Assembly: GCA_963169355.1 (NCBI GenBank)
Contig: CAUJCR010000003.1
Location: 1-64,000 of the forward strand
Length of the DNA: 64,000 nucleotides
Origin: Bacteroidota bacterium
GTDB lineage: Bacteria; Bacteroidota; Bacteroidia; B-17B0; Aurantibacillaceae
Reading direction: 5' to 3'
Of this stretch, positions 1 through 64,000 are shown piece after piece. The first letter of the stretch is position 1. The number at the start of each line of letters is the position of its first letter. A program made the position numbers and the translations under genes. The notes under the pieces are model-generated. The model did no database searches. It was not told where the DNA came from and saw nothing but the letters and a program-made list of their open reading frames with translations.

Positions 1-172
1 AACCCAGATTATGCATTAGCAATTTTATTACGAACTAAAATCCCTGCAAAATATGAAGCTTCGCAACTTTTTCTCTTTCACCGTAGCAGTGGCTACGCTT
101 CATTCGTAAAAGTTCATATTTTATTGGGCTTTTAACTCTCACTACTAATTTCTAATGCACAATCTGGGTTTA
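1..172 (-). repeat. Short TIR repeat element (family B), about 172 bp
   Basis: AACCCAGATTATGCATTAG at the left end is matched by CTAATGCACAATCTGGGTT at the right end (one mismatch). Its reverse complement aligns along its length with 15738-15907 and 16681-16850. Confidence 0.8.
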
Positions 173-186
173 ATAAAAAAATGTGA

Positions 187-223
187 AACATCATGAAAGC
201 TACATAAAAGCCTTCATGATGTT
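187..223 (-). terminator. Rho-independent terminator of nrdA
   Basis: AACATCATGAA / TTCATGATGTT 11-bp stem; T-rich tract downstream on the minus strand (+ strand ttaataaaaaaatg). Confidence 0.7.
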
Positions 224-230
224 AGTTGAG

Positions 231-1880
231 CTATGCCTCACAACTCACACAGTTTACCAAATTCTGAACAGCAATTTCTTTGGATACGCTTTGGCTACGT
301 TGATAATACAAGGTTTTAATTCCTAATCTCCAAGCTTCAATCATTAGTTTATTAACTTCTTTTACAGGTAAATTAGCCGGAATATTTAGGTTTAAACTTT
401 GAGATTGATCAATGTATTTTTGACGAATAGAGGCTTGTTGAATAATCTCTAATTGACTAATTTCTTTAAATGTTTTAAACACTGCTTTTTCTTCCTCTGA
501 TAATTCCACCAAATGCTGTACACTACCTTGATTGAGCATAATCCCTCTCCAAGTTTCTTCGTTATCAATTCCCTTTTCTTGTAATAAGGCTTGTAAATAT
601 TTATTCTTGCGAATAAAGTTTCCTTTTGATAATCCAGCCTTAAAATAATTACTACTATACGGTTCTATCCCTGGCGATGTTTGTCCTAATATAGCTGAAG
701 AAGAGGTGGTTGGCGCCACGGCTAATAATGTGGTGTTTCTTAGTCCATAATCTTTTAAAACTTCAGGTTCGCCATAAATCTCGGACAAACGAGCAGAAGC
801 TTTATTAGCTTCCTCTCTTATGTTTTCAAAAATTGTTTTAGTTAGTTGTTTAGAGCGTAAGCCCTCAAAAGGAATCATGTTTTTTTGAAGATATGAATGC
901 CAGCCCATTACACCTAAACCAATAGCACGATGGCGTTTTGCGAATCGGTTAGCTGATTGTAAATAGTAATTTCCTTCTGTTTTAGCAATAAACTCTTGTA
1001 ATACCGCATCTAAGAAATAAATTGCCATTTGCACTGCTTTTGTGTCTTTCCATTCATCATACAACTCTAAATTCATAGATGATAGACAACAAATAAACGA
1101 CTCATCAAAATTTGATGGCAACATTATCTCTGCACAAAGATTACTTGCATTAATACTCATACTTTTATCTTTATACACCTGAGGTTTATTAGTGTTTACA
1201 TTATCAGTAAAAAACACATAAGGCATTCCTTTTTGTTGACGAGCCTCTAATACCTTAGCCCAAATTTCTCGCTTTTCTTTATCTCCTTCTATCATTTCGT
1301 GCATCCAATAATCGGGTACACACACTCCAAAAAATAAATTTTGTAAAGGATTACCAATATCTTTTATTTGAAGAAACTCATTAATATCTGGATGATCAAT
1401 ATCTAAATAAGCTGCAAAAGCCCCACGACGCACACCGCCCTGCGAGATAGTGTCCATAGCTGTATCAAATAATTTCATAAATGAAACTGCCCCACTACTT
1501 TGTCCATTATCGGTTACAGCACTTCCTCGTCCGCGCAATTCACCAAAATATCCCGAAGTCCCTCCGCCAATTTTGGTTTGCATTATTACCTCTCCTAGTT
1601 TATGGGTAATTCCTTCGATATTGTCGGGTACATGAACATTAAAACAAGATATTGGTAAGCCGCGTTCCGTTCCCATGTTTGCCCATATTGGCGAACTTAA
1701 ACTCATCCAACCATTTTCAATTAGTTCAATAAAAGCTTCTTTTAACTCGGGTTTATAAAGGCGTTTACTAGCTGCCGTTGCAATTCTATCTATTGCACCT
1801 TTTACTGATTCGCCTTTGAGTAAGTAACCTCTGTTTAAAATTTGCTCACTCTCTTCGTTGAGCCACCATAGTCTTTCCAT
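231..1880 (-). CDS. nrdA: Ribonucleoside-diphosphate reductase, class I, alpha subunit (no ATP-cone)
   Basis: Motifs PISCFN, NLCAE, CCLSSMNLE, TLYYQRSQS and C-terminal CVSCEA; adjacent to nrdB. Confidence 0.95.
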   Translation of the reverse strand: MERLWWLNEESEQILNRGYLLKGESVKGAIDRIATAASKRLYKPELKEAFIELIENGWMSLSSPIWANMGTERGLPISCFNVHVPDNIEGITHKLGEVIMQTKIGGGTSGYFGELRGRGSAVTDNGQSSGAVSFMKLFDTAMDTISQGGVRRGAFAAYLDIDHPDINEFLQIKDIGNPLQNLFFGVCVPDYWMHEMIEGDKEKREIWAKVLEARQQKGMPYVFFTDNVNTNKPQVYKDKSMSINASNLCAEIMLPSNFDESFICCLSSMNLELYDEWKDTKAVQMAIYFLDAVLQEFIAKTEGNYYLQSANRFAKRHRAIGLGVMGWHSYLQKNMIPFEGLRSKQLTKTIFENIREEANKASARLSEIYGEPEVLKDYGLRNTTLLAVAPTTSSSAILGQTSPGIEPYSSNYFKAGLSKGNFIRKNKYLQALLQEKGIDNEETWRGIMLNQGSVQHLVELSEEEKAVFKTFKEISQLEIIQQASIRQKYIDQSQSLNLNIPANLPVKEVNKLMIEAWRLGIKTLYYQRSQSVSKEIAVQNLVNCVSCEA

Positions 1881-1904
1881 AAAATGTAATTATATAATTA
1901 AGGG

Positions 1905-2858
1905 TTAAAATAAATCTGCTGCGCTAATGCTTTTATCGTGTTTAGTATATGCTGTTGGGCGTTTTGCAAAAAAATCATCCAATTCGTTTGCAAACACATC
2001 TTCCTCAAACCACTTCATGGGTTTATATTGTTCGTATGTAATATTAAATATTTTTTTAAGTTTTATTTTTTCCATGGATTCATCAACACGGTACTTCATA
2101 AAGTTAAGCATATCAGTTTTTGAAAAGAAACTTAACTCTCCTTTTTCATATATCCAATTCAACAATTCTTCCTCGTACTGAATATAATTCATTACATCTT
2201 GCGCCATACGCTCTTTGATTTCATTCGTTAAATAACCTTCTTCTGCCAACTTGTTTAAAATATAAATACCTGCATTGGCATGTGTTTGTTCGTCTATCGA
2301 AGTCCACGCAATAATATTAGATGTGTTTTTTAGATACCCTTTAAATCGCGTAAAAGATAAAATATTTGCAAACTGAGAAAACAAAGAAGCATTTTCTATC
2401 ACTATTGTAAAAAATAGCAATTTCGATATCACATCATTATTAGAATATAAGCTATTTTCAATTAGTTCAAGTTTCTTTTTAAACACAGGAATAGTAAGTA
2501 GTTGGTTAAATTCTTCATTATATCCTAATACATCTAATAAGCGTGAATAAGCTTCACTGTGTCTAAATTCACATTCAGCAAAGGTTGCTCCCAGTCCATT
2601 AAACTCTGGCTTTGGAAAATATTTATAAATATCGCCCCAAAACAACTTAACACCAACCTCAACTTGCGCAATACTTAATAAGCTTCGTTTTACAATTTCT
2701 TTTTCTACCTCCGATAAATTTGATTTAAAGTCTTGGATGTCGGCCGTAAATTCAACCTCTTTATGAACCCAAAAAGTTTTATTCATTAAATCGGTAAATT
2801 CTAATACCTCAGGGTATTCAAATGGTTTGTAGTGTACGCGTTTGTCAAAAATGCCCAT
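1905..2858 (-). CDS. nrdB: Ribonucleoside-diphosphate reductase, class I, beta subunit
   Basis: Ferritin-like RNR small subunit; EFRHSEAY has the ExxHxxxY spacing of metal ligands and radical Tyr; also DEQTHANAG. Confidence 0.95.
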   Translation of the reverse strand: MGIFDKRVHYKPFEYPEVLEFTDLMNKTFWVHKEVEFTADIQDFKSNLSEVEKEIVKRSLLSIAQVEVGVKLFWGDIYKYFPKPEFNGLGATFAECEFRHSEAYSRLLDVLGYNEEFNQLLTIPVFKKKLELIENSLYSNNDVISKLLFFTIVIENASLFSQFANILSFTRFKGYLKNTSNIIAWTSIDEQTHANAGIYILNKLAEEGYLTNEIKERMAQDVMNYIQYEEELLNWIYEKGELSFFSKTDMLNFMKYRVDESMEKIKLKKIFNITYEQYKPMKWFEEDVFANELDDFFAKRPTAYTKHDKSISAADLF

Positions 2859-2926
2859 AGCATAGGTTTAATTAATTGGTTAAACAAATACACAAAAAGC
2901 TAGGGAAAAAGAAATAGTCATTTCTT

Positions 2927-3100
2927 TGAACCTCGTTTTTTATGCGAAAACAAAATTCAAACTGATTTGGCAGGTAATCTGACTTTGGTTTATTATACCA
3001 TTCACAGTTGCGCAACAGTTCAGGAATTTCACCTGATTCCCCCTATTCTCTGTTTATTCAGTACATATCTAAACAGCCAACTCAGTAATCATTCGGTGGT
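2927..3100 (-). promoter_or_regulatory. Cobalamin (B12) riboswitch upstream of nrdBA
   Basis: Minus strand reads GGGGGAATCAGGTGAAATTCCTGAACTGTTGCGCAACTGTGAAT...AGTCAGATTACCTGCC...ACGAGG, matching the B12-box core (GCAACTGTGA, CAGATTACCTGCC). Confidence 0.9.
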
Positions 3101-3148
3101 AAAAATAAATTAAATTTTAAGAGTTGATAGTTGTACAATACTTTTTAA

Positions 3149-3177
3149 TTATTCACAGGTGTTCATTGTTATACACA
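3149..3177 (+). promoter_or_regulatory. Two direct-repeat DnaA-box-like 9-mers (TTATTCACA, TTATACACA)
   Basis: TTATTCACA at 3149-3157 and TTATACACA at 3169-3177, same orientation, 20-bp start-to-start spacing, upstream of the riboswitch leader. Confidence 0.45.
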
Positions 3178-3241
3178 CTTGTTGAAATCAAAGCTAAACT
3201 GGTGATTTAGATGTTATTATAAATTGCTGATAAAAAATAAA

Positions 3242-3271
3242 AAAGCTAACCCAATGTTTTGAGTTAGCTTT
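3242..3271 (-). terminator. Intrinsic terminator of the small membrane protein gene
   Basis: AAAGCTAAC / GTTAGCTTT stem; T-rich on the minus strand after the stem (+ strand gataaaaaataaa). Confidence 0.7.
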
Positions 3272-3297
3272 ACTTAATACATTTAAATGTTTATTAT

Positions 3298-3498
3298 TTA
3301 TTTTAAAGTGCCGTTTCTTTCAGCTTCTTTATTTTCTTTCATCATACGCACAACCTGATAACCTATTAAGAAGGCAATAATAGCCCACATAATAATGTTC
3401 GGACCATGTCCTAAAACTTTCATGCCTTTAAAAATCCATTGACAAAAATTGCCAATACCATAAAAAACATCGGTCATTGTAATCATTAAAGCGTTCAT
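3298..3498 (-). CDS. Small single-TM membrane protein, unknown function
   Basis: 66 aa ORF with one hydrophobic segment, own terminator. Confidence 0.7.
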   Translation of the reverse strand: MNALMITMTDVFYGIGNFCQWIFKGMKVLGHGPNIIMWAIIAFLIGYQVVRMMKENKEAERNGTLK

Positions 3499-3573
3499 AT
3501 TAAATCTAATTTTGTAAGTTTACAGCACAAAAATATACTTTTTTTTATAAATCAAGCAAATTTTAGCTAAAAA

Positions 3574-4566
3574 ATGATTGTTTCCCCTCTAAAAAGCAAT
3601 ATTCAATTTTCTCTTTTCTTTTTATTATTGCTTTCTATACTCATTTGGTTTAGCACTTTTACCTATACTCACATAAACACTGAAAATATAAATTATAAAG
3701 AGCACGTATTATACGACCTAATATTTGACAACCATTATACATTTTATATCAATCAAATAATCACCTTATTAGTAGTGCTATTTGGTGCTTTTTTACTTAA
3801 TTTTCTTGCTATAGAACAAGAAATTGTTTCAAAAACCAATTACCTTCCTGCATTTTTTTATATCATTTTTTCATTTTCTGCCACTACTCCTTATTTAACC
3901 GAACCATTATTGGTTGCTAACCTATTTATTATACCTGCTATTTATTTCCTAGTCAATAGTTACCGACAAGAATATGCACTGCAAGATGTGTTTAAATCGG
4001 CTTTATTTATGGGCTTGGCAAGTTTTTTTTGTATTCATTACATCGTTCTTTTTCCGTTTGGCTATTTAACCCTTTTTGTTTTACGCCCCTTTAATTGGAG
4101 AGAATGGGTTATAATGCTTATTGGCCTTACTTTTCCTTTGTATATTTATTTATGTGTAGCCTACCTTATTACAGGCAAACCATTTGAAATCTTTGGTATG
4201 ATGCAAGAGGCAATTAGTAGTATTCAAAATCCAGTACTATCAAACTATTACATTGGATTTATTGTTGTTACCCTCTTTATCTTATTTTTAGCCATTTTAA
4301 ATTACTTAAATAAGGGTTTTGGTGGAAAAGTAAAAACACAAAAGGCAAAGTATGTTTTATTATGGATGCTTTTAATTTGTACGCCCATCGTTTTTTTTGA
4401 ACAAGTATCAGATATGATACTATTACCATGTATAATCCCATTAAGTATTTTTATGGGTGATTATTTGGCTGATATAAAACAAATTCGATTTGCTAATTTT
4501 TTGTTGCTTATCTTTATTCTATCATTTTTAGTAATTTATTTTCATGCTTTAAATTTTATAAGCTAA
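3574..4566 (+). CDS. Polytopic membrane protein (DUF6427-like)
   Basis: Multiple hydrophobic helices; 2 nt from the following kinase gene. Confidence 0.65.
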   Translation: MIVSPLKSNIQFSLFFLLLLSILIWFSTFTYTHINTENINYKEHVLYDLIFDNHYTFYINQIITLLVVLFGAFLLNFLAIEQEIVSKTNYLPAFFYIIFSFSATTPYLTEPLLVANLFIIPAIYFLVNSYRQEYALQDVFKSALFMGLASFFCIHYIVLFPFGYLTLFVLRPFNWREWVIMLIGLTFPLYIYLCVAYLITGKPFEIFGMMQEAISSIQNPVLSNYYIGFIVVTLFILFLAILNYLNKGFGGKVKTQKAKYVLLWMLLICTPIVFFEQVSDMILLPCIIPLSIFMGDYLADIKQIRFANFLLLIFILSFLVIYFHALNFIS

Positions 4567-4568
4567 CT

Positions 4569-6074
4569 ATGAATATTTACTCGCGGAAACAACAATGGAA
4601 ATGGGCACTATTTATAGTGGCTTTATTTATTGTGTTTACATCGCTATGGTACACCAACCGATTAGTAAATAGCATAAAGTATGACGAAGAAAAAAAGATT
4701 AGATTGTGGGCTGAAGCAGTACAAAAAAAAGCAGGTATTGTAAAGTTTACCAACGATTTATTTCAGCGCCTACAAGATGAAGAACGAAAAAAAGCTGAAC
4801 TATATGCCTTGGCAACCAAACAACTAAGTTCAGACATGTTTACGGTATCTGAATTTGTATTAAAAGTATTGCAAGATAACACCACGGTTCCTGTAATTTT
4901 AACAGACGACAAAGGCAATATTACAGCCAGTAGAAACTTTGATTCATTAACCGAACACAATAAAGAGGCGCTACAACAAGAATTAGAAAAAATGAAAAGC
5001 CTTTATGCGCCTGTTGTGATAGATGTATATAAAGGCAAAAAAAATTACTTATACCATAAAGATAGCCGACTATTTACAGATATTAAAATTGTATTTGATA
5101 GTTTAATAAAATCCTTTATTACCGAAGTAGCCATTAATAGCGCGGCTGTTCCTGTTATTTATACCGATTCTACTAAAACAAACATTATAGCCATAGGCAA
5201 CATAAATACCAAAAAAATAGATAGCCCTGAAAAGTTAAAAGCAACCTTAGCTTTAATGGAACAACAAAACACGCCTATTTTAGTAAACTTAGGCGATGGC
5301 ATTAAAAATTATATTTTTTATGAGCAATCTCCTTTGCTTACTCAATTAACGTATTATCCTTATGTACAATTTGGAGTAATAGGATTGTTTTTATTAGTAG
5401 CGTATATTTTATTTAGTATTTCTCGTAAAGCCGAACAAGACCAAGTGTGGGTGGGAATGAGTAAAGAAACCGCTCACCAACTGGGCACACCACTCTCATC
5501 ATTAATGGCTTGGACAGATCATTTACGTTCCAGTGGTACTGATGAAAGCGTGATAAACGAAATGAATAGAGACCTTCATCGCTTAACCCGAATTACCGAA
5601 CGCTTTTCTAAAATAGGTTCTCAACCTACTTTACAACAAGAAGATATTTGTTTGGTAGTGCGCAATGCTATTGATTATTTAAAACAACGTACGTCTAAAA
5701 ACATTACCTATCAACTTCATATTCCTGAGCACGAAATACCTGTTATGTTATCAGTAGCTCTTTTTGATTGGGTTATTGAAAACATAACTAAAAATGCCAT
5801 AGATGCCATGAATGGTAAAGGAGAATTTAAAGTTAGCATAACCGAAATACCCGAAGGTGTTTATATTGATCTTTCTGATACTGGAAAAGGCATTCATAAA
5901 TCTAAACAAAAAGCAGTGTTTAAACCTGGTTTTACTACCAAACAAAGAGGCTGGGGGCTTGGTCTTTCTTTATGTAAACGCATTATTGAAAATTACCATC
6001 ATGGTAAAATTTTTATACTTAACAGTGAAGAAGGAAAAGGTACTACGTTTAGAATTTTATTAAACAGAGGGTAA
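4569..6074 (+). CDS. Membrane sensor histidine kinase
   Basis: Two TM segments; H-box KETAHQLGTPLSSLMAW; N/G boxes NITKNAIDAM, DTGKGI, GWGLGLSLCKRI. Confidence 0.9.
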   Translation: MNIYSRKQQWKWALFIVALFIVFTSLWYTNRLVNSIKYDEEKKIRLWAEAVQKKAGIVKFTNDLFQRLQDEERKKAELYALATKQLSSDMFTVSEFVLKVLQDNTTVPVILTDDKGNITASRNFDSLTEHNKEALQQELEKMKSLYAPVVIDVYKGKKNYLYHKDSRLFTDIKIVFDSLIKSFITEVAINSAAVPVIYTDSTKTNIIAIGNINTKKIDSPEKLKATLALMEQQNTPILVNLGDGIKNYIFYEQSPLLTQLTYYPYVQFGVIGLFLLVAYILFSISRKAEQDQVWVGMSKETAHQLGTPLSSLMAWTDHLRSSGTDESVINEMNRDLHRLTRITERFSKIGSQPTLQQEDICLVVRNAIDYLKQRTSKNITYQLHIPEHEIPVMLSVALFDWVIENITKNAIDAMNGKGEFKVSITEIPEGVYIDLSDTGKGIHKSKQKAVFKPGFTTKQRGWGLGLSLCKRIIENYHHGKIFILNSEEGKGTTFRILLNRG

Positions 6075-6151
6075 TTTTGCTTGTTGATAAAAGGATTTAG
6101 CATTATAAAAACTAGGTGCTTTAAAATCTTTACCTTAGAAAAAAATAATTT

Positions 6152-7567
6152 ATGCAAAAATCACAATCATCTTTTATCGCATTAATTTCTGTGTTTTTCT
6201 TTTGGGGATTTGTAGCTGCTAGTAATGGTATTTTAATTCCGCTTTTTAAAGAAAAATTCACCCTCAGTCAGTTTCAATCGCAGTTAGTAGATTTAGCTTT
6301 TTACGCCGCTTATTTTGTTGGATCTATCATTTATTTTATAACCTCACGCGCCACTGGCGATCCAATTAATAAAATAGGATACAAAAAAGCTTTAATAATT
6401 GGATTGATGATTTCGGCTGTGGGCTCATTAATTTTTATTCCTGCTGCATCGGTTAATTCTTATGCGTTATTATTAAGTGCTTTGTTTGTAATAGGTTTAG
6501 GTTTTGCATTACAACAAATAGTGGCTAATCCTTTTGTGATCAATTTTGGCGAAAAAGAAAAAGGTGCTCAACGATTGAGTTTAGCAGGAGGCATTAATTC
6601 ATTTGGTACAACCATTGGCCCTGTGCTTTTAAGTTATGCTTTATTCGGAAATATTAATGCGCCAGCCGCTGCCGATAGTAGTTTAGAAGCAGTAAAAACA
6701 CCCGCACTTATTTTGTTTTCGTTGTTTGTATTATGCTCTGTGATACTTTGGTTTTCAAAATTACCTCAAATTTCAAACGAAGAAATAAACGAAACTAGCG
6801 ACTTAGGAGCACTAAAATATCCTCAATTATCTTTGGGTATGTTAGCCATTTTTATTTATGTAGGTGTTGAGGTAACTATACAAAGTAACATGGGCGCATT
6901 GCTTGAAATGCCCGAGATTAAAGGGTTAGACCACACTCAAATTTCGCATTTTATTTCTTTGTATTGGGGCAGCTTAATGATTGGGCGATGGACTGGTTCT
7001 TTGTCGGTTTTTAATTTCAGTAAAACAGCTAATCGCATCATGCAAATAATTACACCTTTTATTGCATTTGCTGTTATATGTGGTGTAAATTATTTAAGAG
7101 GTAGCAACATTAGCGATTATTGGTTTTATATACCATACATTATTTTAGCTACTATATTATTTATGATTTCGGGTAATAATCCTGCGCGCACATTACTTAT
7201 ATTAAGCTTAACAGCTTGTGCCATGATGGTGTTGGGTGTATTAAGCTCGGGTAATTTAGCCTTGTATTCTTTTTTAAGTGGTGGTTTATTTTGTTCAGTC
7301 ATGTGGCCTTGTATATTTGCTATAGCTATAAACGGATTAGGAAAATATACCAATCAAGGTTCATCGCTTTTGGTGATGATGATTTTGGGAGGCGCTATTA
7401 TTCCACCGCTTCAAGGTATGATAGCTGATGCTACTAATCCTCATAGTTCATATATAATAACTATTTTTTGTTTTGCTTATTTGGCTTGGTATGCTTTTAA
7501 AGTACCACACTTTTTTAAAAAACAAGGTGTAGAGTTTGAATCGAATACTAAAAGTGCGGGACATTAA
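6152..7567 (+). CDS. FHS-type sugar MFS permease (fucose/GlcNAc permease-like)
   Basis: 12-TM MFS with FFFWGFVAASNGILIPLFK and NPFVINFGEKEKGAQRLSLAGGINSFG. Confidence 0.88.
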   Translation: MQKSQSSFIALISVFFFWGFVAASNGILIPLFKEKFTLSQFQSQLVDLAFYAAYFVGSIIYFITSRATGDPINKIGYKKALIIGLMISAVGSLIFIPAASVNSYALLLSALFVIGLGFALQQIVANPFVINFGEKEKGAQRLSLAGGINSFGTTIGPVLLSYALFGNINAPAAADSSLEAVKTPALILFSLFVLCSVILWFSKLPQISNEEINETSDLGALKYPQLSLGMLAIFIYVGVEVTIQSNMGALLEMPEIKGLDHTQISHFISLYWGSLMIGRWTGSLSVFNFSKTANRIMQIITPFIAFAVICGVNYLRGSNISDYWFYIPYIILATILFMISGNNPARTLLILSLTACAMMVLGVLSSGNLALYSFLSGGLFCSVMWPCIFAIAINGLGKYTNQGSSLLVMMILGGAIIPPLQGMIADATNPHSSYIITIFCFAYLAWYAFKVPHFFKKQGVEFESNTKSAGH

Positions 7568-7587
7568 AAATTAAAATCAAAAAGAAT

Positions 7588-8055
7588 ATGAAAGTAACGG
7601 TAAATGTAAAACTTGTAAACTCAAAATTTAATCAAGCCTATGCTGATAAAGAAAACGAAGGGCTTGAAACCGAAGATAATTACCGATACTTGTGGGAAGA
7701 TGAATTTGAAGTGTCGGGTGATGTAACTCATTTTAAAGTAAACAATCAAGCTACTTATGTTTTAAGTGGTGTTTACCCTAATGGTAAATCTTTTTTGTTT
7801 GAAATTAAAAATATGATGTTGGTGGAGTGTACATTATCTAACGGACAAACAACACAACTTCCGTTTTCTAAAAAAGCCATTAGTAAAACTGAAAAAAAAG
7901 AGACTCCTCAAGGCATTCTTTTTAATGTGTATTTAAAAAGCGCTAACCCCGTTGTAAATCCCATGACAGGTGTTTATATTTTAAAAGAAGATTTTCCTGA
8001 AGAACTCATTGCATTAGTAAAAGAACAAGATGATGACGAACAAGATGAAGCATAA
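7588..8055 (+). CDS. Hypothetical protein in glycan operon
   Basis: 155 aa ORF; 20 nt from the permease and overlapping the GH20 start. Confidence 0.7.
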   Translation: MKVTVNVKLVNSKFNQAYADKENEGLETEDNYRYLWEDEFEVSGDVTHFKVNNQATYVLSGVYPNGKSFLFEIKNMMLVECTLSNGQTTQLPFSKKAISKTEKKETPQGILFNVYLKSANPVVNPMTGVYILKEDFPEELIALVKEQDDDEQDEA

Positions 8056-10318
8056 GTTATATAATATCGTTGCTATTCTATTTTTTAGTTTTTATGTAAG
8101 TGCACAACAAAACAGTTTACCATTAATTCCACAACCCAAATCGTTAGTTTTAACCAATGGTAATTTTAATCTAACTTCATCTACCAAAATAGTTGTTACA
8201 GCCCAATCAGCTAAGAATGAAATAGCCTATTTTAATGCGTATTTAAAAACACATTATGGTTTTGTATTAGATGTGGTGTATAAAATCCCTGAAAAAGATA
8301 ATTACATCATTTTTAAATTTCCTGATTGGGAAGCTGGGTTAAAAGAAAATTACCACTTAAACATTCAAGAATCAGCTATATCTATTACAGCAGAAAGTGG
8401 AGGCGCAGGAAATTTTTATGCTATACAATCTCTTATACAATTATTGCCTATCGAAAAAACAAATACTTTAGTTATTCCGTGTCTTCAAATAAAAGATACA
8501 CCACTCATGAAATGGAGAGGAATGCACTTAGATGTATGTCGGCACTTTTTTTCAATAGACTTTATAAAAAAATACATTGATTTATTAGCCTTATATAAAA
8601 TGAACACCTTTCATTGGCATTTAACAGATGACCAAGGTTGGCGAATTGAAATAAAGAAATATCCTAAACTCACGCAAGTAGGTGCGTGGAGAAAAGGCAC
8701 AATGATTGGCGCTTATAGCAATCAAGAATTTGACACCATTAAATATGGCGGTTATTATACTCAAGAACAAATAAAAGAAGTAGTGGCTTATGCTGCTCAA
8801 AGACATATAACCATTGTTCCTGAAATTGAGATGCCTGGCCATGCTGTTGCCGCCATCAGTGCTTACCCATTTTTATCGTGCGATGAAAAACAAATTGATG
8901 TAGAAAGAGGTTGGGGTGTATTTGAAAACGTGTTTTGTACTAAAGATACTGTGTTTAATTTTTTAGAAAATGTATTGAGTGAAGTGATGAATTTGTTTCC
9001 GGGAACATACATTCATATTGGAGGCGACGAATGTCCTAAAACGAAATGGAAAACATGCAAGCATTGTCAATTACGTATTAAAACCGAGAAGCTTAAAGAT
9101 GAACACGAATTACAAAGTTATTTTATAACTCGTATCGAAAAATTTGTAAATAGTAAAGGACGACAAATTATAGGTTGGGACGAAATTTTAGAAGGTGGAC
9201 TTGCACCTAATGCAGCAGTAATGAGTTGGAGAGGCACCGAAGGTGGTATTAATGCTGCTAAACAAAAACACAACGCAGTAATGAGTCCTGGCACACATTG
9301 TTATTTCGATCATTTTCAAGGCGACCCTATTGATGAGCCTTTGGCTTTTGGCGGTTATACACCCTTACAAAAAGTATATAGTTTTAATCCTGTGCCAACT
9401 GAACTTAATGACTCAGAAAAAAAATATATTTTAGGCGCACAAGCTAATATTTGGACAGAGTATATTTTAAACGAAAAACATGTTGAGTATATGGCAAACC
9501 CTCGTATGGCTGCTTTATCAGAAGTGTTGTGGTCTCCCAACGAAAATAGAAATCAATCTAATTTTATAGCCCGGTTACAAAAACATTTTTTATTACTCGA
9601 TAAATTACACTATAATTATTCAAAGGCTTTGTATAATGTAGAACAAGTTCCAACTGCATCAAACACTCATCAAGCTATCCAATTAGAATTAAAAGCCGAT
9701 TCGGTATTAGGCAACATATATTATACAAGCGATGGAAGCGAACCAAGCATTAAATCTACACCTTATACAAAGGCTATTACCATTTCAAAAAACACCACCA
9801 TTAAAGCGGCGTTGTTTAAAGACAACGAACAATTAGGAAAGGTATCACAACGTTATTATGATATAAATTTAGCAACCAATAAAAGCATCGCTTTAGCAAC
9901 ACCACCAAATAGTTCTTATAACTATGGTGGAGCTTTTACACTTATAAATGGTGTTGTGGCAAGTTTACCAAGAACCAATAATCAGTGGTTGGGTTGGAGC
10001 GGAAAAAACCTAGAAGCTGTAATTGATTTAAAACAACCCGAAGAAATAAAAACAATAAGTGTAGGTTTTTTAAAAGAAGAAGTTAATTGGATTTATTTAC
10101 CTAAAGATGCTGAAGTTTTCATATCAAATGATGGACAGAAATTTTCTTCTGTCGGAAAAATGAAATTAAACAATGAGCGTTTTATGGAAATAATAATAAA
10201 CCCAACTAAAACACGCTATGTAAAAATTGTAGCTAATTATTACGGATTAATTCCACAAGGCAATCCTGGTGCTGGTTCGCCCGCTTGGCTATTTTGCGAT
10301 GAAATTCAAATTAAATAA
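8045..10318 (+). CDS. Beta-N-acetylhexosaminidase, GH20, secreted
   Basis: MKGMHLDVCRHF-type start (MKWRGMHLDVCRHF), HWHLTDDQGWRIEIKKYPKL, HIGGDECPK; signal peptide; C-terminal chitobiase-like and F5/8-like modules. Start set to the ATG preceding the signal peptide. Confidence 0.95.
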   Translation: MKHKLYNIVAILFFSFYVSAQQNSLPLIPQPKSLVLTNGNFNLTSSTKIVVTAQSAKNEIAYFNAYLKTHYGFVLDVVYKIPEKDNYIIFKFPDWEAGLKENYHLNIQESAISITAESGGAGNFYAIQSLIQLLPIEKTNTLVIPCLQIKDTPLMKWRGMHLDVCRHFFSIDFIKKYIDLLALYKMNTFHWHLTDDQGWRIEIKKYPKLTQVGAWRKGTMIGAYSNQEFDTIKYGGYYTQEQIKEVVAYAAQRHITIVPEIEMPGHAVAAISAYPFLSCDEKQIDVERGWGVFENVFCTKDTVFNFLENVLSEVMNLFPGTYIHIGGDECPKTKWKTCKHCQLRIKTEKLKDEHELQSYFITRIEKFVNSKGRQIIGWDEILEGGLAPNAAVMSWRGTEGGINAAKQKHNAVMSPGTHCYFDHFQGDPIDEPLAFGGYTPLQKVYSFNPVPTELNDSEKKYILGAQANIWTEYILNEKHVEYMANPRMAALSEVLWSPNENRNQSNFIARLQKHFLLLDKLHYNYSKALYNVEQVPTASNTHQAIQLELKADSVLGNIYYTSDGSEPSIKSTPYTKAITISKNTTIKAALFKDNEQLGKVSQRYYDINLATNKSIALATPPNSSYNYGGAFTLINGVVASLPRTNNQWLGWSGKNLEAVIDLKQPEEIKTISVGFLKEEVNWIYLPKDAEVFISNDGQKFSSVGKMKLNNERFMEIIINPTKTRYVKIVANYYGLIPQGNPGAGSPAWLFCDEIQIK

Positions 10319-10319
10319 T

Positions 10320-11312
10320 ATGAAAACTTCTCGAAGACATTTTTTAAAACTATCAGCCATTACAACATCATTACTGGCAGTAAGTAAAAGTAAAGCCACA
10401 CAATTAGTACTTCAGCAGTCGAGTTCCACCATACAGCCTATTGTACTTTCAACTTGGCGCTTTGGTGTAGAAGCCAACGCAGAAGCTTGGAAAACCTTAT
10501 CTAATAAAGGCAGAGCACTAGATGCTGTTGAGTCTGGTGTGAAAATTACAGAAGCTAATCCTAAAGAGCGAAGTGTTGGATATGGCGGAAGGCCTGATAG
10601 AGATGGGCGTGTAACACTTGACGCTTGTATTATAGATGAGTTTTCTAATATTGGTTCGGTGGCGTGTTTAGAAAACATCAAGCATCCTATTTCGGTGGCA
10701 AGGGCTGTTATGGAAAAAACACCACATGTGATGCTAGTAGGCGATGGCGCTTTTGATTTTGCCATCTCTCAAGGGTTTCCAAAAGAAAATTTATTAGTTA
10801 AAGAATCGGAAGAAGAATGGAAAGAGTGGTTAAAAAAATCAGAATACAAACCAAAAGCAAATATTGAAAATCATGACACCATTGGTATGATTGCACTTGA
10901 TATGCACGGAAATTTATCGGGTGCGTGTACTACTAGTGGTTTAGCATTTAAAATGCATGGACGCGTTGGTGATTCACCAATTATTGGAGCAGGTTTATTT
11001 GTAGATAATGAAGTAGGAGCCGCAACTGCTACAGGGCATGGCGAGGAAGTAATTCGAATTGCTGGAAGCCACACCGTGGTAGAATTAATGCGTCAAGGAC
11101 TACACCCAGAAGAGGCTTGTAAAAAAGCAGTTGAACGAATTGTGAATAGTGCCAAGATGCGTAAAAAACCACTGGCTGATTTACAAATTGGCTTTATTGC
11201 TATTAATAAAAAAGGAGAACATGGCGCCTATTGTTTACAAAGCGGATTTAATTATGCGGTTTATTCTCCCCAAATAAACAATCAACTTATTGATGCCAAA
11301 CACATCTTATAA
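10320..11312 (+). CDS. N4-(beta-N-acetylglucosaminyl)-L-asparaginase (glycosylasparaginase)
   Basis: Ntn-hydrolase with HDTIGMIALDMHGNLSGACTTSG; Tat-like SRRHFLK leader. The ORF-track start at 10269 lies inside the GH20 gene, so the start was moved to MKTSRRHFLK. Confidence 0.92.
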   Translation: MKTSRRHFLKLSAITTSLLAVSKSKATQLVLQQSSSTIQPIVLSTWRFGVEANAEAWKTLSNKGRALDAVESGVKITEANPKERSVGYGGRPDRDGRVTLDACIIDEFSNIGSVACLENIKHPISVARAVMEKTPHVMLVGDGAFDFAISQGFPKENLLVKESEEEWKEWLKKSEYKPKANIENHDTIGMIALDMHGNLSGACTTSGLAFKMHGRVGDSPIIGAGLFVDNEVGAATATGHGEEVIRIAGSHTVVELMRQGLHPEEACKKAVERIVNSAKMRKKPLADLQIGFIAINKKGEHGAYCLQSGFNYAVYSPQINNQLIDAKHIL

Positions 11313-11988
11313 ATACACATTAGAGATTGCATGTTTTAACTTAGAATCTTGTGTTATTGCACAAGAAGCAGGAGCTGATAGAATTGAGTTTTGTCAGCAA
11401 TATGCTTTAGGTGGCTTAACACCTGCTTACGATGATATTATAAAAGCTAGAGCTCTTATTAAAATTCCGTTACATGTTATTATTCGTCCTCATGCTAATG
11501 GTTTTGTATATTCTTCAAAAGAAATACAACAAATGCAACAGGATATTTTATTTTGTAAACAACAGAAAATTGATGGAGTGGTGTTTGGGGTTTTAAATGC
11601 ACGCCATCATATTGACATAGAAAAAAATCAAGCCTTATTATCGGTGTGTGATAAAATGCTTACTACCTTTCATCGAGCTATTGATAGTTGCCATCTAATA
11701 CCTCAGGCTGTTGAAAGCCTTATTTCATTAGGGTTTCACAAGGTGCTGACATCGGGCGGAAAACACACAGCATTAGAAGGTAAAAACCAAATAAAAACAT
11801 TACAACAACAATTCGGACACCAAATTCAAATTATGCCAGGCGGCTCTATTAGAAGTAACCACATCCAGGCACTACAACAGATTACTCATTGTTACGAGTT
11901 TCATTCGGCGGCTTTAGTAGATGACACCACTCTTACTAATCAACAAGAAGTAAAACAACTAAAACAACAATTGTTAAGTCATGTTTAA
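11290..11988 (+). CDS. cutC: CutC family TIM-barrel protein
   Basis: LEIACFNLESCVIAQEAGADRIEFCQQYALGGLTPAY, VIIRPHANGFVYS, TSGGKHTALEG. Confidence 0.9.
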   Translation: MMPNTSYKYTLEIACFNLESCVIAQEAGADRIEFCQQYALGGLTPAYDDIIKARALIKIPLHVIIRPHANGFVYSSKEIQQMQQDILFCKQQKIDGVVFGVLNARHHIDIEKNQALLSVCDKMLTTFHRAIDSCHLIPQAVESLISLGFHKVLTSGGKHTALEGKNQIKTLQQQFGHQIQIMPGGSIRSNHIQALQQITHCYEFHSAALVDDTTLTNQQEVKQLKQQLLSHV

Positions 11989-14485
11989 ATGTTACTTCAT
12001 AGCTTGTTATTTGTTAAGCCATATTTTAGTAGCGCAGGTTTCACGTGTGCCTCTTCATACAAACTGGAAATTTAAACAAGTAGGCACATCGGTGTATTAT
12101 CCTGCAAGCGTTCCAGGAACTGTTCATACAGATTTATTAAATAATCAAATCATTCCAAATCCAATTTATAACCTTAATGAATTTAAAGTACAATGGGTAG
12201 AAACAAAAGACTGGGAATACGTCTGTCGTTTTTCATTAAACGCACAACAACAATCCACCCAACACATTCAATTAGTTTTTGAAGGATTAGATACGTATGC
12301 TCAAGTGTATCTTAATGACACTTTAATATTAAGTAATCATAATATGTTTCATACCCATCATATTAATATTAAACCTTATTTAAAAAATGACTCGAATGAA
12401 CTAAAAATTATTTTTGAATCATCGGTTAATAAAGGTAAAGAAGCAGCTAAAAGTTTACCTTATACATTACCCGAAAAAGAACGTGTTTTTACGCGTAAGG
12501 CGCAGTATCAATATGGCTGGGATTGGGGACCAAGATTAGTTACCTGCGGTATTTATAAAAACGTGTTGCTCGAATTTTGGGATGATGCTAAAATTAATTA
12601 TACACATTATAAAGTTAAATCACTTTCGGATAGCTTAGCTGAAATAGCTGTTATTACTGAGATAGAAAGCCATCAAAATAAACATGCCAACATCGAGGTG
12701 ATGATAAACGACGCTTCTATACCCGAAAAATATAAACAAAGCATCAAACAACAACACAATGTTAAACTACAGAAAGGTATTACGCTTGATACCTTTTTAA
12801 TTAAAATACCAAAACCAAAATTATGGAACTGTAACGGGCAAGGTTCTCCAAATTATTACGAAGCTTATGTGGGGCTATCAAATCAACAACAAATAAGCGA
12901 TTATAAATTGTTTCATGTAGCTCTTAGAACCATTGAGTTTATACAAGAGCCCGATTTTTTTGGACAAAGTTTTTATTTTAAAATAAACGGACAAAAAATA
13001 TTTATGAAAGGTGCGAATATTATTCCACCTGATAATTTTATGTCGAAAAAAATAGATTATCATGCTTTGGTAAAACAAGCTAAAGATGCAAACATCAACA
13101 TGCTAAGAGTGTGGGGAGGTGGTCTTTATTTAGATGATGAGTTTTATACCGCTTGCGATCTGAATGGCATTTTAGTGTGGCAAGATTTTATGTTTGCTTG
13201 TGCTATGTATCCTGGCGATAGTTTGTTTTTAAAAAGTGTAGGCATAGAAGCAGAGCAACAAATAAAACGTTTGCGCAATCATCCGTGTTTGGCTTTGTGG
13301 TGTGGTAACAACGAAAACGACGAAGCTTGGCACAACTGGGGTTGGCAAAAACAATTTAACTACTCTAAACAAGACTCGGCTAAGATATGGTGTGATTATC
13401 AAAAAGTATTTTATGATATATTACCTACTGCTGTAAAAAACCACGACGGTGTTACTTCTTATATTAGCTCATCACCCATGATAGGTTGGGGAAGAAAAGA
13501 AAGTTTATTAATAGGAGATTCGCATTACTGGGGTGTGTGGTGGGGCATGGAGCCATTTGAAGTGTATAACAAAAAAGTAGGACGTTTTATGAGTGAATAT
13601 GGTTTTCAAAGTATGCCTAGTTATTTTACATTAAAAAAATATGGCGACAGTTTAAATTTAAACTCGGCCTATATTAAAGCTCATCAAAAACACCCAACAG
13701 GATTTCAAACCATAAATGCGTATTTAAAAACAGATTATAAAATTCCGAATAGCTTTTTTAATTATGTATATGTGTCGCAATTATTACAACGCGATGGCAT
13801 GAGCACCGCCATTGAAGCACATCGAAGAGCCAAACCATACTGTATGGGCACACTTTATTGGCAGTTTAACGATTGTTGGCCTGTTACTTCGTGGAGTGCG
13901 ATAGATTATGATAATGTACCAAAGGCATTGTATTTTGCTACCAAAAAACTATACCAAAATGTGATGATTAGCATGACACACCAACGCAATAATTTTGTTG
14001 TTTACTTAATAAACGACAGCACGCACACTATAAATGCCGAATTAAAAACACAACTTAAAAACACCAAAGGAGAAGTTTTATATACTACATCTAAGCAACT
14101 AACTATTGCAAGCAACAGCAGTTTACCAGTTGATAGCCTCTCAGAATCTCTTATAAAACCGTATTCATTAAATGATACATATTGGCATTGTGAATTAATT
14201 CATCACAACAAACCTATTGCATACAAAAATTTTTATTTTGTAAAACCAAAAGATTTAAAGCTACATAAACCAACTATTAAAATTACTAAAACCAAGCATT
14301 CATTAATTCTTAAATCAGATGTATTGGTAAAAGACCTGTATTTATATGGCTTAGATGGTGATTTAAAATTAAGCGACAATTATTTTGATTTAGAAGCTGG
14401 CAAACAGAAAGAAATTTATTTTCAAGAACCTATAAAGAATACAAGTGCCATAAAGTATCTCTCATTATTTGATACAATGAATTAG
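11981..14485 (+). CDS. Beta-mannosidase, GH2, secreted
   Basis: VPGTVHTDLL, MLRVWGGGLYLDDEFY, LWCGNNENDEAWHNWGW, MGTLYWQFNDCWPVTSWSAIDY. Confidence 0.93.
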   Translation: MFKCYFIACYLLSHILVAQVSRVPLHTNWKFKQVGTSVYYPASVPGTVHTDLLNNQIIPNPIYNLNEFKVQWVETKDWEYVCRFSLNAQQQSTQHIQLVFEGLDTYAQVYLNDTLILSNHNMFHTHHINIKPYLKNDSNELKIIFESSVNKGKEAAKSLPYTLPEKERVFTRKAQYQYGWDWGPRLVTCGIYKNVLLEFWDDAKINYTHYKVKSLSDSLAEIAVITEIESHQNKHANIEVMINDASIPEKYKQSIKQQHNVKLQKGITLDTFLIKIPKPKLWNCNGQGSPNYYEAYVGLSNQQQISDYKLFHVALRTIEFIQEPDFFGQSFYFKINGQKIFMKGANIIPPDNFMSKKIDYHALVKQAKDANINMLRVWGGGLYLDDEFYTACDLNGILVWQDFMFACAMYPGDSLFLKSVGIEAEQQIKRLRNHPCLALWCGNNENDEAWHNWGWQKQFNYSKQDSAKIWCDYQKVFYDILPTAVKNHDGVTSYISSSPMIGWGRKESLLIGDSHYWGVWWGMEPFEVYNKKVGRFMSEYGFQSMPSYFTLKKYGDSLNLNSAYIKAHQKHPTGFQTINAYLKTDYKIPNSFFNYVYVSQLLQRDGMSTAIEAHRRAKPYCMGTLYWQFNDCWPVTSWSAIDYDNVPKALYFATKKLYQNVMISMTHQRNNFVVYLINDSTHTINAELKTQLKNTKGEVLYTTSKQLTIASNSSLPVDSLSESLIKPYSLNDTYWHCELIHHNKPIAYKNFYFVKPKDLKLHKPTIKITKTKHSLILKSDVLVKDLYLYGLDGDLKLSDNYFDLEAGKQKEIYFQEPIKNTSAIKYLSLFDTMN

Positions 14486-14541
14486 TTTTTATTTTAAAAT
14501 CTAACTTAAAATCAAAAACAATAACGCTCAAACATGAAAAT

Positions 14542-14841
14542 TTAAGAATGATTTTTAAACACCTTTTTTGGATTTCTTTTGGCATGAGTTAATCTAAACA
14601 CATAAATTTTATAACCAATAACTTCAAAAACGATGAGGTAAGGAAACCTGTTTAATTTAATTGTTCTTAATCTTTTATTCTTTTTTTGATACAATAAAGG
14701 AGATACTTTGATGTGTTCCATCGCGGTTTCCCAACTTAAAACAAAATTTAACCCTAAATTTCTTTGTTTAGATTCGTAGTAGCTAACAGCTTCCTTGAGT
14801 TCTAGGTAAACACTTTCAGGAACTAAGATTTCATAAATCAT
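14542..14841 (-). CDS. ParE/RelE-superfamily toxin (TA1)
   Basis: PESVYLELKEAVSYYESKQRNLG...LNRFPYLIVFEVIGYKIYVFRLTHAKRNP; overlaps upstream antitoxin by 4 nt. Confidence 0.85.
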   Translation of the reverse strand: MIYEILVPESVYLELKEAVSYYESKQRNLGLNFVLSWETAMEHIKVSPLLYQKKNKRLRTIKLNRFPYLIVFEVIGYKIYVFRLTHAKRNPKKVFKNHS

Positions 14842-15077
14842 TTACCTAAACTCTTTAATAATTTCTTTTTAACTTGTGATACGGTATAAGTTTTTTCTTC
14901 CCCTTTTAATATAGTTTTTCTACGTGCTTCTATAATTTTCAAATCCTCTGCACTTAATTCATAATCATAATTAGAAACCTGACCGTTCAATAATGTATAT
15001 ACAGCTTCTAAAATTTTTTCATCGTCAATTTGCTCAACACAATCCACAATTTTCTTTTTTAAGCTCGATTTTGTCAT
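14838..15077 (-). CDS. Antitoxin of TA1
   Basis: 79 aa charged protein directly upstream of and overlapping a ParE-type toxin. Confidence 0.8.
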   Translation of the reverse strand: MTKSSLKKKIVDCVEQIDDEKILEAVYTLLNGQVSNYDYELSAEDLKIIEARRKTILKGEEKTYTVSQVKKKLLKSLGK

Positions 15078-15103
15078 TTCTAACCTTGATTATACGTGAA
15101 ACA

Positions 15104-15134
15104 CAAATTTACTTATTTTATGACTACTTTCAAA
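15104..15134 (-). promoter_or_regulatory. Bacteroidetes-type promoter of TA1 (TTTG-N19-TAAATTTG)
   Basis: Minus strand TTTGAAAGTAGTCATAAAATAAGTAAATTTG fits TTTG-N19-TAnnTTTG. Confidence 0.7.
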
Positions 15135-15202
15135 ATAAGAAGTTTATTACTCTTTCTAAATTCCTTTGCTTCTCCAAAGAAAAGCTACAAAAGAAATTTC
15201 AC

Positions 15203-15226
15203 GATACTTTTGGCGCCAAAAGTATC
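15203..15226. repeat. 24-bp perfect palindrome, copy A1
   Basis: GATACTTTTGGCGCCAAAAGTATC. Confidence 0.95.
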
Positions 15227-15302
15227 CAAAACCGTTTTATTTTTCGGAAGGATATTTTTGTTTTCTGCACACATTCCTCCACCAAACAAAACCGCTGATA
15301 TA

Positions 15303-15480
15303 AACCCGAAGTAGTTTATAGGATTTCTATTACAAGTCAAAATAAACTTCAGTCATCGTGCGTGCTCGATTCTGCGGGCTTCAAAATATTGCAAATATTT
15401 CTCCAGTCCTTAAATCTGCGCTGCACAATGCCTTTGTTTATTTTACCTTTCACTACGAAACCTACAAGCTACTTCGGGTT
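15303..15480. mobile_element. MITE-like TIR element (about 178 bp) inserted in repeat copy A1
   Basis: Perfect 12-bp TIR AACCCGAAGTAG...CTACTTCGGGTT, extending imperfectly to about 24 bp; absent from the equivalent position of copies A2 and A3 (gctgattcaaaaatcccac). Confidence 0.75.
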
Positions 15481-15665
15481 AAAATCCCACGAAGCGCTCG
15501 TGCCTGCCCTTCGATTTTCTCACAGCTATATCTGCGAAAAATAAAAGTTCACGCACTCAAAAGCCTGTGTGTTGGGTTACGCACTATGCTATTCCAGTTA
15601 GCGCCATGGCATTTTAAAATGTTGCGTAAAAATCGAGTGGTATCAAAGGCGAGGGCAAGTGTGTA

Positions 15666-15702
15666 GATTCTTTGGGCTGTTCGTGAAGCGCTTCGAACAA
15701 TC
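15666..15702. repeat. Hairpin C1 (hybrid arms)
   Basis: GATTCTTTG ... CGAACAATC: left arm of one hairpin variant, right arm of the other. Confidence 0.7.
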
Positions 15703-15737
15703 GGATTGATGATATGCAGATTTTAGTGAAATTTTAT

Positions 15738-15907
15738 AAACCCAAATTATGTATTAGAAATCGTTATGAGCATCGAAAGTTCAATAAAATAGACACTTTT
15801 ACGATTGAAGCATAGTACGCACTATGTTGAAAGAGAAAAAGTGGCGAAGCGTTCTGTTTTGAAGAAATTTAGAGGCGGAATAGATTATCTAGTACATATT
15901 TTGGGTT
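15738..15907 (+). repeat. TIR repeat element family B, copy B1
   Basis: AACCCAAATTATGTATTAG...CTAGTACATATTTTGGGTT; internal hairpin CATAGT-ACGC-ACTATG. Confidence 0.85.
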
Positions 15908-15987
15908 ATTCGCCTTGATTTTTTTGTAACTTTTTGTTTCAAGGCAAAAAGTTTTTTTTACTTCAAGGTAAAAATAAGTAAGAAAGA

Positions 15988-16248
15988 TTACTTGTAAATT
16001 TCTTTTCGATGTCCTATTTCTCTAATATCTACTAATAGGATAACATCTTCTATTGAATAAATTATTCGATATGTACCCATTCGGATACGCCATAAATTAG
16101 TAAACCCTTTTAATTTTTTACAACCCACAGGACGAGGATTTTTTTCTAAGTCTTTAAGTATTGGGATAATCTTTCGGACGATTTGAGCAGGTAATTTAGT
16201 AAGATTTTTTTCTGCTGTTTTGGATAATACTACTTGATAAAGGCTCAT
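15988..16248 (-). CDS. RelE/ParE-type mRNA interferase toxin (TA2)
   Basis: YQVVLSKTAEKNLTKLPAQIVRKIIPILKDLEKNPRP...LWRIRMGTYRIIYSIEDVILLVDIREIGHRKEIYK; overlaps the antitoxin by 4 nt. Confidence 0.92.
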   Translation of the reverse strand: MSLYQVVLSKTAEKNLTKLPAQIVRKIIPILKDLEKNPRPVGCKKLKGFTNLWRIRMGTYRIIYSIEDVILLVDIREIGHRKEIYK

Positions 16249-16442
16249 TTTAATTTACCCAATTTCTTCAGGTTACTAATTACTTTAGTTAGTGGCACTT
16301 TCTCTTCGTCTTTTCTTGCCTCTGCAAGAATTCCATCTAAAATATCTTCTATAGCTTCCTGATGCTTTTCTATAGCTTTTAAATCTATCTGAATAGCAAT
16401 TTTCTCATTTTTATCATTGGTTACAAAACTAACGCCTTTCAT
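16245..16442 (-). CDS. Antitoxin of TA2
   Basis: Overlaps the RelE-type toxin; the ORF-track start at 16478 falls inside the predicted promoter, so the start is more likely at 16442 or 16451. Confidence 0.75.
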   Translation of the reverse strand: MKGVSFVTNDKNEKIAIQIDLKAIEKHQEAIEDILDGILAEARKDEEKVPLTKVISNLKKLGKLK

Positions 16443-16465
16443 ATCACACATGTTTAAGTGGAATA

Positions 16466-16496
16466 CAAATTTACTCATTTTATAACTACTTTCAAA
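16466..16496 (-). promoter_or_regulatory. Bacteroidetes-type promoter of TA2 (TTTG-N19-TAAATTTG), homologous to the TA1 promoter
   Basis: Minus strand TTTGAAAGTAGTTATAAAATGAGTAAATTTG; 29 of 31 nt match 15104-15134. Confidence 0.72.
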
Positions 16497-16607
16497 GTAC
16501 GGCTTTTTTATAAATCACTTTCACATCTTGCTATTCCGGTTAGCACCATGGCATTTTAAAATTTCACGTAAAAATCAAATATTATCAAAAGCGTTGGAAT
16601 GTGCGAA

Positions 16608-16644
16608 GATTGTTCGGGCTGTTCGCGAAGCGCTTCGAACAATC
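16608..16644. repeat. Hairpin C2
   Basis: GATTGTTCG ... CGAACAATC perfect 9-bp arms. Confidence 0.85.
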
Positions 16645-16680
16645 GGATTGATGATATGCAGATTTTAGTGAAATTTTATA

Positions 16681-16850
16681 AACCCAAATTATGTGTTAGA
16701 AATCGTTATGAGTATCGAAAGTTCAATAAAACAGACACTTTCACGATTGAAGCATAGTACGCACTATGTTGAAAGAGTAAAAGTGGCGAAGCGTTCTGTT
16801 TTGAAGAAATTTAGAGGCGGAATAGATTATCTAGTACATATTTTGGGTTA
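16681..16850 (+). repeat. TIR repeat element family B, copy B2
   Basis: Near identical to B1; AACCCAAATTATGTGTTAG...CTAGTACATATTTTGGGTT. Confidence 0.85.
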
Positions 16851-17013
16851 TGCGCCTTGATTTTTTTGTAACTTTTTGTATCAAGACAAAAAGTTTTATA
16901 AAAAACTTGAATTTTTGTTTCTTTTACTTCAAGGCAAAAGAAAGTAAGAACTTTTTTACTCTTCCTAACTTTTCTTTGCTTCTCCAAAGAAAAGTTACAA
17001 AAGAATCTTTTAC

Positions 17014-17037
17014 GATACTTTTGGCGCCAAAAGTATC
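17014..17037. repeat. 24-bp perfect palindrome, copy A2
   Basis: GATACTTTTGGCGCCAAAAGTATC. Confidence 0.95.
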
Positions 17038-17298
17038 CAAAACCGTTTTATTTTTCGGAAGGATATTTTTGTTTTCTACGCACCTTCCTCCACAAAACAA
17101 AACCGCTGATTCAAAAATCCCACGAAGCGCTCGTGCCCGCCCTTCGATTTTCTCACAGCTATATCTGCGAAAAATAAAAATCCACGCACTCAAAAGCCTG
17201 TGTGTTGGGTTACACGCTATACTATTCAGGTTAATGCTATGGCATTTTAAAATGTTGCGTAAAAATCGAGTGGTATCAAAGGCTAGAGCAAGTGTGTA

Positions 17299-17336
17299 GA
17301 TTCTTTGGGCTGTTCGCGAAGCGCTTTCAAAGAATC
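17299..17336. repeat. Hairpin C3
   Basis: GATTCTTTG ... CAAAGAATC perfect 9-bp arms. Confidence 0.85.
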
Positions 17337-17426
17337 AGCTTGATGCCACAAGGCAAAAGAAAGTAAGAAAGATTACTTATAAATTTCTTTTCTTCTCCTA
17401 AGAAAAGTTACAAAAGACTTTTTTAC

Positions 17427-17450
17427 GATACTTTTGGCGTCAAAAGTATC
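17427..17450. repeat. 24-bp near-palindrome, copy A3
   Basis: GATACTTTTGGCGTCAAAAGTATC, single central change. Confidence 0.9.
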
Positions 17451-17724
17451 CAAAACCGTTTTATTTTTCGGAAGGATATTTTTGTTTTCTACGCACCTTC
17501 CTCCACAAAACAAAACCACTGATTCAAAAATCCCACAAAGCGCTCGTGCCTGCCCTTCGATTTTCTCACAGCTATATCTGCGAAAAATAAAAGTCCACGC
17601 ACTCAAAAGCCTGTGGGTGGGGTTGTTGTATGTTTTTTTACATTAAGCTATTCCGGTTAGCACCATTGCATTTTAAAATGTTGCGTAAAAATCGAGTGGT
17701 ATCAAAAGCGAGGGCAAGTGTGTA

Positions 17725-17762
17725 GATTCTTTGGGCTGTTCGCGAAGCGCTTTCAAAGAATC
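17725..17762. repeat. Hairpin C4
   Basis: GATTCTTTG ... CAAAGAATC. Confidence 0.85.
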
Positions 17763-17853
17763 AGCTTGATGCCACGATGATTTTAGCAAGATTTTAAGAA
17801 GCCTTGATTTTTTTGTAACTTTTTGTATCAAGACAAAAAGTTTTATAAAAAAC

Positions 17854-19143
17854 TTACCTCATCAACGTAACATAACCATTTTTACGATGTTCCTCGCCAT
17901 TAACATCGGTGTAGCGTAATACATAATAATAAACACCACTGCTGGTTTCTTCGCCGCTGTTAGTTCTACCATCCCACCACACCATGTTTTGTGCTAAAGT
18001 ATTTTCTATTTGGTATATCACATTTCCCCAACGGTTAAAAATAGCTATGTCATTTAAGGTGTTACCTTTACCAAGACTAAAGCGCCACACATCGTTAATG
18101 CTATCAGCGTTGGGTGTAAACACATTTGGTATAACTGGCTCTACTACGAGCACTGGCTCGCAGTTGCTACTGTAGGTAACTACAATGCTTTGGGTGGTAA
18201 CAGCGCACTGGGTGGTTTGCAGCACGTAGGTGGTAGTTTGGTTGGGTTTTACTTTTATAAAACTGGTGGTATCAATGGCAAGGCCATTGGCGTACCATTG
18301 GTAGCGGCTATGCACACGAGCAGTATCTCCTAACACTAAACTATCCGAATGTGGACAAATAGTAATAGCTGTGTTTTGTATCTGTGGGCTTGGCAGTTCG
18401 TATAAGGCAACGTCGTCGATGTAGATGTAAAAATTGTTTTTAGCAACACTAGGGACCGTCGAAACAAAGTTAGAGGATATAAATTTTTTATTTAAGTGTA
18501 ATCCATCTCTAAAACTCCCTATGGTTAAATATACTTCATTATCAGTTGAGATAAACTTACCACTTATCTTTACCCAGTTTAAAGTGTCTGTAAAAAACTG
18601 TGTGGTGTCCCATTGTATTTGTGGTTGTATTGTGTTTGTAAAAGAACCTATCGTAGTATAATATGGGTCTTTAGTTAAAAGCATGCCAATTTGATTAGTC
18701 GCAATCTCAGAATTGTTACCTAAGCTTATATAAAACTCACCATAATAACAATTACTCTTTGTTAAAGGAATTCGTAGCTTAACAGCAACGCATTCTGTTT
18801 CAACAAAGGCTGAATCATTTGGATTAGAAACACCATATAAATAACTCCCTAAATATCCATTTCCTGTTCTTGGATTCTGAAATCCTCTAAAATTATAAGG
18901 TACCGTACAGATATAAGGAGGTGATGCAACTGTATTTACACAAATATTAAAATAATCTGGTGTACTAAAATCTGAAAAAACTTGCCACTCTTTAACTTTT
19001 GAACCCAAAGGAGAAATTATCATCTGATTCTGACAATATCCAACCGTATCCTCAAAACTCGGATTAGGAACTAAATTAATCTGCCCTTTTAAAGTAAAAG
19101 CAATAAAAAGTAAAAAGTAATAATATGCAAAGCGGGCTAACAT
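17854..19143 (-). CDS. Secreted protein with T9SS type B (gliding-motility-associated) C-terminal domain
   Basis: Signal peptide; NVFTPNADSINDVWRF...IFNRWGNVIYQ...WDGRTNSGEETSSGVYYYVLRYTD. Confidence 0.9.
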   Translation of the reverse strand: MLARFAYYYFLLFIAFTLKGQINLVPNPSFEDTVGYCQNQMIISPLGSKVKEWQVFSDFSTPDYFNICVNTVASPPYICTVPYNFRGFQNPRTGNGYLGSYLYGVSNPNDSAFVETECVAVKLRIPLTKSNCYYGEFYISLGNNSEIATNQIGMLLTKDPYYTTIGSFTNTIQPQIQWDTTQFFTDTLNWVKISGKFISTDNEVYLTIGSFRDGLHLNKKFISSNFVSTVPSVAKNNFYIYIDDVALYELPSPQIQNTAITICPHSDSLVLGDTARVHSRYQWYANGLAIDTTSFIKVKPNQTTTYVLQTTQCAVTTQSIVVTYSSNCEPVLVVEPVIPNVFTPNADSINDVWRFSLGKGNTLNDIAIFNRWGNVIYQIENTLAQNMVWWDGRTNSGEETSSGVYYYVLRYTDVNGEEHRKNGYVTLMR

Positions 19144-19146
19144 ATT

Positions 19147-19179
19147 TAAAAAAACAAGGAGCCTATAGTGGCTCCTTGT
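19147..19179 (-). terminator. Intrinsic-terminator-like hairpin between promoter and ATG of the T9SS cargo gene
   Basis: Minus strand ACAAGGAGCC-ACTATA-GGCTCCTTGT followed by a T7 tract, then AAATATG (start codon). Confidence 0.75.
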
Positions 19180-19351
19180 AAAGATACAAAATTAATGAAC
19201 AATACTAATACGTTCGGTTTTTAAGAATTTATTTTTACTTCCAGTAAAAAAGAATTACATTTATGTAATAGCATTACTATTATTGTTTACTTATGTTGTT
19301 TGTAATCATGGTTAAAAACACTATATTTAAACCGATTTAGCGCACTGAAAG

Positions 19352-22267
19352 ATGATAAAAAAAATAATATACTTTTTCGGTTTTCTTACATGCTCTTATA
19401 GTGTTTTTGCTCAAACACTCGCATCTTATGTTAATCCGTTTATTGGCACTGGTGGCACTGGGCACACTTTTCCGGGTGCGGTTATGCCTTTTGGTATGGT
19501 GCAACTTAGTCCCGATACGCGCATCGATGGCAGCTGGGAAGGTTGTAGTGGTTATCATTACAGCGATTCGGTTATTTATGGGTTTACACACACGCACCTC
19601 AGCGGTACTGGTGTAAGCGATTATGGCGATATTTTAGTAATGCCTACGCTTAACAATAATACTTTTAAAAATAAAGCTTATGCTACATCGTTTAATCATC
19701 GTGATGAGAAAGCAAGCGCAGGATATTATGAAGTTACGTTAAGTAATGGAATACAAGCACAGTTTACAACAACCCAGCGTGTGGGCATTCATCAATACCA
19801 TTTTCCAAAAGATAAAGATACCGCTTCCATCCTACTCGATTTATTACATCGCGATGTGGTTTTAGATAATCATTTGCAAATACTAGATAGCGTTACCATT
19901 TCGGGCTACCGCATTAGCGAGGCTTGGGCAAGAGAGCAGTATGTATATTTTGTTATGAAATTTAATAAGCCCATTTTAGCAAGTAAAATGATAAAAGAAG
20001 GGCTTAGTAATAAGGCTCAAGTGGCTGGAGCGTTTATACAATTTAAAAATAATAACCATAGTCCTTTACTTATTAAGGTTGGTGTTTCGCAAACCAGCGA
20101 AGCAGGCGCCTTATTAAATTTAACCAGCGAAGCACCGCATTGGGATTTTAACACCTATCGCCAACAAGCAGAGGAAGCGTGGAACAAAGAACTCTCTAAA
20201 ATTAAAATCAAAACCAACAATCATCAACAACTTACTACGTTTTACACGGCTTTATACCATTGTTTCACGCATCCCTCATTAGCAGGCGATGTAGATGGCA
20301 AATATCGAGGACGAGATTTAAAAGTTCATCAAGCTAAGGGTTTTACTCCTTATACTGTTTTCTCTTTGTGGGATACTTACCGAGGCTTACATCCTTTGTT
20401 AAGTATTATTGATCAAAAAAGAACTGTTGATTTTATACAATCTTTTATTCAACAAGATAAAGAAAGCGGACGATTGCCCATGTGGGAACTATCAGCCAAC
20501 GAAACCAATTGCATGATTGGTTTTCATAGTGTTTCGGTTATTACCGATGCTATTACTAAAAACATTAAAGGATTTAATATAGAAGAAGCATATAACGCTA
20601 TGCGTGCTGCCTCAAACTACACCAGTTGGAGTATTCCTACATTTAATAAAAACTTAGGATTACAAATTGATGATGAACACGAAAGCGTTTCTAAAACACT
20701 CGAGTACGCTTATGATAATTGGTGCATTGCGCAAATAGCCAAACAACTTAATAAACCCCAAGATTACAAAACACACATTGAACGTGCGCAAGCATATAAA
20801 AATGTGTTTGATAAAGAAACAGGGTTTATGCGCCCTCGAAAAAACGGTAATTGGTTATCGCCATTTGAACCACGAGAAGTAAACAACCACTACACCGAAG
20901 CTAATAGCTGGCAATATACTTTTTATGTACCACAAGATGTTGATGGTCTCACACAACTGATGGGTGGTGCAAAAAAATTGGAAGAAAAACTAGATGCTTT
21001 GTTTAATGCTAGTAACAAAACCGTAGGCAGAGAACAAGTGGACATTACAGGATTAATAGGACAATATGCGCACGGTAACGAGCCAAGCCATCACATGGCT
21101 TATTTATACAACTACATTGGCAAACCCGAAAAAGCACAAGAAAAAATTTATAAAATACTCAACGAGTTTTACCACAACCAACCCGATGGGCTTATAGGTA
21201 ATGAAGATTGCGGACAAATGAGTGCTTGGTATGTATTAAGCGCCTTGGGGTTTTATCCTGTATGTCCGGGTAAACCCGAATACACCATTGGCTCACCATT
21301 ATTTGATGAAGCAACTATTTACTTAGAAAACCAACACACCTTTACTATTAAAAAACGGAATCCAGAAAACAGATTTCAATACATACAAAATTCTTTTGTA
21401 AATGGTAAAGCCAGTAATAGCACTGTTCTTTCACATCAAACCATTATGGCTGGAGGTAATTTAGAATTTGTAATGAGCAACAACCCTCAAAACAATGGAG
21501 CATTTGGAAAATCAAAAGCACTTATGCCACACAGTAGTATAAATGAATCACTCATTGTGCAAACACCCATTATTATTGCACCTAGTAAGATTACAGAAAA
21601 CAATCGCACCATTCAAATTCACTCTGATGAACCCAACGCTAAAATATATTACACTACCGATAATACAGAACCAACAAACAAATCAAAACTTTATACCCAA
21701 GCATTTACCAGCGACACAAGTGTAACCATTAAAGCAATAGCTGTAGTTAATAACAAACAAAGCGCTACTAATATTGCTAAGCTTTATAAAAAACCTAATC
21801 AATGGAAAATAAAATTAGAAAGCGTGTATAACCCACAATACGATGCCGAAGGAGAAGATGGTATTATTGATGGCAAACGCGGCACTACCAATTGGCGAAG
21901 TGGTGGCTGGCAAGGCTATCAGGGGCAAGACTTTGTGTGCGTGATTGATTTAGGAAAAGAAACAGATATACATACTATTGTTTCTAATTACTTGCAAGAT
22001 ACCCGCTCTTGGATTATTTATCCTACACAGGTAGAATATTTTGTTTCTGCTGATGGTAAAAACTTTAAACCCTACGGAGCTACTAAAAACAACCTAACAG
22101 CTAATGACTACGAAGTACACACACAAGAGTTTAAAGTAACAAATACCGAAGCCACAAAAGCACAATACATAAAAGTAAAAGCACATAACTTTGGCAAACT
22201 ACCCGAGTGGCATTTAGGAAAAGGTGGCGAAGCGTTTATTTTTATTGATGAAATAGAGGTAAAGTAA
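19352..22267 (+). CDS. GH92 alpha-1,2-mannosidase, secreted
   Basis: VNPFIGTGGTGHTFPGAVMPFGMVQLSPDT, YGFTHTHLSGTG, SLWDTYRGLHPL, GNEDCGQMSAWYVLSALGFYPVCPG; C-terminal chitobiase-like and F5/8 type C-like modules. Confidence 0.95.
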   Translation: MIKKIIYFFGFLTCSYSVFAQTLASYVNPFIGTGGTGHTFPGAVMPFGMVQLSPDTRIDGSWEGCSGYHYSDSVIYGFTHTHLSGTGVSDYGDILVMPTLNNNTFKNKAYATSFNHRDEKASAGYYEVTLSNGIQAQFTTTQRVGIHQYHFPKDKDTASILLDLLHRDVVLDNHLQILDSVTISGYRISEAWAREQYVYFVMKFNKPILASKMIKEGLSNKAQVAGAFIQFKNNNHSPLLIKVGVSQTSEAGALLNLTSEAPHWDFNTYRQQAEEAWNKELSKIKIKTNNHQQLTTFYTALYHCFTHPSLAGDVDGKYRGRDLKVHQAKGFTPYTVFSLWDTYRGLHPLLSIIDQKRTVDFIQSFIQQDKESGRLPMWELSANETNCMIGFHSVSVITDAITKNIKGFNIEEAYNAMRAASNYTSWSIPTFNKNLGLQIDDEHESVSKTLEYAYDNWCIAQIAKQLNKPQDYKTHIERAQAYKNVFDKETGFMRPRKNGNWLSPFEPREVNNHYTEANSWQYTFYVPQDVDGLTQLMGGAKKLEEKLDALFNASNKTVGREQVDITGLIGQYAHGNEPSHHMAYLYNYIGKPEKAQEKIYKILNEFYHNQPDGLIGNEDCGQMSAWYVLSALGFYPVCPGKPEYTIGSPLFDEATIYLENQHTFTIKKRNPENRFQYIQNSFVNGKASNSTVLSHQTIMAGGNLEFVMSNNPQNNGAFGKSKALMPHSSINESLIVQTPIIIAPSKITENNRTIQIHSDEPNAKIYYTTDNTEPTNKSKLYTQAFTSDTSVTIKAIAVVNNKQSATNIAKLYKKPNQWKIKLESVYNPQYDAEGEDGIIDGKRGTTNWRSGGWQGYQGQDFVCVIDLGKETDIHTIVSNYLQDTRSWIIYPTQVEYFVSADGKNFKPYGATKNNLTANDYEVHTQEFKVTNTEATKAQYIKVKAHNFGKLPEWHLGKGGEAFIFIDEIEVK

Positions 22268-22303
22268 ATTGCAAATTTCATAAAAATAGCTTTAATTAGA
22301 GCT

Positions 22304-23536
22304 ATGAAACAACTATTACTGATTTTCTTATCTCTTTCGTTTGTAGGATTTTCTCAATCAAGCGTTAAATTAGGAACTTGGCGAGGAGTACTTTTACTTA
22401 ATGCTGAAAAAAACATAGAATTACCGTTTAACTTTGAAGTACACAAAGACAAACAAAATCACCTACAACTTACTATAAAAAATGCCGACGAACGCATTAT
22501 GATAGATGAAGTTACAGTTACTAAAGATTCGTTAAACTTTAAGATGCCCGTATTTGATTCTGAATTTAAAATTAAAATAATAAACGACACTCTTCTTGCT
22601 GGTCACTGGATAAATAGAAACAAAATAGAAACTCAAATTATTCCTTTTAAAGCACAATACGGCATTCAGCAACGTTTTTTATTTGAGAATAAAACAACCA
22701 CTTCAAATTTTAATGGAAAATGGGAAGTAACTTTTTACTCAAACCCTAATGATACTACCAAAGCAATAGGCGTGTTTACTAACCTGCCCAACTCATCTAT
22801 TGTGTATGGTACATTTTTATCCGAAACAGGAGATTATAGATACCTAGAAGGAGTTGAATATAAAAACAAATTATATTTAAGTTGTTTTGATGGTTCACAT
22901 GCTTATGTGTTTTTTGCCGAATACAACCAATCGCAAATTACAAATGGCGAAGTGTATTCGGGATTAAAAAATTACGTGAATTGGCATGGGGTTCGAAACT
23001 CAAAGTTTGAGTTAAGAGATCCTGAAAAACTAACGTATCTTAAAAACCCAAACGATAAAATACACATAGCATTTAATAACCTAGACAATAAAAAAGTAAG
23101 CCTAGAAGATGAAAAATATAAAAACAAGGCAGTTATCATTCAGATAATGGGAAGTTGGTGTCCTAATTGCATGGACGAAAGTGCTTACCTTGCTAATGTT
23201 TACAAACAGTACCACGATAGTGGCTTAGAAATTATAGCCATAGCCTACGAAAGAACATCAGACACAGAAAGAGCAAAAACAAATTTAAAACGCTTAATAA
23301 AACGATTTGATATTGGCTATGATGTTTTATTGACGGGGCTAACTGGCGGAAAACAAGCCTCGGAAAGTTTACCATTTTTAAACGGAATTATGTCTTTTCC
23401 TACTACTATTTTTTTAGATAAAAACCATCAAGTAAAAAGTATTTACACTGGTTTTAGTGGCCCAGCAACTGGCAAGACCTACCAAGCTTACACCGCCAAA
23501 ACCGAAAAATTAATTAAAGAATTACTTGCTAAGTAA
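22304..23536 (+). CDS. TlpA-family thioredoxin-like lipoprotein/periplasmic protein
   Basis: QIMGSWCPNCMDESAYLANVYKQY CxxC motif; GIMSFPTTIFLDK. Confidence 0.85.
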   Translation: MKQLLLIFLSLSFVGFSQSSVKLGTWRGVLLLNAEKNIELPFNFEVHKDKQNHLQLTIKNADERIMIDEVTVTKDSLNFKMPVFDSEFKIKIINDTLLAGHWINRNKIETQIIPFKAQYGIQQRFLFENKTTTSNFNGKWEVTFYSNPNDTTKAIGVFTNLPNSSIVYGTFLSETGDYRYLEGVEYKNKLYLSCFDGSHAYVFFAEYNQSQITNGEVYSGLKNYVNWHGVRNSKFELRDPEKLTYLKNPNDKIHIAFNNLDNKKVSLEDEKYKNKAVIIQIMGSWCPNCMDESAYLANVYKQYHDSGLEIIAIAYERTSDTERAKTNLKRLIKRFDIGYDVLLTGLTGGKQASESLPFLNGIMSFPTTIFLDKNHQVKSIYTGFSGPATGKTYQAYTAKTEKLIKELLAK

Positions 23537-23617
23537 TAATTATGATTTAGCTGTTTTCTGCCGTTTTTGCCAAAAAAGGAGACAATAAGAGCATTAAAGG
23601 TGTAATGATAAGAATGA

Positions 23618-26600
23618 TTATTTTTTCATTTTAAGATTTCTTCTGTTATTAAATTTTTCAATAACACTATCTACCACATCATAAACTATTGGTACTAAAT
23701 AAACGGTTAAAGCTAAGGAAGAAAGTAAACCGCCAATAATTACCCAAGCCAATCCGTTTTTCCATTCGGCTGATGTTCCAGTCGCTAACGCAATGGGTAA
23801 CATTCCGATTGCCATTGATAAAGTAGTCATCAAAATAGGTCGCAGTCTTCCTTTACTTGCCAAAACAATGGCCTCTTTGTAATGCTTTCCTTCTGCTTTT
23901 AGCTGATTGGTAAAGTCCACAATTAGAATTGAGTTTTTTGTAACTAATCCCATTAACATAATTAAGCCCAATAGTGCAAATAAGCTAAGGTGGCTTAAAG
24001 ATAAATTGAGTGCTAAAAATGCTCCGATTGCCGCTACAGGAATAGCAAATAAGGCAACAAATGGATAAATATAACTATCGTATAAAGCAACCATAATCAG
24101 ATAGATTAACACAAAGGAAATCAGCAAAACAGAACCTAACGCACCAAAACTATCGTTTTGTCGTTTAATATCACTTCCCCAAGTCATTTGTATGCCGTTT
24201 GGTAAAGGATTTTTGTTGATATAAGCCACCACATCATCAGCTACTGTCCCTGACGGACGACCTAAGGCATCGGCAATAAGTGTAACGGCTGGCTGTCGGT
24301 CTTTACGCTCTAAAAGTGAGGGTGAATTATCTTTTTCTATACTTGCAATTTGTGATACTTCAATGGGAACGCCCATCGGATTGATGATATTCAATTGCTT
24401 GATGTCGTCTTCGTTTTGGCGACTAAATTTATCTAACCATATTCTAACTGGGTATTCTATTCCGTTGTCGGTTAAAGTAGCATCGTCATTTCCAGTAAAA
24501 GCAGTTCGTAAATTCATTCCTACATAAGCCGTATTTAATCCTAAGCGTTGCATTTTATCGTTATCAGGAATAACTTTTAGTTCCGGACTTCCGGTTTCTA
24601 CTGAAAGACGAACATTATCGGCTCCTGGTATTTTTTCGATAATATTTTTTAAATTATTTCCGGTTTGCATTACTTGGTTCAAATCACTTCCACTTAATGT
24701 AATTTCAATCGGAGCAGTACGAGGAATTAATCCCAATGCCATTATAGAATAATTTACTCCCGAAAAATCACTTTGTAAATCATCACGTAGTTTTCGCATA
24801 AAAACTTCCGTTGAAAGGTTGTTGGTTTCTTTCCTTGATTTTAATTGAATTGTAAATTCCGTTTTATTTGCTGCTCCAACTCCCAAACTTCCAATTCCCG
24901 TACTTGGTCCGCCAACATTACTAAATACACTTTCCACCTCGGGTTGCTGTAAAATGTATGTTTCTATCTTTTCAGAAACTTTTTTGTTTTGTTCAATGGA
25001 AACATTTTTATCAAACTCTAATGCTAAACGAAATTTTCCTTGGTCGCCTGTTGCAATTAATTCTTTTCCGATAATTCCTTGTTTCATCATTACGACAGTT
25101 CCTACAAAAAGTAACAGAACAAAGCCTGTAAAAATGAGTTTATGTTTTAAAACCCAGTTCAGTGTATTGCCATACCAATGGATAAAACGTTCTAATTGTC
25201 TTTCAAACCATAATAAAAAGCGGTTGAAAAAATTGCTTGGTTTTAAATTTTCTTTTTCTCCAATTCGTGAAGCTAACCAAGGCGTTAAAGTAAAACCAAC
25301 TAATAAACTTGTTAAAACAGTTACGATAATAACTACCGAAAATTGTTTGAGCATATCGGCAACAAACACTTGTAAAAATAGTATTGGCACAAAAACAACC
25401 ACATCTACCAAAGTAATGGAAACAGCAGAGTAACCAATTTCCATTCGCCCGTCCATTGCTGCTTTTTGCTTGTCTTTACCCATATCCAAATGGCGTTGGA
25501 TATTTTCTAAAACTACCGTAGCATCATCTACCAAAACTCCAATAACTAAAGACATTGCCAAAAGTGTCATTAAGTTGAGTGTGTAACCCAATAGCCACAT
25601 TGTTCCAAAAGCGGTGATTAAAGAAGTTGGAATGGCAACGGCAACAATCAGTGAATTTCGATAACTTCTAAGGAATAACAACATTACCAGAGATACTAAG
25701 ATAACTGCTAAAATTAAATCAACAACAACGGAATTAACGGCTGCAATGGTGTTGTTTGTACTATCGTCTGTTACAACAAATTTTACATCAGAACTAGCGT
25801 TGTGTTCTTCAATGGATTTAAACTTTTCTTTGATCAGTTTAGAAACATCTACTGCATTGGCATCGCCTTGTTTTTTGATCATTAAACCAATTCCTGTTTT
25901 TCCGTTAAAACGGCTGTAAGAAGTAATTTCTTTGATACCGTCTGTTACTTCGGCAACATCTTTTACATAGACAGGACTTCCTGGCAAGGGCATTGCAATT
26001 TGAACATTCTGAATGTCTGTAATAGCAGTGTACTTTCCAACCAATCGAACAGAATTGTTATCTGTTTCAGTTTGTATTTTACCTGCTGGTAAATCAATAC
26101 CCGAACGGTTGATGGCTTCTACAATTTGATACAAGGAAATTTTATACAATTTCAATTTCTCTTTATCTACTTTTACTTGTATTTCTCTTTCTTCTCCACC
26201 CAAAATAGTAATCTCTGCTACGCCTTTTATTTGTTGAATTTGTGGCAGATAATCGTCTTTCATTTTCTGATAAAACTCAGTTGGCTTTAAATTGCTCGTT
26301 GCACTTACAGACATTATCGGCAAATCATTAGGCGATACTTTGCTCATTACGGGGCTCAAAATATCTTTTGGTAAATCCTTACGAATGTTATCAATATAGC
26401 GTTGAGCATCCTGCATCGTTTTATCTAAATCGGTACCATATTTCAGATTAACGATGATAACCGAGGCATTGGGCAATGATTTTGTAACCAAATAATCCAC
26501 ACCTTCCAAATTGGATAGTGCATCTTCAATTTTTCGGGAAATGGAAGTTTCTACTTCATTCGGCTCGGCACCAGGATAAACGGTTTTAATCACTACAACC

Positions 26601-26737
26601 GGTTGGTTGAAATCGGGCATTAATTCATAGCTCAAATTTTTAAAGCCGACTATTCCTAAAAGTGCAAATACGCTGAAAAGAACAATTATCAGCGATGGTC
26701 GTTTTATTGATATTTCTGTAATATTCATTTTGTTCAA
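23618..26737 (-). CDS. RND efflux permease (AcrB/HAE1-type)
   Basis: 1039 aa; ITEISIKRPSLIIVLFSVFALLG, VVIKTVYPGAEPNEVE, GVLVDDATVVLENIQRH. Confidence 0.93.
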   Translation of the reverse strand: MNKMNITEISIKRPSLIIVLFSVFALLGIVGFKNLSYELMPDFNQPVVVIKTVYPGAEPNEVETSISRKIEDALSNLEGVDYLVTKSLPNASVIIVNLKYGTDLDKTMQDAQRYIDNIRKDLPKDILSPVMSKVSPNDLPIMSVSATSNLKPTEFYQKMKDDYLPQIQQIKGVAEITILGGEEREIQVKVDKEKLKLYKISLYQIVEAINRSGIDLPAGKIQTETDNNSVRLVGKYTAITDIQNVQIAMPLPGSPVYVKDVAEVTDGIKEITSYSRFNGKTGIGLMIKKQGDANAVDVSKLIKEKFKSIEEHNASSDVKFVVTDDSTNNTIAAVNSVVVDLILAVILVSLVMLLFLRSYRNSLIVAVAIPTSLITAFGTMWLLGYTLNLMTLLAMSLVIGVLVDDATVVLENIQRHLDMGKDKQKAAMDGRMEIGYSAVSITLVDVVVFVPILFLQVFVADMLKQFSVVIIVTVLTSLLVGFTLTPWLASRIGEKENLKPSNFFNRFLLWFERQLERFIHWYGNTLNWVLKHKLIFTGFVLLLFVGTVVMMKQGIIGKELIATGDQGKFRLALEFDKNVSIEQNKKVSEKIETYILQQPEVESVFSNVGGPSTGIGSLGVGAANKTEFTIQLKSRKETNNLSTEVFMRKLRDDLQSDFSGVNYSIMALGLIPRTAPIEITLSGSDLNQVMQTGNNLKNIIEKIPGADNVRLSVETGSPELKVIPDNDKMQRLGLNTAYVGMNLRTAFTGNDDATLTDNGIEYPVRIWLDKFSRQNEDDIKQLNIINPMGVPIEVSQIASIEKDNSPSLLERKDRQPAVTLIADALGRPSGTVADDVVAYINKNPLPNGIQMTWGSDIKRQNDSFGALGSVLLISFVLIYLIMVALYDSYIYPFVALFAIPVAAIGAFLALNLSLSHLSLFALLGLIMLMGLVTKNSILIVDFTNQLKAEGKHYKEAIVLASKGRLRPILMTTLSMAIGMLPIALATGTSAEWKNGLAWVIIGGLLSSLALTVYLVPIVYDVVDSVIEKFNNRRNLKMKK

Positions 26738-26758
26738 TTAAAAATTAAGAATGATGAA

Positions 26759-27115
26759 TTAGGAATTATTTTGCTTAGAGGAAAGCAAAATGGATGATAG
26801 AATTTTACTTAATTCTTCCGCATCATTTATTAATGACTTTGATAACTTTTCGTCTAAATAATCAGTAGCAGTTAGAAGATTTAACCAATATTTCGTTTCT
26901 CTTGCTTCCTTATAAGAAATTGAAATTTTAGCGATAAAATCATTTTTAGATTGTCCACCTATTGCTTCCTCTACATTAGCTCCAATACTTGTTCCCGAAC
27001 GAAGTAATTGTTTAGAAAGAACAAACTCTTTCTTTTGCTCTGTGAGGTATTTATAAGCATTCACAATTCTTATTGCAAACACAAAACTTTTCTGCTGTAT
27101 AACATTCTCCTTCAT
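26759..27115 (-). CDS. Four-helix-bundle protein (23S rRNA intervening-sequence protein family)
   Basis: FVLSKQLLRSGTSIGANVEEAIGGQSKNDFIAKISISYKEARETKYWLNLL. Confidence 0.92.
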   Translation of the reverse strand: MKENVIQQKSFVFAIRIVNAYKYLTEQKKEFVLSKQLLRSGTSIGANVEEAIGGQSKNDFIAKISISYKEARETKYWLNLLTATDYLDEKLSKSLINDAEELSKILSSILLSSKQNNS

Positions 27116-27152
27116 ACTCCTAATTTTTAATTTTCAATTCTTAATTCTTAAT
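27116..27152. repeat. AT-rich AATTAAGAATT-type spacer repeat
   Basis: ctcctaatttttaattttcaattcttaattcttaatt; similar sequence at 26737-26766 and 28202-28240. Confidence 0.6.
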
Positions 27153-28193
27153 TAAAACACTCGCTCCATCAAAAAGATTGATAAAGCCGTTTATTACGAT
27201 GATGTCGCCAACATTTAAACCACCTGAAACAATAGTTTTATTCCCGATATTCTTTGAAATTGTAATGGTTTTTAAAATAGCTTTACTGTTTTTTATTACA
27301 TAAACTTGTGTTTGATTTTCACTGTTTATAATTGCAGAAGATGGAATAATAATACCTTGCTTTGTTTTGTTTTTGGTTAATGAAACCTTTCCGAACATTC
27401 CAGATTTTATAGTTGATTGTTTAGTGTTTTCTACTTGGAATTGTATAGGAAAACTATTCCCTATATTTGCTTTGCTCCCAATCATTGTTAGTTTTCCGTT
27501 CAAGGAAATTTCAGGAAAAGCATCTGCTGAAATACTATAATTTTGATTGGACTGAAATAGTTTTAAATCACTTTCGGGTACGTTTACTGTAAATTTAAGT
27601 GTGCTTATATCTGTGATTTGTAACAATGGAACTCCCGGTGCTGCAAAAGCTCCAATTTCACTTAATTTTGCAGTTACGACACCGCTAAATGGAGCTTTGA
27701 TGGTTGTTTTATTGATTTGCTCCTGCAAAGTTGCTTTTTGAACTTTTGCAGATTTTAAACCCAATTTTGCTTTTTCCAATTGAATGCCTTGAACGGCATC
27801 GGCTTCCGCTAAAATGGTGTAACGATTTACATCATCTTGCAAACCTTCTATTTGCACCTCAATGGTTTGTAATTGTAGTTTCAACAAAGAATTATCCAAT
27901 TGAATGAGCGTTTGTCCTTGTTGAACAGAGCTACCAACATCTACTAAAACGGCATTGATTTTACCTTGTGTTTCAGCACTTATTTTCACTTCTCGATTAG
28001 GTTCAAAAGTCCCTGTAAAAACACCTTCTTCATTGATGTTTTTCAATTGAATAGTATCCACATCAACTAATATTGGTTTTTCTTTATCAAATTGATAAAC
28101 CTTACTTTCAGTTGTTTTTTTATTACTTGTCAATTTGAATATTACCAAACCAACGATTGCAACTCCTACTATTATCCAGATTATTTTTTTCAT
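27141..28193 (-). CDS. RND periplasmic adaptor (MFP/HlyD family)
   Basis: Biotinyl-lipoyl-like GKINAVLVDVGSSVQQGQTLIQLD; TIKAPFSGVVTAKLSEIGAFAAPG. Confidence 0.92.
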   Translation of the reverse strand: MKKIIWIIVGVAIVGLVIFKLTSNKKTTESKVYQFDKEKPILVDVDTIQLKNINEEGVFTGTFEPNREVKISAETQGKINAVLVDVGSSVQQGQTLIQLDNSLLKLQLQTIEVQIEGLQDDVNRYTILAEADAVQGIQLEKAKLGLKSAKVQKATLQEQINKTTIKAPFSGVVTAKLSEIGAFAAPGVPLLQITDISTLKFTVNVPESDLKLFQSNQNYSISADAFPEISLNGKLTMIGSKANIGNSFPIQFQVENTKQSTIKSGMFGKVSLTKNKTKQGIIIPSSAIINSENQTQVYVIKNSKAILKTITISKNIGNKTIVSGGLNVGDIIVINGFINLFDGASVLIKN

Positions 28194-28225
28194 ATCATAC
28201 ATTTTAAATTCTTAATTCATTATTC

Positions 28226-29584
28226 TTAATTCTTAATTGCAATCATTCCTGTTAATTTTTTGAATTCCAAATCAGCTTTTAAAAAGTCAATAATTGCATT
28301 TAAATAATTTTGTTGTGCTTCACGCAATGCATTGTCAGCTAATAAAACATCGGTCAAACTTGCCGTACCTTGTTTTTGTTGCAGTATGGTTTGTTCGTAA
28401 ATTGATTTTGATAAGCCAATTTGATTTTCTGTATTAATAATGGTGTTTTGGGCAATCGTCCGTTTACGAATGGCATTTTCAATTTCCATTTCATTTTTAT
28501 CAGAAATTAATTGTGTTTGCAATTCATTATTATTGATTTCCAATTTTTTCTGATTGATTTTTCGCAATGTAACCGTGCCGTTAAAAAGTGGGTAACTCAA
28601 TTGCAATCCAGCAAAACCGATAGGATAGAACTTCAAGAAATCATTTGGTGTTTTATCATAGCCAAAACCTGTAGTACCATAAGAAGCGATTAAATTTAAA
28701 GATGGTAAATAGCACGAACGGTTAAGGATTTTAAGTTCATTGGTCAATAGCTTATTTTGTATATTGATAAACTGTAAATCCAAGGAATTGCGAGAAGAAT
28801 TATTTGTTAATGTTGGTTGAAAAACCTCAGTAACAACTGTTATATTCAGCTTTAAGGAAATGCCCATATTCATTTTCAAGGCATTTAAAACTTGTAAATA
28901 TTTGCTGTAAACATTTTCTCTTTGCGTGATTAATTGTTCCGTTTGCAATTTCACTTTGTTTACATCAGTACCTTTTGCCAACAACTGACTTTTTAGCAAT
29001 TCCATATTTTGCAATAATCTGTTTGAGTTAATCAGATTGCTATCCATAAAATCAAGTTGATGTTTTAGAATTTGTGCATTGTAATAAAGTGTGGCTATAT
29101 CAAATAAAACTTGTTCTTCTGTTTTTTGATACTGTAATTGAGTTAATTCATTTGCAATTTTTGTATTCTCAATTGCTCCATAAATTTGTGGATTATACAA
29201 AGGCATCGCCAATTGAACATTTGCATTGATGTTGTGCGGAACACCAAATTGTAAATCTCGGAACTGTCCTTCGGGTGCTTGTGGATTAAGAGCATTCATC
29301 GGCATTAGTTGTGTAGGCAATTCCATAAAATACTTGTAATCTGCATTAACTGTGATTTTGGGAATGAGATTGGCTTTTGCTTCCATTTTCTTTTGTTCAC
29401 TAATACTGATATTATTACGGTTAATTTGCAAGTTTTTGTTGTGTATTTGTGCCGTGTCAATACATTGTTTTAGTGTCCAGACTTCTTGTGCCTGCAATAT
29501 GTTCCATCCCATAAATACTAGTAAGATGGAAATAAGTTTGTGAGTATTCGCTAACATAATAAGATAAATTTTTTTTGTTTTCAT
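28226..29584 (-). CDS. TolC-family outer membrane efflux protein
   Basis: WTLKQCIDTAQIHNKNLQINR; coiled-coil OEP repeats; operon context. Confidence 0.92.
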   Translation of the reverse strand: MKTKKIYLIMLANTHKLISILLVFMGWNILQAQEVWTLKQCIDTAQIHNKNLQINRNNISISEQKKMEAKANLIPKITVNADYKYFMELPTQLMPMNALNPQAPEGQFRDLQFGVPHNINANVQLAMPLYNPQIYGAIENTKIANELTQLQYQKTEEQVLFDIATLYYNAQILKHQLDFMDSNLINSNRLLQNMELLKSQLLAKGTDVNKVKLQTEQLITQRENVYSKYLQVLNALKMNMGISLKLNITVVTEVFQPTLTNNSSRNSLDLQFINIQNKLLTNELKILNRSCYLPSLNLIASYGTTGFGYDKTPNDFLKFYPIGFAGLQLSYPLFNGTVTLRKINQKKLEINNNELQTQLISDKNEMEIENAIRKRTIAQNTIINTENQIGLSKSIYEQTILQQKQGTASLTDVLLADNALREAQQNYLNAIIDFLKADLEFKKLTGMIAIKN

Positions 29585-29596
29585 TACTATTCAATC

Positions 29597-30172
29597 TTAA
29601 TCGCCCCCAATCATCTTAGAAGTAATTCCTTTTTTGGTTGAAAATTCCATTATTACAATTCCTGCAAAGTGTAAAATGATGAATATTGGAAACCAATAAA
29701 TACCCCATTTATGTATTGTTTCAATACCATCTTTCCATTCTATAAAAAATTCTTTCTCGATGAAAATACCCGTAACAGCAGAAATAAAAACAAAAGCATA
29801 AAAATAGATGTACGTAAAGCCTTGTAAACGCTCTTTTACTGAAGTATTTTTTATAAAAGGGTTAGGAAACCGTATTCCTTTTACCAGCATATAAATAATT
29901 CTGGTAAGGAATGAAAATATCATAATGTGTGCAAACAATTCGTGCCACTGCCACATAGGCTCACGAATTGTCTTTGCAATATCGTTCATCGTTTCGTTTG
30001 TAATTAAATCTGTTTTGCGTTCTATAATTGAAACGATGTGATGTTTGTTCATCCAATACATTCTCAAAAATCCAGTAATGAATAAAACAGACATAGCCAT
30101 TGCCATTATCCAATGCAGAAGGCGATGCAATAATGTGAATTTGTTGTATGTTTTCATAATTCTACTTTTCAA
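29597..30172 (-). CDS. Cytochrome b561-like membrane protein
   Basis: LLHRLLHWIMAMAMSVLFITGFLRMY, WHELFAHIM, IHKWGIYWFPIFIILHFAG: four TMs with conserved His. Confidence 0.8.
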   Translation of the reverse strand: MKSRIMKTYNKFTLLHRLLHWIMAMAMSVLFITGFLRMYWMNKHHIVSIIERKTDLITNETMNDIAKTIREPMWQWHELFAHIMIFSFLTRIIYMLVKGIRFPNPFIKNTSVKERLQGFTYIYFYAFVFISAVTGIFIEKEFFIEWKDGIETIHKWGIYWFPIFIILHFAGIVIMEFSTKKGITSKMIGGD

Positions 30173-30749
30173 TCATTTTCAAAATTCCGTCTAATACAGC
30201 TTTTCCATCTTTTATTAAATCGGATTTATGACCTGATAATTTCCACTTTAAAACAGTCATCCTCATTCCGCCTATTATTATTGTTGTAAGAGTAGAAGCT
30301 CCCATTAATTTGTTATACTGTCCATTTTCTTGTCCTTGCTTGACATTCTTTTTCACATAGTCTTGCATCATATCCATTATTTCTGAAACTTTATTACTCA
30401 AGTTTTCTTCGTAATGAAAAATACTTTCCGCAAAAATTACACTCACAATAGCGGGTTTGTTTACAAAAGTTTGCAATTGTGAATTGAAAATAGCTCTTAG
30501 TTTGTCTGCTTCTGTTGCCGTTTCTTTTATCAGAATAGACTGAATACGGATTTTCATTTCGACTTTGAAATATTCCAATAAACTATAAAGAATTTCATTT
30601 TTACTTTTAAAATGTCGGTATAATGCAGGCTCCGAAAGTCCAATATCTTCGGCAAGCGTTTTTATTGTCAAATTCTGAATGCCGAATCTTGAAATTCTGT
30701 TGGTAGCCGCTTCCATTATCTCTATTTGTCTGTCTGTAAACTCTTGCAT
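30162..30749 (-). CDS. TetR/AcrR family transcriptional regulator
   Basis: N-terminal HTH GIQNLTIKTLAEDIGLSEPALYRHFKSKNEILYSLLEYF. Confidence 0.93.
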   Translation of the reverse strand: MQEFTDRQIEIMEAATNRISRFGIQNLTIKTLAEDIGLSEPALYRHFKSKNEILYSLLEYFKVEMKIRIQSILIKETATEADKLRAIFNSQLQTFVNKPAIVSVIFAESIFHYEENLSNKVSEIMDMMQDYVKKNVKQGQENGQYNKLMGASTLTTIIIGGMRMTVLKWKLSGHKSDLIKDGKAVLDGILKMIEK

Positions 30750-30777
30750 ATTGCAATTAAATAAAATTATGTTAGTT

Positions 30778-30819
30778 AGTATTCACTCGCAAAAGTATAT
30801 AAACTTTTTCATTCTGCAA
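30778..30819 (-). promoter_or_regulatory. Promoter (TTG-N19-TACTTTTG) with overlapping AGT-N4-ACT candidate TetR operator
   Basis: Minus strand TTGCAGAATGAAAAAGTTTATATACTTTTGCGAGTGAATACTAAC. Confidence 0.55.
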
Positions 30820-31109
30820 GAATTAATTTTTAAAAAAGTTGAAATTGGTTTGTTGGTGAGTGGAAAAATTACTCACAATTTTTATGTTTTTTTGGATGTT
30901 TGTGAATCGCAAAGCTTATTTGGCTCTTTTGGTTTTTTAGAATTGGCTTTGAGCGGGGGCTAAATTATTTTTTTGTGCGGGGGCTAAAATTTTAAAACCT
31001 TGTGTCAGTAGTTGTCAAGTTACAGTGAAACTCCAGTTTGTCGTGAGTACTGATGTTAATATGGTCGTCCTACGCTTGCCTGTAACAAGCAGATTAGATT
31101 AAATTGTAG

Positions 31110-31136
31110 TTATATTTGGTGTTATACCAAATATAA
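31110..31136 (-). terminator. Hairpin terminator downstream of 31144-32658
   Basis: TTATATTTGGT-GTTAT-ACCAAATATAA 11-bp perfect stem just after the stop codon; no strong U-tract. Confidence 0.45.
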
Positions 31137-31143
31137 TTATCAT

Positions 31144-32658
31144 TTAGGATAAGGTTTTTAATTTTACTTCTTCAAATGTGTTTTTCTGAATTTTAGCTTC
31201 AACCCAAACTAAAAAATTAAAATAGTTTAAACTGTTTTTTTCGTACGGATTTTTTAAAACCTCTTCTAATTGTGTTTTTAAGTGTTTATACGCTTTTGTA
31301 GATACCGATGCATTACCAGTTTTTAGTTGCTCTCTAATAAAATGAATAATTAAATACTCCGAAGCATGCAAGCGTTTTTGCTTTCTTAAAAAAGCCAAAG
31401 TGGTTTTAATTTTATAAGGCAAAATATCATAATGAGCCAATTCGTAATGTATTAAAATACTTTTTACAAAAGCAAAACAATATATGTCTTCTCGATACCT
31501 CAACTTATTATCTATAATCTCATTTAAAACCAAATTAGATTTTTTAAAATTCCCCATCTCAAAATAAATATCCGAAACGGTAACTTTATACAGCTGTTCT
31601 TCGCTATCTGCAAATGATTTACCAACTAAGGTTTTTCTAAATTGCTCTATTGACTCAATGATTTTTAATCCATTTTTATAATCGGCGTATTGCATATACA
31701 TGCCCAATACAAAAATATAAAACACACTTTTGGTTTTAATATCAAAGGTATAGCGCCCCTGCAAGGCCAACATCCCTTTTTGAATGGTATGATAAATTTT
31801 ATCTTTTTGGTTTAGTCGTTCATCAAAAAGCATCTTTCGGGTTAAAAAATTAAGATACAAATTTGGATAAACCTCTATTTGATGAGCGTGTGTATTCCAC
31901 AAATTTTCAATTTGTAATGCAAACTGATAACACTGTTTAAAATCATTATTTGTAAAATAATAAATAGCCGCAGAAAATAAATGATAATAGGTTGTTAAAA
32001 AATTAGCTTGCGTTTTTGTTGAACGCTTGCCTTTGTACTCTTTAAAAAGGGTGTTTAACTCTTGCATCTCGTCTTCTGCGCGCAACATGCCTATTACAAG
32101 GTGTTTATTTCTTACATAATTATGCAAATACTTTGCTTGTGCTTCGGCCTCAATACGTGAAATGATTTTTTTAACTTCATTGTTTTGATGTTGAATTTCA
32201 GTAAATATTTCTTTCGACTGGTTTTTATTCATTAAAAACACCATTTCCCAATCAGCAATTTCTAGCAACTGTTTATTAAGCTGATACTTGTTCGATAAAC
32301 GCTTGGCTTTTTCTACTGTTTTTAAAGCTTGTTCATTTAATCCCTTATCACTTAGTATTTGTACCGAATTAAGTAAGCTTTTAATTTTTTGTAGTGGCGT
32401 GTGTTTAAAATACGTTTCTAATGACTCTAAAATAAATTGGTATAAATAATTTTTAGCAACTGCAAACTGATTATTAGAGTGAAAAGGGAGTTCATCACGA
32501 ATAAGTGATTCGTTATACTCACGCTGACTATCTATTAACTCAAACAAGCGCTGATTTTGCGAATTGGTGTGAAAAACAGAAAGGCGTTTTTTAACGTAAC
32601 CTTTTTCGGCTTTAGTCATTGATTTTACAAGCTCAAACAAATCTTTAGAGGGCGTCAT
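31144..32658 (-). CDS. Hypothetical helical (TPR-like) protein
   Basis: 504 aa all-helical ORF with repeats; no catalytic motif seen. Confidence 0.65.
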   Translation of the reverse strand: MTPSKDLFELVKSMTKAEKGYVKKRLSVFHTNSQNQRLFELIDSQREYNESLIRDELPFHSNNQFAVAKNYLYQFILESLETYFKHTPLQKIKSLLNSVQILSDKGLNEQALKTVEKAKRLSNKYQLNKQLLEIADWEMVFLMNKNQSKEIFTEIQHQNNEVKKIISRIEAEAQAKYLHNYVRNKHLVIGMLRAEDEMQELNTLFKEYKGKRSTKTQANFLTTYYHLFSAAIYYFTNNDFKQCYQFALQIENLWNTHAHQIEVYPNLYLNFLTRKMLFDERLNQKDKIYHTIQKGMLALQGRYTFDIKTKSVFYIFVLGMYMQYADYKNGLKIIESIEQFRKTLVGKSFADSEEQLYKVTVSDIYFEMGNFKKSNLVLNEIIDNKLRYREDIYCFAFVKSILIHYELAHYDILPYKIKTTLAFLRKQKRLHASEYLIIHFIREQLKTGNASVSTKAYKHLKTQLEEVLKNPYEKNSLNYFNFLVWVEAKIQKNTFEEVKLKTLS

Positions 32659-32756
32659 AATGCGTTTTCGAAACCTAATAATAAAGATATTTATAATTTA
32701 TAAAAATACAAAAATTCAACAATTTTGTACCATCAAACAATTATGTTATAAATATC

Positions 32757-33602
32757 ATGAAAACATCCATTTATCTCTTCGCACTAAGTAGTTTAACTAC
32801 TTTATCCCTCTTTTCACAAAGCACTAATCCATCACCATACTGCGCTGCTGGCTACGACGACGGTTTTATGGCTGTTGACCATCACATTAGCAATGTATCT
32901 ATTGGAAGCCTTAACAACAATAGTGGCTCAACACAATATACAGGACAACACTATGTGTATTACAATAACATAGCCGCGCCTACACTTAGCAAAGGAAACA
33001 CTTACACATTAAGTGTTTCGCACGATGGCGGAACTTCAATACATTTTTTAGCTGCGTATATTGATTTTAATAACGATGGAGATTTTAACGATGCGGGCGA
33101 GCGTGTATTGCAAAAAACAATTAATGATGCCAATCAAATTCCAAATCCTGCGATTGTGAGTGTAACTATTCCTGCCAACGCAAGTACTGGAAACACCCGT
33201 ATGCGTGTGATGGTATTTGAAGACGATGAATATACTTGGGCAGAAAACAACACCAACGCAACGTCTTGTACTGCTGATGCTTCTGGCTTTTTAGATTGGG
33301 GAGAAACCGAAGATTACACAATTAACATTTCTGGAACTGCAACAGGAATAAATGAATTAACACATCACACAACAACCATTAAAGTTTATCCTAATCCAGT
33401 AGTTAATCATTTAACTGTTGAATCAACCGATCAACAAATCATACATAAACTCATTATACTAAACATCAATGGACAAATTGTACAGGAATTAAATACTGAT
33501 ACATCTATTATATCTATTGATTTTTCAAGTCTCCCTGATGGTTTATATACTGTTGAAGTTTTATCACAACAATCCATCAGTCGTCTAAAAATTAGTAAAT
33601 AA
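32757..33602 (+). CDS. Secreted GEVED-domain protein with T9SS type A sorting domain
   Basis: AAYIDFNNDGDFNDAGERV...DWGETEDYTINI; C-terminal KVYPNPVVNHLTVES...GLYTVEVLS. Confidence 0.9.
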   Translation: MKTSIYLFALSSLTTLSLFSQSTNPSPYCAAGYDDGFMAVDHHISNVSIGSLNNNSGSTQYTGQHYVYYNNIAAPTLSKGNTYTLSVSHDGGTSIHFLAAYIDFNNDGDFNDAGERVLQKTINDANQIPNPAIVSVTIPANASTGNTRMRVMVFEDDEYTWAENNTNATSCTADASGFLDWGETEDYTINISGTATGINELTHHTTTIKVYPNPVVNHLTVESTDQQIIHKLIILNINGQIVQELNTDTSIISIDFSSLPDGLYTVEVLSQQSISRLKISK

Positions 33603-33638
33603 TTATTCTAGGTATAATCCTTAACTTTGTAAAAAAAC

Positions 33639-34673
33639 ATGAATTTAAAAACCATCCTATATTTTGTTTTATGTTTACAACTTACTGTATTTATGCAGGC
33701 ACAAAACAAAACAAAGCGCGTATTATTTATTGGTAACAGTTATACTTACGTTAATAATCTACCTCAACTAATAAAAGACATTGCCTTGGCTAATGGCGAC
33801 ACACTAGTGTTTGATAGCAACTGTTTGGGAGGTTATACCTTTAATAATCATTTTAACAATACAACCAGCTTGGCTAAAATAAATGCGCAGGCTTGGGATT
33901 ATGTTGTATTACAAGCACAAAGTCAAGAGCCTTCATTTCCACCAGCACAAGTAGCTTCACAAACTTTACCTTATGCAATTAAATTGGACAGCGTCATCCA
34001 AAAAAATAATGATTGCACCGAAACAGTATTTTTTGAAACGTGGGGGAGAAAAAATGGCGACGCTGCAAATTGTGGTTTTTATCCTCCACTTTGTACTTAC
34101 ACGGGTATGCAAGACCGATTAAAACAATCCTACAAACAATTTGCAGATACCTGCCATGCCCTAATGGCACCAGTAGGTGAAGCTTGGCGAAAATCTATCA
34201 CCTTAAACCCAAATTTAGAGCTGTATAGCTCCGACCAAAGTCACCCAGCTATGGAAGGTTCTTACTTAGCTGCTTGTGTGTTTTATGAATTTTTGTTTCA
34301 AAAAAGTGTACTCAGCAATACTTATACCGCAGGCGTTGCAAGTGCCACAGCTACTGCTTTACAACAAATAGCACACGATGTAGTTAATGATAGCTTAACT
34401 GTATGGAATATTGGAAAATACACGCCCTGTGTAACAACTGGATTAAACACAACAATGCCAAAAAACACTATTCAACTTTATCCTAATCCCGCACAACACA
34501 CCTTGTATTGCTCAATAAACACCGCTTTTAAAATTTATGATGTGCTCGGAAACCTATGTTTACAAGGTAATAAAAGCACCGCAATAACTATTGAATCTTT
34601 AAAAAGCGGTGTTTATTTTATTGAATTAGAAAACTCTACTTTATCTGAGAAGTTGCGCTTTATAAAAGAATAA
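33639..34673 (+). CDS. Secreted SGNH-like/DUF4886 protein with T9SS type A sorting domain
   Basis: RVLFIGNSYTYVNNLPQLIKDIA; C-terminal IQLYPNPAQHTLYCSINT...GVYFIELEN. Confidence 0.85.
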   Translation: MNLKTILYFVLCLQLTVFMQAQNKTKRVLFIGNSYTYVNNLPQLIKDIALANGDTLVFDSNCLGGYTFNNHFNNTTSLAKINAQAWDYVVLQAQSQEPSFPPAQVASQTLPYAIKLDSVIQKNNDCTETVFFETWGRKNGDAANCGFYPPLCTYTGMQDRLKQSYKQFADTCHALMAPVGEAWRKSITLNPNLELYSSDQSHPAMEGSYLAACVFYEFLFQKSVLSNTYTAGVASATATALQQIAHDVVNDSLTVWNIGKYTPCVTTGLNTTMPKNTIQLYPNPAQHTLYCSINTAFKIYDVLGNLCLQGNKSTAITIESLKSGVYFIELENSTLSEKLRFIKE

Positions 34674-34674
34674 T

Positions 34675-35316
34675 TTATTTTTTACGCACCATCATTAATC
34701 CATCGCGTATAGGTAGTAGTACATTTTCTACACGTTCATCTTGCTGAACAAATTGATTAAATTGGTGTAGCGCCAATGTTTCTTTGTCCATCTCATCTTC
34801 TGGCATTGTAATCTTTCCGCTCCACAATACATTATCGGCAATTATAAGTGCGCCAGATGGCATTTTGTCTAATACTAATTGGTAGTAGTGTAAGTAGTTC
34901 TTTTTATCAGCATCTATAAACACTAAATCTATGGGTTGATCAATGGTTTTAATATAGATTTTAGCATCCGCTACAACAAGCTCAATTTTAGATGCAATAT
35001 TAGTTTGTTGAATAAAAGATTTAGCAAAAGCAGATGTTTCTTCGTTAACATCAATACTAATTAATTTTCCATTTTCTTTTAATCCTTCGGCTAAACACAG
35101 GGCTGAATAACCCGTATAAGTACCAATTTCAAGAATTAAATTAGGTTGATGCAGTTTAGAAATTAAACTTAAAAAACGGCCTTGTAAATGTCCGCTCAAC
35201 ATGCGTGGAGAAACAACTTTTACATGTGTTTCTCTATTTAATTTTTTTAAAATAGTTGTTTCAGCTTTGGTGTGCTGATTACAATAATCACTTAATTCTT
35301 TACTGATAAATTCCAT
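34675..35316 (-). CDS. Class I SAM-dependent O-methyltransferase
   Basis: ILEIGTYTGYSALCLAEGL, LVFIDADKKNYLHYYQLVLDKM. Confidence 0.93.
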   Translation of the reverse strand: MEFISKELSDYCNQHTKAETTILKKLNRETHVKVVSPRMLSGHLQGRFLSLISKLHQPNLILEIGTYTGYSALCLAEGLKENGKLISIDVNEETSAFAKSFIQQTNIASKIELVVADAKIYIKTIDQPIDLVFIDADKKNYLHYYQLVLDKMPSGALIIADNVLWSGKITMPEDEMDKETLALHQFNQFVQQDERVENVLLPIRDGLMMVRKK

Positions 35317-35317
35317 A

Positions 35318-35917
35318 TTAAAAATTTAACTCTAATTGAGTAGGTAGTAACTGAAACGTTAGTCGGTGCAATGGTGTTGTGCCATAAATTTTAATGGCTT
35401 CTCGGTGTTTTTTTGTTGGATAACCCATATTTTGTTCCCAAGCGTATTCAGGGTGTTTGATTGCGGCTTCTTTCATAAAATCATCTCTATACGTTTTAGC
35501 TAAAATACTAGCTGCCGCTATACTTAAAAATTTAGCATCGCCTTTTACAATACATTGATGATTTATTTTTTTATAAGGTGTAAATCGGTTACCGTCAATT
35601 AAAAGCAATTCTGGCATTTGTTTTAGTTTATCAATAGCCCGATGCATAGCTAAAAAAGAAGCTTTTAGAATATTTATCTCGTCAATTTCAGTATTATCAA
35701 CTACGCCAATAGCCCAAGTTATAGCTTGACTCTCAATTTCAGGGCGTAATTCATAACGATCTTTGTCGCTTAGTTTTTTGCTATCGTCTAGCCATTTATT
35801 TTTATAAGTTTTAGGTAAAATAACTGCTGCTGCATACACAGGTCCCGCCAAACAACCTCTTCCTGCTTCATCGCAACCAGCTTCTATGAGTTGTTTATCA
35901 TAATAAGGTTTTAGCAT
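35318..35917 (-). CDS. rnhB: Ribonuclease HII
   Basis: [49 protein letters not shown]. Confidence 0.96.
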
Positions 35918-35929
35918 TTTGCTTTCGCA

Positions 35930-37171
35930 TTAAGCCACTTGTAATTGAGTAAGTTTAGCCGATTTTAATTTCTCAAGGGCATAATCTAAAGTAACCGTAA
36001 TTGTTTTTGGCGATTTTTCTTCGCTAGGTACATCAAACATTAAATCAACCATAATAGATTCGCAAATGCCACGCAAACCTCTGGCTCCTAATTTAAACTC
36101 AATAGCTTTATCTACAATTAAGTTCAATACTTCTTCTTCAAACTCTAATTTAATACCTTCCATTTTAAATAAATGTTTGTATTGTTTAATAAGAGCGTTT
36201 TTAGGTTCTGTAAGTATTGAGCGTAATGCAGCTCTATCAAGTGGTTTTAAATAAGTTAAAACAGGCAAGCGCCCAATTAACTCAGGTATTAAACCAAACG
36301 ATTTTAAATCTTGTGGAGAAACGTATTGCAATAAATTAGCTTTATCTACTTCTTCTTTTGCTACCGAAGCGGTATAACCCATCGCCTGTGTATTAAGTCG
36401 TTGAGCAATTTTTTTCTCAATACCATCAAAAGCGCCACCGCATATAAATAAGATATTACGAGTATTTACTTGAATCATTTTAGCATCTGGATGTTTTCTT
36501 CCGCCTTGAGGTGGTACATTAACCACAGAGCCTTCTAATAATTTAAGCATAGCTTGTTGCACGCCTTCTCCACTCACATCACGAGTAATAGATGGATTAT
36601 CGCTCTTACGAGCTATTTTATCAATTTCATCAATAAATACAATGCCTCTTTCGGCAGAAGCTACATCATAATCGGCTGCTTGTAATAAACGTGTTAAAAC
36701 ATTTTCTACATCCTCGCCCACATAACCAGCTTCGGTTAAAACAGTGGCATCAGCAATACAAAAAGGCACATTTAACAACTTGGCAATAGTGCGTGCTAAT
36801 AATGTTTTTCCAGTACCTGTTTCTCCAACTAATATAACGTTAGATTTATCTATCTCAATATCTTCTTTTGCGCTACTAGCATGAGCCACTCTCTTAAAAT
36901 GATTGTAAACTGCAACACTCAATATCTTTTTAGCCTCATCTTGTCCAATGATGTATTCATCTAAATGTTTTTTAATATGATGTGGTTTTAAAACATTAAG
37001 TGCTTGTTGCACTTGTTGTTGTCCTTGCGAACCAGCCTCTTCATTCACTATTTTAAAAGCTTGCGAAATACAAGCGTCGCAAATGTGACCAGTAACACCT
37101 GCTATTAATATCTTTACATCTTTTTTATCTCGTCCACAAAATGAGCAAACGATTGGACCTGCTTTAGCCAT
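35930..37171 (-). CDS. clpX: ATP-dependent Clp protease ATP-binding subunit ClpX
   Basis: Zn finger [11 protein letters not shown]...[49 protein letters not shown]. Confidence 0.97.
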
Positions 37172-37231
37172 TTTTTACAACAAATTAAGACTACAAAGAT
37201 ACTGAAAAAACCACTTGGATTTGTTTTAAAT

Positions 37232-38737
37232 TTAAAAAGATTGCTGTTGTACCAAAACAGTGTTAGAGACTTTGTTTTCTAATAATTTAGGCAAATGTTG
37301 GTAGTTTTGCCACTCTTTATCTGTTAAAAACAAATACAAATAATCATCCGTGTTACTTATGCCGTTTCTATGAGTAGGAGCTAACCATTTTAAATCCCAA
37401 ATTATTCGATAAAAATTAGTGCTAGGTTCAAACAACCAGTTAACCCCTAATTGTATTTTTTTGTTTGGCTGCTCTTGCTGTTTTTGTTGTAACACCTGCA
37501 TAACTTGCTTGGTGCTCATATCGTATTTCCAATCTTTAAAATAATGCAAAGGTAAATTTACGCTTACATTAATAAGTAATAAAATGGCACCCAAAGCACT
37601 TAATGCAACCGAAACAAAAGAAGCAACGCGCTGATGTAAATATGCCAATAAAGCGCATAGATTTATCATAAACACTACATAATAAAATATAGCAAACCGA
37701 TGCAAATAATAATCGTTTCCAATAATATAGTGTTGTAATACACTTACCGAAACCATCCCAAACAATAGAAAAGAACTATAAAATAACACCATATGTTGTG
37801 TTATTAAAAAAACAGTTTTTTTAAATAGCATATATCCCGATATAATTAATCCTGTAATAAAAACTACAACCGACAAACTTTTTAATATCAATAATAATTC
37901 ATCAGAAACAGCCTGTTCATAAAACACATCGTAAATAATAGACCGAACTGTATCCATCATAAAACCCTCTTTGCCTCCAAAATCAAGTAAAGTAATTCCT
38001 GTTAAACGACGAATAGGTTCAAATAAAAAAACAACATAGCCTATAAAACACACAGCGCTTACTTTGTAAAAAGAAATTAGTTGCTGCCTTGTAAACTGTT
38101 TTTTTACAAAATAAAAATTAGTTAATAATATCAGGTTTAAAACAACAAACGAAACAACAAAATAATTAAGCATCGAAAAATTACTAAAGATAGCCAGCAA
38201 CACAGCAATATGATGGTAAATAAGAGGCTTGGAACTATATGTTTCTAAATATAAACTGATAAAATATACACTAGCCATTAAAAAACCAACGGATAATCCA
38301 TAACCTCTAGCAAGTATAAAAAAATCGAGCAAATAAGGATTTAATACCAAAAGTATATAGCAAGGCAATATTAATCTTGGACAAATTTTAAACAACCACA
38401 ACAATCCAAAAACACTATAAATAACAAATCCTAAAATAGAAGGTAATCGCAATGCTAATTCAGATTTACCAAATAACATTTCGCTATATTTCATTAAAAG
38501 AGAATTTAAAATATGATTGTTTAAATAAGGATGCTTAAAAGAAATGATGTCGAAAAATCCTTGGTGAACATAATGTGTATAGGTAAAAGCTTCGTCGTGT
38601 GTAAAAGAAGTTTTAGATGCTTTATAAATTAAAACACTTAAAATACCCAAAGCAACTAATACACTTAGTATAAAACTAGGATGCTTGTATTTAGATAAAA
38701 TTAAGGGCATAAGTAAAGTATTCAAAATTAAGGGCAA
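37232..38737 (-). CDS. Polytopic membrane protein (GT39/GT-C-like)
   Basis: Multiple TMs; SFTHDEAFTYTHYVHQGFF and SELALRLPSILGFVIYSVFGL. Confidence 0.75.
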   Translation of the reverse strand: MPLILNTLLMPLILSKYKHPSFILSVLVALGILSVLIYKASKTSFTHDEAFTYTHYVHQGFFDIISFKHPYLNNHILNSLLMKYSEMLFGKSELALRLPSILGFVIYSVFGLLWLFKICPRLILPCYILLVLNPYLLDFFILARGYGLSVGFLMASVYFISLYLETYSSKPLIYHHIAVLLAIFSNFSMLNYFVVSFVVLNLILLTNFYFVKKQFTRQQLISFYKVSAVCFIGYVVFLFEPIRRLTGITLLDFGGKEGFMMDTVRSIIYDVFYEQAVSDELLLILKSLSVVVFITGLIISGYMLFKKTVFLITQHMVLFYSSFLLFGMVSVSVLQHYIIGNDYYLHRFAIFYYVVFMINLCALLAYLHQRVASFVSVALSALGAILLLINVSVNLPLHYFKDWKYDMSTKQVMQVLQQKQQEQPNKKIQLGVNWLFEPSTNFYRIIWDLKWLAPTHRNGISNTDDYLYLFLTDKEWQNYQHLPKLLENKVSNTVLVQQQSF

Positions 38738-38862
38738 TAAAGTAAAAACAAAATGTTTTTTTATTTGAAAACAAAATGCTACAAATTATAGCACAGACCT
38801 GTTATTATTTATCGTTAATTTGTACTCAATATATTTTGTAGTTACTTATCTTATTTTGTTGT

Positions 38863-40401
38863 ATGCTAGTTAAAACTTATGGAAGTGCGGTGCATGGAAT
38901 TATGGCCACTTCAGTAACCGTAGAGGTTAATATTTCTCAAGGAATTAATTTTTATTTAGTTGGTTTACCCGATAGCGCAGTAAGAGAGAGTCATCAACGC
39001 ATTGATGCTGCCTTAAAGAATAATGGATTAAAAATTCCAGGTAAGCAAATTACCATTAATATGGCACCAGCCGATATTAGAAAAGAAGGTTCATCTTATG
39101 ATTTAACGATTGCAGTTGGCATATTAGCTGCCTCAGAACAGATTAAAAGCGATCGAGTTTCAGATTATGTTATAATGGGTGAGCTTTCATTAGATGGAGA
39201 ATTACGCCCCATAAAAGGTGTATTACCTATTGCCATTAAAGCAAAACAAGAAGGATTTAAAGGATTAATTGTACCCGAAGAAAATGCACGAGAGGCTGCC
39301 GTAGTTGAAGGACTGGAAGTATATGGTGTTTCAAAAATTAAACAAGTAATCGATTTTTTTAATGATGAATTGGTATTACAACAAACTACCATTGATATTG
39401 AACAAGAGTTTTTAAATAAGATAGACGATATAGAGTTTGATTTTGCAGAAGTAAAAGGACAAGAAAATATAAAACGAGCTTTAGAAATTGCAGCAGCCGG
39501 TGGACATAATGTGATATTAATTGGTCCGCCTGGCGCAGGTAAAACCATGCTTAGTAAGCGAATGCCTTCTATACTTCCGCCCCTTAGCATTGATGAGGCT
39601 CTTGAAACCACTAAAATTCATAGTGTGGCAGGAAAAACAAATAAAACCATGGGGCTTATTACAACTCGTCCTTTTAGAAGCCCTCACCACACCATATCTG
39701 ATGTGGCTTTGGTGGGAGGCGGTATGAATGCGCAACCGGGAGAAATTTCATTAGCGCACAACGGTGTTTTGTTTTTAGACGAATTGCCCGAGTTTAAACG
39801 AACTGCTTTAGAGGTTATGCGACAACCCTTAGAAGATCGTTTGGTTAGTATATCAAGAGCAAAATTTAGTGTTGAATATCCTGCCAGCTTTATGTTAATG
39901 GCAAGTATGAATCCTTGTCCGTGTGGATATTATAACCACCCCGAAAAAGATTGTGTATGCGCGCCTGGTGTTGTACAAAAATATTTGAATAAAATCTCAG
40001 GGCCATTATTAGATAGAATTGATTTACATGTTGAAGTAACACCTGTTCCGTTTAGCGAATTACATAAGTCTCAAAACAGTGAAACAAGCAAACAAATAAG
40101 AGAGCGGGTTATTAAAGCTAGACAAATTCAAACACTACGATATAAAAACACTGATGGTATTTATTGTAACGCCCAAATGCGGAGTAAAGATTTAAGATTA
40201 TACTGTTATTTAAACGAAGCAGGAAGCACCTTACTTAAAACCGCCATGGAGCGCTTGGGTTTATCAGCCAGGGCTTATGATAGAATATTAAAAGTGGCTC
40301 GTACCATTGCAGATTTGGATAATTCACAAAACATTGAAACAAATCATATAGCAGAAGCTATACAATATCGTAGCCTAGATAGAGATGGTTGGGCTGGATA
40401 A
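38863..40401 (+). CDS. YifB/ComM family Mg-chelatase-like AAA ATPase
   Basis: [64 protein letters not shown]. Confidence 0.95.
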
Positions 40402-40423
40402 CTAATAGAAAATATTTAAAAGC

Positions 40424-41053
40424 TTAATGACTTAAAATATATTTTAATTCATTTAAAATCATAGCTGTTGCTCCCCACACTATTTTGCCGTTAGCATCAA
40501 AATACGGTGTTTGAATTTTTAAGCCCTTGATGGGTTCTAAAGATGTGTGTTTAACGGTTTCTGGTAATAACAGTTTATCTAATTTCCATGGTATTAATGA
40601 GGCAACCTCTGTGTAATTAGGCTTAAAAACTGGTTTTTTTGGTAAATAGGCCACAAAGGGTGTTACAACAAATTTACTTACCGAAATTACTAAAGCACTC
40701 AACTCTCCAATAATTACAGGAGTTTCTATACAGCCAGTTTCTTCAAAAAATTCGCGTAAAGCTGTTGCGTTTAAATCTTTATCTCCTATCTCCGCTTTTC
40801 CTCCTGGAAATGCAATTTGACCACTATGATGACCATTATATGTAGAACGTTCGATTAATAAAACATGGCATTGATTGTATTCATCAGGAAATAACAATAC
40901 TAATACTGCACTTTGTTTATATTGTTCTGTTTGAGTAATGGCTACTTTTTCTCGATTTAAATGAGCCATTTGAAATTGAATTTGTTCTCCTGGTAGTGGT
41001 TGTTGTAACTTAATCTGTAATTCTTGTATTAATGATAAAAACATGATAAACAA
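40424..41053 (-). CDS. NUDIX hydrolase (CoA pyrophosphatase-like)
   Basis: GQIAFPGGKAEIGDKDLNATALREFFEETG. Confidence 0.92.
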   Translation of the reverse strand: MFIMFLSLIQELQIKLQQPLPGEQIQFQMAHLNREKVAITQTEQYKQSAVLVLLFPDEYNQCHVLLIERSTYNGHHSGQIAFPGGKAEIGDKDLNATALREFFEETGCIETPVIIGELSALVISVSKFVVTPFVAYLPKKPVFKPNYTEVASLIPWKLDKLLLPETVKHTSLEPIKGLKIQTPYFDANGKIVWGATAMILNELKYILSH

Positions 41054-41110
41054 AGATAATAGATATTCATAACTTTAAATTCCGTAAATTTGTGGCGCAA
41101 AATTTAAACC

Positions 41111-42316
41111 ATGAGCACAATACAACTAAACACTATTGAAGAGGCTATTGCTGATATAAAAGCAGGAAAAGTAATTATAGTGGTAGATGACGAAGACAGA
41201 GAAAACGAAGGTGATTTTTTAACCGCCGCTAGAAACATTACGCCCGAGGTGGTTAATTTTATGGCTACACACGGCAGAGGTTTAATTTGCACAGCTATTA
41301 CCGAAGAAAAAGCGAAAGAACTTAAATTAGACTTAATGGTTTCGTCTAATACAGCGCTTCACGAAACTGCTTTTACCGTTTCAATTGATTTACTTGGGCA
41401 TGGTTGCACCACTGGAATTTCGGCACAAGATAGAGCTAAAACTATTCAAGCATTAATTAACCCCGAAATGAAAGCAGCTGATTTTGGCAGACCAGGGCAT
41501 ATTTTTCCATTAATAGCTAAAACGGGTGGCGTTTTACGAAGAACAGGACACACCGAAGCCACTATAGATTTTGCTAAACTAGCAGGTTTTGAGCCTTGTG
41601 GTGCTTTAGTAGAAATTATGAACGAAGATGGCACCATGGCGCGCCTACCTGATTTAATAAAAGTTGCTAAACAATTTAATTTAAAAATTGTAAGTATAAA
41701 AGATTTAATCGCTTATCGTTTAGCTAAAGAAAGTATTGTTACTCGCCAAGTAGAGGTTAATATGCCTACTCAATTTGGTGATTTTAAATTAATAGATTAT
41801 AAAGTTGAAATAAATGGTGAAGAACATTTAGCCTTAGTAAAAGGCGAATGGCAACAAAATGAACCCGTTTTAGTTCGTGTACATTCATCTTGTGTAACTG
41901 GTGATATTTTTGGTTCGTGTCGTTGTGATTGTGGCCCACAATTACACAAAGCCATGGAAATGATTGAAAAAGAAGGAAAGGGCGTTATTGTGTACATGAA
42001 TCAAGAAGGTAGAGGAATTGGATTATTAAATAAATTAAAAGCATATAAACTTCAAGAAAAAGGATTAGATACTGTTGAGGCTAATGTAGAACTAGGTTTT
42101 AAGCCCGATGAGCGCGATTATGGCGTAGGTGCTCAAATTTTAAGAGATTTAGGCATTAGTAAAATGAAATTAATGAGTAATAATCCTGTAAAAAGAGTGG
42201 GTTTAATTGGTTATGGTTTAGAGGTTGTAGAAAACGTACCTATTATTATTCCATCTAACCCGCATAACGAAAAGTATATGCAAACCAAAAAAGAAAAAAT
42301 GGGACACCGATTTTAA
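41111..42316 (+). CDS. ribBA: Bifunctional DHBP synthase / GTP cyclohydrolase II
   Basis: [65 protein letters not shown]. Confidence 0.95.
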
Positions 42317-42327
42317 ACCCATACAAT

Positions 42328-43038
42328 ATGTCGTTTAATTTTCGTGAAGGAGAAATATTACTTATTAATAAACCATATACTTGGTCCTCTTTTCAAGCCG
42401 TTAATAAATTAAAACACGGACTAAAAAAACACCCTTCATTATTATTAGATGGTAAATACATTCATTTAAAAATTGGTCACGCTGGCACCCTCGATCCTTT
42501 AGCAACTGGATTATTAATTGTGTGTACAGGAAAAAAAACCAAAGAAATTTCTTCATTCCAAAATTTAAACAAAGAATATACAGGTACTTTTTATATTGGT
42601 GCTACTACACCCTGTTTTGATAAAGAAAAGGAAATTGATACTCACTACCCTACTTCGCATATTACCGAAGAACTTATAAAAGAAACGGCAAAAAAATTTA
42701 TTGGTATTCAACAACAAACGCCACCTTTATATAGCGCTGTTTTAGTAGATGGTACAAGAGCTTATGAATTTGCTAGGGAAGGAAAAGAAGTTGAATTAAA
42801 ATCGAGAGAAATAGAGATTAAAACATTTGATATTACAGATATTAAATTACCCTACGTTAGCTTTAAAATTACTTGTAGTAAAGGTACTTATATTCGCAGC
42901 ATTGCTCGAGATTTTGGAATGGCTTTAAATAGTGGCGCTTATTTAACAGAGTTGTGCCGAACTAAAATTGGTGAGTATTCATTAACACAAGCGCTTAGCC
43001 CACAGGTATTTTTAGATAATATGGCTTTTAACGATTAA
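42328..43038 (+). CDS. truB: tRNA pseudouridine(55) synthase
   Basis: GHAGTLDPLATGLLIVCTGKKTKEI; QQTPPLYSAVLVDGTRAYEFAREG. Confidence 0.95.
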   Translation: MSFNFREGEILLINKPYTWSSFQAVNKLKHGLKKHPSLLLDGKYIHLKIGHAGTLDPLATGLLIVCTGKKTKEISSFQNLNKEYTGTFYIGATTPCFDKEKEIDTHYPTSHITEELIKETAKKFIGIQQQTPPLYSAVLVDGTRAYEFAREGKEVELKSREIEIKTFDITDIKLPYVSFKITCSKGTYIRSIARDFGMALNSGAYLTELCRTKIGEYSLTQALSPQVFLDNMAFND

Positions 43039-43103
43039 AATTTTATCATAAAAATTCAAAAAAAATCCAATTTGTAAATTTAATACAATAAATTTGCACC
43101 TAA

Positions 43104-43424
43104 ATGAATTTAAACCCTAAATATTATCTAATCATAAAATCATTTTTGATTAGTGTATTTGTTTTGGGAATTTTTTCAGCTACTGCTTTACAATACATTC
43201 AATCACAAGAATCGTCTATTGCTATATTATTTAACAATGATGGAATGATTCAAAAAGATAATGGGGTCATCTCATATGAAATAGAAGAAACGGATTCTGC
43301 AATTAATTATATTGTTATACAGGTAATTCAACCTATTGAACAGTTAGATTTTGAAAATAAAAAATACAACCTTCCAATTATTTTAAACTCAAAAACCTCT
43401 CCGCCTCCTAAGCAAACTTGTTAA
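43104..43424 (+). CDS. Hypothetical small membrane-anchored protein
   Basis: 106 aa, one N-terminal TM; intergenic between truB and an efflux operon. Confidence 0.5.
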   Translation: MNLNPKYYLIIKSFLISVFVLGIFSATALQYIQSQESSIAILFNNDGMIQKDNGVISYEIEETDSAINYIVIQVIQPIEQLDFENKKYNLPIILNSKTSPPPKQTC

Positions 43425-43469
43425 TCCATTTTATTGGAGGTTTTTTAAAGTTTATCAAAGCACAATCTT

Positions 43470-44618
43470 GTGCGTTATTTTAAAATTAATTTTATCGTGA
43501 AAACATCTTTAATTGCATTAAGCACTAGTATATTTTTTTTAACTGCTTGTAACAACACTAACACTACCATTAAGGAAAAAGAAACTTTTCCCACTACAAC
43601 TGTAATTAGCATTGATACCTCTACGTTTCTTGATTACGTTTCTGAAATACATGCCATTCAAAATGTAGAAGTAAGAGCTCGTGTGAGTGGTTATTTAGAG
43701 AAAATTCATATCGACGAAGGCGCCTCTGTGTCAGAGGGACAAGTATTGTTTTCTATAAACAACAGAGAATACGCTGAAGAATTAGCAAAAGCAAAAGCAT
43801 TATATAAAAGTGCCATTGCAGAAGTGGACGCTGCCACACTCGAATTAAACAATGTGCAAGAATTAGCTAATAAAAAAATAGTTTCTACCACAGAAGTAGC
43901 TTTAGCTAAAAATAAACTCGAAGCTCAAAAAGCCAAAATGGATGAAGCCTTAGCACACCAAGCTTATGTACAAATTAAACTTAACAATACCGAAATTAAA
44001 GCGCCATTTACTGGTGTAATAAATAGAATACCTCACAAAATTGGAAGTTTAATAGAAGAAGGCACATTACTTACTAGTATTTCTCAAAACGACGAAGTAT
44101 TTGCATATTTTGATGTGTCTGAAAAAGAATATCTTAATTATGCTAAGAATTTAAAATCAGATAGTACAACATCTAAATACGTTACTCTAATCTTAGCAGA
44201 CGGTAGCGAGCACAATCAAATTGGGATTATCGAAACTGTAGAGGGCATTATTGATGAACAAACAGGGAATATTGCGTTTAGAGCGCGTTTTAAAAATCCT
44301 GGAAAAATCATAAAACATGGTGCAAGTGGTAGGGTTCGATTAAGAAAAAAATTTGAAGATGTGCTGGTAGTTCCTCAAAAAGCAACATTTGAAATACAAG
44401 ATAAATTATATGTATATGTTATTGATAAAAACGATAAAATACAAATTCGAAATATCGAAACCCTTGCTAGATTACCACATTTATTTCTTATTAAAAAAGG
44501 CATACAGGCTGGCGAACATATTTTATACGAAGGTATTCAGAATGTAAAAGTTGATATGGAAATTACGCCTCAAACAATTAATATGCGACAAATTATTAAA
44601 GAATTAGCAGGTAAATAA
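43470..44618 (+). CDS. RND periplasmic adaptor (AcrA-like lipoprotein)
   Basis: LTACNN lipobox; VRARVSGYLEKIHIDEGASVSEGQVLFSIN; EIKAPFTGVINRIPHKIGSLIEEG. Confidence 0.93.
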   Translation: MRYFKINFIVKTSLIALSTSIFFLTACNNTNTTIKEKETFPTTTVISIDTSTFLDYVSEIHAIQNVEVRARVSGYLEKIHIDEGASVSEGQVLFSINNREYAEELAKAKALYKSAIAEVDAATLELNNVQELANKKIVSTTEVALAKNKLEAQKAKMDEALAHQAYVQIKLNNTEIKAPFTGVINRIPHKIGSLIEEGTLLTSISQNDEVFAYFDVSEKEYLNYAKNLKSDSTTSKYVTLILADGSEHNQIGIIETVEGIIDEQTGNIAFRARFKNPGKIIKHGASGRVRLRKKFEDVLVVPQKATFEIQDKLYVYVIDKNDKIQIRNIETLARLPHLFLIKKGIQAGEHILYEGIQNVKVDMEITPQTINMRQIIKELAGK

Positions 44619-44624
44619 AATATT

Positions 44625-47600
44625 ATGTTTAAAAAATTCATACAACGCCCCATTCTCTCACTTGTAATATCTTTGTTTATTACACTATTAGGACTATTGG
44701 CTGTTTTTCAATTACCAATTACTCAATATCCTGATATTGCACCTCCCGCAGTAAACGTAACCACTAAATACACAGGTGCAAATGCCGAAGTGTGTTCTAA
44801 AGCTGTTGTAATTCCTTTAGAACGAGCAATCAATGGCGTTCCTGGAATGGATTACATGACCTCGGTTTCTGGAAATGATGGTACAAGTATTATACAAGTA
44901 TATTTTAAAATAGGAACAAATCCTGATTTAGCAGCAGTAAACGTACAAAACCGCGTAGCCACTGTATTAGACGAGTTGCCTGAAGAGGTTATCAAAGCAG
45001 GTGTATCTACCGAAAAAGAAGTAAACAGTATGTTGCTTTATTTAAACTTACTAAGTAGTGATACCACTATTGATGAAAAATTTATTTACAATTTTGCCGA
45101 TATAAATGTTTTAGCTGAGCTTAAACGTATTGATGGAGTTGGATTTGCTGATATCATGGGGCAAAGAGAATATGCTATGCGTGTGTGGCTTAAACCATCA
45201 AAACTAGATGCTTATGAAATATCTGCAGAAGAAATAATTACTCAATTAAGGGCTCAAAATGTAGAGGCGGCTCCTGGTAAAATTGGCGAAAGCTCAGGTA
45301 GAAAATCACAATCACTACAATATGTGTTACGATACACCGGAAAATTAACACAAAAAGAACAATATGAAAACATTGTTATAAAAACAACCCCAACCGGTGA
45401 AATGCTGCGCTTAAAAGATGTGGCTGATATCGAATTTGGTTCGTTAGATTATGATGTGCTTTCAAAAGAAAATGGTCAGCCTTCGGCGGCTATTGTTTTA
45501 AAACAACGACCAGGATCTAACGCCAGCCAAGTTATTAAAAACATTAAAGCTAGAATGGAATTTCTTAAAGAAACTTCTTTTCCTCCTGGGATGGATTACA
45601 CCATCAGTTATGATGTGTCTCGATTTTTAGATGCCTCAATACACGAAGTAATTAAAACATTAATTGAAGCTTTTTTATTAGTAGCATTAGTTGTATTTAT
45701 CTTTCTTCAAGATTGGCGTTCCACACTCATACCTGTTTTAGCGGTGCCAGTATCGCTCATAGGTACCTTTGCGTTTATGCAATTATTTGGTTTTTCTATT
45801 AACCTACTTACTTTATTTGCGCTTGTTTTAGCTATTGGTATTGTAGTGGATAATGCTATTGTGGTGGTAGAAGCTGTTCATGCCAAGATGGAAGAACATA
45901 ATTCAGATCCAAAAACAGCCAGTATGCAAGCCATGGGAGAAATAGGCGGGGCAATCATTGCAATTACTTTAGTTATGTCTGCTGTTTTTATTCCTGTTGC
46001 ATTTTTAAGTGGCCCAGTAGGTGTATTTTACCGACAATTTTCTATTACAATGGCTATTTCTATTATCATCTCTGGAGTTAATGCCCTAACCTTAACTCCT
46101 GCATTGTGTGCCATTATTTTAAAAAACCCTCATCATCACGCTAAGCCAAATAATTTATTAAGCAAGTTCTTCGATAAATTTAATTACTACTACTTGTCAA
46201 TTTCCGAAAAATACAGAAACATTTTAGGCTTATTTATAAATAGACGTACTGTTACCTTAGCTGTATTGGTGGTGTTTTGTATTTTAACTTGGGGTGTTGC
46301 AAAAATATTACCTACTGGTTTCATTCCTTCCGAAGATCAAGGAACTATTTATGCGAATGTTACTACGCCTGTTGGTGCTACCCTAGAAAGAACAGAAGCG
46401 GTAATGTTTGAAATAGATGAAGTTGCAAAAACCATCGAAGAAATTGAGTCAACATCAACGTTAGCTGGTTTTAGTATGATGACAGATGGTTCTGGGGCAT
46501 CTTTTGGAATGAGCACTATTAGTTTAAAAGCTTGGAAAGATAGAAACAAAACAGCTGATGAAATTATTACGCTTCTTGAAGAAAAAACAAAACATATTAA
46601 AGATGCCGAGATACAATTCTTTCCTCCTCCTGCGGTTCCTGGGTTTGGTAACGCTAGTGGATTTGAACTACGTTTGTTAGATAAAACAGGTTCGGGTAAT
46701 TTACAACAAACCTACGATGTAACTCTAAAATTTATTGAAGAGGTAAAAAAGCGAAAAGAAATAAAAGACATTTTTACAAGCTTTAATCCTACATTTCCAC
46801 AATACTTAATTCACATAGATCAAGATGTGGCTTCAAAAAAAGGTATATCAGTAGATAATGCCATGAGTAATTTACAAACACTGATGGGAAGTTTTTACGC
46901 AACTAATTTTATTCGGTTTGGACAAATGTATAAAGTAATGCTGCAAGCCGACCCAAAGTATAGAGCACAACCAGAAGATATATTAAAACTGCGAGTTAAA
47001 AATAAAGACGGAGAAATGGTTCCATATTCTTTATTCAGTAAAATTGAAAGAATATATGGTCCCGAACAACTAACCCGCTATAACATGTACACTTCGGCGA
47101 TGTTGAATGGAGAGGCGGCAGATGGATATAGTAGTGGTGATGCTATTAAGGCCATTGAAGAAGTAGCAAAAAGCACATTACCTCGTGGTTATAGTTATGA
47201 TTGGTCGGGAATGACACGCGAAGAAATAGCATCTGGAAATCAGGTTATATTTATTTTTTCTATTTGTTTAATTTTTGTGTATTTACTTTTATCCGCTCAA
47301 TATGAAAGTTTCTTATTACCGCTTCCTGTTCTTTTATCATTACCTGTGGGTATTTTTGGTTCCTTATTTTTGTTATGGATTTTAGGTTTAGAGAATAATA
47401 TTTATGCGCAAGTAGCCATGGTAATGCTTATTGGTTTACTTGGTAAAAACGCTATCTTAATTGTTGAATACGCAATAATAAAACAAAAACAAGGTTTAAG
47501 TGCCATAGAAGCCGCTAAAGAAGGAGCGATGGCTCGTTTAAGACCAATTTTAATGACCTCGTTTGCTTTTATTGCAGGTTTAATTCCTTTAATGATGGCT

Positions 47601-47744
47601 TCTGGAGCTGGTGCCATTGGAAACAAAACCATTGGAACAGCAGCGGCAGGCGGTATGTTATTCGGAACCATTTTCGGGGTGCTCATAATTCCTGGTCTCT
47701 ATGTTATGTTTGCAAAAAACAAACCCAAACATAAAAAACATTAA
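44625..47744 (+). CDS. RND multidrug permease (AcrB/HAE1 family)
   Basis: FKKFIQRPILSLVISLFITLLG, ITQYPDIAPPAVNVTTKYTGANAE, GIVVDNAIVVVEAVH. Confidence 0.95.
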   Translation: MFKKFIQRPILSLVISLFITLLGLLAVFQLPITQYPDIAPPAVNVTTKYTGANAEVCSKAVVIPLERAINGVPGMDYMTSVSGNDGTSIIQVYFKIGTNPDLAAVNVQNRVATVLDELPEEVIKAGVSTEKEVNSMLLYLNLLSSDTTIDEKFIYNFADINVLAELKRIDGVGFADIMGQREYAMRVWLKPSKLDAYEISAEEIITQLRAQNVEAAPGKIGESSGRKSQSLQYVLRYTGKLTQKEQYENIVIKTTPTGEMLRLKDVADIEFGSLDYDVLSKENGQPSAAIVLKQRPGSNASQVIKNIKARMEFLKETSFPPGMDYTISYDVSRFLDASIHEVIKTLIEAFLLVALVVFIFLQDWRSTLIPVLAVPVSLIGTFAFMQLFGFSINLLTLFALVLAIGIVVDNAIVVVEAVHAKMEEHNSDPKTASMQAMGEIGGAIIAITLVMSAVFIPVAFLSGPVGVFYRQFSITMAISIIISGVNALTLTPALCAIILKNPHHHAKPNNLLSKFFDKFNYYYLSISEKYRNILGLFINRRTVTLAVLVVFCILTWGVAKILPTGFIPSEDQGTIYANVTTPVGATLERTEAVMFEIDEVAKTIEEIESTSTLAGFSMMTDGSGASFGMSTISLKAWKDRNKTADEIITLLEEKTKHIKDAEIQFFPPPAVPGFGNASGFELRLLDKTGSGNLQQTYDVTLKFIEEVKKRKEIKDIFTSFNPTFPQYLIHIDQDVASKKGISVDNAMSNLQTLMGSFYATNFIRFGQMYKVMLQADPKYRAQPEDILKLRVKNKDGEMVPYSLFSKIERIYGPEQLTRYNMYTSAMLNGEAADGYSSGDAIKAIEEVAKSTLPRGYSYDWSGMTREEIASGNQVIFIFSICLIFVYLLLSAQYESFLLPLPVLLSLPVGIFGSLFLLWILGLENNIYAQVAMVMLIGLLGKNAILIVEYAIIKQKQGLSAIEAAKEGAMARLRPILMTSFAFIAGLIPLMMASGAGAIGNKTIGTAAAGGMLFGTIFGVLIIPGLYVMFAKNKPKHKKH

Positions 47745-47765
47745 TAAACTTTATAGTAATTAAAC

Positions 47766-49205
47766 ATGGTTAAAATAAAAATATATTTTTCATTCATTAG
47801 TTTGCTTATTATTCTTTCGTCGTGTAAAAGCACCCAATTACAAACAGAAACCGTTCACAACAAAATTCCAAAAACATTTCATTCGGCGTCTGACTCAACA
47901 TCTAAACCAATTATTAAATGGAAAGAACTTTATTTTGATCCTTATTTAATTGCTTTAATCGATAGTGCGCTTATACATAATTTTGATTTAAAATTAGCCC
48001 TTCAAAAAATAGAACTTTCAAAAGCAAGTTTAAAATCAAATAAAGGTATTAGGTTGCCAGAATTAGGGGCAACAGCTTCTGCTAGCCAACGTAAGTTTGG
48101 TGATTATACAATGGATGGTGTTGGAAATTATGATTCTAATTTATCTCCCAACTTAAACGACAAACAAAAAATACCAAACCCCTACCCTGACTACGTTGTA
48201 GGATTTCAAACATCTTGGGAAATTGATTTGTGGGGAAAATTAAAAAACAAAAAGAAATCAGCGGCTAATCAGTTTATTGCTTCACAATACGGAAAGGATT
48301 TAATAACTACGCAATTAATAGCTGAAATTGCTAGCTCTTATTTTGAATTACTTGCTTTAGATAAAGAAATACAAATTTTAAATGACAATATTAATTTACA
48401 ACAAGCTGCTTTAGAACTTGTGATGGCACAAAAAGAAGTGGGCAGAGCTAATGAATTAGGTGTAAGCATGATGAAAGCTCAATTATTAAACTCAAAAGTA
48501 TTTCACACCAAGGTTGAGCAAGAAATTATAAATATCGAAAGTCATTTGAATTATTTATGTGGCACTTATCCTAAAAGCATTTCGCGCGATACGGCATTTC
48601 TAGCTAAGAACATTCAAAAAATTATTGAAACAGGTGTGCCTAGCGATTTATTAAAAAACAGACCCGACATAAAACAAGCTGAATATACTTTAAAAGCTGC
48701 TAATGCCGATGTAAAATCAGCACAAGCCGCCTTTTACCCCGCTTTAAATATTAATGCAAATTTAGGATTACAGGCGTTTAATTCATTATTATTACTAGAA
48801 ACACCTGCTTCGTTAGCTTATGGTGTTTTTGGTGGATTAACAGCGCCTTTATTAAATCGTAGAAAAATTAAAGCTGAATTAATGCTAAGTAAAGCCGAAC
48901 AAAAACAGGCCTATATAAATTATGAAAAAACAATAAATACCAGTTTTAAAGAAGTTTTTGTTTCGGTAAATAATATCAAAAACAGTCAATCAATGTTATT
49001 ATTAAAAAATGAAGAATCTCAAATTTTAAAAGAAAGTATTAGTACCGCACAAGACTTATTTAGAGCCGGTAGAGCTAATTACTTAGAAATTATAACGGCT
49101 CAAAAAAACGCATTACAATCTCAAATAGAACTTATTGATTTATACAAACGCCAAAACCTAGCACTTATTAATCTTTATAAATCAATAGGTGGTGGCTGGC
49201 AATAA
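47766..49205 (+). CDS. NodT-family outer membrane factor lipoprotein
   Basis: LSSCKS lipobox; VGFQTSWEIDLWGKLKNKKKSAANQF; GVPSDLLKNRPDIKQAEYTLKAANADVKSAQAAFYPALNI. Confidence 0.93.
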   Translation: MVKIKIYFSFISLLIILSSCKSTQLQTETVHNKIPKTFHSASDSTSKPIIKWKELYFDPYLIALIDSALIHNFDLKLALQKIELSKASLKSNKGIRLPELGATASASQRKFGDYTMDGVGNYDSNLSPNLNDKQKIPNPYPDYVVGFQTSWEIDLWGKLKNKKKSAANQFIASQYGKDLITTQLIAEIASSYFELLALDKEIQILNDNINLQQAALELVMAQKEVGRANELGVSMMKAQLLNSKVFHTKVEQEIINIESHLNYLCGTYPKSISRDTAFLAKNIQKIIETGVPSDLLKNRPDIKQAEYTLKAANADVKSAQAAFYPALNINANLGLQAFNSLLLLETPASLAYGVFGGLTAPLLNRRKIKAELMLSKAEQKQAYINYEKTINTSFKEVFVSVNNIKNSQSMLLLKNEESQILKESISTAQDLFRAGRANYLEIITAQKNALQSQIELIDLYKRQNLALINLYKSIGGGWQ

Positions 49206-49207
49206 AA

Positions 49208-49651
49208 TTAATCGTCTGTTGGCTCAGCAGCTTGTTGAAAGCTCGCTTTTTTAGGTTTTACTTTTTTAGGCCAAAGTACGTTTATTAATTCATTATGTAC
49301 ACTAATCATAGAAGTACTCATTCCATTAATAATATCTACATCTTTATTGGAGTTATTTTTCCATGTACGTACTACTTCTTCATAAGTACCATCTTCACGC
49401 ACAATATAACACTTATGTAATTTTCCTTTTAATACTTCAGCTTTACCATTATAGCAATTAGCCTTAGGTCCAATTCGTATGGTAATAATAACATCTGTAT
49501 AAACACCATCAGCTACTTCCTCGGCACCTCTTTCTTCAAATCTAATGGCCCATTTATTATAACAGTTTAATTCTCTTGGTTCTTCTTTTTGAGCTTTCAC
49601 TGAAGTAAATGCACACATTACAACAACTGTATAAAGTAATTTTTTAATCAT
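49208..49651 (-). CDS. Hypothetical secreted protein
   Basis: Signal peptide MIKKLLYTVVVMCAFTSVKAQ. Confidence 0.65.
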   Translation of the reverse strand: MIKKLLYTVVVMCAFTSVKAQKEEPRELNCYNKWAIRFEERGAEEVADGVYTDVIITIRIGPKANCYNGKAEVLKGKLHKCYIVREDGTYEEVVRTWKNNSNKDVDIINGMSTSMISVHNELINVLWPKKVKPKKASFQQAAEPTDD

Positions 49652-49696
49652 AGTTATTCATTTTTTAGAAAGCTAAATATACAAAATATCTTATTT

Positions 49697-49720
49697 AACC
49701 CAAATTATACATTAGCAATC
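49697..49720 (+). repeat. Solo terminus of family B TIR element overlapping the rpiB 3' end
   Basis: AACCCAAATTATACATTAGCAATC; compare AACCCAGATTATGCATTAGCAAT at 1-23 and AACCCAAATTATGTATTAGAAATC at 15739. Confidence 0.75.
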
Positions 49721-50140
49721 TATTTTTTTAATTCTATCGGCATGTCTGCCGCCTTCAAATTGTGCGGTTAAAAAAGCATCTATACATTTTTGAGCTTCTT
49801 GGGTAGAAATATATCTTGCTGGTAAAGTTAAAATATTAGCGTCATTGTGTTGGCGCGCTAGCGCCGAAATTTCGGCATTCCAACATAAAGCAGCCCTAAT
49901 ACCATTATGTTTATTTGCACTCATGTTTATTCCATTACCGCTTCCACACATTAATATACCTAAATTAACCTCCTTATTTAATACAGCCATCGCTACAGCA
50001 TGTCCAAAATCTGGATAATCTGCCCTTTCAGAACTATAACAGCCTTTATCAATTACTTCAATGTTTTTAAATTTTAAATATGTTACTAATACTTCTTTTA
50101 ATTCAAATCCAGCGTGGTCGCTACCTATTGCTATTTTCAT
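49712..50140 (-). CDS. rpiB: Ribose 5-phosphate isomerase B
   Basis: IAIGSDHAGFELKE, LMCGSGNGINMSANKHNGIRAALCW, HNDANILTLPAR. Confidence 0.95.
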   Translation of the reverse strand: MKIAIGSDHAGFELKEVLVTYLKFKNIEVIDKGCYSSERADYPDFGHAVAMAVLNKEVNLGILMCGSGNGINMSANKHNGIRAALCWNAEISALARQHNDANILTLPARYISTQEAQKCIDAFLTAQFEGGRHADRIKKIDC

Positions 50141-50257
50141 AATAAACTAATTTTAATTTATTTAATTTTGTTTAAAATTAATAATCAACGTTAATTAACA
50201 CTCATAACAACACTGGCTGAAAATGAGTAATTTATACTACTTGCGAATTAACAAAAT

Positions 50258-50595
50258 AACTGTGTAAAATTAAATTTATAGTTAATAAGTTTCAGTAATT
50301 ATTTACCCATTTGTTAATAGCTATTTTTACTTAGCTAAAATTTTCATCTTTCAAAATTTATTTTCAATTATTACTTGAAACAAATTATTCATTTATTACC
50401 CATTTATTAACTGTTTTTTATGACAATTTCATTCTATTTAATTAACCATACTTGATTAAAATCAGTTTGTTGATTATGATAGATACACTTTATTTTCAAT
50501 AGATTAGTAATTTATAAAGCGTTTAATAATTGTTAATTGAGTGTTATTATTATAAAAAGCAAGCTATTAAAAGTGTAATTTTACACAGTATTAAC
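50258..50595. repeat. 14-bp inverted repeat pair in the AT-rich nadA upstream region
   Basis: ACTGTGTAAAATTA near 50259 and TAATTTTACACAGT near 50576. Confidence 0.6.
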
Positions 50596-50650
50596 AGCTT
50601 ATAATATACTACCATAATTTTAAATTTAATTTCTTTTATTATTATATATT

Positions 50651-51628
50651 ATGAATTTAGAAAAAGGATACCTCGAAAAAAAAATTGATCCAGCTCTTGA
50701 TTTGTTCAAAGAGATTTCGCATCTTAAGAAAGAAAAGAATGCAATCATCTTAGCGCATTACTATCAAGACCCTGATATTCAAGATATTGCAGACTTTATT
50801 GGAGATAGTTTAGGGCTTGCTCAACAAGCTGCAAAATCAAATGCAGATATCATTTTATTTGCTGGTGTTCATTTTATGGCCGAAACAGCTAAAATTTTAA
50901 AACCAAAAGCAAAAGTTTTAATTCCTGATTTGAATGCTGGATGTTCTTTAGCTGATTCTTGTCCTCCACAAAAATTTTCTGATTTTATTCAATCACATCC
51001 TGATCATGTTGTATTAAGTTATATTAATTGTAGTGCTGATATAAAGGTATTAACAGATATTATTGTAACATCATCTAACGCTGTTCAAATAGTAGAATCG
51101 TTTCCTAAAGATCAAAAAATAATTTTTGCACCCGATAAAAATTTAGGAGCTTATATTAATAAGCTTACAGGAAGAAATATGGTATTATGGAATGGTAGTT
51201 GCGAAGTACATGAAATTTTTAGTTTAGAAAAATTAATTCAATTAAAAGCACAACATCCTAAAGCTATAACCTTAGCTCATCCAGAGTGTGAAGAAGCTAT
51301 TTTACAACACGCAGATTTTATTGGTAGTACATCAGCTTTATTAAATTACAGTAAAAAATCAAATGATAAAGAATTTATTGTTTTAACTGAGCCTGGTATT
51401 ATTTACCAAATGGAAAAAGCTAGTCCTGATAAAACTTTTATTCCAGCGCCACCTAATAATAATTGTGCTTGTAATAATTGTCCTTATATGAAATTAAATA
51501 CCTTAGAAAAAATTTATATTGCATTAAAATATGAGCAACCAGAGATTTTAATGGATGAAGTTTTAATGCAAAAAGCCAAACAACCTATTGATAAAATGCT
51601 TGAATTATCTGCAAAATTTGGACTTTAA
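50651..51628 (+). CDS. nadA: Quinolinate synthase A
   Basis: [64 protein letters not shown]. Confidence 0.96.
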
Positions 51629-51682
51629 ATAAATTATTATATTTCATTTAAAAATTCTAAATTAGTAGATTAAATTTTTTTA

Positions 51683-53404
51683 GTGAAGTTTTTTAAAAAC
51701 AATATGTTCCTATTTTTTTCAAATTACTGTCTAGTAATTTGTTGTTTTATATTTTTTAGTATTAATCTTATTTCTCAAACCATTAATCCTAATGGTTATA
51801 ATATATTTTATTACGAAAATGGAGCTAAATCATCAGAAGGAACTATGCGTGATGGAAAAGCAGATGGTTATTGGAAAAATTATTATAAAAATGGAAATTT
51901 AAAAATAGAAGGAAATCGTAAAAATTTTCAATTAGATAGTGTTTGGAAATTTTATAACGAAAAAGGTAAACTTACTAAATCTGTTAATTACCTTGAAGGT
52001 AAAAAAAATGGCTATACATTTAATTACGATACTAATCAATTAGTTGTAAGTAAAGAGCTATTTGTTAATGATATTAAACAAGGTAATACCATAACTTACT
52101 ACCAATCTGGTAAAACAAAATTAGTAACGCCTTATGTAAAAGGAAAACCAGATGGTTATGCTTATGAATATTCAGAAGATTCATTAATTATTTCAATAAT
52201 GAAATATCAAGGAGGAATTTTAGCAAGTGTTGAACGTTTAAATAGAAAAGATAAAAATGGTAAAAAACAAGGCGTTTGGAAAGAATTTTACGACGATGGT
52301 AAATTAAAAGAAGAAAAAAAATATAAAGATGATATTATAGATGGCTACGTTAAAACTTTTGATACTAAAGGAAATTTAACTAATACACAAAAATTTGATA
52401 ATGGTAAACAAGTTAAAAATGCACCCGAATTAGCTAAATTAGATGTATATAAAGATTACTACGAAGATGGAACCATGAAATATGAAGGTGGATATATTAA
52501 TGGACTTCCTGTGGGAACGCATTATCATTATAAACAAAAATATGTTTGCGATTCATTACCAGTATCAAGAGATGATACAAGTGATGTAATGATAAAAAAA
52601 TACGTTTGTAGAAATCAGCCTGTACCCGATTCAGCCATTATTTATGAAGAAGGTATTAAATTAGCTTATGGTGCCGTAGATAGTTTAAGAAATAAAATAG
52701 GTATTTGGACAGAATATCATAATTCAGGTGAATTTAGAGGTAAAGGATTATATGCTAATGATAAACGTGTAGGCGAATGGATATTTTATTATCCAAATAA
52801 ACAAATTGAACAAAAAGGAAAATACGATAAAAAAGGAAAGGCTCAGGGCGAATGGAAATGGTATTATGAAAATGGTGCTTTAATGCGTGATGAATTTTAT
52901 ATTGATAACAAACGTGATGGTATGATGAATGAATATACCGAAGACGGAAAAATTATTACTAAAGGAGAATTTATAGAAGACATGCAAGAAGGACTTTGGA
53001 TATACGAAACACCAGAATATAAAGAAATTGGTAAATATGTAAATGATAAACCAGATAGCCTTTGGAAAAGTTATTATATGCCTAAAGAAAAAATACGATT
53101 TGAAGGTAAATTTTTAAATGGCGACCCCGAAGGAAAACATGTGTGGTATTACGAAAATGGTAGAAAATGGATTGAAGGTTTTTATGTTGGTGGCATGAAA
53201 CAAAATGATTGGAAATTTTATGATGAAAGAGGCGTTAATTACTTAACTATTTTTTATGAAAATGATATTGAAAGAAAATTTCAGGGAGTTAAAATATTAC
53301 CTACTTACGAAGAAAGTTTAAGAGATTACTCTCCTGCTAACCAAAAACCAGATAAAACAATACTTTTAGATAAAACTAAAAATGAAAAAAATAACGAAGA
53401 ATAA
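51683..53404 (+). CDS. MORN-like/YwqK repeat protein
   Basis: Repeated G.W..Y..NG....EG..... units such as YYENGAKSSEGTMRDGKADGYWKNYYKNGNLKIEG. Confidence 0.85.
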   Translation: MKFFKNNMFLFFSNYCLVICCFIFFSINLISQTINPNGYNIFYYENGAKSSEGTMRDGKADGYWKNYYKNGNLKIEGNRKNFQLDSVWKFYNEKGKLTKSVNYLEGKKNGYTFNYDTNQLVVSKELFVNDIKQGNTITYYQSGKTKLVTPYVKGKPDGYAYEYSEDSLIISIMKYQGGILASVERLNRKDKNGKKQGVWKEFYDDGKLKEEKKYKDDIIDGYVKTFDTKGNLTNTQKFDNGKQVKNAPELAKLDVYKDYYEDGTMKYEGGYINGLPVGTHYHYKQKYVCDSLPVSRDDTSDVMIKKYVCRNQPVPDSAIIYEEGIKLAYGAVDSLRNKIGIWTEYHNSGEFRGKGLYANDKRVGEWIFYYPNKQIEQKGKYDKKGKAQGEWKWYYENGALMRDEFYIDNKRDGMMNEYTEDGKIITKGEFIEDMQEGLWIYETPEYKEIGKYVNDKPDSLWKSYYMPKEKIRFEGKFLNGDPEGKHVWYYENGRKWIEGFYVGGMKQNDWKFYDERGVNYLTIFYENDIERKFQGVKILPTYEESLRDYSPANQKPDKTILLDKTKNEKNNEE

Positions 53405-56400
53405 AACTAATTCTTCAAAAAAAATAATACAGGTACAAGATGATAATAAATCATTAATAGCTGTATTAGATACACTACCAATAGGTGTAATTATTTTTTC
53501 ATTATCAAAAGGTAATTTTTTATTTATAAATAAAATAGCCTTAAAAATATTAAAATCAAATTCCGAATTAAAAAAGAATATTACAAAACACTCTATTTTT
53601 GAATTTCTTTTACCTCAATACCATCAACGTATAAAAGAAAATAATCAACGTATTTTTAATGGTGAAGAATTTGTACCGTATGAATTAAAAATTAAAAATG
53701 CTAAAAATGAAATTATTGATTTAGAAATTAAATCTACACCACTTATTTTTAATGGTCAAAATGCTATTCAAACCATTTTTAAAGATGTTTCAGAAGTAGT
53801 TAAATACAGAAATAAACTTATAGAATCGAATAATAAATTAGAACTTATTACTAAAAACGCTAACGATTTAATTTATTTTTATACCTATCATCCACAACCT
53901 AAGTATTTATACATTAGCCCTAATGTAAAAAACATTTTAGGATATGATCCCGATGAATTTTATGAAAATCCTTTTTTATGTGCATTTAATACACATAATA
54001 TTAAAGAATTTAATGCACTCGAAAAAAATATTAGTAAACTTCAAAAAACAGGTAAATTAAAAAACACAACACACATAGCACAATATAAAACCAAGTCGGG
54101 TAAACTAATTTGGTTAGAAGATAATTACTCACCCATTTTTAATGAAAACGGGAAAATTGAATTTATTTTAGGGATTAGCAGAGATATTACAAAAGAGAAA
54201 ATTATAAAATTAGAATTAGAGCAAAAGTGGATTAATTATAAAAATTTAATTGATTCTTCGCCTGTTGGAATATATATTCATAAAGGTGTTTGTTTGTATT
54301 GTAACACTAAAGCCGTAGAAATAGTAGAGGCTAAAAGTGCTAAAGCGGTAATAGGTAAAAATGTTATAGAATTTATTGTTCCTGAAGAAAGAGAAATAGC
54401 AGTTGAAAGAATTACTAATGCTATAAAAGGACAAGAGCAGATTACCCGAAATTATAAGATTAAAACACTTAAAGGTAATTATAAAATTGTTGAATTAAGA
54501 ACAACTCCATTTATGTATAATGGAGAAACATGTGTACAAACAACAGCTATTGACGTAACTGCACAACAACAATTATCAAAAGAAATTTTAAGAGCCGAAT
54601 TAGCTGAAGAATCTAATAAATTATTAAAAAAAGAAATTGCTATTAGAGAAAAAGCCGAAAAAGAATTAATTAATCAATCGGCCAAACTTCAAGCAATTTT
54701 TGAAAGTGGTAATCAATTAATATGGACCGTGAATAAAGAATATTTATTCACCTCTTTTAATACCAATTTTTCTAACTCTATGTTTGAGTTGTATAAAATT
54801 AAACCAGAAATAAATAAATATTATAAGCCACATCATACCAAAGAAGGATTAAAATACCATAAATGGTGGATAGAAAAATATGAAACCGTTTTTGAGTCGG
54901 GAAAAGGAACAGAGTTTACCACCAAACAAAAATCAAAAGATGGGAAAATTTATTACCGTCAAATTTTTATTCAACCAATTATAAAAAATAATCAAATTAC
55001 TGAGTTGTACTGTATATCGCATGATATAACCGAATTAACTCATTTACAAAACGAGGCGGTTAATCAAGCTTCAAAATTAAACTCTATTTTTAATAATACA
55101 TCTCATGCTATTTGGACAGTTGATAGAGATTATTTTTTAACGTCATTTAATAATCAATTTATTGTTTTGTTTAAAAAACAAATAGGAGTTAAACCTCAAT
55201 TAAATCAGTCGATTTTATCCCAAATTCCAAAAGAATTTCAGGCAGAATATAAGTCTTACTGGTTTAGTTTATACGACAAAGTATTTGCTGGTAATACATT
55301 AAAATTTGAGTATAAAAATTTGGATTTAAAAGGTAATACTTCGTATCTCGAAATATTTCTTAATCCAATTAAAAACACCAGTGGTCAAATAGTCGAAGTT
55401 GCTTGTTTGTCAATAGACATTACCGAACATAAATTATTTGAACAACAAATTATCAATCAATCTGCTAAACTTAAAGCTATTTTCGAAAGTGGTAGCCAGT
55501 TAATGTGGACAATCTCTAAAGATTTAAAAATAACATCTTTTAATCAAAATTATGCCGATGCTGTTTTTGATTTATATAATTATTATCCAGAGATTGGAAA
55601 GCCAATGAGGAGTATAAAAACTCAACCATATCAATCTATTTGGGATGAAAAATATAAATTAGCCTTTGATGGTAAACCAGTAGAGTTTATCTCAGAAAGA
55701 GAAAATCTAAGAGGCGAAAAAGTTATTCGTCAAATGTTATTACATCCAATAAAAGATAATCAAGGAAACGTGATAGAAGTAAGCGGCATTGGATTTGATA
55801 TTACCGAAAATAAATTAAATGAAGAGCGTATTTCTCAGTCCTTAAAAGAAAAAGAGGTGCTTTTAAAAGAAGTACATCATCGTGTTAAAAACAACATGCA
55901 GGTTATTTCTAGTATTTTAAATTTACAATCCTCGTATGTTACTGATGTGTACGCTCTCAATTTATTAAAAGAGTGCCAAAATCGTATAAAATCCATGTCT
56001 TTTATACACGAGAGCTTATATCAAAGTAAAAACTTTGAAATGGTTAATTTTACAGAGTATATATCCACTTTGGCCAAAAATTTAGTTCACTCATATACTT
56101 TAAGCAATAAAAACATAAAATTAATTTTAACACTAGATAATTTAGCCCTAAACCTTGATTTATCGATACCTTGCGGCCTTATTATTAATGAAATTATATC
56201 AAATTCATTAAAATATGCATTTTCTCATAAATCGGATGGAATAATCTTTGTAACTTTGCGTGTTAAAAATCAAAAAGTATCTCTCGAGATAGGTGATTAT
56301 GGAATAGGTATTCCTGATAACTTTGATATTAAAAATTCATCATCTCTGGGATTACAATTAGTAGATACTTTGATTGAACAAATAGGCGGCACTTATAAAT

Positions 56401-56447
56401 TAATTAGAAATAACGGCACCATTTTTAGTATAGAATTTAATATTTAA
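53382..56447 (+). CDS. Multi-PAS HisKA_2-type sensor histidine kinase
   Basis: Several PAS domains; KEVLLKEVHHRVKNNMQVISSILNLQS; NEIISNSLKYAF, GDYGIGIPDN. Confidence 0.94.
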   Translation: MKKITKNKTNSSKKIIQVQDDNKSLIAVLDTLPIGVIIFSLSKGNFLFINKIALKILKSNSELKKNITKHSIFEFLLPQYHQRIKENNQRIFNGEEFVPYELKIKNAKNEIIDLEIKSTPLIFNGQNAIQTIFKDVSEVVKYRNKLIESNNKLELITKNANDLIYFYTYHPQPKYLYISPNVKNILGYDPDEFYENPFLCAFNTHNIKEFNALEKNISKLQKTGKLKNTTHIAQYKTKSGKLIWLEDNYSPIFNENGKIEFILGISRDITKEKIIKLELEQKWINYKNLIDSSPVGIYIHKGVCLYCNTKAVEIVEAKSAKAVIGKNVIEFIVPEEREIAVERITNAIKGQEQITRNYKIKTLKGNYKIVELRTTPFMYNGETCVQTTAIDVTAQQQLSKEILRAELAEESNKLLKKEIAIREKAEKELINQSAKLQAIFESGNQLIWTVNKEYLFTSFNTNFSNSMFELYKIKPEINKYYKPHHTKEGLKYHKWWIEKYETVFESGKGTEFTTKQKSKDGKIYYRQIFIQPIIKNNQITELYCISHDITELTHLQNEAVNQASKLNSIFNNTSHAIWTVDRDYFLTSFNNQFIVLFKKQIGVKPQLNQSILSQIPKEFQAEYKSYWFSLYDKVFAGNTLKFEYKNLDLKGNTSYLEIFLNPIKNTSGQIVEVACLSIDITEHKLFEQQIINQSAKLKAIFESGSQLMWTISKDLKITSFNQNYADAVFDLYNYYPEIGKPMRSIKTQPYQSIWDEKYKLAFDGKPVEFISERENLRGEKVIRQMLLHPIKDNQGNVIEVSGIGFDITENKLNEERISQSLKEKEVLLKEVHHRVKNNMQVISSILNLQSSYVTDVYALNLLKECQNRIKSMSFIHESLYQSKNFEMVNFTEYISTLAKNLVHSYTLSNKNIKLILTLDNLALNLDLSIPCGLIINEIISNSLKYAFSHKSDGIIFVTLRVKNQKVSLEIGDYGIGIPDNFDIKNSSSLGLQLVDTLIEQIGGTYKLIRNNGTIFSIEFNI

Positions 56448-56450
56448 GCA

Positions 56451-57224
56451 ATGGAAAACATCAGTAATAGCAACATTAATATTTACATCGTTGAAGATGA
56501 AAGCATCGTGGCCAAAGACATTCAAAACAGCCTTAAAAAATTAGGCTATAATGTATTAGGTATTAGTAATAATGGCGCCGATGCTATAAAAAATATTGTG
56601 GATTTAGAGCCTAATATTGTTTTAATGGATATTATGATAAAAGGCCCTATGACTGGAATTGATGTGGCTGAAACAATCAAGAAAGAATATAATATTCCAG
56701 TTATATTTTTAACTGCTTATGCCGACGAAAGCACCTTAGCAAAAGCAAAAATTACCGAGCCTTATGGTTATATCTTAAAACCTTTCAAAGAGATTGATTT
56801 ACACTCAACCATCGAAATGGCTTTGTATAAACATAAGAAAGACACCGAAGTACAAAAAGAGCGCGACTTCTTATATTCTTTGGTTGAAAATAAAGACGAA
56901 GCCTCAAAAGATATTTTATTTGTAAAATCAAATAGCCGTTTAGTAAAAGTTAATCTTAAAGATATTTTTTATGTAGAGGCGCTTAAAGATTATGTGGTAT
57001 TAAACACTCAATACACGCGCTACACCATTCATTCTACCATGAAAGATATTGAGAAAAAATTAGATAATGGTGATTTTATTCGTGTGCACCGTTCATTTAT
57101 TGTGCGCATTGATAAAATACAAACCATCGAAAATCAAACAGTAGTGCTCGAGGAAAATAAAAAAGTAATTCCTATTGGCGGACTGTATAGAGATGAGTTA
57201 TTAGCACGCTTAAATATGATTTAA
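56451..57224 (+). CDS. LytTR-family response regulator
   Basis: REC: IYIVEDESIVAKDIQNSLKKLGY, VLMDIMIKG, YILKPF; LytTR: DIFYVEALKDYVVLNT, FIRVHRSFIVRIDKI. Confidence 0.94.
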   Translation: MENISNSNINIYIVEDESIVAKDIQNSLKKLGYNVLGISNNGADAIKNIVDLEPNIVLMDIMIKGPMTGIDVAETIKKEYNIPVIFLTAYADESTLAKAKITEPYGYILKPFKEIDLHSTIEMALYKHKKDTEVQKERDFLYSLVENKDEASKDILFVKSNSRLVKVNLKDIFYVEALKDYVVLNTQYTRYTIHSTMKDIEKKLDNGDFIRVHRSFIVRIDKIQTIENQTVVLEENKKVIPIGGLYRDELLARLNMI

Positions 57225-57283
57225 TTAAAGCAACTAATAAGCACGATGTTTTTTTAGTTCTTTATGTGGCATAGGTTCTTAAA

Positions 57284-59188
57284 TTGAATTTTCAATACGA
57301 TATTATAGTAGTAGGCGCTGGTCATGCGGGCTGCGAAGCGGCAGCGGCAGCAGCAAACATGGGTTCAAAAGTGTTGCTTTTAACCATGAATATGCAAACC
57401 ATTGCTCAAATGAGCTGCAACCCTGCCATGGGTGGTATTGCCAAAGGTCAAATTGTACGAGAAATTGATGCTTTAGGTGGTTATAGCGGCATTGTTTCTG
57501 ATAAGTCGGCCATTCAATTCAGAATGTTGAATAGAAGTAAAGGTCCCGCAATGTGGAGCCCTCGTACGCAAAATGACAGAATGTTATTTGCTGCTACCTG
57601 GAGAGAGATGTTAGAACAAACACCAAATGTTGATTTTTGGCAAGATATGTGTCGCCAATTAATTATCTCTAAAGATGGTAAACGGGTTGAGGGTGTTGTA
57701 ACCGGAATGGGTATTGAGTTTAAAGCAAAAGCAGTTGTATTAACAAATGGCACTTTTTTAAATGGTTTAATTCATATTGGTGAAAAACAATTAGGAGGCG
57801 GAAGAAGCGGAGAATCAGCAAGTTATGGAATTACAGAACAATTAGTGTCGCTTGGATTTGAAAGTGGGCGAATGAAAACGGGCACACCCCCTCGTGTTGA
57901 TGGTAGAACATTAGATTACTCTAAAATGGAAGTTCAAGAAGGCGACGAAGCTATTGATAAATTTTCCTATTTAGAAAACACCTCTCCTTTTTATACCGAC
58001 TCTAAAGGCGATAAATCAAAACTTAAAAAACAAATACCTTGTCATATTACTTATACTAATAACGAGGTGCACGAAGTACTTAAAACAGGTTTTGAAAAAT
58101 CGCCAATGTTTGCAGGCAGAATTCAAGGCCTTGGCCCAAGATATTGCCCAAGTATTGAAGATAAAATTAATCGTTTTTCAGAAAGAGAAAGACATCAAAT
58201 ATTTGTAGAGCCAGAGGGTTGGAATACGGTTGAAATTTATGTAAATGGTTTTTCTACTTCCCTACCCGAAGATGTTCAATATAAAGCATTGCGATTAATT
58301 CCTGGTTTTGAAAATGCTAAAATGTTTCGCCCTGGTTATGCTATTGAGTACGATTACTTCCCTCCTACTCAACTTAACCTCACACTCGAAACAAGGTTGG
58401 TTGAAAATTTATATTTTGCCGGACAAATTAATGGCACTACTGGTTATGAAGAAGCAGCATGTCAGGGCCAGATGGCAGGAATAAATGCACATCTTAAAAT
58501 TAATGAAAAAGATCCTTTTGTGTTATTAAGACATCAAGCATATATTGGCGTTTTAATAGATGATTTAGTTACAAAAGGAACCGAAGAGCCTTATCGTATG
58601 TTTACGTCTCGTTCTGAGTATCGCTTGTTGTTACGTCAGGATAATGCCGATATTCGTTTAACGCCTTTATCGTATCAATTAGGATTAGCGTCTGAACAAA
58701 GACACGTAGTGGTTGAAAATAAAATAAAACACGCACAACAAATAATACAGTATTTTAAAAACAATAGTGCTGAACCTGATCAGGCGAATCCTTATTTAGA
58801 AAGTTTAAACTCTGCCCCTCTTACACAAAAGTGGCGATATTTTAATGTGCTTTCTCGTCCCGATGTTTCAATTTTAGGTTTAGCCAATGTTTGCCCTGAT
58901 GTCTCAAATTTAATTAGTGAGTTTAGTGATGAAACTGTACAACAAGCCGAAATATTAATGAAGTATGAAGGTTATATTGAGCGTGAAAAAGAAAATGCTG
59001 ACAGAATGATAAAGCTAGAAAACTATAAACTAAAACCTGATTTCGATTATAAATCAATCCCTAGTTTATCATTAGAGGCTAGAGATAAACTATCTAAACT
59101 CAAGCCAACCACAATAGGTCAAGCTAGTCGAATTTCAGGAATTAACCCTGCTGATATTTCGGTATTATTAGTACATTTGGGAAGATAA
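57284..59188 (+). CDS. mnmG: tRNA uridine-5-carboxymethylaminomethyl modification enzyme MnmG (TTG start)
   Basis: [53 protein letters not shown]. Confidence 0.97.
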
Positions 59189-59196
59189 TAAGCAAA

Positions 59197-59212
59197 TGTT
59201 TCACGTGGAACA
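59197..59212. promoter_or_regulatory. parS: parS-like ParB centromere site 1
   Basis: TGTTTCACGTGGAACA; canonical TGTTnCACGTGAAACA-type 16-mer. Confidence 0.88.
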
Positions 59213-59245
59213 TTTAATTACAAATAAATTATTTCGTGTTTTAAT

Positions 59246-60130
59246 ATGTTATCAATTAATAATTGTATGGTGTGTGGTTCCACTCAATTCGAACCGTTTT
59301 TGTCTTGTAAAGATTACACAGTTAGTCAAGAAGAGTTTCAAATTGTTTCTTGTAAATCTTGTGGATTTAAGTTTACCAATCCTCGTCCCGAAGATGCTGT
59401 TATTGGAAATTATTACAAAGCCGAATCTTATGTGTCACACACTAATACCAAAAAAGGATTAATTAATAAGTTGTATCATGCGGTTAGAAATTACACCCTT
59501 AAGCAAAAAGTGAAGCTCATTAATTCTTATGTTTCACGTGGAACAATTTTAGATTACGGATGTGGAACAGGAATGTTTTTACAAGCTTGTGTAAAAAACG
59601 GTTGGAATGGCTTTGGTATGGAGCCAGATAATGAAGCGAGAAATATAGCTAAAGAAAATTGTTCCAATTTGTTTTCTGACAAAACACAGTTACAAGCTAA
59701 TATAAACGAGGTACAATTTAATGCGATTACTCTTTGGCATGTTTTAGAGCATGTAACAGATATGAAGGAGACTTTATCCTTTTTTAAAAACAAACTGAAT
59801 TCCAATGGTGTGCTTATTATAGCTGTTCCTAATCATGTGTCTTATGACGCTAAACATTACCAATCATTTTGGGCAGCTTATGATGTTCCTCGTCATATTC
59901 ATCATTTTGATGTTAGCTCGATGACAGCCTTGTTAAAGAATTATGGGTTTAAACTTGTTGAAACGAAAGGAATGAAGTTTGACAGCTTTTATGTAAGCAT
60001 GTTAAGTGAGAAATATAAAACAGGAAACATGAATCTTTTAAAAGCTTTTTATACAGGGTTTATCTCTAATTTAAAGGCAAAAGATAGCACACAGTATTCC
60101 AGTACTATTTATGCTTTTAAACATCAATAA
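59246..60130 (+). CDS. Class I SAM-dependent methyltransferase with N-terminal zinc-ribbon-like Cys motif
   Basis: CMVCGSTQ...CKSCGFKFTNPRPE; ILDYGCGTGMFLQACVKNGWNGFGMEPD; LWHVLEHVTDM. Confidence 0.9.
   Translation: MLSINNCMVCGSTQFEPFLSCKDYTVSQEEFQIVSCKSCGFKFTNPRPEDAVIGNYYKAESYVSHTNTKKGLINKLYHAVRNYTLKQKVKLINSYVSRGTILDYGCGTGMFLQACVKNGWNGFGMEPDNEARNIAKENCSNLFSDKTQLQANINEVQFNAITLWHVLEHVTDMKETLSFFKNKLNSNGVLIIAVPNHVSYDAKHYQSFWAAYDVPRHIHHFDVSSMTALLKNYGFKLVETKGMKFDSFYVSMLSEKYKTGNMNLLKAFYTGFISNLKAKDSTQYSSTIYAFKHQ
59530..59545. promoter_or_regulatory. parS: parS-like site 2, inside methyltransferase CDS
   Basis: TGTTTCACGTGGAACA, identical to site 1; translated as VSRGT. Confidence 0.88.
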
Positions 60131-60133
60131 AAA

Positions 60134-60149
60134 GGTTCCACGTGAAACA
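60134..60149. promoter_or_regulatory. parS: parS-like site 3, between methyltransferase stop and terminator
   Basis: GGTTCCACGTGAAACA; reverse complement TGTTTCACGTGGAACC, 15/16 match to sites 1 and 2. Confidence 0.85.
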
Positions 60150-60151
60150 AT

Positions 60152-60186
60152 AAAGCCATTTGATTTTTCAAATGGCTTTTTTATTT
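60152..60186 (+). terminator. Rho-independent terminator
   Basis: AAAGCCATTTGA-TTTT-TCAAATGGCTTT followed by a T-rich tract. Confidence 0.88.
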
Positions 60187-60362
60187 GTCTAGTATTGTAT
60201 AATAAGAGTTTGTAATGAACTTAATTTAAACTTTTATGAGTAAAGCTTAATGTTACTAAGGATTTCTTATCCCGATATAGAATTAACATTTTTATGTGCT
60301 AATTTACTTGTATCTGTGTGTATTGGATTAAATAAAAGATTATTTTTGGAACTGAAACTTAA

Positions 60363-61187
60363 ATGTACTCTAGTATGAAAATTATAAAGTCAATCACTAT
60401 TTTCTTGTTTTTGTATAAGTCTATGATTAGTCAGCAAACCACTGATTCTGTACCAAACCACGAAACATTCACAATTCAATCTGTAAGCCTTAATGAATTA
60501 CGAACTATAAATGTTTGGTTGCCCACAACCTATAATTCTAGCTTAGATTCCTTTCCAGTTATGTATATGGCTGATGGTGGTATTATTGAAGAAGATTTTC
60601 CTCATGTTGCAAACACCATGGCGCTGTTGATATCACAAAAACAAATACCTCCTATGATTTTAGTTGGAATACAGAACACTCAAAGGAGACGTGATTTAAC
60701 GGGGCCAACAGAAGTTGAATCGGATAAAAAAATTGCACCAGTGGTTGGTGGCTCCGAACAGTTTCGTTTATTTATAAAATCCGAACTTTTTCCTGAAATA
60801 GAAAAGCGCTATAAAACCACATCTAAAAAAGGAATTCTGGGCGAATCATTGTCTGGGTTATTTGTAATGGAAACTTTTTTTAAAGAGCCCGAAATGTTTG
60901 ATTATTATATTGCTTTTGATCCCTCATTGTGGTGGAATAATCACACCTTGGTAAATCATGCAAATACGTATTTACAAAAACTACCTAATAAATTAATTAC
61001 ATTATGGTTTGCGGGCTCTTCTGCTAAAGATATATATAAATATACCCGACAGTTAAACAGAGAATTAAATAAAGCTAACTATAGCAGTTTAAGATTTTTT
61101 TATTCTGATGAGCCTAAAGAAAAACATCATACTATTTTTAGAGCTACTAAAGAAAAAGCTCTAAAATGGGTTTTTGAACATAAATAA
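60363..61187 (+). CDS. Secreted alpha/beta hydrolase (esterase-D/siderophore-esterase-like)
   Basis: RTINVWLPTTYNSSLDSFPVMYMADGG, GILGESLSGLFVMETFFKEPEMFDYYIAFDPSLWW. Confidence 0.85.
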   Translation: MYSSMKIIKSITIFLFLYKSMISQQTTDSVPNHETFTIQSVSLNELRTINVWLPTTYNSSLDSFPVMYMADGGIIEEDFPHVANTMALLISQKQIPPMILVGIQNTQRRRDLTGPTEVESDKKIAPVVGGSEQFRLFIKSELFPEIEKRYKTTSKKGILGESLSGLFVMETFFKEPEMFDYYIAFDPSLWWNNHTLVNHANTYLQKLPNKLITLWFAGSSAKDIYKYTRQLNRELNKANYSSLRFFYSDEPKEKHHTIFRATKEKALKWVFEHK

Positions 61188-61258
61188 TTGAAAATCAAAA
61201 TGTTATGCTTTTTACGTTAGGGTTGATGAGTTCTTAAAGATGCTGTAACCTAATTAAA

Positions 61259-62749
61259 TTAAAACTTTAAATAAGGCATCAAGCCGTGTAATCCGCCTTC
61301 TCTTCCAAAACCACTTTCTTTATAACCACCAAATGGCGAAGTAGGATCGAACTTATTATACGTGTTTGCCCACACAACGCCCGCTCTAAGTTTAGAGGTT
61401 AAGTTAAAAATTCGAGAACCTTTATCTGTCCACACACCAGCGCTTAAACCATAAGGTATGTTATTCGCTTTTTCAATTACTTCTTCAATAGTGCGGAAAG
61501 TTTGAATGGCTAATACAGGACCAAAAATTTCTTCTTGCGAAATACGATGTGATTGAGCAGTATTTAAAAATAGGGTAGGGCGTACAAAGAATCCTTTTTT
61601 AGGTATTTCGCAGTTGCTTTGATACATTTCTGCTTCATCGGCTTTTCCTATTTTTAAATAGTCGTTTATTTTTTGAAGTTGAGCCTTGGAGTTAATAGCA
61701 CCAATATCAGTATTTTTATCTAATGGGTCGCCCACAATTAATGTTTCTAATCTGTCTTTTAATTTTTGAATAACTTCATCAGCTACACTTTCTTGAATAA
61801 ATAAACGCGAACCAGCGCAACATACATGCCCCTGGTTAAAGAAAATACCATTAACGATGCCTTCTACAGCTTGGTTGATAGGCGCATCTTCAAATATTAT
61901 GTTAGCAGCTTTTCCTCCTAATTCTAAAGTTAATTTCTTATCAGTTCCAGCTGTAGCTTTTTGAATCCACTTGCCCACATTGGTACTCCCCGTAAAGGCA
62001 ATTTTATCAACATCTTTATGGTTTACAATAGCTGCGCCAGTAGCGCCAAACCCTGTAACAATATTTACTACACCATCTGGTAAACCACTTTCTTGAATTA
62101 TTTCAGCTAATTTTAATGCGGTGAGTGGTGTTGTTTCGGCTGGTTTTAAAACCACGGTGTTACCTGTAGCTAGCGCTGGAGCAATTTTCCAAGCAGCCAT
62201 TAGCAGCGGAAAATTCCAAGGAATAATTTGTCCGGCAACGCCTAATGGCTTAGGTGAACGGTTAGGAAAAGCATATTCTAATTTATCGGCCCAGCCCGCA
62301 TAATAAAAAAAATGATTAGCCGCTAATGGAACATCAATATCTCTACTTTCTCTAATGGGTTTACCACCATTCATGCTTTCAATAACGGCTAATTCGCGTG
62401 CGCGCTCTTGCATTAATCGTGCAATACGAAAAATATATTTAGCACGTTCTTTAGCAGGCATTTTACGCCAAGTTTTGTTATATGCTTGGCGAGCTGCTTT
62501 TACAGCGGTATCTACATCTTTTTCGTTGGCATCGGCAATGCGTGCAATTGTCTTTTCGGTAGCCGGATTAATGGTTTCAAAATATTTTCCAGAGTTTGGT
62601 TTCACAAATTTGCCATTAATAAAAAGCTCATATTGGTTTTGTAAACGAATATGATCGGTAGCCTCAGGCGATGGCGCATATTTCCAGTCGGTAAAAAACG
62701 TTAACTTATTTTCTTTTTGTTTAGACATGTTATTTTCCTCAATTTTCAT
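61259..62749 (-). CDS. Aldehyde dehydrogenase family protein
   Basis: VLKPAETTPLTALKLAEI, IAFTGSTNVGKWIQ, LTLELGGKAANIIFEDAP, FFNQGHVCCAGSRLF. Confidence 0.95.
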   Translation of the reverse strand: MKIEENNMSKQKENKLTFFTDWKYAPSPEATDHIRLQNQYELFINGKFVKPNSGKYFETINPATEKTIARIADANEKDVDTAVKAARQAYNKTWRKMPAKERAKYIFRIARLMQERARELAVIESMNGGKPIRESRDIDVPLAANHFFYYAGWADKLEYAFPNRSPKPLGVAGQIIPWNFPLLMAAWKIAPALATGNTVVLKPAETTPLTALKLAEIIQESGLPDGVVNIVTGFGATGAAIVNHKDVDKIAFTGSTNVGKWIQKATAGTDKKLTLELGGKAANIIFEDAPINQAVEGIVNGIFFNQGHVCCAGSRLFIQESVADEVIQKLKDRLETLIVGDPLDKNTDIGAINSKAQLQKINDYLKIGKADEAEMYQSNCEIPKKGFFVRPTLFLNTAQSHRISQEEIFGPVLAIQTFRTIEEVIEKANNIPYGLSAGVWTDKGSRIFNLTSKLRAGVVWANTYNKFDPTSPFGGYKESGFGREGGLHGLMPYLKF

Positions 62750-63651
62750 TAATCAATACTTATATAATCTTTGCTAAAATAAACGCCTTTAGCTTCTTTT
62801 TCTAATTGTAAAATAATATCGTTGGCTAATGAACTAGCGCCAAAACGAAACCACTTGTTGTTTAACCAAGCACTCCCTAATGTTTCGTGTAACATTACCA
62901 AGTATTGCAAAGCACTTTTAGCGGAGCTAATTCCGCCAGCAGGTTTCATGCCTACCATAATGCCTGTTTTATAATAAAAATCTTTAATAGCATCTAACAT
63001 CACCAATGTAACAGGCATGGTAGCAGCTACACCAATTTTTCCAGTAGAGGTTTTTATAAAATCAGCACCAGCACACATGGCTAAATCACTTACTCTGCGT
63101 ACATTATCGAGGGTAGAAATTTCGCCAGTTTCAAAAATAACTTTTAAGCGCGCTTTGTGTTTTTGGCATAATGCTTTTATGGTAGCAATTTCGTCGTAAA
63201 CAAAATTGTAGTTTCCTTTTAAAAATTCGCCACGGCTAATAACCATATCAATTTCATCGGCGCCGTTTTCGAGTGCAAGTGTGGTATCTAGTATTTTAAT
63301 CTCAAGAGTAGAGTTTCCGCTTGGAAATGCTGTTGAAACCGAAGCCACTTTTACATCACTACCTTTTAAAGCCACTTTGGCTACTTTTACAAATGTAGGA
63401 TACACACACACTGCTGCAGTAGTAGGTAAGTTGGGCAAATGATCGTGCGGATGCATTGCTTTATAACACAATTGCTTTACTTTTCCTTCGGTGTCTTTTC
63501 CTTCTAGTGTAGTAAGGTCAATCATATTTAGAGCCAGTTTTAAGGCTTGCACTTTGCTGTCTTTTTTAATACTACGTGTATTAAAACGGGCAACCCTTTC
63601 TTCAATACCTACTTGGTCTATTGTAGGACTATCTTTGAAATTGTAGGTCAT
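62749..63651 (-). CDS. deoC: Deoxyribose-phosphate aldolase
   Basis: AAVCVYPTFVKVAK, ADEIDMVISRG, KVIFETGEIS, FIKTSTGKIGVAATMPVTLVML, GMKPAGGISS. Confidence 0.95.
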   Translation of the reverse strand: MTYNFKDSPTIDQVGIEERVARFNTRSIKKDSKVQALKLALNMIDLTTLEGKDTEGKVKQLCYKAMHPHDHLPNLPTTAAVCVYPTFVKVAKVALKGSDVKVASVSTAFPSGNSTLEIKILDTTLALENGADEIDMVISRGEFLKGNYNFVYDEIATIKALCQKHKARLKVIFETGEISTLDNVRRVSDLAMCAGADFIKTSTGKIGVAATMPVTLVMLDAIKDFYYKTGIMVGMKPAGGISSAKSALQYLVMLHETLGSAWLNNKWFRFGASSLANDIILQLEKEAKGVYFSKDYISID

Positions 63652-63731
63652 GTTAATTATCTTTAAAAGGAAATATTACCCTCAAAAATAAGATATTTAA
63701 TTGTATTTTTAAATTCTTAAAGTAAAGAGTT

Positions 63732-64000
63732 TTGAGTTTGGATAATCATATATTTTCAGGACAATCAGAATTGGTTTCGGCAGCGGACAAATCACATTTG
63801 TTGTCGCATCGGGGAATTGTGGTATGGATGACAGGTTATTCAGGTGCTGGTAAGTCAACACTCGCCTATCATTTAGAAAAACGATTGCATGATGAGGGTA
63901 TTTTAACAGCCGTTTTAGATGGAGATGTGTTAAGGCAGGGGTTAAACGCTGGACTTGGTTTTTCGTTAAGTGATAGACGCGAAAACATAAGGCGCACGGC
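63732..64000 (+). CDS. cysC: Adenylylsulfate kinase (partial, runs off the window)
   Basis: Translated from sequence: ...[62 protein letters not shown] start at 63732 or 63738. Confidence 0.88.

Follow-up and report, generated by a model that had tools for sequence, protein, structure and literature searches.

In a 64,000-nucleotide stretch of a Bacteroidota genome (contig CAUJCR010000003.1, positions 1 to 64,000; hereafter the window), some 2.7 kb of palindromic repeats are interleaved with toxin-antitoxin (TA) genes, and the question is whether repeats and genes form one dedicated system or have met in some other way. A sequence-only reading of the locus had described a composite repeat unit alternating with TA modules and had proposed an undescribed, TA-linked system. 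Here we ask what the unit consists of, how far it is conserved and dispersed, and how closely the genes are tied to it.

Results

Composition of the repeat unit

Four copies of the unit, where the sequence-only reading had counted three to four partial ones, lie on the plus strand and are connected by direct repeats of 92-95% identity, far above chance. The complete copy, unit 4 (17349-17853), runs through modules A, B, C (palindrome 17427-17450), Cb, J, L2, Ea, a type 1 E (17648-17797) and G (17801-17853). Unit 3 (16930-17349) comprises A, B, C (palindrome 17014-17037), Cb, J, L1, Ea and a type 1 E truncated at its 3' end (17222-17361), and unit 2 (16519-16906) consists of Ea, a type 2 E (16531-16679), S2 and G. 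In unit 1 (15154-15985) we found B, C (palindrome 15203-15226), Cb, J, Ea, a chimeric E, S2, G and A, with Cb split by a hairpin insert with 51-nt arms (15297-15486). The 24-bp palindrome, expected by chance nowhere, has one asymmetric base in unit 4; the CGGAAGGATATTTTTG block is present in three unit copies and the gctattcc/attttaaaatg block in four. Palindrome core, both blocks, hairpins and a T-rich tail (originally described as poly-T) were all located, and the view of the unit as non-coding, structured and modular is supported.

A covarying hairpin at the core

Module E, a hairpin of about 130 nt, exists in two types, and what separates type 1 from type 2 is compensatory change in three helices. 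In an alignment of E that includes ten copies from other species, 96.8% of the cells are paired and 11 pairs (72 cells) have changed on both sides, compared with at most 10 cells in slid controls. A separate alignment of 25 E copies from other genera gave 31 pairs (131 cells) with compensatory change, where slid controls reached no more than 47 and shuffled ones averaged 37; the structure was predicted here from the same alignment, so its share of paired cells is biased towards that structure, and more weight rests on the compensatory counts. These counts exclude an alignment that had been fitted to the covariance model, because it leans towards the model. G-U cells far exceed A-C cells in both alignments (68 to 5 and 59 to 10), which identifies the plus strand of the window as the folded strand of E. 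The foot of the hairpin reads TTAAAATTT.

Intact copies of E fold better than their shuffles (z -2.0 to -5.0). The E of unit 1 (15589-15737, plus strand; W15589), with a left arm of type 1 and a right arm of type 2, does not fold, and neither do the chimeric copies L035b, L027 and L031 and one from the sister species (z -0.8 to +0.8 for all five), while the mixed copy L030 retains a partial fold (z -2.9). Such chimeras are products of crossover at the hairpin apex. Their persistence indicates that folding is not required for a copy to persist, though the fold is kept over longer times, and they constitute a natural experiment by which it can be tested whether spread needs folding.

A covariance model of E was searched against 87 genomes of the home order, all of one family, and found matches in 39 of them, belonging to four of the ten genera, with 1-25 copies per genome and the most in the home genome. 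Comparative analysis shows the predicted core fold to be conserved across four genera of this one family. The structured core has no relevant match in Rfam 15 at gathering and relaxed thresholds, and the open-access literature searched contains no such repeats in Bacteroidetes. Compensatory change in E across genera exceeds the expectation for most passive MITEs and hence points to a role of the fold. It is this conserved core, which the sequence-only reading did not single out, that makes up the real novelty of the locus.

Downstream of E lies the G element, in unit 4 (17801-17853, plus strand) a hairpin AACTTTTTGT/ACAAAAAGTT with the loop ATCAAG, which can pair with an upstream CTTGAT. More generally, the six-base loop NTCAAG is complementary to an upstream CTTGAN, and of 57 copies 44 allow both pairings, stem and loop with upstream bases; covariation is seen at the variable base (T-A 30, C-G 7, A-T 5), and the hairpin stem is free to vary. 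Module A is designed as G is, with CTTGAA and TTCAAG. A classical H-type pseudoknot was considered for G and rejected, as the two pairings leave no linker; for the same reason a fully paired hexaloop, or pairings that alternate, seem more plausible.

Distribution and mosaic structure

Searched with the complete unit (17350-17853), the home genome (3.2 Mb in 61 contigs) yields 66 matches, which merge to about 30 clusters, many of them close to contig ends. The unit is therefore dispersed, and the 2.7-kb lattice is one cluster of many. Pieces of the unit were also found beyond it, in 22 of the 41 genomes searched, home genome counted in.

Across the window and 29 annotated regions of the home genome, the modules everywhere follow the order A-B-(C-Cb or C')-J-(L1 or L2)-Ea-(E left arm type 1 or 2)-apex-(right arm type 1 or 2)-[S2]-G-A; deletions and insertions are seen, and the order is never permuted. 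Within this order, all four combinations occur of C or C' with L1 or L2, of L1 or L2 with either left arm of E, of left with right arm, and of left arm with the presence or absence of S2. Such free combination of alternatives across positions is the hallmark of recombination at short common seams. B- or C-like modules precede E by 190-340 nt in six of 41 copies from other species; this distance resembles the one in the window and suggests that parts of the composite are old.

Other repeats share this terrain. S2', a 176-bp imperfect palindrome with AACCC...GGGTT ends, lies at window positions 1-173 and recurs at about 28 further sites of the home genome; its stand-alone copies are 91-98% identical to one another, further copies lie inside the units of L029 and L034, and the family looks like a recently expanded MITE. 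At the contig starts of L023 and L027, RHS core fragments and the hairpin families H (CCCGCTCGCGCGGATATGAAGCG...) and X (CCGCTCCGCTGCATTTGTAATGCTGCGGC) adjoin units, and the contigs break there.

Toxin-antitoxin and ORF6N genes

The alternation of unit copies with TA modules was borne out. Both pairs are encoded on the minus strand, the first at 14542-15077 (toxin 14542-14841 and antitoxin 14838-15077, as open reading frames) and the second at 15988-16478 (ParE toxin 15988-16248, antitoxin 16245-16478), where it takes up the position that modules B to J would have in unit 2, its toxin ending inside module A. The toxin of the second pair matches PF05016 with 42.1 bits, above the Pfam cut-off for ParE. 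That of the first has no Pfam match; over 78 aa it shares 38% identity with a ParE-family toxin encoded at another locus of the home genome (L026), and the antitoxin of the first pair is 31% identical to the partner of the L026 toxin. Judged by similarity, both are probably type II TA pairs of the ParE/RelE superfamily, the first solely through its likeness to another ParE toxin. A promoter-like 45-nt repeat, 87% identical between its copies, lies upstream of each pair on the minus strand (15093-15137 and 16455-16499); the TTTG-N19-TAAATTTG contained in the 15093-15137 copy presumably represents a Bacteroidetes promoter.

The home genome has six Pfam ParE genes and four ORF6N genes, and three of each stand no farther than about 220 bp from a unit, where units with 300 bp added take up 1.0% of the genome (footprint 1-2%; 6/10 genes; binomial P about 1e-8 or less, a figure that ignores the intergenic preference of both genes and units). 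The fourth ORF6N gene has just A and H modules near it. The insertion points of these genes differ, falling at A-A, A-Ea and J-H borders, inside E, and after C'. At 54 ORF6N/ParE loci from congeners and the sister species there was no recognisable unit, with isolated fragments at four, though congeners have fewer units to be near. The link between TA or ORF6N genes and the unit is thus a property of the home genome and not a conserved system, and the proposal of a TA-linked system is not supported. No recombinase is encoded in the window, as had been noted from the sequence, but this cannot be extended to the genome, which has 11 tyrosine-recombinase matches, none with a demonstrated link to the unit. 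A cluster that includes TA genes and an RHS fragment has two tandem tyrosine recombinases (L025 10833-11693 and the next gene; C1:180880-182239) about 2.3 kb away.

A variable site between two conserved genes

The lattice is bordered by two conserved plus-strand genes of sugar degradation, on the left by a GH2 (beta-mannosidase-like) gene (11981-14485) and on the right by a GH92 gene (19352-22267). In five congeners the orthologous GH2 gene adjoins GH92 at a distance of about 100 bp or less, that is, the site is empty. In the home genome the gap is 4.9 kb and contains the four, mostly partial, unit copies, the two TA pairs and a T9SS cargo-type gene with a CHU_C domain (17854-19143, minus strand; PF13585, 69.5 bits), whose stop codon directly abuts the G element. 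In the sister species, the GH92 of which is 91% identical, the junction holds a different unit array, without TA genes up to the contig end. The idea that the locus accumulates cassettes is supported by these three states. Other clusters of the home genome are also found at loci syntenic with the sister species and with changed contents; in one such comparison of home with sister genome a 105-bp remnant faces 2 kb that contain one further gene besides a ParE-type pair; in another a degenerate remnant lies opposite a full unit. Content that differs at syntenic unit sites marks these sites as turnover hot spots. The GH2-GH92 site, where a pair of conserved genes encloses whole-gene cassettes, appears to behave like a minimal mobile element. 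The home assembly and most of the relatives are fragmented drafts, partly metagenome-assembled, in which repeats could be misjoined at some junctions.

Related CHU_C genes adjoin units at three places (window 17854-19143, L026 4778-6091 and L038 8040-8408), and at two of the three the stop codon stands directly against a G element. The window also carries a cobalamin riboswitch (2952-3096, minus strand).

Genomic context and probable spread of the core

Copies of E are intergenic, avoid promoters and have no orientation bias. Among 46 of them from other genomes, the 3' end of the neighbouring gene faces the element in 27 of 40 cases upstream and in 30 of 46 downstream. The facing 3' ends, together with the lack of an orientation preference, fit a mobile element with selection against promoter damage. 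A directional 3'-UTR regulator was considered as well and rejected, since E has no orientation bias relative to its neighbours. A 6-kb stretch, L232 3844-9685, holds four E elements, all of one orientation; two begin shortly after a gene's stop codon, at distances of 11 and 17 nt.

One genome (G061; loci L215, L217 and L218) carries several near-identical 375-bp elements that contain the E core, have inverted ends (AGTCG) and are flanked by 4-bp target duplications; of the copies examined these were the only ones with such features, and neither terminal repeats nor target duplications were found for the units of the home genome. From the G061 copies, the promoter avoidance and the differences in copy number we infer that the core is mobile. 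A search for a mobilising enzyme of the unit found none, Y1 transposases showing no correlation with E, and viral contigs, plasmids and phages gave no match, so that carriage by phage or plasmid was rejected.

Discussion

Origin of the locus

With a probability of roughly 0.6, we interpret the lattice as one cluster of a dispersed, non-autonomous, modular mosaic repeat family of BOX/NIME-like type, built on a new structured core and making cassette-trading intergenic hot spots. With a fold conserved across related bacteria, the family looks more like an interspersed bacterial repeat of a new kind than like a toxin system. The core (E hairpin and G) would have spread by transposition, the enzyme being supplied in trans, and homologous recombination or template switching between copies would then have shuffled the modules; it is the mosaics that suggest exchange by homologous recombination. 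Recombination at unit copies could further have let whole-gene cassettes, TA pairs for example, be gained, swapped or lost, as has been described for the intergenic mosaic elements and minimal mobile elements of Neisseria.

The strong compensatory change across genera, the G-U over A-C bias that assigns the fold to one strand, and the start of several E copies within 30 nt of the upstream gene's stop would also suit a functional structured RNA, either a 3'-UTR element or a small RNA, kept in many copies by selection while the other modules hitch-hike. We regard this as rather unlikely, given that E is absent from over half of the order's genomes and ranges from 0 to 25 copies among close relatives, that it has no orientation bias towards its neighbours, and that non-folding chimeric copies persist. 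It is unlikely, too, that E-G represents a mobile element of a new class, dependent for its spread on the conserved folded strand (as RNA or ssDNA) and on a further enzyme, copies in some genomes serving as docking sites for the gain and exchange of TA and other single-gene cassettes. Many units are degenerate and truncated, the TA link is not general, and S2', another palindromic family, is equally dispersed, all of which would be expected of decaying debris, with unrelated palindromic repeats and TA genes heaped in a tolerant intergenic site by no common process. Yet the module order is fixed and reassortment is free at short shared seams, six of ten ParE/ORF6N genes adjoin units covering 1-2% of the genome, and the same sites hold different unit arrays in the sister species; we therefore consider debris quite unlikely. 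Nor is the unit the known inactive repeat, with neither structure nor TA association, that the sequence-only reading had set against its own proposal.

The tight setting of TA and ORF6N genes between modules, the proximity of most of them to a unit and the tandem recombinases near one cluster bring to mind an integron-like or otherwise site-specific cassette system, in which the structured repeats would be recombination sites and the genes cassettes. Against this, insertion points vary among module borders, the link is absent at the 54 loci of relatives, and the recombinase beside one cluster is Xer-like, scoring 32.5 against the integron integrase cut-off of 265, and such a system seems very improbable. 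Hardly credible at all is a REP/RAYT-type origin, in which a Y1 (HUH) transposase would move E as an unusually large REP hairpin: E is indeed an intergenic multicopy hairpin with a preferred folded strand, and atypical secondary structures have been reported for RAYT subclass 2.6 of Bacteroidetes (PMC6006769), but across the 87 genomes Y1 genes occur independently of E (28 of 39 E-bearing and 29 of 48 E-less genomes, P=0.36), no Y1 gene is present in five of the 13 genomes that contain at least five E copies, and there is no E near either of the two Y1 genes of the home genome.

The preferred reading, a repeat family on a structured core, carries two lessons. A structured element of about 200 nt that reaches 25 copies in a genome, shows clear compensatory change across genera and has no counterpart in Rfam 15 or in the open-access papers searched enlarges the small set of modular bacterial repeats. 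And since the GH2-GH92 site indicates that TA genes and repeats can co-locate without a dedicated system, caution is needed before loci that combine the two are called defence or cassette systems.

Comparison with known repeat systems

Integron arrays likewise place structured repeats between cassettes that include TA genes, but here there is no single attachment point, the recombinase adjoining a cluster is not IntI, and the TA link is not conserved. REP/BIME-RAYT systems resemble the family in their many-copy intergenic hairpins and mosaic arrangements; E, however, measures about 130 nt compared with 20-40 nt for REP, its foot differs from the GTAG/GTGG of REP, and it does not correlate with Y1 genes. 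With MITEs the family shares short, non-coding, intergenic, palindromic and multicopy elements and, in the G061 copies, inverted ends with 4-bp duplications, whereas no such ends were found for the home-genome units, and the internal structure is conserved with compensatory change.

The closest parallels are with two modular families. Neisserial intergenic mosaic elements (dRS3 and RS) and minimal mobile elements comprise multi-repeat arrays of 200-2700 bp and differing cassettes between two conserved genes, for which recombination between repeats has been proposed (PMC3898611). The window family similarly forms intergenic arrays of mixed repeat types in one order, in about 30 clusters, and the varying content between GH2 and GH92 (empty, another array, or TA pairs with a CHU_C gene) recalls minimal mobile elements. 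Yet the dRS3 sequence ATTCCC(N8)GGGAAT has no match in the window at up to one mismatch, the core consists of a long hairpin that covaries and is kept across genera, and the phylum is a different one. BOX elements of Streptococcus pneumoniae are modular intergenic repeats with a fixed order, optional modules and predicted folded transcripts, and are seen as non-autonomous parasites (PMC3049150). Judged by this described organisation, the fixed order and optional modules are common to both; alternative modules at one position, hairpin arms swapped between types, a core with compensatory change across genera and TA genes inside the arrays set the present family apart.
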